Assembly (NCBI GenBank): GCA_963965975.1
Contig: OZ014414.1
Coordinates: 62,001 to 126,000 of the forward strand
DNA length: 64,000 nt
Direction of reading: 5' to 3'
DNA from: Xestospongia bergquistia
Taxonomy: Eukaryota; Porifera; Demospongiae; Haplosclerida; Petrosiidae
Of this stretch, positions 1-64,000 are shown piece by piece (position 1 is the first letter of the stretch; each line of letters begins with the position of its first letter). Made by a program: the position numbers and the translations under genes. The notes below the pieces were generated by a model. It worked only from the letters and a program-made list of their open reading frames with translations. It was not told where the DNA came from and searched no databases.

Positions 1-607
1 ATTGATAATAGTTTGTATCTTTTCATATTTACATACTGAGAATAACACGAGATGTTGATATATGATATCACTAAGAGTGGTGTATTACTTTAGAAAGATC
101 AACAACTATCACGTTAGTAGATTAAACTTTAAAAAAGTATCAACCAAATTTTAATACATTTAAATTTAAAAAACAAACTGTTTACCAAGCAGCTATGAAT
201 GCCAGCTTATCACAACACCGGAATATTGAGGAATTACCCAATCATTGAGTCCTAGGAAATGTTTCTATTTCTTGTAGTAACCTTATTGTAGTTGTATATG
301 TATTGCTTGTGTAGGAGGACATCATGTCTATAGCATATGAAAACATCAGCTTTTTTGTTAATCGTTAAATGTTGTTCTTGCTAATAATATCAGATATCGT
401 AGAGTAGTACTCACAACTAAATTTAATCAATTTACTACAGTTTCCATAGCCTCACAATTATATACCATATATGGTCATAATTAAGGCTCTAACCTCTCCT
501 TCACATCCTTTGTAAAATTTCAACCCAGCCTCTTTTTCCTTGTTGTACTTCTTCCTCTTTAAAGTTCATGTGTCATAGCTCTTTCCTTTTTATAATTTTA
601 CAGGATA
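1..607. other. Non-coding upstream sequence with 3' splice site
   Basis: No convincing coding sequence is seen. A pyrimidine-rich stretch ending in an AG at about 601-602 lies just before the ATG at 608, and a TAA is in frame directly upstream of that ATG. This suggests that an intron in the 5' UTR of the next gene ends here. The rest is AT-rich sequence without recognisable signals. Confidence 0.5.
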
Positions 608-3523
608 ATGACTTCCTTTGTTACTGAAGAAGCTGTGTATTACAATGAAACCTTTCCTTCTTCTATATCAACTACATTTCATCCAGATACAACTTCTACA
701 GAATTAGAGGCCAAGGAGACACCTCTATTAAATGAATATGAACAACCCACTTCTCCTATGAAGAATTATGTTAAACTTGAACGAACGGATAATGATATCA
801 GTTCATCGTCATGCATTGAACAAGAAGAGATTCAACAAGTTGAAGTAGATATGATTAAGAATACAGAGGAAGAGAAGGAAAAAAGCAGTACTGTTCCTAC
901 AAACCAACCGTTGAAACAAGCATCAGAAATTGAAGAAATTTATGATAATCAGGAGCCAATGATTCCTCATGTGGCCTCTTTAATTCCTCCTTCAGAAGAT
1001 ATTGATCATTTAACAACAATGTCAATGAAAGAACGTGCAAAACTTCTAAAAAAGCAAATTTCAGGAGAAAAGGTGACCATTGAAGAGTTTGTTAAAAATG
1101 AACTACCAAAAACACTGGCAACGGAAGGTGAAGGTGTAGTACCTACGTCCAAATCAGCCTCCAATAAAAAACACATTCACACACCACCCCCTTGTGTGCG
1201 TGCTTCAACTAAAATCCCTCCTCCATTAATTTCTCCTAAACAAAAGAAAAGAGATTATTCTGATACCAAACTACAAGAACATAAGCAAAATAAATCAATT
1301 GAAATATCTTCACCTTTACCTGTGATACTTTCACCTGAAATTCCTCCACCTGGAACACCTGAAACAGAGTCCCTTCCAAAAGGGACTCCCCCTATAAAAC
1401 CTAAACCGACTATTCCAAAGAAACCGGTAAAGTCTTCAGTTCCATTAATGACAAATCCTAATCCTATGACACCTGGAACACCACCATTGAAGGAGAAACT
1501 CCTTCCTTTACAGTCTATACCCCCTCTAAAACCACCTACTCCTGTGACATCCCCTCTAAAACCATCAACCGCTGGGACTCCCCCTTTAAAGCCAGCTTCT
1601 CCTAGGACACCATTATTTACTCCTGAGATGCCTCTAAAATCTCCATCAATCCTAGAAACAAAGCCTGATCAATTTTCAGCAAAACAGCCCTCACAATCAT
1701 CACCCAATCAAAAATTCAATCGAAAAAGCTATGAACGAGCTCCTCTTCCCCCACAACCAAAACAAGAAAGTTCAGTTATTGCTTCAGAAGCACACAAAGT
1801 TAGATCTAACTATGAGCCAAGGTTGCCGAAACTACGTGAGAAAGTCATGCAACAACAAAAACAACTTAAAAACTCTGATAATGACACTTCTACAACAACT
1901 ATTACATTATCCTCAGATCATTCCCATCCTCCATTGAATTCTACTCTCTCTCCTCCCCTTCCACCATTGCACTCTGCTCCCTCTCCTTCTCCATCTCACC
2001 CAACCTCTTTTCCTCTCCTTCCTCCATTGAACCAAGCCCCATCTCTTCCCTTTCCTCCGTCATCTTCGGCTCCTCCTCTTCCTACACAGTCTTTATCATA
2101 TGGACAAAACCATGCTCTTCATTGTCCATTACCACCTTCACAACCTCCCTCACAATCATCTTCACTTCATTCAATTACTGAAGAACAAATTAGAGTGAAC
2201 GAAAATAAAGACAGCTCACCACCTCCTCCATTACCTCCACGTACTGAAGAAATGTTAGAAAATGCAGAAATCACACAAAATCAGGTTGATATTCAAGTTG
2301 TTAGACCTTCACCAGCTTTACCACCAAAAAGTACTTCGCCAAAAAAGGAGAAAGCTTCACAGCGAAAGGATAACTATTTTTTGAGTTTATTCAAACGCAA
2401 GGACAAAACTGATGAAGAAAAAATACCAGATAAAACTACACCCCAAGGTGCTCCCAGACGATCTACTATGGTTAACATGAGAATTCGACCACTCCCAGCA
2501 GAACCTAGAATCCACGCTGACCATGATGAAGATGACTATGATCGACCTGACAGTGTTATGTTTAGACCTCCGATGCCACCTCCAACAGAATTACATGTAT
2601 CACCTCTCTTCCTTCCGTCATCATATTCCGGACACTCTATATTTCTTCAGAATTCACCTATCAATCAAAATGTTTTTGACTCAACCCAAGAGAGTCGGGG
2701 ACCCTTTTACCCTAATCACCAACTTCTAGTTCCCCAACAAAGGCACTATTCCTCCTCTCCCCAACAAAGCTTCCGTCTTGCTCCCCCTGTGCAAGCCAGA
2801 CTGCCAAATAATCAAATTGGTTTTGCATTGCCTAAAAGAAGTCAGTCCTTTAATATTGCCAGTAATGATGTAGGGTATGTTGATGTTGATGATGATGGTT
2901 ATCAAAAAACAGACATAATTGAGAATATTAGAAAAACAACAGGTCCACACGCACAAGTCCCTCCTACAAATGACTATTCCCGAAGCATTGATTATGATTA
3001 TCCTGAAGTTAGAGGGTTTCGTAGTCTTCCTCGTAAAGCTGCACGTAGATCACAACCTCTTCCACCCAGAGGTCCTATCTCTCTTGATAAGCAGGACAAA
3101 CCATCAAGGCATCAACCCCTTGTAAAAGAAGACAGTTATGTTAACATGGATCCAGAACCAATGGAAAGTGACTATTATAATTCTGATGTAATACAGTCAT
3201 TATTGGATCATAATATGTTACAGAATAAACCAAAATCACCTCAAATATCAAGTTCAGTTGATGACATGAGTATTTATTATAATATCAGAGCTATTTCACC
3301 AAGTGAAGACTTACCTGAAGAGGTGAAACCAGTAGTTCCACCTAAGAGACGAAGTCATTCACTGATTCCTTCTGCAAACCCTTCTCCAGAGAAGTTATCT
3401 CATAAAGAACTTGAGATAGATACAGGTATTGATGCTGAAACTGGTCAGATGCGTAAACCACTTCCACCGAGAAATATTCCACGACGAGGGTTTTTGCTTG
3501 ATCAAACACCATCAATTGGTTGA
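608..3523 (+). CDS. Proline-rich, tyrosine-motif adaptor-like protein
   Basis: One 971-residue exon. An in-frame TAA sits immediately before the ATG, so this start is well set if the exon begins at the splice acceptor near 602. No folded domain is recognisable. Residues about 190-560 are dense in PxxP and PPLPP motifs, typical SH3-domain ligands, and basic-proline motifs recur near residues 800-830 and 950. Tyrosine motifs include a YVNM (Grb2/PI3K SH2-type) near residue 845, plus YEPR and YDYPE. The protein is acidic near its N-terminus and otherwise looks disordered. The likely role is a cytoplasmic signalling scaffold phosphorylated by tyrosine kinases; this is inference from motif content only. 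I do not recognise an orthologue. It lies upstream of, and on the same strand as, the p190-like gene, but with its own polyadenylation signal (AATAAA at 3756-3761). Confidence 0.8.
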   Translation: MTSFVTEEAVYYNETFPSSISTTFHPDTTSTELEAKETPLLNEYEQPTSPMKNYVKLERTDNDISSSSCIEQEEIQQVEVDMIKNTEEEKEKSSTVPTNQPLKQASEIEEIYDNQEPMIPHVASLIPPSEDIDHLTTMSMKERAKLLKKQISGEKVTIEEFVKNELPKTLATEGEGVVPTSKSASNKKHIHTPPPCVRASTKIPPPLISPKQKKRDYSDTKLQEHKQNKSIEISSPLPVILSPEIPPPGTPETESLPKGTPPIKPKPTIPKKPVKSSVPLMTNPNPMTPGTPPLKEKLLPLQSIPPLKPPTPVTSPLKPSTAGTPPLKPASPRTPLFTPEMPLKSPSILETKPDQFSAKQPSQSSPNQKFNRKSYERAPLPPQPKQESSVIASEAHKVRSNYEPRLPKLREKVMQQQKQLKNSDNDTSTTTITLSSDHSHPPLNSTLSPPLPPLHSAPSPSPSHPTSFPLLPPLNQAPSLPFPPSSSAPPLPTQSLSYGQNHALHCPLPPSQPPSQSSSLHSITEEQIRVNENKDSSPPPPLPPRTEEMLENAEITQNQVDIQVVRPSPALPPKSTSPKKEKASQRKDNYFLSLFKRKDKTDEEKIPDKTTPQGAPRRSTMVNMRIRPLPAEPRIHADHDEDDYDRPDSVMFRPPMPPPTELHVSPLFLPSSYSGHSIFLQNSPINQNVFDSTQESRGPFYPNHQLLVPQQRHYSSSPQQSFRLAPPVQARLPNNQIGFALPKRSQSFNIASNDVGYVDVDDDGYQKTDIIENIRKTTGPHAQVPPTNDYSRSIDYDYPEVRGFRSLPRKAARRSQPLPPRGPISLDKQDKPSRHQPLVKEDSYVNMDPEPMESDYYNSDVIQSLLDHNMLQNKPKSPQISSSVDDMSIYYNIRAISPSEDLPEEVKPVVPPKRRSHSLIPSANPSPEKLSHKELEIDTGIDAETGQMRKPLPPRNIPRRGFLLDQTPSIG

Positions 3524-4363
3524 ATCACAATAATATTTGTTTTAATACTTTTGTAAACATTTATATATATGTAAATATTTACTTATTAATATTTTTATTA
3601 TTTGTGTGTTTATATTGACTTTTTGTAAATTATGTTTGTTGTTCTTAGTTGAAATGATGAAAAGTTTTTGGAATATATTTTGTATCTTTTGAATACATGC
3701 TTGTGAGTTACATAAAAACTTTTAATACCAATCTCTTCTTTCTATAATGAAGATAAATAAAGATTCCAGGCTTTGATTTGTTATAACATTTGGCAGTTGT
3801 ATACATGTAATACACCTTGTTAAAATGTTTATTAACCTATGTAAGAATAATTTTGGACTAAAGTGTACCATCCACTATGCAACTTTATTGCTAAGTAAAA
3901 GGTCACTTTCAGCAAACAACAGCAGTGGGTTTCTGTATTTCCTAGCAACAATTTTGCTCACAACATAACATGTTTGGGCAGACATTTTGTTATGAGTCAT
4001 GGTGAATAGTTTTGACGTTTTATTTGTGGTGTAGTGCCTATTTGCAATATTATTGCACTAAATATAAACTGTATTCTGTTTAATTTGATGGAACAACATT
4101 GCCAACAACTTATTACATACATCATGTAACTATCCACTGTACAATTTTCTTACAAGCAACATGTTGTTGCTCATTATTTGCGAAATGTTGCACTGTTGAT
4201 GGTAGTCTTAATATTTCTTTAGCGATAAGAAGTTAGGATTCATGTAGGCTGGGTCAAATGAATCTGATAATTGTTATGTTAATTGCTATACCACATTGTA
4301 TTAATAAAAACTACGCGAGGTATCTCGTATCAGTGAGTCGTTGTATCTTTACTACTGTCTACG
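3524..4363. other. 3' UTR and intergenic spacer
   Basis: AT-rich sequence following the proline-rich gene. AATAAA at 3756-3761 is the best poly(A) signal. The remaining ~600 bp should hold the promoter of the GTPase gene at 4364; no TATA box or other clear element stands out and no ORF is credible. Confidence 0.5.
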
Positions 4364-7300
4364 ATGGCGCTTAGAGTGTATCGCGTAGTTGTAGTCGGTT
4401 GTCCTCGTTGTGTATTAACAGGAGATACTGGAAAAAGAGAAGGGGTTGGCAAAAGCTGCTTCTGCAATCGATTCGTAAGATCTGACACATTCTCTTTGCA
4501 TCATGATTCAGTTTTCAGTGAAAGAGAATGGCGTAATAACTCTGTATATAATGGAGATCACTTCATTTACTGGGGAGCCGCTACAAAAAGATTACAAGAT
4601 GGTACTAGAGCTAGATTCCAAGTTGTAGAACAAACAGAATTCTACAACATAAATAATGGAAATATATCTTTCCCTGCAGAGGAAGACTACATCTCTAGAG
4701 CTTGTTCTACTCACTTTATCTCCAGAGGTAAAGTAGCATATAAACTACACAGTGAAGAGGAATATACTATACCTAGCTCACTAAAGCATAAAGGTTCATT
4801 GCCTTCACGAGCAACACAGCTATTCCCAAATAATGAATTCAGTGAAGGGAAAGGAGTTACTGGGTTTATATGTTTGTTTGACCCTACCTTGCAAGGAGAA
4901 GACATCAAGCTTCAAGTTGACTTCCTCTCTAAACTCATCCAAGAACTTGTCAAAACTAAGCGTAGGGTGATACTTGCCTGTACTAAATGTGACGAAGCTA
5001 ATGAGGACCGAATACAACTTGGAGCAAACTTGGCAGCTACAGTCATTCCAAAGAAACCAATTCCTTTTGTTCAGACATCGGCAAAGGAAGGTGTCAATAT
5101 TGAAGATGTCTTTTTCCATGTTGTTAGCCCTAACAAAAAAAGGAGTTTTGTTCGAAATGGCAAGAACTCTCCTGCAGGTCTCTTGCCTACTTATTCAGAA
5201 GTTGTTCTTTCACGTGGTCACAATGAAACATATGCTATGAACACTTTCAATCGTGTTATAAAAGAGAACGTTCAACAGTTTTCCACAGAATGGAGTGACA
5301 TATGGCCTCTTTTACAAAGAAACCCAGCATGTGTCCAAGCTGTTGAAGTTCTTGGCATAGAGAAGGCACGTAAAGTATTTTGTCAGCGTCTCATGGAAAT
5401 CAAAGTCAATGAAGTACGAGGAACACATCCTAAAACTCGAAAATTAGACCAACAAAGAACAAAAAACATTCAGAGTGAGCTGATGGAAGCATTTAATGGC
5501 CATCCTGACTTAGGGTGAGTGTTAGAGTACATAGTTGTCATGTCATTGCAATTATAAAAACAGCATAAGCAATGTGTTAATATGTACTTTTTAGTTGGAT
5601 TCTGTTTGGTACTAAACAGGAAAAGTATGTTCATAATAACATTTATACTTATATTAGGGTGAGCTAATCAAACTTTGTGTGTCCCCTATTAGGGATTGGT
5701 TGGGAAGGGTTTATAATCAAACCTAAAAGAATCAAGGATGTTACTAGTTGTTTTGATCCTTTAACTTTTTTCTTAAAATTAATGTTATTAGTAAAGTCTT
5801 AGATCATATCTTGCATGTTCATTGGCTAAAGTCTGTGTAACAACAATAATAAAGGAAGTAAAGTTGATACAAATTTACTCTATCAAGCCACTTCTTGTTA
5901 ATTAGCAATGTCATGTTGGCAACTGACACTTAGGGTTATTTGACAGGTCTGTATTAATTGTGTGACCAATTAGTTTAGTTGTCAAAACTTATGAGTAATA
6001 TATGAGAGGCTTTGTTTAATAAGGTCTTCCTCCAGACACTATCATATTTTAATAAAAGGATACAGTATATATGAGCAGGTATTAAGACATAAAGTATTAG
6101 ATTGATTCCCTTATATCTATGAGGTATATTTATACACCGACATAAGGTCAACTTCATATGAACTTAACCACAGCTATAAGGTATACCTCTAATTATGGTT
6201 TCTCTTTCAAGTGGGTAAGCTAAATCAACAACTTGATAGAGAAGCAAAAAAGTGATGCCTGTCTGGCAGTGTTAGGTGTTCATAGTAACAAATGGAGGAG
6301 GACAGTAGCTTGAGTTATATTACGAATACTCACTTTTGAGGTATCAAGTGAATAACTGAACATCTCTTTTTGTAGTAAAAAAATTATTAATAGCTTACAT
6401 TATGTAACAACAATTTGACCTAAAGGTATTATTGGTATTGCAAAATTAACCAAATACATGTGGTTTCCTTGTATTTTGTAAAATCATACCATATTTAGTA
6501 AGGGCAATTAGCATCCTTTTAGTATGACATGAACTATGTGGATATCCTGACTTTTAGTCAGTAAGAATGATCACATTTGTTTAAGGTGTGGAGAGACTCA
6601 AGTCATTTCCATGGAAGATATTGGATTTCAACTGTTTAAAGTTTCTATATTAGTGTAATTACTGTGATATACACTAATAATATGATGTAGTAGTATTTGT
6701 TTAAAGATAAATATGTCTAAGGCACATGACACAATTATTCAATTTACACGTTCATACAATCCAGTATGGAGTTGACAAATGTTTTTATTCATATTGATCT
6801 TCAAGTACAGATCAGCTGACATGACTGCTTATTTCAAATAGTCAGCTGTGTGGGAAACAAGTGTCCTTTGTAATTTTGTTACAGTATATTCCCAGGACAC
6901 TGATCCATGGAATGCTACTTATTTGTGTAGGCTGTGATGTTCACTTAATACTATATAAACATATAGCATACCATGATTTGTTATGGTGTAAAGGTAAATA
7001 CCTGTTAACTAATGATGAATATTAAACTATGCATAACGTAGTTACAAACGTAAGAACATTTTATTATTTCTCTTTTATGTCTCTTTTGATAGGAGTGATT
7101 GTATGTATGACTTTGTGTACTCTCCAAGTCCAGCTAGTACCCCTAGGAATGGCAAATCCTCTTCATCTGATGCACCAACACCTTCTGTTACCCCATGTAA
7201 TACTCCAATAAAAGGCTCAAGTGTGCCTGATTCCTCATCTGGTTTTTTCCCAAAGTCTCCACCCCCTCTACCCCCTACTAGTAGCATACCATCTTTGTCA

Positions 7301-9782
7301 TTGGAAGGTACACCAACTAGAACAGCACTCTTTTCTCCGACTAGAACCAGTCAAACTCTTCCTTTATTGGCTGCCACCAAACTAAACCGATCTAGTGAAC
7401 TATTGGCATGCTTACCAAAATTTGATGCCGACATACCAAGACATTCAAGTTTACGATATCGTAACCGTACCCTCCCTCCCTTACCGACAGCAGAGCAGTT
7501 TTCTCCAACAAAACGACTTTCTAATGCATCTTTAACAAAATCTCAACCACAACTTGATGATTCTGGAAGCTTTACTAGCAGCAGTACACTTGACAGACAG
7601 CAGCGACGTTTATCATCATCAATGGATTGCTTGCTAAATGATGATATATTATTTGAAGAAGATGAAGTTGACTGTGAAGTTGATAAAGATGCTTCACCGT
7701 ATCTACAGCCTGTAGAAATACGAAAAGCTATGAATAAATATTACAGTGATACAGAAAGACCAGTTGTGTCATCAATGAAGCTTCCAAGACAAAGAACACA
7801 CTTTCCAATACCTTCTGATTTTCTAATGAATGACCATTATCGTCTTGAAAGGTCAAAATCATGTAGAGATAGGTCAAATACTATGCCTGCCATAGGTTCA
7901 AGTCCTCACTTAAGCACAAGTAAGCTAATTGCTATTTTTATGGACTATTGGTAATGATTTTATTTATTTGATAGCTCCCAAACCACCTCTTCCTCCTAAA
8001 TCTCTTACAATGCGAAATGAGAGCCCTCTGCTAGCTATGACAATTGCTAGTCCAGGAGGAGGTCAAACATCTCTGGATTACCCTTCTGAGTGTGTTCACA
8101 ATATTCTTAGTGATAGCATCTCTCCTAATATACTGGATTCCCACAAACCAGCTGATGACACTAGTTCTATTGCTAGTGGACCCTTTGCTGAAATTGATGA
8201 TGAACAGGATAAAACATCAGTTGGTTCCATTCCACATGGAGAACAGCAAAGTTCATTTAGTCGTACACCTGACCACCCTCATTTCTCTGCTACTTTGCCA
8301 CTAAGACGTCGTAACTTTAACAGAAGTCTTAGTCCTCTTCCTCGTGGACAAGACATTTCTCCTTACATAACAACATCTAGTACCAGAACATCTCCTGAAA
8401 GAGAAAATCTTTATGCTAGTATACCAGCTGATGATGAATATTTAACTATGAAACCAGGTGTTAGCTTGGAAGAACTTCTGTCTGATTCAAGGAAACCACG
8501 CAGTACGTCAGTGCCAACTGTTCAATCAGTTATTAAAAAACTTCAGTTTGCTACAAGAAGTGAAAGTGATACCAATTCATCACCTGCTCGACGAAAACGA
8601 GGGTCAGATATATCAGTACAATCTATTAAATCAACAAAGTCATCATCTATTGTTGAATCAGTAATTGAAGAGGATTCCCCATTGTTTTCTTTACAACGTC
8701 CTTCCGTTGTCTCTGTTGATCGACCACTTCCGCCTTCTCCTACCAAACTTCGTCGAGTTGCCTCTAATTCAGGTAAACATGGAGATAACAACATCTATGA
8801 AAGTATAGATGAAAATGAAGAGTGGTTCCAACAATTAAAGAGAGAAAGAATGCTACGACATCAACAAAAGATGGATCAATTGGCTCAAATCAGTACTGAA
8901 CTGGCCACCAATTGTAATCAAATAATGGAAATGTTTTTAGCTTCACCGGAAGTTCAAGAGTTATGGTTAAACACAGTAAAGTCCATTTTGCCAGAATTTC
9001 AGCCACCTACTGAAACAACAATTCAGCCATTAACTGTCAATCCTGAATACTTTATCAGTTATATTAAATCACATTCTAAAGCTCCAGTCATTATTACAGA
9101 TACACCTGTTGACCAAGAAGATTCTCACATTGATAGTGATAATAAAGAAGAAGATAAATTGCTTTCATCCGGGCATCGGAAATTAGCAGTTACCGATAGT
9201 GTAGTTGAGAGAATGAACCAAGAACTACAACAAAAATCAAGTAGCTCTTCAGAAAGTGAAGGAGAGGATGATGATGTTGAACTAGACAATGAAGATGAAG
9301 AAAATGTTCTGGAAAGTCCTACTTTTGATTGGGCCGCATTATTAAATCATGGTGCTGGACAAACAGACAGCCTTGGTAGTGAAATAGGAAGAGCACTATC
9401 AATCATTCATCAGAAATTCAATGAAAAATATATAAATGATGATCATCTTCATATAAGTGAAGGTGACAATGACTCAGAGAATGACAACTTTGAAAATAAT
9501 GAGTCGGAAGGTGAAGAACACTATACCAGTAGTGACGATGAGTATGTAGAAGGTGGTATATCAGATATGCCAACAATACCTTACTCAAGTGCCTACCTTG
9601 CATCTCCAGCAACTTCAAGTACTCATATAGTATCAGTGAGTCCCATCCATCAAATAAAACAGAGTTCGGCTGGTACTCCACCTTTATCTGCCGATAATCA
9701 CAGTAGTTCTTATGTTGTTCAAAATGGTCATTTATCTGTTTGTCAACTCAACTCACTCGACTCTGGTATTTCTTCTAAATAA
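4364..9782 (+). CDS. p190RhoGAP-like GTPase/FF-domain protein lacking RhoGAP
   Basis: Three exons, 4364-5514, 7093-7919 and 7975-9782, join in phase to give about 1261 residues. The N-terminal ~260 residues match the GTPase domain of p190RhoGAP (ARHGAP5/ARHGAP35): P-loop EGVGKSCFCNRF, the DHFIYWG segment, the NKxD-type motif TKCDE and the SAK motif TSAKEG. Residues ~285-365 form an FF domain containing WPLLQRNPACVQAV. In the second and third exons folded domains give way to Ser/Pro-rich sequence with SH3-ligand motifs (PPLPPK), acidic Ser/Glu tracts and one helical segment around EEWFQQLKRERMLRHQQK. The further FF repeats, pseudo-GTPase domains and catalytic RhoGAP domain of animal p190 proteins are not seen before the stop. 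The first intron (1578 bp) is unusually long for this locus and shows no additional conserved exon. Likely a cytoplasmic Rho-pathway scaffold or GTPase-like switch. Domain assignment is firm; function is inferred. Confidence 0.85.
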
Positions 9783-11638
9783 TAATCATGATCTATTATT
9801 TTAAAATATTGTGTATGCATATTTTTCTTCACTCAATCAATTTTTTAATTAACTTATTTTGATTTCAACAAGAAAATGTGTTAGTAAAATGTGATTTATA
9901 TGTGTTGATGTGCCTTTTCTCTTTTAAAATAACAAGGAATAATAACTAAATAGAAAGTTACTTATTGATTTTTGATTTAAAGGTTTTCTCACGTGATTAT
10001 TTACTATTTTGTGGCCAAATTATTGCAAATGTGTGGTCAAATTAAGTCAGAAACTTGTAAACTCACGTGAGAAAAATTTTAAATTTCTGGAGGGAGTTTT
10101 TAAAATAAGTTAGAACTTAAATGATTTACGCAATTGGCCAATACAGAAATGCTAATATGTGACGTGTAGGAGAAATAGAGAGATGAAATATTTAACAAAC
10201 AAAAATAAAGAAAGATATTTAAATGTTTAAGGATTTAACAATTAGTCATAACATATCCACTGTAAAGTCATTCAGTGGTTCCTAAAACACAAGCAGTGTT
10301 ACCTCTCTAGATGGCAACAGAATGTCTCTGCAGGATCTATATTGAAAAGACTTAGGCTCCCCTATGACTTTCTTCTTTAGGCTTTCAGTATTATCAGCCA
10401 CTTCAGCAATTTCTCTTGTGACTAAATGAGTACAAGACAATGTATCAGGATATAAAAGCATCCCATGTCAACTTTTCCATGAAATCAATGTAACTCAATC
10501 TGGTGGTTTCCCACTCAAATATAATGATTACAATTTAGATAAACATCTGTGATTGCATAGATAGTACTCTACTATCTATGGTGATTGATAAAAATCAATG
10601 TATAATGTTAGAAAATGAAGGTCATTTAGCAAAGCCACAGACTCTTGCCGTTGTTGCAAGAAGGTGAACATTAGTCAGGAGAATTTTCTAACAAATAGTT
10701 GAAGGTATCTTGCATTGTAGGTACATCCTACATACTATTGTGATACATAAATGATGGAGGTGGATGGTCATGGCTTTCAGACCAACTAACTAGAGCATTA
10801 TCAATTGATTGAAGTGAACGGTCACATAATTTAAGTAGGAGATGTGTTTCATTAGATAGATCTACAGAACTAGCAGCTGAAGTGAAAAGGTGGAAGGAGC
10901 AACCTGGACTTCACACACTTCTTATACCCAAGCCACCATAACTCACTGGTAGAGAATTTTTTGACCAGCTGAGTGGTTACTGACCATATCAATTTCATAA
11001 TTTTATTCAAGATACATCTAAACAAAGTGTTATAATGTTTAGACTGAAAGATGGAAACATAGTGTTAGTTTGTGGACTTGTAAGACTTATTGAGAAATAG
11101 AATAACATTGTTAGCATGGAAACGGGTGAGCCTGTCTCCTAAAATAGAGAAGAGTCTACATGTTTCACTTAAACTACAGTAGATACATTTCTAGTTGTCA
11201 ATAAGTGTACCAAGGAGTGTGACATTATTAGAGTGGATCACACAAAACACTGGTGATTACCAGTACAATTGGTAGCTAGACAACAAAATATACAACCCAC
11301 AGCAATAAGCCTTCACCCTTTCTTCTCAAGAGCAACAACAAAAAGAAAGGGTACAGACAAACATGGGGATAATATCTAAAAGGAAGGGATAACCAAAAGT
11401 CTCTGGCTCCCTAAATGTCATGATTTAGTAATTATATATAAGAAGAATAATTAATATTACTATTAATATTATAGAACATGTGATAACAACATACAATAAT
11501 ACATTAAATAATACTGATAACTTAATACAAAGCTTGAAATAGAAGGCATACTTAATACAAGTTGAAAAACATGTGTATACAACACTCTAACATGTATTGA
11601 ATAGTCAAGAACCACAAAGTACTGATGAGAGTTAACTA
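9783..11638. other. Intergenic region between convergent genes
   Basis: About 1.86 kb between the stops of two convergent genes, holding their 3' UTRs. No credible ORF, tRNA or transposase fragment is seen. One feature stands out: TTCTCACGTGA at 9986-9996 and its reverse complement at 10063-10073, an 88-bp inverted pair of CACGTG palindromes. The rest is low-complexity, AT-rich sequence. Confidence 0.5.
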
Positions 11639-14600
11639 TTACTTGGAACTATGATACGCTCGGAGATTTATTCGTCTGATCTTTTTTGGAGTTGGAAGTT
11701 CATAGCGAATGACTCTCACGGTTTTTATATTGGACGAAGAGGTGAGTGTTCTTGTTGCTATCCTCTTATTGTAATCTGGCATTGATCGCGATTTATGTTC
11801 ATTAGTGGAAGCTAACTGTCTTGTACCCACATGAGGAACAGGAACAGGAAGAGACTTATCAAGTCTAGAACTCCCTTTTTTGTCCTCTGGTGGTTGACTG
11901 CTTTGTGGTAATGTTTCAGATCGTTTTTCATGAACCATTCCCTGTTCCAAATTTTCTGACATTCGTATTCCTTTTACAGGTGTTCCAGTGACTGTTTTCC
12001 CAGTATAACCACCATGACCTACTGTTAAAGCTCTAGATCGCTTTGACTCTAAAGACTGAGAAGACAAAGGTGATACTTCATTAGAGGATACTATTCTCTC
12101 TTTGATTGTGTCTTCTTCTATTGAAGGAGGTCTTTCTAATGAGTCCATGCTGCGAAGTGACGACATGCTGGTTTGAATGTTAGAATCACTTAACCTTGAA
12201 TACCTTTGGGGTAAGGAAGATCTTATTGAGTAAGGACTGCTGCTAGCCACTTCCTGAAGCTTCTTGTCTTGACGATTCAGCGTTCTACTCGGTGATGACT
12301 CCGTATCTGAGTTGTATCCACCACTAATAATAGTTAACCGGGACCCAGTTTCTTGGCTGTAGCCTAGTGGCATCATTTCTGCAGGCCCAAACACTCCACG
12401 ACGGCCTAGAGAGCCACTGGTTACAAGATCAGAATGTTCTTTATAATCAGTTTGGCTTCGTGGCAAGCTGTTGAGGTGGCGTTCAGCTTCAGGTCGATCA
12501 TCAATACTTGTATTGGTCTCTGATGACTCCATTCGTTTCATTCCTTGACGAGGTCTTACGTTAACCTCATCTTTGCTCAAAGGAGAAGAAGGAGGAGTTG
12601 CTTCCAAGATAGGATTAGGTGGGTTGAAGTCTGAAGTACGATTCTGTGGACGATCAAGTCCAAACCGGTGACTTATAGCATGTTTAATAAACTCAGGATT
12701 CATTTTTGACAATGGAGTGTTCGCTAATTCAGAAAGAGCATCTGGAGAGGCACTACGGTGACTACCAGATCCACCAGACCGATTTGATAGAAGTGATGTT
12801 GTACTTGTAGGCTGATTTTGAGACCATGTTGTTCTGGATTGACTTGCACCACTAGACACTGATCCTCTACTATTAATGGACTGGTTGCTTGTACGATGAA
12901 TACCCTTTTCAAGTGAAGTAGTTAGGTCATCCGGTGGTCGGGGAGTGGAAGAAGCCACAGTGTGACTTCGAGGCCGATCAATAGGTAGCAGGGAATCATA
13001 ATAAGAGAATGAGGTTGACTGAGGAATTGTAGCTTCTTTGTATTGAAGGTCTGAGGGTTTTGAAAAGGAATTAGAATGACCAGGTTTGGAACGCTTCTTT
13101 CGACTTGGACGAGGAACTGACGGCTCAGAACGATGTCCTCCACGACTAGACCCATCTGAATCATGTTCAATACGATGAGGAAACATTGGAGAGTAACGTG
13201 ATCCAGAACTGTGAGAGGAACCCCGAGAATGAGGTGAAGATGGCCCAACTGGTTGTAATTCAGGGGAGAAATGTTTTAAGTTGTGTGACATAGGATTGCC
13301 TTGTGTAGCAATAGAACGTCGTCGACCCATTGAGTCTCCACTCTTATGTCTTATGCGAGATGGATTAGCAGTATATGGACTATGTCGAGGCCGTTTAGGA
13401 TCAAAGCTAGTCTCTTCTTCATCTTCAGAATCAGACCGGTCTCCTTCATTACCCGTAGTTCTTTCACTACGATCACTCATAAGTAAGACTCGTCCTACTC
13501 CAGGTGGCCCATATTCATCCACCTGAGAATCGCTAGCAGTGTGATGAAGTGGAAGTCTACGTCTTGTGGTTAAATCATCTTCATCTAAAGAATCATCACT
13601 AGTACAAGTGTCCATGCTTTCGATGCGACGATGTTCTCGGAATCCATCTTCAAACATTTCGATATCTTCATCGACTTTAACTGGAATAAGTTGAATGTGT
13701 TCTACTGTTTCTCTCTCACTCTCTGATGTCTCATATACAACACTTTCTAGCTGTTTAAAAAGTTCTGGAATCTCATTGTTGTATATGCTCATAGCATGCT
13801 TGATCATAAAATCAATTAAACTGGGTGCTTCATTTTTAATGACTGCTAAAGAATATTCTGGCTCTAATAGTGATGGAGCAAAGCAAATGGCAAGATTTGT
13901 TGATGTCATTTGATTGATCTCTTCTTGGAGTGATATGTGATGAAGTAAAATAAGAAGATAACGAAGGAACACTTGATTTGATGCGGGGAGTTTGTTTAAG
14001 ATCCTGTAATAAAATATAATAATTAAAAATACTACAAAATATTCATAAGTTACTTTCTGATTTGTTCTATCCTCATGTCATTATTATTAATATCAAGTGT
14101 TGCTACAAATTCAGTATAACGAGACGATGGTATAACACCACCAGGAACATTTCTCAATAAATCCTAAAATAATATATAAATTAATGACATGTTATAATAT
14201 ATTACCTTTAGTAATGAACTGATGACATGTAAGTTAACATCAGAGATATCAACAATTTTTCCTATATAAACAACAACATCACGTCTTTGTTAATAATGGT
14301 GACTAACTTACTTCCATCAATGTCTTCCTTTACTTCCTTTATTTTCCTGGCATTACCATTAAGTCGAAATATTCCAAAAGTTCCAGGAGCTTCTACCCAT
14401 AAACGAATGAGGATCTCCTGTAATTTCTCTGGTAATTGATTATTAATAATTAATTCATCAAGTGGTACAGCAAACATCCTAAAGGGTTAATTCTATGACA
14501 TCATATGACATCACAAGTAGGACTATACTTTTCTTGTTTTGGTGTCTTCAAATCTTTACTGCTACCTGTACCTCCTCGTTTGAATTTTATTTTCTTAAAA

Positions 14601-17600
14601 ATTGATCTTGAACCAGATGTTGGTGCTATAATAGAGTGAAATTAGTAGGTATGGTCATTATCTTACTTGATGGTATTAGTTTTTTTCTGACTACAAATTC
14701 AAGTTGTTGTGGTCGTACATCATTACTAAGATCTAATTGTTGTCTGTTGTGGTTACATTGTATAGCAAATGGACTCTCGTAACCTAAAGAGGTGTGGCTT
14801 AAAGAGAATAATTAGACATTATTAATACAAACCATGTAATAAATCTTCTTTATCTTCTTTAGCTAATTTAACACAAAGTTGAAACTCTGATATATCCTCC
14901 TACATAGTTGGTGTTATAAATTAATATGATATATGACATAATGTAACATGCCATTATTTGAAAGTGCTTGAGTGCTTTTTTGAGAATATCTGCACATGTC
15001 TCTGATACATGGACTTGCATAAACTGTGGCACAACATTCTAAGATAATACTCATATTAAGCTAATAAACACTTAAGTGAGCTAACTTGTAAACTGTTAGT
15101 ACTTTTGGTCATATTATGGACTTGTATTGATACAGAATCAGACACAGCTAACTGTTGTTGGAGTTCAATGTTTCTATAATAAAATAAATTAAAGTATTAA
15201 AAGGTAACATGTAACAATAATAGCACATACTTTGAAACCAAATTAAACCACAACACTTTCTCAGCTTCACAACTACAGGAAAATAATAATAACATGCTAC
15301 ATTTAAGAATCTATTTTATCTTACCCAAAAACTGCTATACAATTTGTAATAGGCCATCCAATGGTAAATGCTGACCCACATTCATGAGGTGGTAACACAG
15401 CATCGACAGTCTCTGAGACCCACATTTCTGATAAACGAATTCTGTTTTTTAACCGGTAAACTCGATGTTGTTGTGTTCTGTGTGTAATAAGTGAAGGTGA
15501 GGTTGATTTACAAAGTTATATCTCGTGTACCTTGATTTGCCTCCTTTAGCTATTAACATTAAATCACTAAATAAAAATAAGTAGCGTTCTTGAGATTGAA
15601 GCATGCTTTGTTTGTTCACCTGAAGATCACATGACAATCACATGACAAACATAATCAAATGACTTACAACTAATAGTTTCACAGGACCTTCCTGAATGTA
15701 CATACGAAGGTTTTTACGACTGCCAGGACTATCAACAAAATCACCACCACTATTTGCAACTGAAGGAGAGCTGTTGTAATAAAGTTAACAATAATCAGAT
15801 ATTAATTTTTCATTAATACCTTGTCTTATATTTTGCTGACATTAAAGGTATTGAACCTTTATTGCCTGTCACAGGAGGTTGACCAACACTTTTTGAACGT
15901 TTTGGAGTTGAAGCCTACAGCGAAAAGATATATGTAAGTATAATCCAGACTATGGCATTTAAACAGTCTAGCTCATTCAATAATACACACCAGGAATGAA
16001 AACTATTTATGATAAACTATAAATGACAGGTGTGAGTGAACACAAATATTAATAATAATATATGAATAATACAAAGTAGAATTCGTTAAACGATAGGATA
16101 TGAGTAAACGTAAGAAATTACACGTACATGACCGCAACATTCATAACTAAAATATTTCTTACCTCAATAACTTCAAGCTTATCAAATAGAAACAATTGAT
16201 CATTAGGAAATTGAAGCTGAACATATTCCAGCTTGGATTCATTTTGAAGATACACTAACTCATCAGCTCGAGCTTGAATGATCTAATTAGAAAAATAAAA
16301 TAATATTAAAGTGCTAAAAAAATATATTTATCGTCATTACTTCATCAGTTCGAGCTACAGTTACTCTGATATGTTGATAATCTGGATGATCTCGACTTGT
16401 AAGACTCAATAATTGAGCAAGATAACGATGATAATCAGATACTCGTTGAACCTGTAATATCATTGTAGTATCACTTTTTATATTAATTAATAGGTGTGGC
16501 TTACTGGAAGGAGCATAAGAGATTCTAATGTATGCATAGCTGCTCCACGTTTAATGTCCAAGAATTTACTAAATGATTCATCTTTTCTCTTCAGTTTGAG
16601 AAGTCTACAACAAATATAATTATATCTTATATTCTATAATAAAATTATTTGTATTTACCTCATTGCAATGGTATAGCTTTGTGCATATTCTACATACATG
16701 TCCCAAAATGATGGATATTGTGTAAAAATGCCTCCAATCAGAGTGGAACCAGTGTTCCAAGATTTGACTGCTAATTCCAACTAGATAAAAATAAAGATTA
16801 AAATTTATTAAATGTATATTTTAATAATTTTATACCTCAGAGAAAAAATTCATTAATAGATCACAGAGTCGACTAAGAGGAATGAAGAGCGTGTTCATAT
16901 CTGTTTGTGGCATACCCCAGTTTCTATGGAAACAATACATAATTCATTGATCAAAGGATAACTATTTAATTAAAATGGCCTCAATATATGAATGTCATTA
17001 AATATTATTCATAAAAGTGAGAACCATATGTTACAAACTATGTCATGTAATATTCACACAGACTATGAATATCATTATAGCACTGCTGGATAGAATAGCT
17101 CAATGTCATATATGCCAAAACAGTTTGATAGGTTGTTGACAAAAGCAGAAATACTATAAATAATTTATTTATTTAAATGCTCGGTCATTGTCTTATCATA
17201 ATAAGATCATAAATACCTCATTGGATCCATATAAACGTCAAATATGTTTTTCAAGTGTTCCAAATAGGCATCTTCAGTCCTGTATAACTCTTTAACAACA
17301 GCTAACCTCTCATCTCCAACTTCCTCTGTACAAAAGAACAGATTATCAATCTTTAATATAATCTTTTTCTTGTATTTGAGTTAACTTTATACTAACTCTT
17401 AGTAAACAGTAGACTTGTGTATAAAAAGGACTAGAGTATTTAAGGTTTAGTGATGTCAGCATTACCAAGAAAATAATCTTTTTAAAAAATTTATATATTG
17501 GTACTGACATATCTTTAAATCATTATTTGGAGAGATATTACAATTGATATAAATACTCCATTAATTTCATGTATACAATAACAACAATTAACATGTGAAC

Positions 17601-18244
17601 ACATAATCCCAAAGAATGTCAAAACTCTTCATTCCTCTACACACCTACTACCAAGCTGTACAAACATGTCCTCTAGTACCTGACTAGCTACCACTGAAGC
17701 AAAGCACAAAGAGCTTATTCCATATCAGCACGTCAAGTTTTATCAAATTTCAACTATTAACAGCATCAATCAGACAAGGTGGTCAAAGGTATCACTTCAG
17801 GTAATATTACTGACAAATTAGATAGCACTATTTATTTTGTCATGAACATCAAACAAAAAAATGACTTATAAGGGTGTTACATTGTGATGTCAATGTTACC
17901 AGTAAGGCAGTTAAATGTTATGTCATATTGTGATGCTGTGAGAATATATAGCGACATGTTGCATTTTGTTATGCATTGCTGAGCTATGGTGTAAAAGAAG
18001 TAAACAACATTGGAATGTATATATTGGACAATATGTTAACATAATTATAGTCAAATAATGATTTATAACTAGTTGTTGTCAATAAAATGACTATATATGG
18101 TGTGTAAACTAATGTAAGAATGTCACACCAACATGTCTGCTGTGATATTAGAACATATATTGTTAGTGTAAAAAGTAGTAATGTTATTAAGACATGTTTT
18201 CCTTACATATTTCACATCTATTAGCATCAAAAATCAACAACATT

Positions 18245-18279
<35 letters not shown>

Positions 18280-21015
18280 TCTCTCAATTTTATTTGCTCC
18301 TTTAGTGTCTCTCTGTCACTTTCTCCATGTCCAGTAGTAAAGTTATGATGCGTACACAGAAGTTAGATGGGGGAGAAAAATATGGTATGTCAGACATGAG
18401 AGTAGTTGACAAGCCAGCAGACACGCATCAACATCACTACATTCATAGTAGCGTAAACATGATTGATTACCAAATGAAGAATCTACTTTAATACACAATC
18501 TATTGAACTTTACAAATAACTACTTCAAAATAAATATAGAAAATGAAATTGTATGATTACAAGAAATCCTAATAAATCATCACTTTACCAGCTCATTTAC
18601 TAATACATTGTTGTTCTCACCTGGACTTTGAATCCTAGCTGGTTCAATCCAGATCTCCTGATCTTGAAGAACACTAGCTTCCTTTTCTGGATTAAGTAAA
18701 GCTCTTGAAGGAAACTGGTAAACAACATAGGGCTTGTCAGTGATATAGGGAATTTGTGAATCAATGACTTGCTGTACAGTCATACCAGGATGACAGTAAA
18801 GCTGAGAGAGAGAGAGACAGAGAGACAGAGAGACATTAAAACTACATCTACTTATACATACAATACCATTAGTAGACTCAAAACAAATGAACATTAGTTT
18901 AGACTTCTGTTTCACTAATAACAACAGCTGGCTATCAAATACAATGTTAAGACTAGTTCTGTGAGAACTACTAACTTCATTGAAAAGCTATTTAGGAAGG
19001 TTACAGACCACAACTATGTTAATAGCCACATCATCAGTCAACAACACTGTTTAGACTAGTAGGATAGCTATATAGTTCAATGTCATAAACCACATACAAA
19101 TATATTTATACGTCTTTCCTTTATTGTAACCATATCCTCTCAACTTTAATACCCAAACTATAAGTTAACTATATATGTACACATTTGTTTTTCTACGTCA
19201 ACTTTCAGTGATTGTCTTCAATAAAGTACAGTTACTCATCATACTTATTAAATGAGCTCATTACACTACCTACAGAGACTACAGGATGACTAGTAGCTTA
19301 AGATGTCTTAGTTAACCATCTGTTAAGACAAACAACGTATTGTTATTCACATAACTAGAGTATATTGGGGCCTTGTCAGCTGAATCCATCCTGTACATTT
19401 ATATTGGGATAATACATTAGTGTAATTTGAAGTGGGAATTCAATTACTGTTACGTTATGTGTAACGTGTCAAAACATGCACACACACATGCACGCAGTCA
19501 TGCACACACACATGTACAAGGGAGAGAGAGAGAGAGAGATAGAAATCACATGTTGACTATTTTTCAACACATTTTATAGTTTAATAACCAAGTAATTACA
19601 TTAATTATAGGAGTTAAGGTAAGTTGGCAGGTGTTTAAGATAAAATAAACTTACTACCAGAAGGACAAACAACTAGCTACCACTCGTAACCCCTAAACTA
19701 GTAAACACCTGTATTTACAAAGAATGTGGTTATGTATGAGCCAAAAACTAGTAATGTTATTACAAGTATACTTACTTTAAAAACTATCTATAATGATGTA
19801 ACTACATATAATAAACAATAATAAACTTTTTTTAGATGTTTTTTGGTTTTGTTGTCAAGAAACAAAACTACCAGCTGTATTATCAAGGGATTGAATGGCA
19901 GCTGGAAAGCTTAGACTAACTAAAATTCATGTTTACGCTAACTACAATTGCCAAGAGAATGAAGACACGAATTAATACATTACAAAATGAATCACTACCT
20001 CCTTTAGATAATACAAATTAGAAATATTCATAACACCACAGTGGGTAAAAATGAATAAAATAATAATATTTAAAAGTTATTGGGTGCATAGTTTAATGTA
20101 GTGGTAAGTCATTTATATATATCAGTACAGTGACACTTATTTGAAATATTCTTCCCCTAACTGTTAAAATACATATACAGCACACGATGACACTGTTTAG
20201 AGAACAGTGAAAAATTGCTCACACTTTGTCTCAGTATGATAATGACCATATCAGCAAATACACTAACAACCTTAAAAGGTGATTTAACAGAGTGTTTGTT
20301 AGCATAGTTAACACATAGTAATACAATGTAATTAGAATATCCTATAAATTATCTATTTAACAATATTGAGTATTAATGAGTCACCTTGCACACCAGTAAA
20401 CAACATTTCCCTCTCTCTCTCTTTACCTCCCCACGTACCTACCTATATATATATATCTCTCCCCCTACATACCACATTTAAAAGTTGGCATTAAAATAGT
20501 ATTTATGACTATCAGCTATTGATCAATACATTGATGCCCTCCCATACTTATTTAACACAAACATGTAGTTATGATATCCATATATATTACATGATAAGGA
20601 TGTAGCTGATACAACCATATTGGTCAAACAATCCTCCTCCTACACTTGTTGTTGATTTTCACAAACTCACCTTTAATCTTTTTTCACCTTCAACACCTTC
20701 ATTAGGTAAATATGCAATGATAGTGAACATATGTGGATCATAATGACTAAAGGAGTCCGCCATGTCAATACTACTCTGTTGTTTAGGTTTGACTCTGGCT
20801 GGACTCTTTAGTGTATCAGGTCTTTCTCTCTGTCCTTTTCTGACAGAAGGGCGAGTTGGTCGTGGAGAATGCCTGTTACTTGTTACTATGTCTCCATCAC
20901 TTTTATGTCCACCATTAGTTTCTTGTGAAATACGTAGCCTCACTGCTGGAGGAGGTTGTCCTTGGTTTGCCATGTTGGTGAACTCAAGTTCAATGGTCGT
21001 CATTTCACAATTCAC
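11639..21015 (-). CDS. RA/DH/PH/RA/RhoGAP multidomain Rho regulator
   Basis: Twenty-two exons keep frame to give about 1603 residues. Exons, 5' to 3': 20671-21015, 18621-18801, 17217-17325, 16836-16923, 16659-16780, 16505-16604, 16341-16451, 16163-16282, 15820-15914, 15668-15770, 15531-15619, 15325-15477, 15231-15272, 15086-15173, 14952-15038, 14833-14899, 14667-14783, 14529-14625, 14312-14478, 14206-14261, 14054-14163 and 11639-14003. Domains: ubiquitin-like/RA-type fold (~residues 95-172); DH RhoGEF domain (~180-390; CR1 VVKELYRTEDAYLEHL, CR3 LLLPVQRVSDYHRYL-type); PH (~425-550; ERYLFLFSDLMLIAK); RA domain (~583-672); RhoGAP (~705-865) with arginine finger GIFRLNGNARK and NLAICFAPSLL; then a ~730-residue Ser/Arg-rich disordered tail. 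RA plus RhoGAP resembles ARHGAP20; the DH domain is additional. One intron (14900-14951) uses a GC donor. It probably both activates and inactivates Rho-family GTPases under Ras-family control; that is inference from domains. Confidence 0.88.
18247..18284. repeat. (TC)n microsatellite in intron
   Basis: A run of TC dinucleotides, slightly interrupted, inside the intron between exons 2 and 3 of the RhoGEF/RhoGAP gene. The same intron and the one upstream also hold short GA and CA runs (for example 19485-19540). Confidence 0.85.
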
Positions 21016-21428
21016 AGCTAAGTAGTTTCATTCAGGGAGCGAGAAGGCTCACGCTGCTAACTGGTAAATAAAACAAAGAGAAAATAGACAGAACGAGACA
21101 GAATAGTCCCAGAGAACAGTACAACGGACAGATAACAGTAGATAAATACTTAATGAATCACCAAAAGACTGATCTGGTTAATGTTGACTTTACAAAAATG
21201 GGCTTCAACAAGCTTTATGACTTCAAAGCTCCGCCATCTTCATTTGAACATTCTCTAGATGTTTGTGGTGGCGCTTATTTTATTTTATTTTGCATCACGT
21301 GATTAATAGAATAATTAGAATATTACGGTAAGAAAAAGAAGAGGGTCAGGTAAAAGGTTGATTGTTTTTATAATCAATTGGCATTTATTTTTAGTTAAGT
21401 ATCAAAAATTGCTTATAGAGCAGCAGCC
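21016..21428. promoter_or_regulatory. Divergent promoter, RhoGEF/RhoGAP and aminopeptidase
   Basis: The 413 bp between two opposite start codons must hold both 5' UTRs and promoters. CCGCCATCTT at 21231-21240 matches the YY1 consensus on the minus strand. ATCACGTGAT at 21294-21303 is a perfect palindrome with a CACGTG E-box. No TATA box is evident. Both motifs are typical of housekeeping bidirectional promoters; function is inferred. Confidence 0.5.
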
Positions 21429-24400
21429 ATGGCTGCTAAAAGAAGTTTTAAGAAAATGGAAAATTCTTCGGACACAGAAGGTGATCTCCACCTTGAGGAC
21501 ATTGATGACAAAGGTACAGTCAGTAAATATATCATAGAATATTTTATGTTGTCATTTTTTCAGGTAAAAAGAAACACTACAGAGTTATTAATAAGGATGA
21601 TGATGAATACGACTCTCTCTGTAAACGACCCCGCCTTACCAAACGAGATATTATCTGCATTATCGTTGGTGTCGTAATTCTTGCTGTACTTGCTCTAATG
21701 TTTATAATATTAGCATTAGCTTTACGTAAGAGTGACAAGGACACAGAGCCGTGGACAAATGTTCGTTTACCTTCAACTCTTAAGCCTCAACTATACACTA
21801 TCAGATTGGAACCCAATTTGAATACATTTGATGTACAAGGAAGTGTTACTATCAATGTTGCTGTGCTAAAAACCACTAGTATCATTATATTACATGCTCA
21901 AGATATGGATATACACAGAGATAGCGTGTCAGTTCAATTTGACTCCATAGAGTTATCCGTGTCAAGAACATTCACATATTCTGATAACGATTTCTATGTT
22001 ATATCACTGGGTGATCAAATTAAGAGTGGTAACACAATAGAAATATCAATGAGATTTAATTATACTCTCCGAGATGATTTAGTAGGTTTTTATAAAAGTT
22101 CATATACAAACGACAATGGAGAAGAACGTTACTTAGCAACTACACAATTTGAACCAACAGATGCTCGCAAGGCTTTCCCATGCTTTGATGAGCCAGGTTT
22201 AAAAGCCAATTTCTCAATAACATTAACTCATCCACCTGGATACAGTGCTGTATCTAATATGCCTGTCAAAACAGTCTCCACAGAGAGTGAAAAATTGGTG
22301 ACTACTTTTCAAACCTCTTATAAAATGAGTACATATTTAGTGGCTTTTGTTGTCTCTGATTTTAACTGTAGCGCTCCTGAAGAAGTTAATAAACATATCG
22401 AGGTAAACAATAATGTTTATTTTATTTATAATATGTAAACTTATGAACAGGTTCGTGTTTGTGCTAGTCCTAATGTGTTCTCATCTACATCATATGCACA
22501 AAATGTCTCCAGTATAGTCATTGGTCATTATGAGAAATTTTTTGGGGTAGATTATCCACTTCCAAAACAAGGTATTGGGAAGAAGTACATCCTGTAACAT
22601 ACTCCACTTCCATGCAATAATTATGACATTTTGTGACAGTTAATTGTTTGCTTTGTGTTTTTAATGACAGTGAGGCCTATTTAAGCAACCTTATAATAAC
22701 ATATAATTTCCTAAGATATTGGTAAACAAATGCCTTCATATTAGTTGTCAAACTAAATGCAATTATGAAACTGATTGTGTAGATTCTAGAATACTTAGTT
22801 GTGGTCAGAAATGTTGTAAAGATAGACTCAATAATAAAAATTTTCTATTTTCTCTTCTTTAGATTTATTTGCCATACCTGACTTTGCAGTAGGTGCTATG
22901 GAAAATTGGGGACTTATTACATATCGAGAGACTGCTCTCCTCTACAACGAGACAGAGAACCCTGTTAACAGTCAACAACGAGTTGCCGTGGTGATAGCAC
23001 ACGAGCTTGCTCATCAGGTATGTTCTGTTATGATTATAATATTTTAAATATGTCTAGTGGTTTGGTAATCTTGTTACTATGGAGTGGTGGGATGGCCTCT
23101 GGCTTAATGAAGGATTTGCTACCTATGTAGAATATATTGGTACTGACTTTGCTGAACCATCATGGCACATGGTATGTAATGTTATATTAACCTATCTATC
23201 CATCTATTGTTCTATTCATTTGTTTAACTATCTCTCTATTTAGATGGACCAGTTCTTTGTTGGTGCTGTTCAGACAGCATTTGAAGCAGACGGTCTTAAT
23301 TTTAGTCACCCTATAATTCAAGTTGTATCTGATCCTGATGACATAAATTCACTATTTGACTCTATTTCATATGATAAAGTGGGTGTGGTCATATGTATGA
23401 TGTCATATGATATCATCATTTTAGGGTGCTGGTTTAATACAAATGTTAAGGAGTGTAGTTGGTGAGAACAATTTTACTGCTGGATTAAAGGTACATTGTT
23501 ATGTCACGTGATTGTCATGTGATCTCAATATTACAGCACTATTTGTTAGCACATCAGTTTAGCAATGCAGTTACTCAAGACTTGTGGGAATCTATAAATA
23601 ATGTAAATAATTTATTGTTTTATCGAAGTATTTTTTATCTGAATATTTACAGGTAAATAATCTTAATGGTGTAACAGTTACTTCTATGATGGATACATGG
23701 ACAAAACAAATGGGTTATCCTGTAGTTACTATAGATACGAGTACAGGTCAAGTGACACAGACACGATTTCTACAGAACCCTCTACCTGAAGGTGGAGTAA
23801 TGGCATCCTCACCATACAAGTGAGTACAACTATGTTGCCTTTAACTAAAACAATTAATTTGTGCTTGTTTGTAACTGCTATTTAAATCAATGTTACTTTA
23901 TTTAGTTATATCTGGACAATACCATTTACCTTTATTACTGAAAAGAATTCTACAGGGCTTAAAATAATATCCTCAAAACAAGGTAATAAAAACATTAAAA
24001 GTAGTTTATAATTTTAATATTTCAATATTTCAATTAGATACTGTTAATTTTGGATCATTTGGTCAGTTTATTAAGGGTAATTTTAAACAAAATGGATTTT
24101 ATCGTGTCAATTATGACCTCTCAAACTGGAATGCTATTATTAAACATCTGATGACATCACCTCAAACAAGATCTAATGTTAGTAACTTATACTTTATTGT
24201 TTATATCTAATAATGTATCAGGTACTGTCAGCTGTTGACAGAGCTGGATTATTGGAAGATGCATTTGCATTGTCAAGGTAAGTTTAGTAATATATTGTAG
24301 TTTCTACTTTCATTTTCAAAGTGCTGGACTCCTCAATATAACAGTAGCGTTGGATTTGAGTCAATTTCTTAAAACTGAAGAGGACTATGTTCCATGGAAA

Positions 24401-25843
24401 GCTGGTCTTCGATGGATCTTTGATATCGCTGGTAAATTGTCCCTTAATCCAATATATGGAAAATATAAGGTAGTATATATACTAGTCATTATGATGTCAT
24501 TGTGATGTCATATATACATATATATGTAGCGTTATATATCAACATTGCTGAGTAATATTGTTTCAAAACATTTTTTCAATAATACTGAGCTGGATCATGT
24601 TCACATGTAAGAGAGTATAACCCTGTTAATAAGAGGAAATAATTAAATTTTTAGATTATTACAGACTCAAGTTTTGACCGCTGGATGGGAATTTGGTGAA
24701 CAGTCAATTATTGATAATTCATTGAATATGTTTAGAAAATGGATGACTGATAATAGTCAAAGGTTAGTGATAATACAACAGTTCTCATATATTTTTGAAT
24801 TAATGTCTTGTTGTTTACTTCTTGAAAGTGTTACATTTCATTCATGCTGTTTTCACTAGTGTCCTGCCCAATTTTCGTCTGGTAGTATATCGAGCTGCCA
24901 TTGCTTATGGTGGAGAAAATGAATGGGATTTTTTATGGAACTGGTATCTTAATACTTCAAATCCTTATGAGAAACTAATTTGTCTCTCTGCTTTGGCCCA
25001 ATCTAGAGAACCTTGGATTCTCAACCGGTTTGTCAGCCATTTTTTATTATTGTTATTGTCTCTTTTGTGTAGCTATTTGCAATACTCTTTAACTAAAGTA
25101 CGTTCTCAAGATACACTTTATGTAATTGGTAGCGTGTCTTTAAATGTACATGGACGATATCTTGCATGGAATTTCTTTAGAAACAATTGGGATTTCCTTC
25201 TTAAAAGGTAATAATTAAGTGAATTATTATAAGAGACACCCCCTATGTTCACTATAATTATTAAGGACACCTCTAGTCCAAAGTAATAATTAAGTGAATT
25301 ATTATAAGACACCCCCTATGTTCACTATAATTATTAAGGACACCCTCTAGTCCAAAGTAATAATTAAGTGAATTATTATAAGACACCCCCTATGTTCACT
25401 ATAATTATTAAGGACACCTAGTCTCAAAGTGTCTTGATGTAGTGAGGTTTTACAGCATGGATCCTCACTATACAATATATCCTTATAACTTTATAAGGAT
25501 TAAGACAGCCCTTAGTCTCATTTCCATACTGATATTAGTCTCATTCCCAGACTAATGTTTGGGAAAGGGATTTTAGAAATAAGGCTACTTGTTGAGTGAA
25601 CTTTATTATCATTATTATAGGTATGGGTCGGGTACTTTCAGTTTTTCACGAGCCATTCGAACTCTTACTCGGTATTTTACTACTGAGCAAGAACTAACAC
25701 AAGTGGACACATTCTTTTCAAATCACACAAAAGTTGGTATAGCTACACGAGCTGTTAAACAAGCTAAGGAAATAATACAGGGCAATATACAATGGATTAG
25801 CACTAACATTGGTGTAATGGAAGACTGGCTAGATACACATTAG
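21429..25843 (+). CDS. Membrane alanyl/M1-family zinc aminopeptidase
   Basis: Eighteen in-phase exons give about 959 residues: 21429-21513, 21564-22402, 22451-22571, 22863-23017, 23058-23171, 23244-23378, 23425-23490, 23537-23602, 23653-23819, 23906-23982, 24038-24177, 24222-24277, 24322-24469, 24530-24606, 24655-24762, 24860-25027, 25073-25207 and 25621-25843. It is a type II membrane protein: cytosolic tail of ~58 residues, one transmembrane helix (~59-85), then the luminal/extracellular M1 fold. Catalytic signatures are intact: exopeptidase motif VGAMENWGL, zinc site HELAHQ followed after the usual spacing by WLNEGFATY, supplying the third zinc ligand. The ERAP1-type C-terminal helical domain is complete to the stop. 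It should remove N-terminal residues from peptides, as in aminopeptidase N or the ERAP/IRAP family; the subfamily cannot be fixed by eye. Length is normal. The final intron carries a tandem repeat. Confidence 0.93.
25209..25429. repeat. Three-copy ~75-bp tandem repeat in an intron
   Basis: Three near-identical units of 74-75 bp begin at 25209, 25284 and 25358. Each opens with TAATAATTAAGTGAATTATTA and contains TTCACTATAATTATTAAGG; those two parts are imperfect inverse complements, so each unit can fold. The array starts at the 5' splice site of the last aminopeptidase intron, and each later unit begins with a donor-like CAAAGTAATAAT. Confidence 0.9.
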
Positions 25844-26013
25844 TGTACATAATTTAACTATTACTTTATAACATCTTTCAATTTTTTTATATAAGGTATA
25901 TTACAGTGCTATTCTTGCTGGACAGTAGATTATAAATTCTGCTTAGAAGATAGTACTGCAACATTTCTGACTACTTAATAAAAACCTTATAGCTAACTTT
26001 ATTCAATACATAA

Positions 26014-26275
26014 TTATTGCCATGGTAATGTTGCTTGGTGACAAATGCTGTTGCTATGGTAATGGTTACCATAGCAACATTCCTTGGTGATATACATGAT
26101 GCTGGTTTCAATTTTTAAAATGTCATTTACTAGTAAAACAATATTATTATTTTTAAAATAACGAAACAATTAAGTGGAATTAACATCATGTATATATATA
26201 TATCACCAAGAAGTGTTGCCATGGAGCCATTAACATAGCAACGGCATTTACATCAACAAGAAACATTCATGAAAA
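26014..26275. repeat. Foldback element 1 (long inverted repeat)
   Basis: The stretch at ~26020-26103 is the imperfect reverse complement of ~26185-26272, giving arms of ~80 nt around an ~80-nt AT-rich loop. The left arm contains a nested perfect palindrome at 26051-26077, with 12-nt arms (TTGCTATGGTAA) around TGG. There is no ORF. The structure resembles a non-autonomous foldback/MITE-type element; the terminus and target-site duplication are not certain. Confidence 0.75.
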
Positions 26276-26503
26276 CTTTGAAGTAATTTCAATAACCTTG
26301 GGCCATTTTTAAAAAAGGCTCTGTACCTATAGTACCTGTAGTATAGGATAGGGTCTTTTTTAAAAAATTGAGACTTTGATCATGACATCAAATGGGTTGA
26401 AATTTTTATGAAGTTAAGAGTTATAGGTCCTTGTTAATATTACTGCTCTTAAATGTTGCATCAAATAATGCAATATTTAAAAGCAGTAAATATTGATGAA
26501 GAT

Positions 26504-26753
26504 CTATATATGTGACATGATTTGCAAAAGGACCACTTCTGTCAAAACATTTGTGACCTGATTTGTGAAAAATCAACTGTTCAAACATCTCAAAAAATAC
26601 AGTTTTGTATACATACAGTTGTTATATATGTATAACTATTCTACATGTATGTAAAACTGTTTTTTGGTATCTTTTACCAATTTTTTTCACAAATAAGGTC
26701 ACAAATGTTTTAACAGAAGTGGTCCCTTTTTGCAAATCAGGTCACATATATAT
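26504..26753. repeat. Foldback element 2 (MITE-like inverted repeat)
   Basis: The left arm ~26504-26572 and right arm ~26682-26753 are near-perfect reverse complements over about 70 nt. The shared core includes GGACCACTTCTGT and ACATTTGTGACC. The inner sequence continues to pair imperfectly around the ACAGTTTT motifs. The whole 250-bp unit is one hairpin with no coding capacity, so a MITE-like element is likely. Confidence 0.8.
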
Positions 26754-26897
26754 AATTCTAATTTCAAAACAATTGAAGTCATTTACACGTGCTAAAACAC
26801 AATATTTTCATTATATAGTTGATTAGCTGCATTGAATGCAATATCAATGCTGTTCTTGCAATAAAATACTTACCGGTCACACCCACTTTTTAAAGGT

Positions 26898-27822
26898 ATG
26901 GGTTGTCTATGCTGCAAAGAAGATACTGGCGACAGAGATTTAGACGATCTGCAAGAACCTTGTCGCGTAAGTACAGTTTTCTATATCATAAACATAATAT
27001 TTTATTCTTACTTTAATTTCTTTTTAGAGAGAAAACACGCCTCTCTTACCACCTACAAGAGACTGTGTTTCTCCATTGTCAATAGAGCCCTCAGTTTCAA
27101 TAAAAGGTGATACATTTAAAGATGGCACAACAGTAGCCACATTAGAGTGTCTACCACCAAATTCCTATCCATCGACGCCAGTAAGTCCAACTGTTCCCAC
27201 TAAATTTGATTACCTAAATCCACATGAAACCTACGATATAGATCGTCCTAATTTACCAATACCAGCAATACAAGAAGTTTTCCTTGACATGTACCAGTCA
27301 TATCAGGAAAATGCATTAGTACACAGACAAAAAATTGATGAGTGTCTAAGACGTTTTAAAGATATTTTAGGGTTACACCCTCGACTACACATGGCTGAGT
27401 GCTTTAGAAGTTGGCGCAACCAGTTAACGAATCCTGTTTTTACTATTTTGTATAAAGAAGGAAAGATGAATGTCAAAGAAATAAAAGTAAGAGCAGATGT
27501 TAATCCTCGAGAAATTTGGGAGGCACAAAAATATATTCGCGAGCTATTGTATGGATGCCATTTGTTTCTTGATCAATATGACTACTTTGATCATGAGTTG
27601 CAGACTGGTTTGATGAAAGTGGAACGTTTATCACAAAATCTCACGTCTCTTGAAACCTCAACACCGACCCCAAACCAAGAGCATGTTCAGATGGAAATTA
27701 CGCGACTCTCAACTCAATATAGATACAGAGTATCTTTTCTTTCAATGTTCAAAGAACATATTATAGCTTTAACTAGAGAAATTGATGAGTCCGTATATAT
27801 TTTACGAGAACCCAGCGATTAA
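26898..27822 (+). CDS. Uncharacterised protein with N-terminal MGCLCC acylation motif
   Basis: Two exons, 26898-26966 and 27028-27822, join in phase to give 287 residues. It begins MGCLCCKED, a classic N-myristoylation (Gly2) plus palmitoylation (Cys3/5/6) signature, so it is probably attached to the cytosolic face of a membrane. Residues ~24-95 are Pro/Thr-rich and look disordered. Residues ~95-285 are predicted helical, with segments such as IQEVFLDMYQSYQENALV and EIWEAQKYIRELLYG. I do not recognise the family. The large second exon and clean splice sites argue for a real gene. The short distance from foldback element 2 suggests its promoter lies within ~150 bp. Confidence 0.8.
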
Positions 27823-28154
27823 ATGATTTTAATGTGACCTTTTAAATTTTGTGTTTTTTTTATAAGTGTTGGCTGATTATGGTTACTACAGTTACCACAA
27901 GCATTTTCAATATTTTTATAATTTTGTGTGATAATAATATTCATGATTTTTATTATTCTATCACATTTAGCATGTGTCTCATTTGCCTAAGGTCATGTAA
28001 CATGTGTCTCATCATTCTCATGTGCCTAAGGTACTAGACAACACATAAGAATGTTAGTCAAACCGGTTTGACGACAAATTTGTAATGAACTTGTTGTCAG
28101 AGCAACATAATACAAGCAACCAAAAAAATATAGATAAATTTTTAGTACCTGTTC
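27823..28154. other. Tail-to-tail intergenic spacer
   Basis: About 330 bp between convergent stops. It holds two 3' UTRs, a short direct repeat built on CATGTGTCTCAT and TGCCTAAGGT, and a perfect 16-bp palindrome GTCAAACCGGTTTGAC at 28057-28072. No gene is seen. Confidence 0.5.
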
Positions 28155-31100
28155 TCAATTGAACTTAGCCTTACCACTGTCCCACACTGAAGTAGAAGTG
28201 GGCGTTGCTTTCCATTTAGTGGGTGTGGTAGTTTTAGTATCCTGTGGTATTCTTTCTATTGTGATAAACTCATCAGGATTATTATCAGCATTATAAAGTT
28301 GCAGTAATTGTTGTATAGCTTCTTCTTCAATCTAAAACAAACATTAATAATATAATACACAACATCTTAAAATATCATACTGTTACATGTAATGATATAT
28401 TAATTTTAATAGTAATCTTAAATGACAACAAAAGCTGCAATCCTTTTTTTTTTAAATAAACAAGATCCTAATAATAACATGACTAATGGTGTCATTTAAA
28501 ACAAAAAAAACCCTACAATTTCAAGCAATAATCTACAATTAATAATGTTACCTGTATTAACTGCAGTGACTTCTTTAATGATCTATATTGTTTGTTAAAT
28601 AAATATTTAATATCTCCATTAAAAAAATACATGTATATAATATACATGTATTTATAACTTACTTTTGACGTGTTATTTTGTCCATTTCTTTTTGTTGATA
28701 ATTTACAATATCAACAAAAGACATAATTTGAGATGATGACTTTATTCTATAACATAATTATAACCAACACTTATTACATTATAAAATAATTTACTTCATA
28801 TCACTTGCTGTAACAGCAGTAGGACACTCATAACTTAATGAACGTTGTACAGGTAGTGATGGTGATATCTTTTCTTCAGCTTCTGCTTCTGCCATTAATT
28901 CTCTTAATGATACATGAGTTGTAGGGGAAGTAGTGTTAAGACCCCTTTGTTTTTAATATATTATTATAATATATATTATTGTTAATTACCATGGATTTAG
29001 TGGATCAGTAGGCGAAGTATCACTCCAGGTCTTTTCAAGTTGTTTAGACACATCACTGAGATTATCATCAGGTCTATTTTTAGAATGAGTATAACAATTT
29101 TCTTACTTCATTTGGCGAACAGGTTTGACCGGTTTCTTTTTTTCTTTTTTCTTATTTTCTTTTTCCTGTTGTTCAGCCATTATTTGTCTCAATGAATTAT
29201 CTGAACTACTTAACAGCAAAGATACATCATGTATAGCTGTTAATTACTGACCTTTGACCTTTAATACACCATGGACTAATGTCTACATGTATTCCATTGG
29301 TCTTCTCTTGTTTTTCTTCATTAAGTGATTCTAACGACAGGGGTTCTTCAATATTAAGGGGATGTTCTTCTATCACTGGTTCAGGAGACATTGGTGGAGT
29401 ATCAGTCATGTGACTAGAAGTCACATGACTTTTCTTGTCTTCTCGACTAGTACTTGATCTTCTTTTCTTTTTCTTACGTGAACTGCCAGTGGGTGTGTCC
29501 ACTAATGGAGACCTAATACATATTAATTAGTTGATTATTACATTTCATTAATTACATACTTAGCTCTAGTGGGTGTGGTCACATAGGTAGTCCTAGCATC
29601 ATCATTGTTATTATCTTCAATATCTGATATGTCTATTATTTCATTATGTAAATAACTCTGAGGAAGTTCATCAGTGCTAGGTTCTATATAATGATCATAC
29701 AGTATATAATAGTAACTATACAATAAATACCTTGAGAATCAATACTCCTCCCACTAACAGCTGAAAACTAAAAGGGAATGTAACCATGACGACCACATTG
29801 AGCTCACCATGGTCTGATATGTATGGGAAAGAAGGTCCAATGATGATGATGTAAGTGGTTCTAACAATCCTCCTTCTAATAATACTGGAAGGTTAAGAGA
29901 TATAAATTGCAAACATGACTCTTGTAACTGTTCTGCATTATATGTCGAAGAGAACTCCAACATTTCAGCAATGTTTCTAATATTCACTGTAAAGCAGAGA
30001 AATGGATAACTTTAAAATATAATACATTGTCTGAGCATACAACACTTGGCTAATGACTGCTCGCAGATTGTTTTCAATCTCGACAGCAAAAACTACAATA
30101 TCACTTGTGAAAAACAGATAACAATATTATAAACCAGTTTTACCTGATCTGCTACTACAAGAGCAGAAGTTAGCAGATCTGTAGAGTTTGAATCTAGAAA
30201 AAAATAATTGATATAAATTTGAAAAAAGAAGCTCCGAAGCGGGGAATCGAACCCCGGTCACCCGCGTGACAGGCGGGTATACTCACCACTATACTACTTC
30301 GGACTACTTACTGACCAGGTGGACATTATTGGTAGTGACTTTACCTAATAATGGAGTAGCTGTATCAGTGTACAAATAATTGACAATTATTTCCATCAAT
30401 TCAAAAGGAATAGGTAAGTGTAATCTGGTCACTTTCTCCTCTGAAGTTGACTACAAGTAACAAAAATAACAATAATAATATATCATTTTAATAGCTTACC
30501 TCTCTCCAACCCCTCAATAACATACTTTGAAAATAATCTATAATAATGATTATATTAACTATTACATTTTATCACTAACTGACCAGAACGAGCTACTAAA
30601 ACACATTTATGACAACATATCTCTTTTCCTTCTTCTGTTACCAAGACAACATCATGTGGAACAGAGTTTCGCTTCAATATTGGAAAACCAAACGTAAGAG
30701 TCACAGGAGAAGGCTTTCCCTTACGAGATAATATAGACTCAACACTATTAATAGATAGTTTAAGTTATACAATAAATAAAACTATCTTACTTTTTAACTA
30801 GATGCTTCACTTTAAAAGTAGTACCTAATAAATGAAGCATTTCCAAATCCTGAGTCCATGTTGTTGTAATATGAACTCGTATTTCAACGTTTCCTTTATA
30901 TTTAGTGTTAGGACTTGTATTTTCTGGTGTCATTGTCTCTCCTTCTGTAACCTGTTGACTTAACAGGTCAAATGAGTTTTTTTCTGACCCAAACTGATCA
31001 TACAGGATATTCCAGTCTGTGGTTGTACTAGTATCCTCACCACTTGTGTTATCTAAACTGGTTTTGCTATTAGTGTGAGTAGGTGGGGATTCAAGTTGAA

Positions 31101-31532
31101 CTGGTTTTGGAGATGATTCTGATGGCTGAACAATAGTCTGACCTCCATAGACATAATGAAGAAATAACTCAAATATAACTGAATTTTTAAGATCTAAGTC
31201 AATACTCCATTGTGAGTTAATGACGGAGAAAGACTTGATGAGGCTAGCTGAAGAGAGAGATAATGTTGAAGAGAATAGAGAAGAAAATACACTACTACAA
31301 GAAGACAAAATAACAGAGTTTCCTATAAAGACAGAACCACTGATCTATAAAAGAAAAAGACTTTATAATGTTGTACAAGTCATTGTACTTACATTAAATT
31401 GTACATCTGCTACAGTTCCTATAAAACCATTTTCAGATAACAGATTATGTATATCAGTAGACAAAGTTGATGTCTCAACTAATGGCAGTGTAGATGACCT
31501 AAACAAAACATGCAGTAATAACATATTTATAT

Positions 31533-31578
<46 letters not shown>

Positions 31579-33963
31579 CAATGTACATGTAGAAAGAATG
31601 CAAGTAATGTTATAATAATACCTGTACACATTTTGTAATACTGCTAAATTTGTTGTTTTATAGTCAGTAAAGACTTTCTTTGCTTGCTGGATAAGTGGGA
31701 CACGAGTCAGAGAAAGAAGTGAAGGTGATGCAGTTACTGGACCAGTATAAACTTCACCTTCCACTGTCGCTATAGTTAAATTCTTTGTTAAACAGAAATG
31801 AGAAACTACAGACAAAAGTAGAGAGTACTATAAAATAGTTTCTAGTATATGCTATTACTAACCAGAGCATTTTGTAGCTCCATTAATAATTTGTGGGGGA
31901 ATACAACCTTTTTTAGTATATTCTGTCCATTGACTAAACCACAACTACAACAATACAGTCATTATGACATCATAGAGACCACACCCAAATATTACCTGAT
32001 GTTCCGAATCTAATAAAGCAACAACAAGACCACACCCACTAGAACTCTCTTTAGATTCCTTCTTTTTATTTTGTTTATGTTCCAATTCACCAAGATTAGC
32101 ACAGACACAGAATTGAGTTATTGATAAAGACTCAGGAAAGTTATATCTGAAACAGAAAACAAGAAAAAATAAGAACAATATAACAATCACTCTTCAATAG
32201 TGTATTGCTGATAACAATAATGTACATTGTGTCTCGTGTGTACCTTTCACATCGTAGTACAATATAGTTAATACATACAAATATTTGATGTCTTTTACTA
32301 GTGATGCAAGCAGTGGCCCCATCACTAACTGATAAGTGATCGATACTGTCACCATCATCAACAACAATATTAGTTATCTAAAGAAAAGATATATTTAAAG
32401 TACATTGTGATTGTTATCTCACTAGTTTTGGAGTTGTCTGCATTTCTAATGTTTTGACATAACCGAGTTGGCCTAAATTTTTTCCAAAACTATATACTTC
32501 TGTCGTTGTACAGATTGCCGTGTGATAACGTCCTGCTCCTATATATCGAATACGCTTTGTTTTGAGGGCTTTAATTAGAGTTGGAGATACTTTAACAGAA
32601 CCCGATTTGGAACCCACACCAAGTTGATGAGCATCGTTGATACCACAGGAGAATACAACACCACTACATATAAAAGTAAATGGAGTTAGATGTTGACATT
32701 ATGTAAGTATATTTTAATTAATTACTCATTTCAATAGGGGCTAACTCTGTGTTGTAATGTACTTAATACATGTACCTTTCAAGCAGAAATACACTGTGAT
32801 TTCTTGCAGCTGCTACTTCTATACATTTTTCAGTTCGTAAGCTTTCTATCAATTTAGGTGACTAAACAATAACTCTAATTAAAATTGGGATGCATTATGG
32901 GTGTGGTTTTCTTACCACAACACTATGCTCATTGCCATGACCTAGTCGTCCACCAGGTCCATGACCACAACTGTAGACACACCCACTTTCTGTTAGTAAT
33001 AGCGTATGGAATTTACACAATACAACCTATTATAAAAATGGATAAATGGATAAATTAATAGATCAATATACTTGATTAATATTGCCGAGGGATGGACTTG
33101 TCTCTAATAACTCTGGTATAGATCGTGAGTGGTCATGACCCAATGTCATGTTTTCATTCATACCCCAAATATAAAGACACACCTCTGAGATAGCTACAGT
33201 GCATATTATAAGGACATTGTTGTCATAGAAACAAGGACATACCTGGATATGTATCAATCAGATTAAGGTTAGCTTGTAAAATATTTAGTGGAGAATACCC
33301 TTCATTATCTAGTAAGTTGATATTGGCACCAGCCTATAAATAATAATAGTAATGTTTGGTTTATATAATAACAAAATATTATTAATACTTTGTTACATTA
33401 GTATTGACTAGATTACCATTACATTGTGAGGAAATAGTTTATAAAACTACTACACAAGTGTAGGAGGAAGTTAATACTATCAATAGTCTACATACTAAAA
33501 TAAGGACTTTCTATAAGACCAACAATCATTGTATTAGATGGTCTACCTTTACTAAAGTAACCATAACTCCTGGATGTCCGTAATAAGCAGCACGATGCAG
33601 AGCAGACCAATGTGAGTCAACATCAACTACATCAATATATCTACATTTTCTTTTCAATAACCACTCCACTAAATTTAAATGTCCCTTTGATGCAGTTACA
33701 TGCAATACAGTACGACCAGCTACATCACTAGAGCATTGAGAAATAGATATATATAATAGAATACTGCACACACTGACAAAAGTACACCTTATATTCCAAG
33801 GGTTGCCACATATTGTTGAACAGTGCTTGAGTAGGTCTAAATTACCCAAAGCAGCACATCTTAACACCACATTAGCATGAGGAAGATGCTGGCATTTACT
33901 GGTACAATCTAAAACTGTGTCATGGGACCAAGTGGAGGCTTTTTTCTGCCTTCTGGCAGCCAT
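28155..33963 (-). CDS. IBTK: Inhibitor of Bruton tyrosine kinase homologue
   Basis: A many-exon gene with the complete IBTK architecture. N-terminal ankyrin repeats lie in 33547-33963 (TVLHVTASKGHLNLVEWLL and SALHRAAYYGHPGVMVTL). RCC1-type repeats follow in 32244-33193, with LYIWGMNENMTLGH and CGHGPGGRLGHGNEHS, the latter nearly invariant in IBTK. A divergent first BTB domain lies in 30791-31498, and the second BTB in about 30144-30744 (ICCHKCVLVARSDYFQSML). A BACK-like segment sits near 29754-29995 (LEFSSTYNAEQLQESCLQF). A Ser/Lys-rich tail ends in the conserved C-terminal block (IEEEAIQQLLQLYNADNNPDEF), stop at 28155-28157. Exons checked by phase include 33788-33963, 33547-33727, 33243-33333, 33072-33193, 32916-33026, 32776-32861, 32423-32663, 32244-32377, 31996-32146, 31863-31944, 31622-31805, 31393-31498, 30791-31344 and 30584-30744. 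In vertebrates IBTK binds Btk and acts as a CUL3 substrate adaptor; Btk inhibition cannot be assumed here. Confidence 0.92.
30232..30303 (-). tRNA. tRNA-Asp (anticodon GUC)
   Basis: A 72-nt cloverleaf on the minus strand. The seven-base acceptor stem TCCGAAG pairs with CTTCGGA, followed by discriminator G. The D-arm, the anticodon arm CCCGCCTGTCACGCGGG and the T-arm CCGGGGTTCGATTCCCCG are all intact, including internal A and B boxes. The anticodon GTC specifies aspartate. It lies in an IBTK intron in the same orientation as the host gene. No CCA is encoded, as expected for a eukaryotic tRNA gene. Confidence 0.97.
31538..31585. repeat. (TA)n/(TATG)n microsatellite in IBTK intron
   Basis: Consecutive TA repeats pass into TATG repeats and end at a short ACATGTAC palindrome-like stretch. 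It lies in the intron between the exons at 31393-31498 and 31622-31805. Confidence 0.8.
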
Positions 33964-34248
33964 AATAACAGGTTAGCAGCACTAGTGTAGGAGAAAGTGA
34001 GACGCCATAGTCCACCAGATGGTATGTGAGAATTTCTCTATCGTTATTCAAAAAGCGCCGGCGCCAAATAACGAAGCCACACCCCTTAACTTAATAATTC
34101 ATATTGTGTGGTTTAATTATAAGCCCCACCCTTTTTCCCAATTACGTTACCGCATGCAATTTTAAGGGACTCTCCTATTGTTAACAAGTGAGTTATCTAT
34201 TTCTATTTTCTTCTCATAAGTTTATTTTCTCTATAGATTGTTAAATAA
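33964..34248. promoter_or_regulatory. Divergent promoter, IBTK and RING/Gly-rich gene
   Basis: 285 bp between opposite start codons. GCGCCGGCGCCAAA at about 34055-34068 contains a consensus E2F site (TTTGGCGC on the minus strand). On the plus side a pyrimidine tract ending in TATAG about 12 bp before the ATG at 34249 suggests a 5' UTR intron. No TATA box is evident. Confidence 0.45.
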
Positions 34249-36471
34249 ATGCAGTGTCCACGTTGTAGAGACCATTACACAACTGAAGGTGATCTTCAGC
34301 CAAGGATTATCACCATATGTGGGCATAGTTACTGTAGAAAATGTATTAACATACTCCGTAAAGACTCTGGTGTCCTAACATGTCCACAATGTGGTCAGTT
34401 AAGTTATGAACCAGATGCACCTAACGTTGCTTTAATGAGTTATATTGCAGTGCAAAGTCAGCGAGCGAAACCACACAAAGTCCGTGAAATCAATGCTCCA
34501 CGACAAGCTATAGTCTGTCAACATTGTAACGAAAGAGAAGTAGCTTTTATATGTTATCAATGTCTGACTATAGGCTTCCGATTTTGTCAACAATGTTCAG
34601 CTGTTGAACATGACAGACCATTCGGTCCTGTCCGAGAGCATAAGCCTATTCCTATAGAACAGGTCAAATATGGCGCTATTTTACCTGATTGTCACCGACA
34701 TCCTAGTCGTGTGTGTGAGCTTTTTTCATTTGTCGAGAATCGATTTGCTTGTGAAGAATGTGTACATGATTACGATTACTCTCCAGATGTATTTGTCGAT
34801 ATTGAGACAGCTGTTCTTGAGGTTCGTAAAAGCCTTCCTCCTCTTATGAGTAAAATGTCTACTATAAGAGATCGTCTTCAATCTACCCAAGAAAAGTTAA
34901 CGGAGCAGCTGGGACGTATGGATCAAGCCAAGTTGACTGCCATTGATAAAGTGAGAGTTGAGTTTCAAGATTTTGAAATGTCTTTGAGAAAGAGGCTTGC
35001 CTTTGTTGAATCACAAGTTGAAGAAGTAGTAAGTAATATGGAATAATTTAATTTTCAATATCTGTAATTATTTGAGTAATGCACCTTTGTAAGGAGTCTT
35101 TCCTGTGTAAAGTGTACATTATCAATTGATGTCATAATTGATGTCATAGTAAATAATATATTTATTTATTTTACATAGGCTGGCAATCAGAAGAATTTAG
35201 TTAATGAGCAGTTGGAACGAGTTGAAGTGGCATTAGGCTCAACAGCTACCTGTCTCATTCAAGCTAATATGCTCAATCAAATGCAGGATTATAGTTTACT
35301 CCAAAAAGCAGCTACCATTTTGGATCAGATGAAGACACAGATTATTGATCTCAATGACGATGACCTTAGCGAACCTGTAGTGTCAACAGAAATCTCAATT
35401 CATGTCACACCTGAATTTCAAACAGCTATTAATGAGCTTGGATTAGTGGGCGGAGGACAGACACCACAAGAATTTACATGTTCCACTGATGCTGGTATGG
35501 TTCTCTTGACGTGGACAACAAAAGAAAAAGGAATTTTAGAATATGAAATAGTTTGTGATTTAGTATTCACTGAACCAGATGATCCTACCATGACATCATC
35601 TCCAAATCAACCTTTTCCTCGACATTATAATGTTGAAAAGAAAACTGAGAAACGTATTGATAACCTATTTCCTGGAAAAAAATATCGCTTCCGTATCCGA
35701 AGTCGTAACAGTAGTGGGTGGGGCTGGTGGAGTCCTTCAATTTATGGGACAACTCCTGATTTTCCATTAGAAATTGGTTATATTGGTGATATAGTGAAAT
35801 TACCATTGCCTTGCGATGGTCTTTATCGTGTTATTGCAAAAGGAGGTAAGGCAGCTGACGGAGAGAAGAAAAATGGAGGGACTGGTGCTATAATCGAAGC
35901 CAGTTTCTTTTTGAGTAAGAATGATTTTCTTGAAATACTAGTTGGAGGAATGTCTGAGAGAAAAGGTCCTTGTAGCGGAGGTGGTGGTGGGACTTTTGTA
36001 GGTCTTAATGGACGACAGGATCTTTTAATAGCTGCTGGAGGAGGAGGAGGGACACGCGGATACGAGGAGGAAGACCAACATGGTAAAGATGCTAATACTA
36101 CTCCTAATGGACTTGGAGGCCATGGAGAACAGTGGGCTGCCGGAGGTAATAGTGGTAAAGCTGGACGAGATGCTATCTGGACAGGTCCCTGTTGGGGTTA
36201 TGGCGGAGCTGGGCACGTTGAGAACTCGACTTCTGCTCAGTCATTTGTAGCTGGAGGTGCTGGTGGTGAAGGAGGAGGATTTGGTGGTGGTGGTGCTATT
36301 GGTGCCTATGGAGGTGGAGGAGGTGGTGGGTACTCTGGTGGGGGAGGTGGACGAGGGGGGGGAGGAGGAGGAAGTTATGTCAGAGAAGATGGTCTAGAAG
36401 TCAAGAGAAGTACCGGTAATGAAGACAATGGAGTAGTTATTATTGAGAAAATCAAGGAAGCTGACAATTAA
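34249..36471 (+). CDS. TRIM-like RING/B-box/coiled-coil/FN3 protein with ALK-type glycine-rich domain (copy 1)
   Basis: Two exons, 34249-35028 and 35179-36471, give 690 residues. The first methionine lies next to a C3HC4 RING (CPRC ... CGHSYCRKC ... CPQC, residues ~3-48), the signature of ubiquitin E3 ligases. Cys/His-rich B-box-like zinc modules occupy ~90-180 (CQHCNEREVAFICYQC and CHRHPSRVC). A coiled coil spans ~195-330. A fibronectin type III domain covers ~375-470 (PGKKYRFRIRSRNSSGWGWWS). The last ~215 residues form a Gly-rich domain (AAGGGGGTRGY, CWGYGGAG, then long GGGG runs) resembling the glycine-rich region of ALK/LTK receptors. There is no signal peptide or membrane segment, so the Gly-rich domain should be cytosolic here. 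It is probably an E3 ligase whose FN3-Gly-rich end selects targets; that is inference. It has a tail-to-tail paralogue. Confidence 0.9.
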
Positions 36472-36926
36472 TTTAGATGTACTAATTTTTTATCCAACTA
36501 TTGTACATGTACTCATTACATAACTTTCTGGTTGTCATAGCAACATGAATTCCCAACTTCCAACATGTTTTTTACATGTAACAATTTATTTGAATTAATA
36601 GGAAATGAAATAATATACAATAAGTATATTATTTATTATTATTGAATAAATTGATTATCATAAATTCTATTAATAAAGTTTAGTACTGCCCAGTATAATA
36701 GGGCCTTCATAAATCCTTGACTGGATCATCATCACTATATGAAAAACAGCTTTACTTCACACATAATTGTCAAGCATTAACTGCAAAATTAAGTAATTAA
36801 TGACTCATTAAATTGAGTCCTTAATTAGAGGGGTGCCTCCAAAATAGACATCTAATGAGAGCCTCATGAAAATTTGAGTCTTCATTGAATTAAAAAAGTA
36901 CTTGATATCGTCAGAGACTTTTAATT
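36472..36926. other. Tail-to-tail spacer between the paralogues
   Basis: About 455 bp holding the 3' ends of both RING/Gly-rich genes. It is AT-rich with poly(A)-like AATAAA and ATTAAA motifs on either strand. No ORF or structured RNA is seen. Confidence 0.5.
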
Positions 36927-39787
36927 TTAATTAAGACCAGTGTTTGTGGGAGAGGTCTCAATGGGAATGGTTTCAGGTAATTTGCCACAATTCACATTAT
37001 CTTTAAGCGTCATTGAAATCAAAGGATCTGCATCTTGACTGAGACGCTCAATCAAAACATAACCATTTCCATCATTTTCAACCTTCTTAGTAACATTTCT
37101 AGCTTTGTCACTCACATAACTCCCACCTCCTCCACCACCACGCCCACCACCTCCACCAGAAAACCCTCCTCCTCCCCCACCTCCCAGGAAACCAACACCT
37201 CCACCTCCACCATAACCTCCACATTGTCCACCTTCTAGACCTTCATTGTAACATTTAGCAGTTTTAGCACTTTTATTAAAACCAGCTCCGCCATGACCCC
37301 AACAAGGTCCTTGATAAGAAGTCAAGTCAGCATCCATACCAGGTAACCCCTCTCGTCCTCCTTTGCCATGCTCTTTCCCACGTCCATCTGTGCCTGAAGG
37401 CTCTAAACTTGCATCACATCCATCCTCATCCTGGTCATCATATCCTCGAGTTCCTCCACCCCCTCCAGCTACAACAAGGAGATTTTCAACTTTAGCAGAA
37501 GTGCCTTCACGTATTAAAACAAATGTCCCTCCCCCACCTCCTGAGTGACCCTCTGGTCCCATTTGTGACATCCCGCCAACAGCCACTTCAATTCTATCAT
37601 TGACTTGAAGATTAAAAACAGCTGAGATCACAGCACCTCGTCCACCTTTGAATTCCTTGCCTCCGTCAGCAGCTTTAGCACCTGCAGAAGTAATACGATA
37701 CTCACCAGTCTCTGGTATCATTATAGATACTTTTTCACCAGTAAATGCAATACGCACAGGAAATCCTTCAAAACGACCAGTAATACTTTTACTCCACATA
37801 CCCCAACCAGCAATACTACGAGAACGAACTCTAAAACGGTATCGATATCCCGGATATAAATCATTCATCACATGAGCTTGAGCTTTGCCTGATTTGGGTA
37901 CAACCATAGGTTTAGTTTTATGGATACTATCAATAGGGCCAGTATTATTAGGACTTGGTGGGCGTCCATCAGGGACATGCTCATATTCAATTTCATACTG
38001 ATTAACATTAACTTCGGTAGCATAAGAAGGTAACGCCCACGATAATTGAGGTAAAGTCGATTGCTGATGCGGCACTTTATGACATACTAAATTTTGAGGG
38101 ACAGGACCACCCCCAACAGCTCCGTGGTTAGACAGTTCTTGATCCATATTAGTTCGGAAAAAACATGGAATATCACCAGGGGCAACAGGCCTTAAAAGGC
38201 TACTGTCTTCAATCACCATAAAATTCATAACTCCATCCATAACATGAGCATAGCCACGAAGGAAATCAGCATTAGGTTTTTGTAGTAGCGACTTCAGATT
38301 TTCATGATGGCCGCTCAAGACTCCAGAGTGATGAAGTATGCTTTGTTTTTGCCTCTCAATATTTTCTTTTCGACTTGCATACTAAATAAATAAAATAAAT
38401 AAAATATATTGATATGATAATTTGCTAACCTCTTCTTCAACTCGATGGATTAGTGCTTGTTGACGCTGCTGCAAAACTTCAGCTAATTTTGAAAACTCAG
38501 CCAATATGGCCACTTTAGCAGCACTAGCAGATTCTGATAACTTGAATAACATCATTTCTAATTCTCTTTGTGTATCATGAAGCGACTTCATTGTGTTATT
38601 ACAATGATAGTTAACTTTTCCTGCACGAACCCTCATACGTTCTGCAGCGTCCTCAACATGAAGAAATCCTGGAGCTTTTTCATTCCAGTCTATTTCTTTC
38701 TGACACTGAATACAAGCAAACTGGTTTGTCTTCTCGGAATAATGCGTAGCTATTGTTCCAGCATGACGGGAACACATTATCGTAAAATCATATTCTTGTA
38801 AAGGGACCCTACGATGAAGTCTTACAGGTTTAAAAGCTCGGTCATGTTCTAGTTTATCACAATCACTACAAAATTTAACACCTAAAGGTGAACAGGATAC
38901 ACATACGACAGATGCAGGTGCGAGACAACACGCTTCACAATAATCATTTTGAGGTTCAGGTTGTGGTTGACTCACAACAGCTAACATATCTAATATACCA
39001 TAATTAATAGGGATACGAGAAACTTCGGAAAATGTGACTCTGGTACTTGTAGAACAAAAAGGACAAAGTATAGCATCATTACGTAAACATTGACTTAAAC
39101 ATGAATGACAAAATGTATGTCCACAATTTAAAACACGAGGTACTCGATCAGGAGCTAATCCATAATCCAATGTGCAGATACTGCATTCTAAAAATATGCC
39201 AGTTGGCTAGAGTAAGGATATAATATTAAGATAAGCAAGGGAATCCACCTATGACATATGATGTGGACATATAGAAAACTATAAAATGCTTTATAAGGTA
39301 GTATTACTTAATAAGTTATGATTTATATTGTATGGGTTTATCATTATCAGGTTGTCTATGCTCCGCCTATTTATATTACTTGAGGGCAATAGCTATATAT
39401 ATCATGTACATATATAGTAGTGTATTGTATTAATGTAGTAATTTGAAATAGTAAAGTCTGGAGTGACAATAATGATGTGGGCGTAAATAACACTAAATTT
39501 AGACCAAACTGAAATAAATAGTGTAGTATGGAAGTCATTCCTATCTTGAAAAAAAATTGACATTTCTTAAAAGCACTTGAGATATGATATTCAAAAACAA
39601 TTATTACATTAAATTTACTATAAAACGTTCTCTCAAACATCATTGTAACTTGTAAGAACAGTCATTTTAAACAATACTTTATAACAAAACTAAACATTCA
39701 TACAATTGATATTTATTATAACAAAGTAATTTCTATCACTTTGTATATTGTCTAGTTACTTACGACAATTCCTTGATTAGTCGTCAT
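36927..39787 (-). CDS. TRIM-like RING/B-box/coiled-coil/FN3 protein with ALK-type glycine-rich domain (copy 2)
   Basis: Three in-phase exons, 39764-39787, 38430-39206 and 36927-38381, give about 751 residues. A tiny first exon encodes MTTNQGIV and joins PTGIFLECSICTLDYG, restoring the complete RING (CSIC ... CGHTFCHSC ... CPFC). Then come B-box-like zinc modules (CEACCLAPASVVCVSC, CSRHAG), a coiled coil, an FN3 domain (PGYRYRFRVRSRSIAGWGMWS) and a C-terminal Gly-rich domain with AGGGGGTRGYDD, CWGHGGAG and the GGGGGRGGGGGGSYV tail shared with copy 1. Domain order matches the convergent neighbour, so the two arose by duplication and inversion. Their coding sequences have clearly diverged. Probable cytosolic E3 ubiquitin ligase. 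The start rests on the microexon ATG, which splices in phase; without it the RING would lose its first cysteine pair. Confidence 0.88.
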
Positions 39788-40056
39788 ATTGAATAAATTG
39801 CCAGCCAAATACGTTAGTTAAAGCTGCCAGGGTGTCTGATCTTGTCCCCTACTGATGTAACCTCTCGCCTCCCAGACTTTCCTGCGCATGCGCATAGTTC
39901 TTGGGGAGGAGAGTATGCTGAGTTAATTAATTTATCTCCATTATTATTTCCATACAAAATTTAGAATGTTTCCCAGTATACGAGTTTGTTCTTTTCCGTA
40001 TACTATGACCTTTTGTACTTGAACATCGTTCCAACACCCCCTCATATAAAGAAGAC
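39788..40056. promoter_or_regulatory. Divergent promoter with NRF1-like site
   Basis: 269 bp between the start codons of RING/Gly-rich copy 2 and phosphofructokinase. The perfect palindrome TGCGCATGCGCA at 39883-39894 matches the NRF1 consensus, a common activator site of TATA-less animal promoters and of energy-metabolism genes. Function is inferred. Confidence 0.55.
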
Positions 40057-42567
40057 ATGGCAAGTTCTAATCGCAGAAGCTTGACAAAACGTGTTTCATT
40101 TCATTCTCAACTTACTGACGGAGGCCAAAAACCAACTGAAAAATGTTTAGCTGTTCTTACAAGTGGAGGAGACTCTCAAGGAATGAATGCAGCTCTGAGA
40201 GGTGTGGTAAGAATAGCTATTTATAAGGGAATGAAAGCCTTTTTAGTTTATGAGGGTTACAAAGGTCTGGTTGAGGGAGATGACCATATCCAGGAGTGTC
40301 GGTGGGGCTCCGTTTCATACATTTTACATCGGGGTGGGACTGTTATTGGGACAGCACGTTGCAAAGAGTTCAGGGAACAAGAAGGTCGGCTGAAAGCTGC
40401 CGAAAACCTTATAAAAAAGGGTATTAATAATTTAGTTATTATCGGAGGAGATGGAAGTTTAACTGGCGCTAATATTTTTAAAAGTGAATGGAATGAGTTA
40501 CTTGATAAACTCCTTGAACAAGGCCGTATCACTTCAGAACAAGCGGACGATTTCCCCTACTTAAATATTGTGGGTTTAGTTGGTTCTATTGATAACGATA
40601 TGTCTGGTACTGACATGACCATTGGCACTGACTCCGCTCTACATCGTATTGTTGAGGCAATGGACTGCCTTTCCAGCACTGCTTCAAGTCATCAGAGAAG
40701 CTTTGTTATGGAAGTAATGGGAAGACACTGTGGATATTTGACGTTAATGGCCGGTATTGCAGGTGGTGCAGACTGGATACTTATCCCGGAGAATCCTCCA
40801 AGACCTGGATGGGAGGAGGCAATGTGTGCGAAGTTAGAGCAATGTCGAGAACTTGGAAGACGACTTAACTTTGTGTTAGTTGCTGAAGGAGCTGTTGACA
40901 TGAATAACAAAAAGATAACACCTCAGTACGTCAAAGAAGTCATCGAGTCTAACCTAGGTTATGATACTCGTATTACAGTTCTGGGGCACGTTCAACGTGG
41001 GGGCAAACCCTCAGCTTATGACAGAGTGTTAGGGTCTAGAATGGGAACAGCAGCTGCACTAGTACTAACACGAGCTGAAGGGGAAATTGATCCTGTTATG
41101 ATCGCGATACAAGGAAATGAAATTGTCGAGACACCACTTATGGAATGTGTTAACAAGACCCGCAGTATTGACAAAGCTTTGAAAGAATGTCAGTTTGATC
41201 GAGTACGTGAGCTTCGTGGACAAGGTTTCCTAAATAACATCAAAATATTGAAAAAGCTTGAAGCATGCTCAGGTCCAGAATGTAAAGATGACACTTTCTC
41301 CGATACTCCTAATTACACAATAGCTGTGATGAATGTTGGTGCCCCAGCTTGTGGTACCAACAGTTGTACTCGATCTTTCGTTCGCTTACTTTTATATCAC
41401 AACCATACAGTACTTGGTATTCATGAAGGTTTTGTTGGATGTGTCAAAGGAAATATTGAAAAGATGACTTGGTCTGGGGTCAGCGAATGGGGCTCTTTGG
41501 GTGGATCCAATTTGGGAACAAATCGTATTCGACCAACAGATGATACTCTGCCAAAAATAGCAGCAAAGTTTGAAGAATATGGTATTCAAGGTCTACTTGT
41601 GATTGGAGGATTTGAAGCATTTGAGAGTATTTTAGTGCTCGAAGGAGCTCGTTCAAAGTATCCAGCATTTCGTATCCCTATTCTCCAAGTTGCCGCTACT
41701 GTTAGTAACAATGTACCAGGTACTGAATATAGTTTAGGATGTGATACGGCACTTAATGTCATTGTATCCGCTTGTGATGTGTTGAAACAGTCCGCTACTG
41801 CTAGTAGAAAAAGGGTTTTTGTTGTCGAAACTATGGGGGGTTACTGTGGTTACCTAGCAACTATGGGAGGTCTTGCAGGAGGTGCTGACAGTGCTTATAT
41901 TTTTGAGGAACCTTTTAGTCTCTCAGATTTACAGCGTGACCTTGATTTTTTAGTAGGAAAATTTCGTGAAGGTTATCTTGAACGAGGTATTATTATTCGC
42001 AATGAAAATTGTAATGAAAATATAACAACAGAATTTATGACACAAATGTTATCTGAAGAAGGAAAGGAATTCTTTATTTCAAGAAGTAATGTACTAGGTC
42101 ATCTTCAGCAAGGAGATCGTCCTACTCCGTTTGACCGTATACTTGGTTCCAAGTATGCCTCACATGCTGTGTCACACCTTCTCTCTCAAATTACTGCTTA
42201 TGCTGATAGCGAAGGAGGCTTGAATGTCTCTACTCCTGATACTGTCTGTGTTTTGGGACTCATAGGAATTCAATATGTTGCCACACCTGTCTCTACCTTA
42301 AAGGAATCCAGTGATATGGTACACCGTATTCCTAAAGAACAATGGTGGATGCAGCTCCGCCCACTAGTTCGTGTTCTTTCGCGACATGTTGAACTTAGTT
42401 TCAGTGGCGAGACTCATCGTGAGAAATCTCAAGAGGCACTTGATACTGATCTAAATACTGAGAAGAGTTCAAGTCTGTTTCAAGGCAAACACCAATGGGT
42501 ACCTCCCCTAATAATGATTGGACTAATTATGGGGATGACCCTTTTAGCTAGTTTCAATAAGATATGA
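40057..42567 (+). CDS. PFK: ATP-dependent 6-phosphofructokinase with hydrophobic C-terminal tail
   Basis: A single uninterrupted exon encodes 836 residues with the tandem-duplicated eukaryotic PFK fold. It phosphorylates fructose 6-phosphate to fructose 1,6-bisphosphate, the committed step of glycolysis. The N-half has the ATP-site LTSGGDSQGMNAALR and IIGGDGSLTGA, and the catalytic SIDNDMSGTDMTIGTDSA. GHVQRGGKPSAYDR contributes to substrate binding. The C-half repeats the motifs in modified form (GAPACGTNSCTRSF, TVSNNVPGTEYSLGCDTA), as expected for the regulatory half. Unusually, the protein ends with a ~60-residue extension carrying WVPPLIMIGLIMGMTLLA, a plausible single transmembrane tail a few residues from the stop. 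Lack of introns is also unusual in this window. Enzyme identity is firm; membrane anchoring is inferred. Confidence 0.95.
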   Translation: MASSNRRSLTKRVSFHSQLTDGGQKPTEKCLAVLTSGGDSQGMNAALRGVVRIAIYKGMKAFLVYEGYKGLVEGDDHIQECRWGSVSYILHRGGTVIGTARCKEFREQEGRLKAAENLIKKGINNLVIIGGDGSLTGANIFKSEWNELLDKLLEQGRITSEQADDFPYLNIVGLVGSIDNDMSGTDMTIGTDSALHRIVEAMDCLSSTASSHQRSFVMEVMGRHCGYLTLMAGIAGGADWILIPENPPRPGWEEAMCAKLEQCRELGRRLNFVLVAEGAVDMNNKKITPQYVKEVIESNLGYDTRITVLGHVQRGGKPSAYDRVLGSRMGTAAALVLTRAEGEIDPVMIAIQGNEIVETPLMECVNKTRSIDKALKECQFDRVRELRGQGFLNNIKILKKLEACSGPECKDDTFSDTPNYTIAVMNVGAPACGTNSCTRSFVRLLLYHNHTVLGIHEGFVGCVKGNIEKMTWSGVSEWGSLGGSNLGTNRIRPTDDTLPKIAAKFEEYGIQGLLVIGGFEAFESILVLEGARSKYPAFRIPILQVAATVSNNVPGTEYSLGCDTALNVIVSACDVLKQSATASRKRVFVVETMGGYCGYLATMGGLAGGADSAYIFEEPFSLSDLQRDLDFLVGKFREGYLERGIIIRNENCNENITTEFMTQMLSEEGKEFFISRSNVLGHLQQGDRPTPFDRILGSKYASHAVSHLLSQITAYADSEGGLNVSTPDTVCVLGLIGIQYVATPVSTLKESSDMVHRIPKEQWWMQLRPLVRVLSRHVELSFSGETHREKSQEALDTDLNTEKSSSLFQGKHQWVPPLIMIGLIMGMTLLASFNKI

Positions 42568-42743
42568 AGAACAATGTAGTGTGATTGTTATCTGAACAAT
42601 GATATAGTGAATACAACAATAAAGTATTGTATCTAAAAACCACAAATTAAACATTCATAGAATGATAGAAAAGACAACAATAATTCTTCTTTTATCTAAA
42701 CAATAATTAGGGCATAAATTATTTAATTTTAAAGGGGTTTAAC
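42568..42743. other. Convergent 3' UTR spacer
   Basis: Short gap between the PFK stop and the eIF2-gamma stop. AATAAA near 42619 is a likely PFK poly(A) signal. Confidence 0.4.
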
Positions 42744-44869
42744 TCAAGAATCATTGGGTTCTGTCGGGGGTCGATATACAGTCCCTCTTCTAATTTGACC
42801 CCACCCTATTAATCTGTAATATTAATTAATTAAAAGTCAATATTACAGGGGGTTTACCTCCAATGTTTTTCTACCCTACGAGACAAAGCAATCTTTTCTC
42901 CTACTTCAGTACAAACTGGTTGAGTTAGAGCTATTTTAGCTAAATCAGCTTTAACAGCACTAACTTTACCACCAGTACTAAGAGAACCAATGTTAACCAT
43001 TAGTACCTCATTTTTACTAAGTTTTTGAACCTACAAAAAAAAGGAGTTACAAATGGTTATTGTATTCATTAGATGTTTGCTAGTCTAGAGATTATTAATG
43101 GAACGTCATTGTGTTAGTAATTGATGCTTAACTAGTTTAGAGGTTACTAACCAGTATTTCATACCTTGGCTCCTTTTTTATCTCCTTCTGTTCTCACTCC
43201 AAGTAGTCGTCGCAACAAGAAATAAGAGATTTCTAATTCAATATAAATATCAGGTAAAGCACCAACAGCTCCTAAAACTTGTCCAACCAGTCTGTCCGCT
43301 CGACAGAGAGTAGGATCAATTTTAGTTCCCACCCCTACAATTAGATACCATCAGTTTCTCATCAAATGAATCACTAACCTATGAGACCACCAGGGACAGC
43401 ATATTGGAGTTCATTTTGTTCTGCAAAGAGAGACACTATTCGAGACATGATTGGCTGACAAAGGATTTTTCCATCCTCAGTTCTAGATACAATACCAGGA
43501 CGTACTTCAATTTCTTGATTAACCTAATAGTATATTAGTCATAATTACTAGGGGTCATTATATTCTTACTCTTAAGACTCCCTTCAAAATACTACCACCA
43601 GCCACACCTCCTTTTAATTCATCTACTTCGGCTCCAGGTTTATTTACATCAAATGATCGAATAACTAATTAATTAATTAATAATAATAATTATAGGAGCT
43701 TACTCACCAATAAGACGTGGCTCTGAGGTAAAGTCTCTAAGTGGTATCGGTATTTTCTTAACAATATATTCACAAACAACTTCAATGTTATATTTTAATT
43801 GAGCTGAGATAGGTACAATAGGAGCACCTTCTGCTACTGTACCTGACATCAAAAAATCAAAGTTATTTTAGTAACAGGACACTATTTGTACCTTGAACAA
43901 ATTTGAGTATTTCTTGATATTGATCTTTCGCTTGTGTGTCTCGTATCAAGTCGATTTTATTTTGAAGAATAATGATATGTTTTAATTTCATAATTTCAAT
44001 AGCAGCTAAGTGTTCTGAAGTCTGAGGTTGAGGACATGACTCATTACCAGCTATGATACTATTCTTAGAACTTGTTATAATAAGTGTGTAACTCTAACCT
44101 ATTAATAGTAAAGCAGCATCCATTACAGCTGCTCCATTTAACATGGTTGCCATAAGAATATCGTGACCAGGACAATCCACAAATGATACGTGACGCCATA
44201 ATCGAAAATGACCCTAAATAAAATTAATAAAAAGTGGGTGTGGCTTCTATTTACTTTGCACCCTGGAGTATCACAAGGGAACACATCCGGTTTAGTACTA
44301 CTATCAGAACGATAACAACCAGGTCGTGGACATCGATCATTATCACATTTATAAATCTATTAATGTGTGTGCTTAATTGATTATAATAATAGGGTGTGAC
44401 TTACTTTAGCATTTGCATATCCCAATTTAATTGTAATATTTCTTACTAATTCGTTCTTAAAACGTACAGTCTATATAAATATATCACTATAAAAATAGAC
44501 CATTTCTCATTACTTACTTGTACGCCAGATATAGCTTTCACTACAGTAGACTTACCATGAGCTACATGGCCAATAGTACCTATATTAATAGTAGCCTGTC
44601 GACTGATAACTTGTGGTGTCAATGGATTTAATTCTGACACATCCTAAAGTGGGTGGAGTTAGCAAAGAGGTTCTCAATCTTAGAAAAGCATTCATATATA
44701 TTTACTAAAGTCTAATATACACTAATAAATAACACATGTATTTAACAGGACATGGTTCAAAATAGGATGATGAAATATCACTTACTAATGTAGACAAGTC
44801 TTGCTTAGCTAGATGAGGTTGTGGTGATTCATTTGTCACCTCAGGGGTTAGAGCTCCTTCTGATGACAT
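42744..44869 (-). CDS. EIF2S3: Translation initiation factor eIF2 gamma subunit
   Basis: Roughly eleven exons encode a full-length eIF2-gamma, the GTPase that delivers initiator Met-tRNA to the 40S subunit. The first exon 44786-44869 ([11 protein letters not shown]) joins the second at 44643 in phase. Visible motifs: P-loop [17 protein letters not shown]; switch segment [19 protein letters not shown]; Zn-knuckle [16 protein letters not shown]3 [15 protein letters not shown]4 NKID in ILQNKIDLI; domain [17 protein letters not shown]; and the C-terminal [14 protein letters not shown]. An ATG at 44917 lies in frame upstream and would add 16 residues, but MSSEG fits the family's usual start. It is divergent from CHORDC1, with a 138-bp shared promoter. 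Confidence 0.95.
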
Positions 44870-45007
44870 ATTTAAAATGTTCAATTGAAGGAACTCATGA
44901 AAGAAACTTCTCTTCAAGTGAGGTTTCCGCGACCACTGCCTTTACACGTGCTCACGTGAACACGCCCCTAACATAATAAAAATTCTAGCATCAATCTTGT
45001 CTCCGAT
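44870..45007. promoter_or_regulatory. Divergent promoter with paired E-boxes
   Basis: Only 138 bp separate the eIF2-gamma and CHORDC1 starts. It contains two closely spaced CACGTG palindromes (44945-44950 and 44953-44958), the second within TCACGTGA, plus a short GC-rich CGCCCC. USF/MYC/TFE-type factors bind such sites. No TATA box is evident. Confidence 0.55.
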
Positions 45008-46116
45008 ATGACTGAAATCTTGTGCTATAATAAAGGTTGTGGAAAGACATTCAAAGAAGAGGAAAATAATGATGGTAAGGTCTCTTCTATTTAACTGTTT
45101 CTAATAATATACATGTACATTTAGATACCTGTACTTACCATCCAGGGGTGCCAGTATTTCATGATGCTTTGAAGGTAACTATATTAATGTCCATCTATAT
45201 AATGATCTATGTGTCCATTATAGGGTTGGTCTTGTTGTAAAAAGAGGAGTACTGATTTTACAGATTTTTTAAATATTCCAGTTAGAATTATCATAAATCA
45301 TGTTAAATTAATTATTAATTTACCAATAGGGTTGTACTCGTGGTAAACACAATCCAGTCAAACCAGTTGAACCAGAACGGACAATCATACAACCATTAGC
45401 AAAAGGAGAAGTAAGTATTATATAACATTACATAATGTAAGTCATGTGACTGTCAGGTGATTGAAGTAAAAGCACCAACTCCAAAACCTAAAGTACCAAT
45501 AGAACGACCCCCGTATGTGAAACCACACCCACTAATAATATTAATAGCATCTTTTTTAGTGATGATGAACCATTTGTTAAATTAAAAGTTATAATATCTA
45601 ATTCATTGAAAGCTGCATTGGCAAGACTTAAAAAACAACAAGAAGAAAATAAAGATATTCCTCATACATCTGAAGCAACTGATTCCTCAACTAGTAGTAC
45701 TGAGGTTGCCATAGGAACTGAATGTAAACATGGTGGCTGTCAAACAGTAAGTATCTATAATTATTACTATATAATTATTAATTACTGTATTAGACTTATA
45801 TTGGACCAGATTCTGATCTATCTGATTGTCAGCATCATCCTGGTATACCTATATTTCATGAAGGGTTAGCCCCTCATTAATTAGTATATAATAAAGTTGT
45901 TTATTAGGTACAAGTTTTGGTCATGTTGTCGACGTCGTACATCAGATTTTAATGAATTTTTGAGACAAGAAGGTTGTAAAACTGGTGTTCATTTATGGCA
46001 CACTGATGAGGTGGGTGGAGTCATCTATTTGTTTAATTTGTAATGTTTTTCCTTTTTTAAAACAGAAAGATATCCCAACAAGGTAATTTACTTGTGAAGG
46101 TAACTTTGGCATTCTT

Positions 46117-46156
<40 letters not shown>

Positions 46157-46644
46157 GATACGACTGGCATCAAACTGGTTCACAAGTAGTAATATCAGTT
46201 TTCTCAAAATGTGCAGTGCCTGAAGAATGCTATTTTACAGCTAACTCCACTAATGTAAGTATAACATTATTGTCTTCCTCAAATATAATAAATGTAACAT
46301 GTACACACAATAGGTAGTAGGCAAATAACTACCATTATTATAAAATTACTTAATAAACATTTATTGTGATGATTTTGGTTTTTATTTTTTTATTACAGGT
46401 TAAAGTGATCATTATGTACGAGGGAGGAAAACGTACATTTGAAAAGACGTGGCATCTTGAAGGAGTAAGTACCCAAGTTATTAAATGTTTTATTAATAAT
46501 TATATTTAGGTTATTGACACCAGTAAAAGTGTAGTTGAACTTTTAGGTACTAAAGCTGAAGTGAAACTTAAAAAATCTGATGGAACACCGTGGAAATATT
46601 TAGAATTGAAACAAGTCAAGGCTAGTGATGGAGATAGCAAATGA
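45008..46644 (+). CDS. CHORDC1: CHORD domain-containing protein 1 (Hsp90 co-chaperone)
   Basis: A multi-exon gene starting [15 protein letters not shown]. It encodes two cysteine/histidine-rich CHORD zinc domains: the first at 45008-45360 ([19 protein letters not shown]), the second at ~45710-46010 ([18 protein letters not shown]). A C-terminal CS domain lies at ~46157-46640 ([33 protein letters not shown]). This order is specific to CHORDC1/Morgana/CHP, a co-chaperone that binds Hsp90 and regulates ROCK and centrosome duplication in other animals. A 17-nt exon (46066-46082, AAAGATATCCCAACAAG) links the second CHORD to the CS domain and keeps frame. The following intron uses a (CT)n run as its polypyrimidine tract. 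Confidence 0.93.
46121..46154. repeat. (CT)n run acting as polypyrimidine tract
   Basis: About 17 CT units directly precede the CAG acceptor at 46155-46157 in CHORDC1, so the microsatellite doubles as the 3' splice-site pyrimidine tract. Confidence 0.85.
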
Positions 46645-47003
46645 CAGTACTTTTTATAAACCATTTTATTTATTATGACAATCTGGCATTGTTTATTATA
46701 GGGGCTATGATAATAATCACATCAATATCTTGTGTACTTTGTTATTGTTAATACTTGTGACCCAGTCTGAGAAAATGGAAGTTTTGTTAATAAAACAATT
46801 TGAATGAACACTATAATTTAAATGGTAACTATTATGCGTTCACTCGAAAGTTTTTCATGAACAATACTTTCTTTCTCTCAGATTGGGTACATAATTTAAA
46901 AATAAAAGAAATGACAATACAACAAAATGATTAAGAAACTCACATGCTATTTGTCCATTTGAAAAGATACATCCATTGAAAATAGTATGATTGTCCATTT
47001 AAT
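46645..47003. other. Convergent 3' UTR spacer
   Basis: About 360 bp between the CHORDC1 and OSCP1 stops. AATAAA signals occur on the plus strand near 46790. Several TCCATTT motifs occur near OSCP1; otherwise nothing is seen. Confidence 0.45.
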
Positions 47004-48561
47004 TTATAGTGTGTCCATAAGATTCAACAAGTCATCACCTTGACAAGTACTCTCTGAATTATCTTCTAGTGCAAAGTCTTGTAATATTTGATTCATTTGA
47101 CCACTACTAGGACTCTATAATAAACAATATTATATAATGAATACTTGTACATTGTACTATGTGACAATATAGTACAATAAATGTTTATTAATACAAGATG
47201 TTCTAAAGATAAATAATATTATATAATAAATACTTGTACATTGTACTGTGTGACAATATAGTACAATAAATGTTTATTAATACAAGACCATATTTGGTAA
47301 ATAAAATACAATGAATCTTTTTACCTTATACTTGGTTATTTTGATAGCCTTGTCATCTGTTGAAGTAGTAGGGATCTCTTCATCGTCAAATAAAGTTAAC
47401 TTGAAATGAGTTGATGAAGATGGCTCTTGAAATCCAATCAATAAATGTTGTAGAAAATCTAATTCAGCTTGAACTCCATCTGACTGTGTTTTCAATGACA
47501 AACTCTATCAGATTTAGGTCAAGTATTACTGTAAAAATAGTACTAACCTTGGTTTCTTCACTACTAGAGACGTGATCAATTTCTTCCCTAACCTTTTTAC
47601 TGTATCTACAGAAACCAGTCAGTCCAGTAAAACCTGTTTAACTTACAAGTTTATTCCAAGGTGAACAACACGATCACCCACAATGTCTGTAGATCCCTTC
47701 TTCTCTACATGAGTGTATTGCACAGGACAATGGATCATATCAACCCGATGACTTCCATAATGATAAACAATCTTTCCTGGGAATTCTGATCCATGAGGGA
47801 CAGCACCTCCAGTTGGGAGGGCAAAACGACCTGATTGTAACTGTATATCTTGTGATAGGAAAATGGATACCTAACAAATGGATGGATAAAAAGGGATAGA
47901 TTTTAATGGGTGTACCTTTTTACGACGATCTTGGACAAATTGTAATATTGTATGACGCAATAACATAAGCTGAGCGGAACTAAGTCGGTCATATCTCTCA
48001 ACACATTTTTGTATAGCTCTATTGACCATTTCAACATGTACATGAGATGTACCTACTAGTAAACGTAGGCCGTCCAAATGTGTTAATGTTACCATCAATA
48101 ATTCATAACCTGATTTACATCGTAGCACTTGATATTTGAAAGCCATCATCATTAAATCAAAGAGCTAAAAAATAACAAAATTTTGTTCATCTATTCATTT
48201 TTTGAAGATGATCATGTGACTCTTACCTTCTCCATAGCATCACGGTTAAGCTTCAAAATGGAAGAATGTGCTAGTTTAGTAAAGTTTGTCTTCAATCTTT
48301 GTTTTGTTGTCATTGGTTGAGGAGTGAAGAGAGATGAGAGAACTGGTTCACTTAAAAAATGTTTGACAATATCTTGCATAACTAGAGAAAAGGTATAACT
48401 GATGAGGCTGGTAGGCAGATAGCATTGTAATGACCACAAAGTTTCTTACTTTTTCTCTCTTTATCTCCGGAAATACCTTGATCTTCAAGTCGTTGGTCGA
48501 GAATATACAACATTTCTACGCCCAAGTTAATGTAAAGACAAGGTAGTGTGTGGAGGGACAT
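47004..48561 (-). CDS. OSCP1: Organic solute carrier partner 1 homologue
   Basis: About seven exons encode a typical OSCP1. It starts MSLHTLPCLYINLGVEMLYIL, matching the family start; a longer in-frame start exists at 48624. Conserved segments include LAHSSILKLNRDAMEKLFDLMMMAFKYQ, the helical VEMVNRAIQKCVERYDRLSSAQ block, the beta-rich GRFALPTGG ... GDRVVHLGINLY region, and a C-terminal GDDLLNLMDTL that parallels the family's terminal motif. OSCP1 was named for effects on organic-anion uptake in vertebrates, and has also been linked to ciliary or stress roles. No transmembrane segment is visible, so it should be soluble. Both termini are present, so the gene is complete. An ~89-bp duplication lies in its last intron. 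Confidence 0.9.
47124..47287. repeat. Tandem duplication (~89-bp period) in OSCP1 intron
   Basis: Sequence at ~47124-47198 recurs at ~47213-47287 with very few changes; shared words include TACTTGTACATTGTACT and GTGACAATATAGTACAATAA. It is confined to the intron before the last exon. Confidence 0.85.
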
Positions 48562-48916
48562 CCTTTCTCGATCTCTAGTGTTGACTGGTTGTCCTGACAA
48601 CGGTAACTTCCATTTAAAGCCCAACGTCTAAATAACACTCTAAAGCTTCACTGGATAGACAACTTTTATAATTACTTACTTAAAGTATGAAACAAACAGT
48701 TCTTTAGTCCCCCAAGTTCAAGCAAAAGACGGATAACGTGATTATCTCCCGCCAAAATATTAATTAATAATAAAATTAATTAATTATTCCTTGTTATTTG
48801 TACAATAATTATTATTAACAATATCAATTTCTTTAAACAATTGACATGTATAGTAGATCATATATATGTGTGTGTGTATATTGAGTACTAATAATAATAA
48901 ATATATTCACACAAAA
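48562..48916. other. Spacer between OSCP1 5' end and GDAP2 3' end
   Basis: About 355 bp between two same-strand genes. It holds the OSCP1 promoter/5' UTR (a possible acceptor near 48632) and the GDAP2 3' UTR with AATAAA/ATTAAA-like motifs. A short TG run lies at ~48869. Confidence 0.45.
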
Positions 48917-52460
<3,544 letters not shown>

Positions 52461-52703
52461 AATGTCTCCTTCCTCGAAGAGGACTGCAAAAGGAGGAATG
52501 ATAAACCGATAACTCTTCACGTGACAGTCTATTTAAGTTACGGAGATAAACGGAAACGTTTTGAAATTTATACAGAAATGTAATGGGGATATAAATCTAA
52601 TTAAAATTCAACTCCGTATACTCAAGCTACCCACGTGGTATACAAAGGTAAGGCTTTTTATAATTCTTCTGCAAGCTCCTTACAGTCTCTCTACAGTACA
52701 ATA
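52461..52703. promoter_or_regulatory. Divergent promoter, GDAP2 and TIMM13
   Basis: 243 bp between opposite starts with two CACGTG palindromes, at 52518-52523 (TCACGTGA) and 52632-52637 (CCACGTGG). No TATA box. The TIMM13 start itself lies in an ATGGCG context. Confidence 0.5.
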
Positions 52704-53116
52704 ATGGCGTCAGATTACGGTCTAGGTGGAGGGGCGAGTGTATCAGCCGCCGAGAGAGCTCAATTAATGGAACAAATGAAGGGGGAGCTAGCAATGGCCA
52801 ATGCACAGCAATTAATACAAGTACATAATGTATTATATCTGTTATTAATAAAACCTTTCTGTTCTTTAGAAAATGTCTGATAAATGTTTTATTAAATGTG
52901 TTAGTTATCCTAATGCTGGTAGTTTGGATTCTAGACAACAAGTGAGTATATTGATATTTCAACTAAATTATTTGTGTTCATTTCATTTTAATAATTCTTG
53001 TTCTTTTCTTATAGAATTGCATTTCTAATTGTGTTGATCGATTCATGGAAGCATGGAATATTGTCTCTAAAACATACAATGAGAGAATACAACGAGATCG
53101 TGTAGGAATGCAATAA
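52704..53116 (+). CDS. TIMM13: Mitochondrial import chaperone Tim13
   Basis: Three exons, 52704-52820, 52870-52941 and 53015-53116, give 96 residues, the normal small-Tim length. The twin CX3C motifs CFIKC and CISNC are intact, with the usual spacing. These four cysteines form two disulphides in the intermembrane space. With Tim8, Tim13 forms a ring-shaped hexamer that guards hydrophobic precursors on the way to the inner membrane. The N-terminus has Gly-rich [17 protein letters not shown], as in other Tim13 proteins. It has no cleavable presequence, as expected for the Mia40 pathway. Confidence 0.94.
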
Positions 53117-53284
53117 TAATATTGATATGTTCATTATATCATATAATGTAGCTGCTCCTATAATTAGTAATAATTATATTAATATATTACAACATAGGAC
53201 ATTGTGGTTATTATTTATTTATGACAAGTTTAGATATGAATATTCGAATTACTTTTTATAATTCTAATCATCTTATAAATAAAT

Positions 53285-54713
53285 TCAGTCGATACCAAGT
53301 ATTTTTTTTACTTCATATAACGTATCCTGAGCGTATGATTGAGCCTTTTCTGCACCAACCTTTAATACTTCAGTGACATAACTTCCATCTTGTTCTAATG
53401 CAACCATTTTATCTTGTATTGGTTTTAAATGGTCAATGATAATATCAGCTAATACATCCTTTAATAGCACTGTTTCTTTGCCCACAAATTCTTCAACTAC
53501 TTGATCAGGGGATGTCCCTGTAATTGATGAATAAATTGATACTAAATTAGATACTCCAGGTCTATTAATTGGATCATAAGTGATTTCTGATGTGCAATCA
53601 GTTACTGCTTTACGAAGTTTGATACGAATTGTGTCAGGAGGATCATCGAGATTGATACGTGTCAAGTCTTGATTGTCAGATTTACTCATTTTCTGGAGTG
53701 GATTCCGTAAACTCATAACTCGCTGAGCCCCACCTACTGTATTATAATATTATAGATAAATTGATGCACAGACAGTTCAATTGATATACTAACCCAGCAA
53801 TGGTTGAGCTTCTGGGAAGAAATCTTCTTTATATTGCGAATTAAATGAGCGAGCAATATCTCGAGATAATTCTAAATGCTGTAACTGATCTTCTCCAACA
53901 GGGACATGAGTCGTTCTGATGATGCTCCTTTAATTTATATAATTATAAAACTCCTATATCTTACTTATATAATAATATATCAGCTGCCATTAATACTGGG
54001 TATGCAAACAAGCCAATATTAACAATGTCTCGATTGTCTGTAGCTCCTTTAGCCTGCATTAAAAAAAGTAGAATTCAATATTATATAGTATATTATGATA
54101 TATTATAGTATATAATAGTATATTCTAGTATATTCTAGTATATTATAGTATATTCTAGTATATTACACTACCTTCCATTGTGTCATTCTGTTTAACCATC
54201 CATTGGGTGTACGACAACTTAACAACCACATTAACTCACAATGTTCTGGAACCTGTATAAATGGATTCATGAACTTTAAAAGGATTAAATGAATAGATGA
54301 ATTGGATAGACAAATAGATAATGGATGGATGAATGGAAAAATGACAATGGATTAATAATGTATATTTGCCTTGCTCTGTTGAAAAAGGATGCTTTTATTA
54401 GGATCAACTCCACAAGCTAATAAACACACAGTCATTTCTCGTATATTCTTTTTCAATAAAAAAGGTGCTTGAAGAACAGTCAATGCATGTAAATCAACGA
54501 TACTATAGAATACATTGTCACACCACTTCTGGAGCTCCACCCAGTTACGCAGTGCCCCTAAATAATTCCCCAAATGAGGAACTCCTGAAGGTTGAATCCC
54601 AGAAAAAATACGGCTAATTTTAGTAGCCATTACTTAGAAAATAGAAAAAATAATTTTATGAGGAGGGTGCTCATACCAAGCTGAGGCACGCCTACTCTTA
54701 TAATATCAAACAT
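53285..54713 (-). CDS. WARS2: Mitochondrial (bacterial-type) tryptophanyl-tRNA synthetase
   Basis: Six exons in phase, 54677-54713, 54370-54632, 54172-54252, 53965-54053, 53794-53927 and 53285-53736, give 351 residues. Class I synthetase motifs are intact: HIGH-type [10 protein letters not shown] and KMSKS. Also present are [24 protein letters not shown] and [12 protein letters not shown], all diagnostic of bacterial/mitochondrial TrpRS. It charges mitochondrial tRNA-Trp. The first short exon ([12 protein letters not shown]) adds a possible targeting peptide and joins in phase. A second in-frame ATG starts exon 2 (MATKISRIF), so a shorter product could also be made. The intron at 54253-54369 begins with GC rather than GT. 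The N-terminal exon is less certain than the rest. Confidence 0.92.
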
Positions 54714-55577
54714 GGTGGGTGTGGCTGTCATTGACTGACTAAACGCTATCCTCACCAGATTTGCATTTTAGAACGTGTGAGGAGGAAACTAAGTTTTGTT
54801 TCGTGTATAACCTCCAGAAACAAGCGCCACAGTTAAAGGACGTGGCTGCTATCCTCCCGTATATGAAGTGAGACAATTATATTGTTTTGTTGACTGTATG
54901 AATTTATTTATATTTTTATTAACAACTACAACATATATTATAATATTATATGTAAACCATCATATATATATATATATATATATATGTAGTATTACTAATA
55001 TAGGATGACCTAACTAATATAATTCAGTATTTAAACTTGTAAATGTATGTTCTCTGGTATTACAATACTCACTGTAATATTGTATTGTTTAATATTCTCT
55101 ATTAATAATATTGAGATATATATGCACTATACACATATATAGATTATAATCAAATAATAATCACTTCACTGTCTTCCAGTATATACATTTTCAAATTCCT
55201 ATTATATATTAATAGATACACATCATACCATAGTTAGTGATATGACAGAACTTGGCAACAACTAGAAAAGATATTACATGCATTTCAAATTCTTGTTGTA
55301 AATAAAAACACTAGTACTACTATTATTATTAACAAATTGACGACACATCTGAGAACTAATCAACCTTGACAACAACAGTGGTCTTGTACTAATATCATTA
55401 TGTGTATTATATATTATATACTATATAATATGTACTAGGAGATATAATAATATATTACATACTTCAAACTGTATCCACTAGTCAATATGAACTACAATTA
55501 ATGTATGTGCTAAGATCACTGTAGTGTCTTTAAACTCACTAACAAGTACATTCTTACTTGTTACCATAGCAACCAAA
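54714..55577. promoter_or_regulatory. Divergent promoter region and probable 5' UTR exon
   Basis: 864 bp between the TrpRS and PH-protein starts. A candidate non-coding exon ends with a donor near 54868 (ATGAA then GTGAG), and an acceptor-like TACCATAG precedes the ATG at 55578. This suggests that the PH gene begins transcription near 54750. The middle is AT-rich with (TA)n near 54960. No separate gene is seen. Confidence 0.45.
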
Positions 55578-57586
55578 ATGACTTCTGCACCACTAAGTGT
55601 TCATTTTGATGATGATGAAGACACTGTCCCCTTGCCTGGTTTTGCTAATCTTGTCAACGTACAAGAATCCATAAAGGAACGAGATAGAGCAGGTGCTTTT
55701 ATGGAATTACAGTCATCTGGTGAGTCGTTGAAAGATGTTACCTCACAACCTGCTCAAAAATCACCATTGAAAGTTGAGCATACAACATGTGTGTCTTGTC
55801 AAGAAAGTGAAAAATTAGTATCTGTAACACAACAATTAAATGAAGAATTAATGAGAGGGTTTAGTCGAATTATTTCTCGTCTCAATCAAGCAAGGGAAGT
55901 TCAAAAGATGCTTGATGAAGGACTTCATCATCGTGATAAAACACCGCAACCTATGGAATCAAGCAACATTGATCCAGATGACAGTACCTCTCAAACAATG
56001 AGTGGGATTGAATCCACTTTAGTAGAAGATATGTATCCAAAAGGATCGAGTCAAGAAGAGATTGATAGACTTATGTCACAACTAAAGTCCTGTTTAGAAG
56101 AGGCTAGAGAAGTCTGTTTATCTTCTGCAGATTTTTGTTTTGAAAGAAACACAATCCTAAAACGAAAATTATGCCCTCCATTAAAAAGGATGCAGACAGT
56201 CTCCTCTTTACCAAGAGGCAATCTACTGGATAACTTGCCACCTGGATATGGCCAAGACCTTGAGGCAGGTAGCCATTTAGAGAAAAATCAGAGCCCTCGT
56301 CATCGACCACCATTACCTCAATATTACAGTGACAACACTTCACATGAAGCATACACAGGAAGTCTTTGGCGTACTCATTCAGAAAATGAGCTCACATCTT
56401 CAGATATAGAATCACGCTTATTACTAATGGAGGTTGAAAGTGATCCTCTTACAGACCCTTCCTTCCAAGACAAGAGAAACAGAGGGTCTTCATCTTCTCC
56501 TATACAGTTGAAAAAATCGAGTGGTGCTCCATTATATGACCGTGGTGTTAGTACACCATCTAGAGCTGACCCTCCACCATTTCGTAGTCATCTATTATCA
56601 GTGCTAGATCGTCAAACAGCAATAGAGTCTTTAAGATCCGTCTCTGGCAGTTTTTTGAGTAGCACTTATTTGAGTGTTCATTCTACTAAAGAGACCAAAG
56701 AGAGACCTGTGTCAGATTTTGTGACACCACTTGGAAAAGGATTGACAGGTAAATAATAATAATGAGTATCTGATGGGGATGATCCTGATTTTTGTAGGTA
56801 ATGAGTCTCATCAATTACTTGAAAAGATTACGACTTTGGAAGAGGAAAGGTTCTCTATATTACGTGAAAATGAAACATTAAGAGAAGAAAATATGAACTT
56901 ATGGACAACAGTTGATGAATTGGTAATTGATAGATGGATGGCTAGATCATAGACAGACCAATAGATTAATAAGGATTAATGGACATTATTAAATAAACTA
57001 ATAGATGTATTACTATAGAAAGCAGTCTTGTTTATTGTGTATTCATTAACTGTAAAAGATCGTAAACAATAATGATTGATCATAAACATTAAGTTCTCTT
57101 AAATCTACATTCTTTTAATGTCTACTCACAAAGAATAACTTAAACTTAGTCCCATATCTCCTTTGTATTCAGACTCATGATCTCGACCGAAAGCATCTCC
57201 AATTACAATTGCTTACAACTGATATAAGACAAGCTACTACTGAAATAAGACTAGCAGCTGAAATGAGGCTTGAATTACGAGACTTAAGAAGGTGAGTTAT
57301 TTATAGTTTTAATATATCATATACTTGTTACTAAATATAGTAACTTTACTCTAACTTTTATGTAGAGAGCGTGATAAATTACGAGACAAGTCCAGTTCAT
57401 TGGAGGATGAGGGTAGATTAGTGAAAGAGTCTCTTGTACAAAGACTAACTGAAATGGCAACGACTAATAAAGTCCTTTCACTCGATAATCAACGACTTCG
57501 TAATAAGGTAAGTTAAAGCTATTCATAACAACATCATCTCTCTTCTTACCTTGCTCTCTGTCTCTGTCTGTCTCTGTCTCTCTGTC

Positions 57587-57636
<50 letters not shown>

Positions 57637-59105
57637 CCTTCCCCTCCTAACAGCTTGTTCACATGCGTTCAGCTACAACACCAACTCTTTCCCCACAAAA
57701 CAGTGCAACTGAATTAAAAACAGTTAGTTTAGATATGACAGATTTCGGTACTGAAGGAATAATAGATGATTCACATTTACAAGAAGCTTTATTAGAGCTA
57801 GTAAGAACAAGACTATGTCTAATATTAAAGTTATTATTTCATTTAGGATGATGGTAATACTTATGTTCACAAACAAGGATTTCTTATAAAACAGGGACAT
57901 AAAGTAAAAAATTGGAGAAAAAGATTGTTTGTTCTGGATACTCAATATCTCTCATACTACAATACAGAAAAGGTTTTTTAAAACTGGTTTGACTAGTTTT
58001 ATTAACTAGATTTACTTGTTTTTAGCCATTGGCTTCTCTTCCACTTGAAGATATCACTACAGTTCAAATTACTCAGGGACTGTGAGTATTAGTTGATACT
58101 GATACTGTAAATGACACCTGATACTGATATTATGAATAGTAACATAATACCATTAAATAGCTGTCTGTGTAATAATATATTCATCTTCTCTTCTTAGTTA
58201 TTATTAGTAACAATGTACATGTAAATACAATTAATATAAAAAATTATTATAAATAATTTTTATTTATTAATGTTAGCATAAGTTTTCCTCTCATTCAAAG
58301 GACTGCAAAACCAAACATGTTTGAAGTCCATTGCCGAGGAGCTGTCAACAAGAAAGATATTCGTATCTACTATTTTTCAGCTCCAACACAAGAAGATATG
58401 CATTCATGGATAGGAATAATACAAACTTTAAAACATACCAGAGAACAGAGCAACAAAAGTTCTGAACACACCCCTCATGTGTCTCCTGCTAAACAGCCAT
58501 CACAAGAACAGCCATCAAAAGTCACTTACAATGTAGTTAAAACACGTAGTCAATCCAGCTTTGATGGTAGTATGGGGTCTATTACAATGCCACGTTTAGA
58601 TCCAGGGAGGGACTCCTCACGTCAAAGAGTGACTATATGTGAACAGAATGTTACTGGAGTGAGAAATCGTATGTTTACTGAGACAGGAAATAGAAGACAA
58701 GATTTAGCTGTTCATATGGACACATCAGATGATGAATATGAAAGAGGTGAATATAGTGATGTCATGAATACAGAGGTTAAATAATACCTCTAGAAAGAGG
58801 ATATCCCTATAATCAGATCTATTAACTAAACAAACTTACGATATTTTATTGTAACAAAAATAGTAACTTTGATAACTGTTAATGTAACCAGTTTATTTAG
58901 TTAGAATAATATTAGATTACAATAATAAAAGAACATACATTTCTGATACTATTATTTCTATTATTTATATATTAGTACAATTTTATAATTGTCTTGTCTT
59001 TAATTTCTCTTAGATATTCGTTCACCATTTGATAATATCTCATCAGATGAAGATGTATTAAAAGGAGAACATTTTTCATTAGCTTCAATACACAAACGTC
59101 ACTAG
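55578..59105 (+). CDS. Coiled-coil and PH-domain protein
   Basis: Nine exons in phase, 55578-56748, 56798-56922, 57173-57291, 57366-57507, 57654-57800, 57847-57972, 58026-58081, 58277-58746 and 59014-59105, give about 815 residues. The first ~390 residues are largely disordered, with one Cys pair (CVSCQ) and short helices. Residues ~390-530 are coiled coil (ITTLEEERFSILRENETL onward). A PH domain follows at ~560-680: GFLIKQGHKVKNWRKRLFVL, with the basic pattern of phosphoinositide-binding PH domains, ending MHSWIGIIQTL. The C-terminus is Ser/Asp-rich. If the donor at 58747 is skipped, translation ends at 58784 instead, giving an alternative tail. Probably a membrane-recruited scaffold; orthology not recognised. 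Confidence 0.85.
57537..57648. repeat. TC/TG-rich simple repeat in intron
   Basis: Mixed TCTG and TC repeats fill most of the intron before the exon at 57654 and supply its pyrimidine tract. Confidence 0.8.
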
Positions 59106-59310
59106 AATTCTATTTGTCTCATTGTACACATATTGTGACTATGTGTGGTTAATCACTTGATATTGTGATTTGTAATTATTAAATTATTAAAATAATGTTT
59201 TTATTTTCAGTTTCAAAATGTGCAATATAGTACACATACCCTAATGATATTAAATGAATAACTATATTAGTATGAAAACTAAACAACAGTATCTAGAAAT
59301 ACTAGCTAGA

Positions 59311-61197
59311 TCAAACAGAAATTGAACCTTTGCGAAAGTCTGTTGTCCCTATAAGACAGTTGACGAGGACAGGTGTTCCTGTACGAGATACTTCTTGTGC
59401 CTTTGTGAGGACATCCTTGATACTTGCATCATCCATACCCCTATCCAACTGGTAACCACGCCCACCATATCCCTCGGCAACCTTTTCATATTCACAGTAT
59501 GCCAACATACACCCTACACTGCTACCCAATTGAGGGACTTGTTCCCTAGCAATCTGACTCCAACAGGCATCATTACCAATCAAGGCTATAACTGGTAATC
59601 GATGACGAGTGAATGTATCAAACTCAGCTACACTATATCCAAGGGAACCATCACCATATATAATCCAGACATCAGATTCTGGACAACAGAGTTTGGCTCC
59701 TAAAGCGAATCCACCTCCAACACCCAGAGTACCAAAGGGTCCTGGATCAAGCCATTTTAGTGGACCCCGTGGACGTAATATGTATGCAGCAGATCCTACG
59801 AAATCTCCACCATCAGCGACCATAATGGTATTATCACTCATGACCTGTTCTGAAAAATGAAGAACTTTAAGAGGATTTAAATGTTTTTCAGGGATCTCTT
59901 CGGCTTTGTTCAAGTTAATGACCTCTTTTTCTTCATCTCTTTCCTTCAACATTTCAGGCCATGACGGATCACATTGATAGCCATCAAGGTTTTCAGCAAG
60001 TTGTTGAACAAAGAAGCCAGGATCTCCATGGAGACTAATAGTCGGAGTCCAGAACATATCAGCATTGAGATTAAGTTGGGTTTTATTCCTATTTACAGTA
60101 ACTACAGCAGATTTAGAACTAATAGAGCGGCCATAATTTAATCTAAAATCACACACAGCTCCAACCAACATCACTAAATCAGCTTCTTTCAATGCATCAC
60201 GCCTCCTCTGTCTTATATGAATGTTACTATTGGGCCCCAACAACCCACGTGACATCCCCCCTAGAAAACAAGGTATCCCCATCTTCTCAAAACTTTTACG
60301 TTTATCCTCAGCTTTTACAGGCGGTAAAGTCACTTGACTACCTAATAAAAACAATGGTTTTTTAGCCTTCCGAACTAGTATAGCCACTTTCTTGATATCA
60401 CTTTCCCGGCAAAATGGCCTATCAACAGGAAGAGGTGATGTGTCTTGTGGCGCCCAAGCATTACCATACACCTTAGCAATGTAAGCTTGTATGTATAAAG
60501 AAGTTAGACGTTGTATTAAAGTCCTTGGTTTTGTCTTAGGAAGGAGTTCTTTTTCAACTAATTTTATATTATACAAGACATCAATTGGAAGTTCAACAAA
60601 CACTGGACCAGGTGTTCCAGACTGTGCAGCTGCGATAGCTTCACGTATTGTTGGAACAATATCTCGAACTCGTGATACACTGGCTGCATATTTACAAAGT
60701 GGCTCGAATAATATCATTTGATCAATATCCTGTAAAGCACCACGCCCTTTTAAACACTTAGCTGCAGCCCCGCCCAACAATAGTAATGGCGATTCCGCCA
60801 TTTGGGCATTTTTTACAGCTGTAACTGTGTTTGTTAAACCAGGTCCTGCAGTAACACAAGCCACGCCCACTATTCCTGATAAACGAGCTACAGCGTCAGC
60901 TGCAAAAACACAAGTCACTTCATGTCGTGTATCGATAACTCTTATCCCTAATTTTTCACACCCAACTAAAATAGTTGATATGTGACCACCACAAAGTGTA
61001 AATATGTATTTAACACCATGTGCTTTTAATGCTTTCGCTACAAGATGTCCGCCATCACATTCATACTCTCTGTCAACCGGACTGAAGAGTAAATCATAAA
61101 ATCCTGATTTATAAGCAAAAATGGCGACTATTCCCACAATAACACTTACAACAACTCCTAACAGACTAAAAATAGTTGTAGTAGTGAAGAAATCCAT
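59311..61197 (-). CDS. ILVBL: ILVBL-type thiamine diphosphate enzyme (acetolactate synthase-like / 2-hydroxyacyl-CoA lyase)
   Basis: One 628-residue coding exon. Residues ~5-29 form a membrane anchor ([20 protein letters not shown]), as in animal ILVBL, which resides in the ER membrane. The TPP-enzyme fold follows. The catalytic glutamate is present in [20 protein letters not shown]. The diphosphate/Mg site is [15 protein letters not shown] followed by GNDACW. Animal ILVBL (HACL2) cleaves 2-hydroxy fatty acyl-CoA in the ER; despite the name, branched-chain amino-acid synthesis is not expected. The 5' UTR is interrupted by an intron: donor after GAAAGACAG near 61250, acceptor TTTCTAG just before ATTATGG. 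Its 5' region is duplicated at 63.2-64.0 kb. Length matches the family (~630). Confidence 0.94.
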
Positions 61198-61320
61198 AAT
61201 CTAGAAAGGTAAAGTAAGAATATCAGAAGTTAAGAGAGCAAGGATACTTACTGTCTTTCTTTCTGTTTCTTCTATTGGTCACTGGATAATGGAATAATAT
61301 TTATTTACAGTTATATAAAC
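61198..61320. promoter_or_regulatory. ILVBL 5' UTR and promoter
   Basis: Contains the ILVBL 5' UTR intron and transcription start region. Adjacent sequence up to ~61375 has a YY1-like GATGGCGG, an inverted CCAAT (ATTGG) and a CACGTG at 61366-61371, suggesting that the promoter extends into the next small ORF. It is duplicated near the right edge. Confidence 0.5.
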
Positions 61321-61560
61321 ATGCTCGAACACGATATTGATGGCGGTGTGGCTATTGGGCTGGGCCACGTGTTTCCATACTTACCTCTAATGAGAGACAA
61401 GAGTATTAGAAAGTTAAAGAAATTGAAAAGAGACAATTCTATCAATCAGATAAAGGTTCAAATGTACATGCACTTTTCACAAGATCAATGTACAATTGAG
61501 AAGTTAATATTAGAACTACCTGAAGATCTTAAACCTGCAAAATTAATAGGGATAAAATGA
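61321..61560 (+). CDS. Small ORF of unknown status (79 residues)
   Basis: An ATG-initiated 79-codon ORF, MLEHDIDGGVAIGLGHVFPY onward, basic in the middle (RKLKKLKRD). I recognise no family. It begins inside promoter-like sequence for ILVBL, so it may be chance or a real small gene sharing that promoter. In the duplicated copy at the window edge the ATG and first codons are deleted, while much of the remainder (at least to 64000) is nearly identical. That does not help decide. Confidence 0.3.
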   Translation: MLEHDIDGGVAIGLGHVFPYLPLMRDKSIRKLKKLKRDNSINQIKVQMYMHFSQDQCTIEKLILELPEDLKPAKLIGIK

Positions 61561-61790
61561 AGCCTAACTTTTATCTCCACCTCCAGAAGAGAGTTGACCC
61601 CTGTCCCTCATTGTGACTGATAATATAGATTTATTATATCCAAAATCTGTTTAACTGGTACTATAACTATACTATTTAGTGTCACACTCAGTATTATCTA
61701 CAACGTGTAACTTATGCTTACATAAGAGAACACAATAAAAAAGAAGGGGTTAAAACTTGTATAGCATTTAAACTCGAACAGCAATTAATG

Positions 61791-63782
61791 TTAGTTAACA
61801 ACAGGGTATTGTTTTGATACAGTATACTTAGCTTCTAATCTTAAACCAAGTTCCTTGTTTACTGATTTCACTGCATTCACTAGCCATCGTCTATTGGGAT
61901 TGCCTTTTTTACAGTCACAATTCCAATTTAGCCATTCTGTAACCACGTCATTAAGAGCATTCCATGGAGGAAAGTTCTTATGCTGATGTTCAATAGATCT
62001 TGTTGTGGCAGTTCGTATTTTGAAAGCAGTAGCTAGCCTAATGAAGTCCGGAGCTAAATCCTGAATGTCTAGCATTACATCAGAATGATGTCCTACAAGT
62101 AAATGATGAGAAATAGTAAGTGTTAAGATATAGATAGATCATTGTGTTAGACATAATTGTTAAGAGTATAATATCAATTGTTATAAGAATAAGATCAAAC
62201 GACACATATTATAACATAACATTATTTAAAACAGATTTAGTATGAAGACGTAATTTGTTTAGTATAAATGATAATGCTAGCTATGAATAATAATACTTGG
62301 AACATCCACTTAGCTTAATTGTAAAGGTCAAAGGTTAAAGGTTATAGTTTAATATTCATACATGACGAGGATTCAATACCAGAGAATTAATTATATGAGT
62401 GTGTACACATACAAAAGTTGTGATTATTATTACAAGGTTTCTTTGTATCGTATGCACATACTTTGATCTAGAATGAAATCTTTGAGAGGGTCTTCTTTAC
62501 CTTCAATTTCAATATCCTGGTCATTTTCAGCAATAGCTACAATTGAAAAAAATATTAATTTAACAAGCAAATATTATATTACGACAAATAATTTATTTAT
62601 ACTCAAACAGTCACTAATACAAATCTACATGTATATAATAGAAATATCTCTTACAACATTAAAGGTTAGTTTTACATACACAAACTTACTACACATTACT
62701 AGTAATATATTATTACCTTCTTCTGGAGGTAGACGTTTTACATATTTAATGATTCTTTCAGCAACTGTTCTATCATCCATCGCCAAAAATGCTTCTACCA
62801 ATATCAAATATGTCCCATCACTGCCATGTTTTCTTTTCCATGCCTTCAGTATAGCAAGACACTTCCCATTCTCGTCTTCTTTACTCTCACATATTGTTTT
62901 AAATTTCGCTTCAGAGATTCTTAGACCTTTGGCCATATCAGAATAACTTTCAATATCTTTAATGATATCATTAAATAAACCATCATCACATTCCCTTTCT
63001 AAATCACTGTATTTTATATTGTACTTTGTTAACAGTTTAGAGAAATCTAAATAACAACAAAATGAAAATTGTATTAATGTCTGCATGCCATTTTACCATT
63101 TTAGATGTGTAGGGAAGTAATATGCATGCTATACATTATTAATGATATACATCACATAGCGCTTAATGGTGATTCCGCCATTGGGGCATTTTTTACAGCT
63201 GTAACTGTGTTTGTTAAACCAGGTCCTGCAGTAACACAAGCCACGCCTACTATTCCTGATAAATGAGCTACAGCGTCAGCTGCAAAAACACAAGTCACTT
63301 CATGTCGTGTATCAATAACTCTTATCCCTAATTTTTCACACCCAACTAAAATAGTTGATATGTGACCACCACAAAGTGTAAATATGTATTTAACACCATG
63401 TGCTTTTAATGCTTTCGCTACAAGATGTCCGCCATCACATTCATACCCTCTGTATTTATAAGCAAAAATGGCGACTATTCCCATAATAACATTTACAACA
63501 ACTAACAGACTAAAAGTAGTTGTAGTAGTGAAGAAATCATGCTATACATTATTAATGATTACATCACATACCGCCCAACAATTGTAATGGTGATTCCGCC
63601 ATTTGGGCATTTTTTACAGCTGTATCTGTGTTTGTTAAACCAGATCCTGCAGTAACACAAGCCAAGCCCATTATTCCTGATAAACAAGCTACAGGGTCAG
63701 CAAAAAAGGCGACTATTCCCATAATAAGACCTACAACAACTCCCAACAGACTAAAAATAGTTGTAGTAGTGAAAAAATCCAT
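61791..63782 (-). CDS. Two-Death-domain protein with ILVBL-derived N-terminal anchor (chimeric model)
   Basis: Exons 62717-63046, 62462-62536 and 61791-62092 are in phase and encode two Death-fold domains. The first is around [18 protein letters not shown] and [13 protein letters not shown]; the second around [18 protein letters not shown] and [11 protein letters not shown]. Upstream, a truncated ILVBL copy at 63572-63782 begins [18 protein letters not shown] and has an in-frame internal deletion. It ends in GGCG followed by a new GTATGT donor in phase 1, exactly the phase needed by the acceptor at 63047. The joined protein would be about 305 residues, with a transmembrane anchor, a short ILVBL remnant and two Death domains. 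The duplicated ILVBL promoter and 5' UTR intron lie just upstream. Alternatively translation could start at 63086 without the anchor. The Death domains suggest apoptosis or innate signalling adaptor roles. Domain calls are good; the chimeric first exon is inference. Confidence 0.6.
63163..63538 (-). pseudogene. Partial ILVBL duplicate (copy in intron)
   Basis: Nearly identical to the first ~135 codons of ILVBL but missing a 14-residue segment after the membrane anchor (FAYK joins a short YRG then YECDGG) and one Gly codon. The ILVBL start codon is lost by the junction, and the ORF stops just after ESPL. It lacks most of the catalytic fold and cannot make the enzyme. It lies inside the long first intron of the chimeric Death-domain model. 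The same junction sequence, TATGTGATGTA then TCATTAATAATGTATAGCATG, borders both partial copies. Confidence 0.85.
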
Positions 63783-64000
63783 AATCTAGAAAGAAAAAGT
63801 AAGAATATCAGAAGTTAAGAGAGCAAGGAAACTTACTGTCTTTCTTTCTGTTTCTTCTATTGGTCACTGGATAATAAATAATATTTTTCTATTGGGCTGG
63901 GCCACGTGTTTCCATACTTACCTCTAATGAGAGACAAGAGTATTAGAAAGTTAAAGAAATTGAAAAGAGACAATTCTATCAATCAGATAAAGGTTCAAAT
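63783..64000. repeat. Duplicated ILVBL promoter, 5' UTR intron and flanking ORF fragment
   Basis: Almost identical to 61198-61480, including the CTAGAAAG acceptor side, the CTTACTGTCTTTC donor side, the GGGCCACGTGTTTCC E-box segment and part of the small ORF. About 45 bp, including the small ORF's ATG, is deleted. The copy runs off the window edge, so its far end is unknown. Confidence 0.9.

Follow-up and report, generated by a model that had tools for sequence, protein, structure and literature searches.

The predicted proteins of two convergent genes of the sponge Xestospongia bergquistia, here called A and B, combine a TRIM-like N-terminal part (RING and B-box-type zinc modules) with an FN3 domain and end in a module resembling the TNF-like plus glycine-rich (TG) domain of ALK and LTK. 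We consider it fairly probable that they are cytosolic TRIM-type E3s which would use the FN3 domain and the TG-like module as a target-binding head. Such a pairing of a ubiquitin-ligase-like protein with an end that resembles a fold of ALK and of phage tail tips is unusual and suggests an intracellular reuse of this fold for picking ubiquitination targets.

Gene models

The analysed stretch of 64,000 nucleotides (hereafter the window) corresponds to positions 62,001–126,000 of the forward strand of OZ014414.1 (assembly GCA_963965975.1); all coordinates below are window positions. Both genes were read from DNA alone, and their predicted splice models were derived from reading frame and splice sites. 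Gene A (plus strand, 34249–36471) has two coding exons, 34249–35028 and 35179–36471, and encodes 690 aa; its ATG is immediately preceded by an in-frame TAA. Gene B (minus strand, 39787–36927) has three, 39787–39764, 39206–38430 and 38381–36927, and encodes 751 aa. The two reading frames run towards each other, their stops being 455 bp apart, and the first-pass annotation had given the extent of the pair (34249..39787) exactly.

Exon 1 of gene A carries aa 1–260 (RING, B-box modules and the first part of the coiled coil), and exon 2 carries aa 261–690 and the stop (rest of the coiled coil, FN3 and TG-like module). In gene B, exon 1 contributes aa 1–8, exon 2 aa 9–267 (RING, B-box modules, first part of the coiled coil) and exon 3 aa 268–751 with the stop (rest of the coiled coil, FN3, TG-like module and a short tail). 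The entire FN3–TG end is encoded by one exon in each gene.

RING, B-box modules, coiled coil and FN3

The RING and FN3 domains exceeded the Pfam cut-offs in both proteins. The C3HC4 RING occupies aa 3–48 of A (34255–34392, plus strand; zf-RING_UBOX, E 5.5e-7) and aa 16–59 of B (39054–39185, minus strand; zf-RING_5, E 8e-8). The FN3 domain was found at aa 356–449 of A (35464–35745, plus strand; fn3, E 2.5e-6) and aa 362–469 of B (37776–38099, minus strand; E 4.4e-9). Between them lies a B-box-type module with eight B-box-spaced Cys/His ligands (A, aa 90–131, 34516–34641, plus strand; B, aa 98–139, 38814–38939, minus strand), followed by a second, half B-box-like module of the form C-x2-H...C-x2-C (A, aa 148–171, 34690–34761, plus strand; B, aa 153–176, 38703–38774, minus strand). 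Both sets of ligands are invariant between A and B. Neither A nor B was matched by Pfam zf-B_box at E 0.1 or better. A profile built from the N-termini of A and B matched solved TRIM3 and TRIM2 across RING and B-box (positions 5–135/136); its 21 matches at E ≤ 0.001 included TRIM32, TRIM23, TRIM3, TRIM2 and TRIM21.

As for the coiled coil, the single TRIM_CC match is sub-threshold and lies in B (E 4.3e-4, 20.6 of 30 bits), which weakly suggests a TRIM coiled coil in that protein; helices were predicted with low confidence at the start of exon 2 of gene A. The RING and FN3 of the first-pass annotation were confirmed; its B-box-like modules are supported by the invariant ligands and the TRIM3/TRIM2 match, without a Pfam B-box match, and of the coiled coil that it had assigned to both genes there remains the sub-threshold match in B, with no TRIM_CC match in A.

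Within Pfam matches up to E 0.1, neither protein contained a SPRY family after FN3, nor an EGF or kinase family. The strongest 19-residue hydropathy window reached 1.14 in A, inside the TG-like module, and 1.78 in B, in the B-box region; by hydropathy, neither a signal peptide nor a membrane span is evident in A or B, as had been claimed earlier.

The RING domains begin differently, with CPRC in A and CSIC in B. The residue after the first Cys of A is one that we take to be atypical, and an E2-contact position may therefore differ between the two. This peculiarity, together with the fact that FN3 is common to class I TRIMs, would fit scaffold or adhesion-like cytosolic proteins whose RING is not an active ligase and whose FN3–TG end serves as an oligomer or cytoskeleton binder in the manner of the class I TRIM FN3 region. 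We regard that explanation as quite unlikely, since all eight C3HC4 zinc ligands are invariant between the two RINGs and the profile of A and B matches the solved RING of RNF4 as well as those of TRIMs.

The C-terminal glycine-rich module

The TG-like module spans aa 455–690 of A (35761–36468, plus strand) and aa 474–714 of B (37041–37763, minus strand), on the evidence of Pfam and PHROG profiles, shuffled controls and Foldseek. About 30% of its residues are glycines (72 of 236 in A, 69 of 241 in B), and a single Cys, that of the CWG motif, aligns between the two copies. The Pfam family ALK_LTK_GRD (PF12810) aligned colinearly with the B module (residues 18–221 to profile positions 6–203), and it also matched the low-glycine (beta) half alone, with E 7.7e-5 in B and 0.0033 in A; all of these matches are sub-threshold. 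For neither of the two low-glycine halves was any other Pfam family listed. The scores were 23.2 bits for this half of B and 20.1 for the full B module, 17.9 for the half of A and 9.8 for the full A module (E 0.97), and neither module reached the Pfam cut-off of 24.5 bits. NCBIfam returned no match for either module.

We also searched with five shuffled versions of the B module, two shuffled fully and three with each Gly kept in place. None of the five matched ALK_LTK_GRD or any PHROG, and for this reason the module appears to be more than low-complexity sequence. It is worth adding that glycine linkers also match in the PDB sequence search (E 0.002).

The structure models were built from two-sequence alignments, and confidence in them is low (mean pLDDT 45.8 and 44.3, with most of the glycine core below 40). 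In a Foldseek search of the PDB, ranks 1–17 for the FN3+TG model and ranks 1–21 for the TG-only model were all ALK/LTK, and in the latter case the next match dropped to E 0.22. The TM-scores to ALK/LTK were 0.19–0.41 across the two models, and AlphaFold may remember ALK.

These results support the earlier claim of an ALK/LTK-like glycine-rich end on a TRIM-like protein. The profile match is colinear and backed by shuffles, but it stays below the cut-off; in the structural comparison ALK/LTK rank first, but the models are poor.

The glycine content, the poorly modelled core and the short GGA-type repeats detected in the region could also be explained by low-complexity sequence that arose from a GGN repeat and has neither a fold nor a specific function. 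However, only short, imperfect repeats were seen (10 rows at a minimum score of 30, best score 71), the low-glycine half matches by itself, and matches are lost even in shuffles that keep every glycine. Additionally, the same codon is used at 27 of the 64 aligned Gly-Gly columns, against 22.5 expected by chance, so that the glycines are retained although their synonymous positions look saturated. The shuffles and the codons make low complexity as the sole explanation highly improbable.

Phage proteins related to the module

The profile phrog_22713 matched nearly the whole module, with E 1.3e-18 for A and 2.9e-21 for B, that is, better than the Pfam ALK profile, and the PHROG families 22713 and 7388 both matched both modules. 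According to PMC9608196, the same kind of fold occurs in phage tail tips, and gp24 of phage Pam3 is similar to C. elegans ALK. A role of the Pam3 tip in host-receptor recognition is proposed there from structure; its distal end is hypervariable and is proposed to bind diverse receptors. It was therefore not accurate to present the module, as the first-pass annotation did, as chiefly a feature of ALK.

A phage or viral donor of the module was not found: tblastn against phages and scans of IMG/VR gave no related sequence, a weak test given that BLAST masks glycine runs. Among the BFVD fold matches (50 of 635), phage FN3 and glycine-rich proteins were mixed, with TM-scores of 0.07–0.38, and these matches are not usable as evidence of the origin of the module.

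Divergence of the pair and related genes in the genome

A and B share 33% identity, and the coiled-coil intron sits at the same aligned place and in the same phase in both. They are old paralogues, in agreement with the inverted, diverged pair described earlier. Identity within the module is 52% in the beta half, 56% in the glycine core and 35% in the last 20 residues, compared with 19–39% in the other six segments. In non-glycine columns the values are 43%, 33% and 35%, respectively, versus 17–39% elsewhere. The module is thus the best-conserved part of the pair, largely through its glycines; once these are excluded, the glycine core is no more conserved than the rest.

Searches of the sponge's own genome, which give lower bounds, found the module outside A and B in a single further gene, which is ALK-like and receptor-kinase-like. 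Among TRIM-like genes it was present only in A and B, and no large module family was found. TRIM-like genes as such are numerous: the N-terminus of B matched at least 38 places at E ≤ 0.01 (A and B included), some of them as single-RING matches. A genome search with PF12810 recovered nothing, not even A or B, and was uninformative, as none of 14 control genomes gave a signal with it; PF21722 (Gly_rich_2) had no match in this genome and gave a signal in 1 of the 14 controls. A silicatein motif pattern, used as a sponge marker, gave 0 matches, a weak negative because the motif could be split by an intron.

The receptor-kinase-like gene (G000 C9:580405–585260) has an ALK-type glycine-rich domain whose best PDB match is ALK (E 7e-8), and which phrog_22713 also matches (E 1.2e-9). 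After this domain come an EGF-like Cys motif and a stretch that resembles a membrane span, both recognized by eye, and tyrosine-kinase exons. Against the profiles of the A and B modules the domain aligned in the beta half only (59 columns, E 0.0055, probability only 6.6). It had no Pfam match up to E 1, which suggests that the PF12810 model is insensitive here.

The first-pass annotation had proposed a lineage-specific, perhaps immune-type, E3 family. In such a family, fast-evolving TG tips would vary to recognise cytosolic microbes or viruses, for which the hypervariable Pam3 tip (PMC9608196) and the abundance of TRIM-like genes offer some support. However, the RING–FN3–glycine-rich architecture was found in two genes only (lower bounds), the pair is old, and the module is its best-conserved segment. 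The proposal is thus unsupported, and we judge it very unlikely.

Discussion

TRIM ligases differ in target chiefly via their C-terminal head. The domain make-up of A and B was observed directly; E3 activity, dimerisation, where in the cell the proteins act and what the TG-like module does we infer as follows. The RING would recruit an E2, and the coiled coil, as in TRIMs in general, would dimerise the protein. The FN3 domain and the TG-like module, putatively a TNF-like beta-sandwich bearing a bundle of glycine-rich strands, would take the place of the FN3–SPRY or NHL part of other TRIMs and act as a target-binding head. Paired heads would then bind a ligand, which would be ubiquitinated. The target is probably the same in kind for both paralogues and not fast-changing.

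A bolder reading, which we find unlikely, is that A and B represent a new TRIM class with a cytosolic capture head of the ALK/phage-tail type. Its specific ligand might be a foreign protein or a cytokine-like partner within the cell, and receptor and ligase would be one molecule.

If cytosolic E3s with a TG-like head are indeed what these genes encode, the known set of TRIM heads is enlarged, and a fold familiar from phage adhesins and the ectodomains of ALK/LTK also has an intracellular use. Two genes with single-exon FN3–TG ends would offer a simple test case for ligand choice outside an extracellular setting, with the receptor-kinase-like gene of the same genome as a comparison case.

Among the papers listed by literature searches, no title or opening part of an abstract described RING/B-box/FN3 combined with TG, and PMC3503706, PMC3137616 and PMC8242945 do not use the word glycine in their main text. 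Class I TRIMs (MID1, TRIM36/46, TRIM9/67) consist of RING, B-boxes, coiled coil, COS, FN3 and SPRY. A and B share with them RING and FN3, between which follow, in the same order, a B-box-type module and a weakly supported coiled coil, but have the TG-like module in the SPRY position and a second B-box down to half its ligands. FN3 also appears in the domain lists of TRIM papers (PMC3137616, PMC12068639), and the variable C-terminus of TRIMs is stated to give substrate specificity (PMC12068639). ALK and LTK carry the TG-type domain in their ectodomain (PMC10605310), and PDB entry titles call it a ligand-binding region. The A and B modules resemble it by a sub-threshold, control-backed sequence match and by Foldseek ranking, whereas the signal peptide, membrane span, EGF and kinase parts of these receptors are not evident in A or B. 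With the tips Pam3 gp24 and S16 gp38 and with PHROG families 22713 and 7388, the modules appear to have a glycine-rich recognition fold in common; the former are phage proteins, while in A and B the module is joined to a TRIM-like E3.

Two diverged TRIM-like genes

Genes A and B form a convergent pair within the window, and both models were built from reading frames and splice-site letters. Gene A (34249-35028 joined to 35179-36471, plus strand) would encode 690 aa, its ATG directly preceded by an in-frame TAA; gene B (39787-39764, 39206-38430 and 38381-36927, minus strand) would encode 751 aa. The alignment of the predicted proteins takes in the greater part of both, with 33% identity (240/719 columns), and they have a coiled-coil intron position in common; the genes are therefore diverged duplicates.

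RING and FN3 exceed the Pfam cut-offs in both proteins. In the pairwise alignment all 8 C3HC4 RING ligands are invariant, as are eight ligands with B-box spacing and a further C-x2-H...C-x2-C set; the Pfam B-box model matched neither protein. The coiled coil gave a single sub-threshold TRIM_CC match (Pfam), in B. A profile of the two N-terminal parts matched 21 sequences at E ≤ 0.001. Among them were TRIM32 (E 5.3e-11), TRIM23 and RNF4, as well as TRIM3 and TRIM2, where the match extends through both RING and B-box.

Two neighbouring loci lie head-to-head with the pair. Next to gene B is an uninterrupted phosphofructokinase gene (window 40057-42567, 836 aa), in whose product residues 815-833 are hydrophobic (mean 1.98), as if the C-terminal end were tail-anchored. 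Next to gene A, a minus-strand locus (32414-33963) carries ankyrin repeats (33526-33963) and, as judged by eye, a fragment resembling RCC1 (32414-32617), which suggests an IBTK-like gene.

The C-terminal module resembles the ALK/LTK domain

In the first-pass annotation, the C-terminal ends were likened to the glycine-rich domain of ALK/LTK. All matches of the Pfam ALK_LTK_GRD model to A and B fell under the family cut-off: E 0.029 for whole protein B and none up to E 0.1 for whole protein A; 7.1e-4 (B) and 0.97 (A) for the isolated modules; 7.7e-5 (B) and 0.0033 (A) for the low-glycine beta halves alone. Five shuffled versions of the B module (2 full, 3 with glycines kept in place) gave 0/5 matches to this model, and one matched the unrelated DUF4136 (E 0.11). 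The likeness held at sub-threshold level. In the PDB, a two-module profile placed LTK top (E 3.8e-4) and ALK at E 0.021-0.34, among 18 sequences at E ≤ 1; taken alone this search is not decisive, because glycine linkers also match, from E 0.002 on.

Two AlphaFold2 models, each from a two-sequence alignment of the window proteins, had mean pLDDT 45.8 (A exon 2, FN3 plus module) and 44.3 (B module), with 33 and 35 residues, respectively, at 70-90 and none reaching 90. In Foldseek searches of the PDB, ALK/LTK filled ranks 1-17 for the A model (E 3.6e-6 to 9.2e-5), followed by more ALK rows and FN3 structures. For the B model they filled ranks 1-21 (E 2.1e-5 to 2.9e-3), after which the following row has E 0.22 (best 50 of 337 rows). 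TM-scores of both models against ALK/LTK were low (0.19-0.41). We read the comparison as supporting the TNF-like part well and as suggestive for the glycine bundle.

A related fold described in phage tips

The phage family profile phrog_22713 covers almost the full length of each module (A, E 1.3e-18; B, E 2.9e-21) and matches the low-glycine halves alone (A, E 7.6e-8; B, E 7e-8); phrog_7388 gave E 1.5e-10 (A) and 2e-11 (B). No PHROG match of any kind appeared among the five shuffled B modules. As phrog_22713 also matches the ALK-like receptor module of the same genome (E 1.2e-9), it works as a general detector of domains of the TG type (TNF-like plus glycine-rich). No relative turned up, either in phages by direct tblastn or in IMG/VR scans, a weak test since glycine runs were masked.

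The fibre tip of phage Pam3 is described as TNF-like plus glycine-rich, and receptor binding is proposed for its variable end; across 125 residues the tip resembles ALK of C. elegans at 2.6 A (PMC9608196). Glycine-rich bundles are named in both S16 gp38 and ALK/LTK (PMC13243192). Together with the PHROG matches, this means that the TG fold is a general recognition module and not an ALK invention. "Best known" from ALK/LTK, as the annotation put it, captures the likeness but is too narrow for the fold.

Copies in the genome

We searched the 146 Mb genome (21 contigs) in six frames; all counts are lower bounds. Either TG module query found at least 2 places, phrog_7388 at least 2 and phrog_22713 at least 3 (A, B and C9:580912-581580, E 0.0045); PF12810 (ALK_LTK_GRD) and PF21722 (Gly_rich_2) found 0. 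An expanding RING-FN3-Gly-rich family is not what these lower-bound searches of its own genome returned: they gave A, B and, with phrog_22713, a receptor-kinase-like gene.

That gene (contig C9:580405-585260; 4906-9761 of locus L038) has an ALK-type glycine-rich module whose closest PDB match is ALK (E 7e-8), undetected by the Pfam ALK_LTK_GRD model. Inspection by eye places downstream of it a cysteine motif of EGF type and a stretch that resembles a membrane span; tyrosine-kinase exons follow, the first resembling tyrosine kinases generally (best rows ABL-type and EGFR). Judged from the separate module and exons, the locus is a putative receptor tyrosine kinase gene.

Of 104 candidates for the RING/B-box/coiled-coil part of B, at least 38 places, counting A and B themselves, reach E ≤ 0.01. 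A Pfam scan covered the open frames of three: L007 has filamin and NHL; L022 has a downstream FN3 exon (L037) that may belong to it; L017 (match at C1:11161585-11162058) has RING, two B-box stretches, a sub-threshold PML_CC and a terminal MIB_HERC2, seemingly an unusual head for a TRIM. TRIM-like matches cluster on C11 (~0.30-0.80 Mb) and C1 (~23.99-24.09 Mb), mostly as open frames of 713-741 aa, L007 being the one member scanned; these clusters are probably this genome's expanded TRIM family.

Conservation of the head

Identity between A and B is 33% in the RING, 39% and 29% in the first and second B-box, 19% in the coiled coil, 24% in the linker and 35% in FN3, against 52% in the TG beta half, 56% in the glycine core and 35% in the last strands. 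With glycine columns removed, the beta half is still top (43%); at 33% and 35%, respectively, the glycine core and the last strands do not exceed RING, first B-box and FN3 (34-39%). Gly-Gly columns share a codon in 27/64 cases (22.5 expected); synonymous sites appear saturated and glycines persist in register, in an alignment that favours matching glycines.

The head is constrained about as strongly as the best other segments, or more. As far as a paralogue comparison goes, this speaks against an arms race between A and B, and the suggested immune-type E3 family loses ground; the conservation rather suggests a fixed ligand.

Proposed function and comparison with known TRIMs

Starting from the demonstrated domain order, conserved zinc ligands and TG likeness of the end, a mechanism can be proposed. 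Going by hydropathy (no signal peptide or span), A and B would be cytosolic; by analogy with TRIMs, they would dimerise and act as E3 ligases. The TG-like module may be the target-binding head: in phage tips, domains of this kind are proposed to recognise receptors; in ALK/LTK they belong to the ectodomain and are named the "ligand-binding region" in PDB titles; and in TRIMs it is the C-terminus that sets specificity (PMC12068639).

The TRIM domain lists in the figure legends of PMC3137616 and PMC12068639 include FN3, SPRY/B30.2, NHL, filamin, PHD, Bromo, MATH, ARF and others; a glycine-rich head is absent from these legends, as is the word "glycine" from the main text of PMC3503706. None of the open-access papers among the matches listed describes a TRIM plus glycine-rich combination, which may exist in database annotation or subscription papers. 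We rate the architecture as a new form of the TRIM kind with a predicted function, and its interest lies in the reuse of the TG fold.
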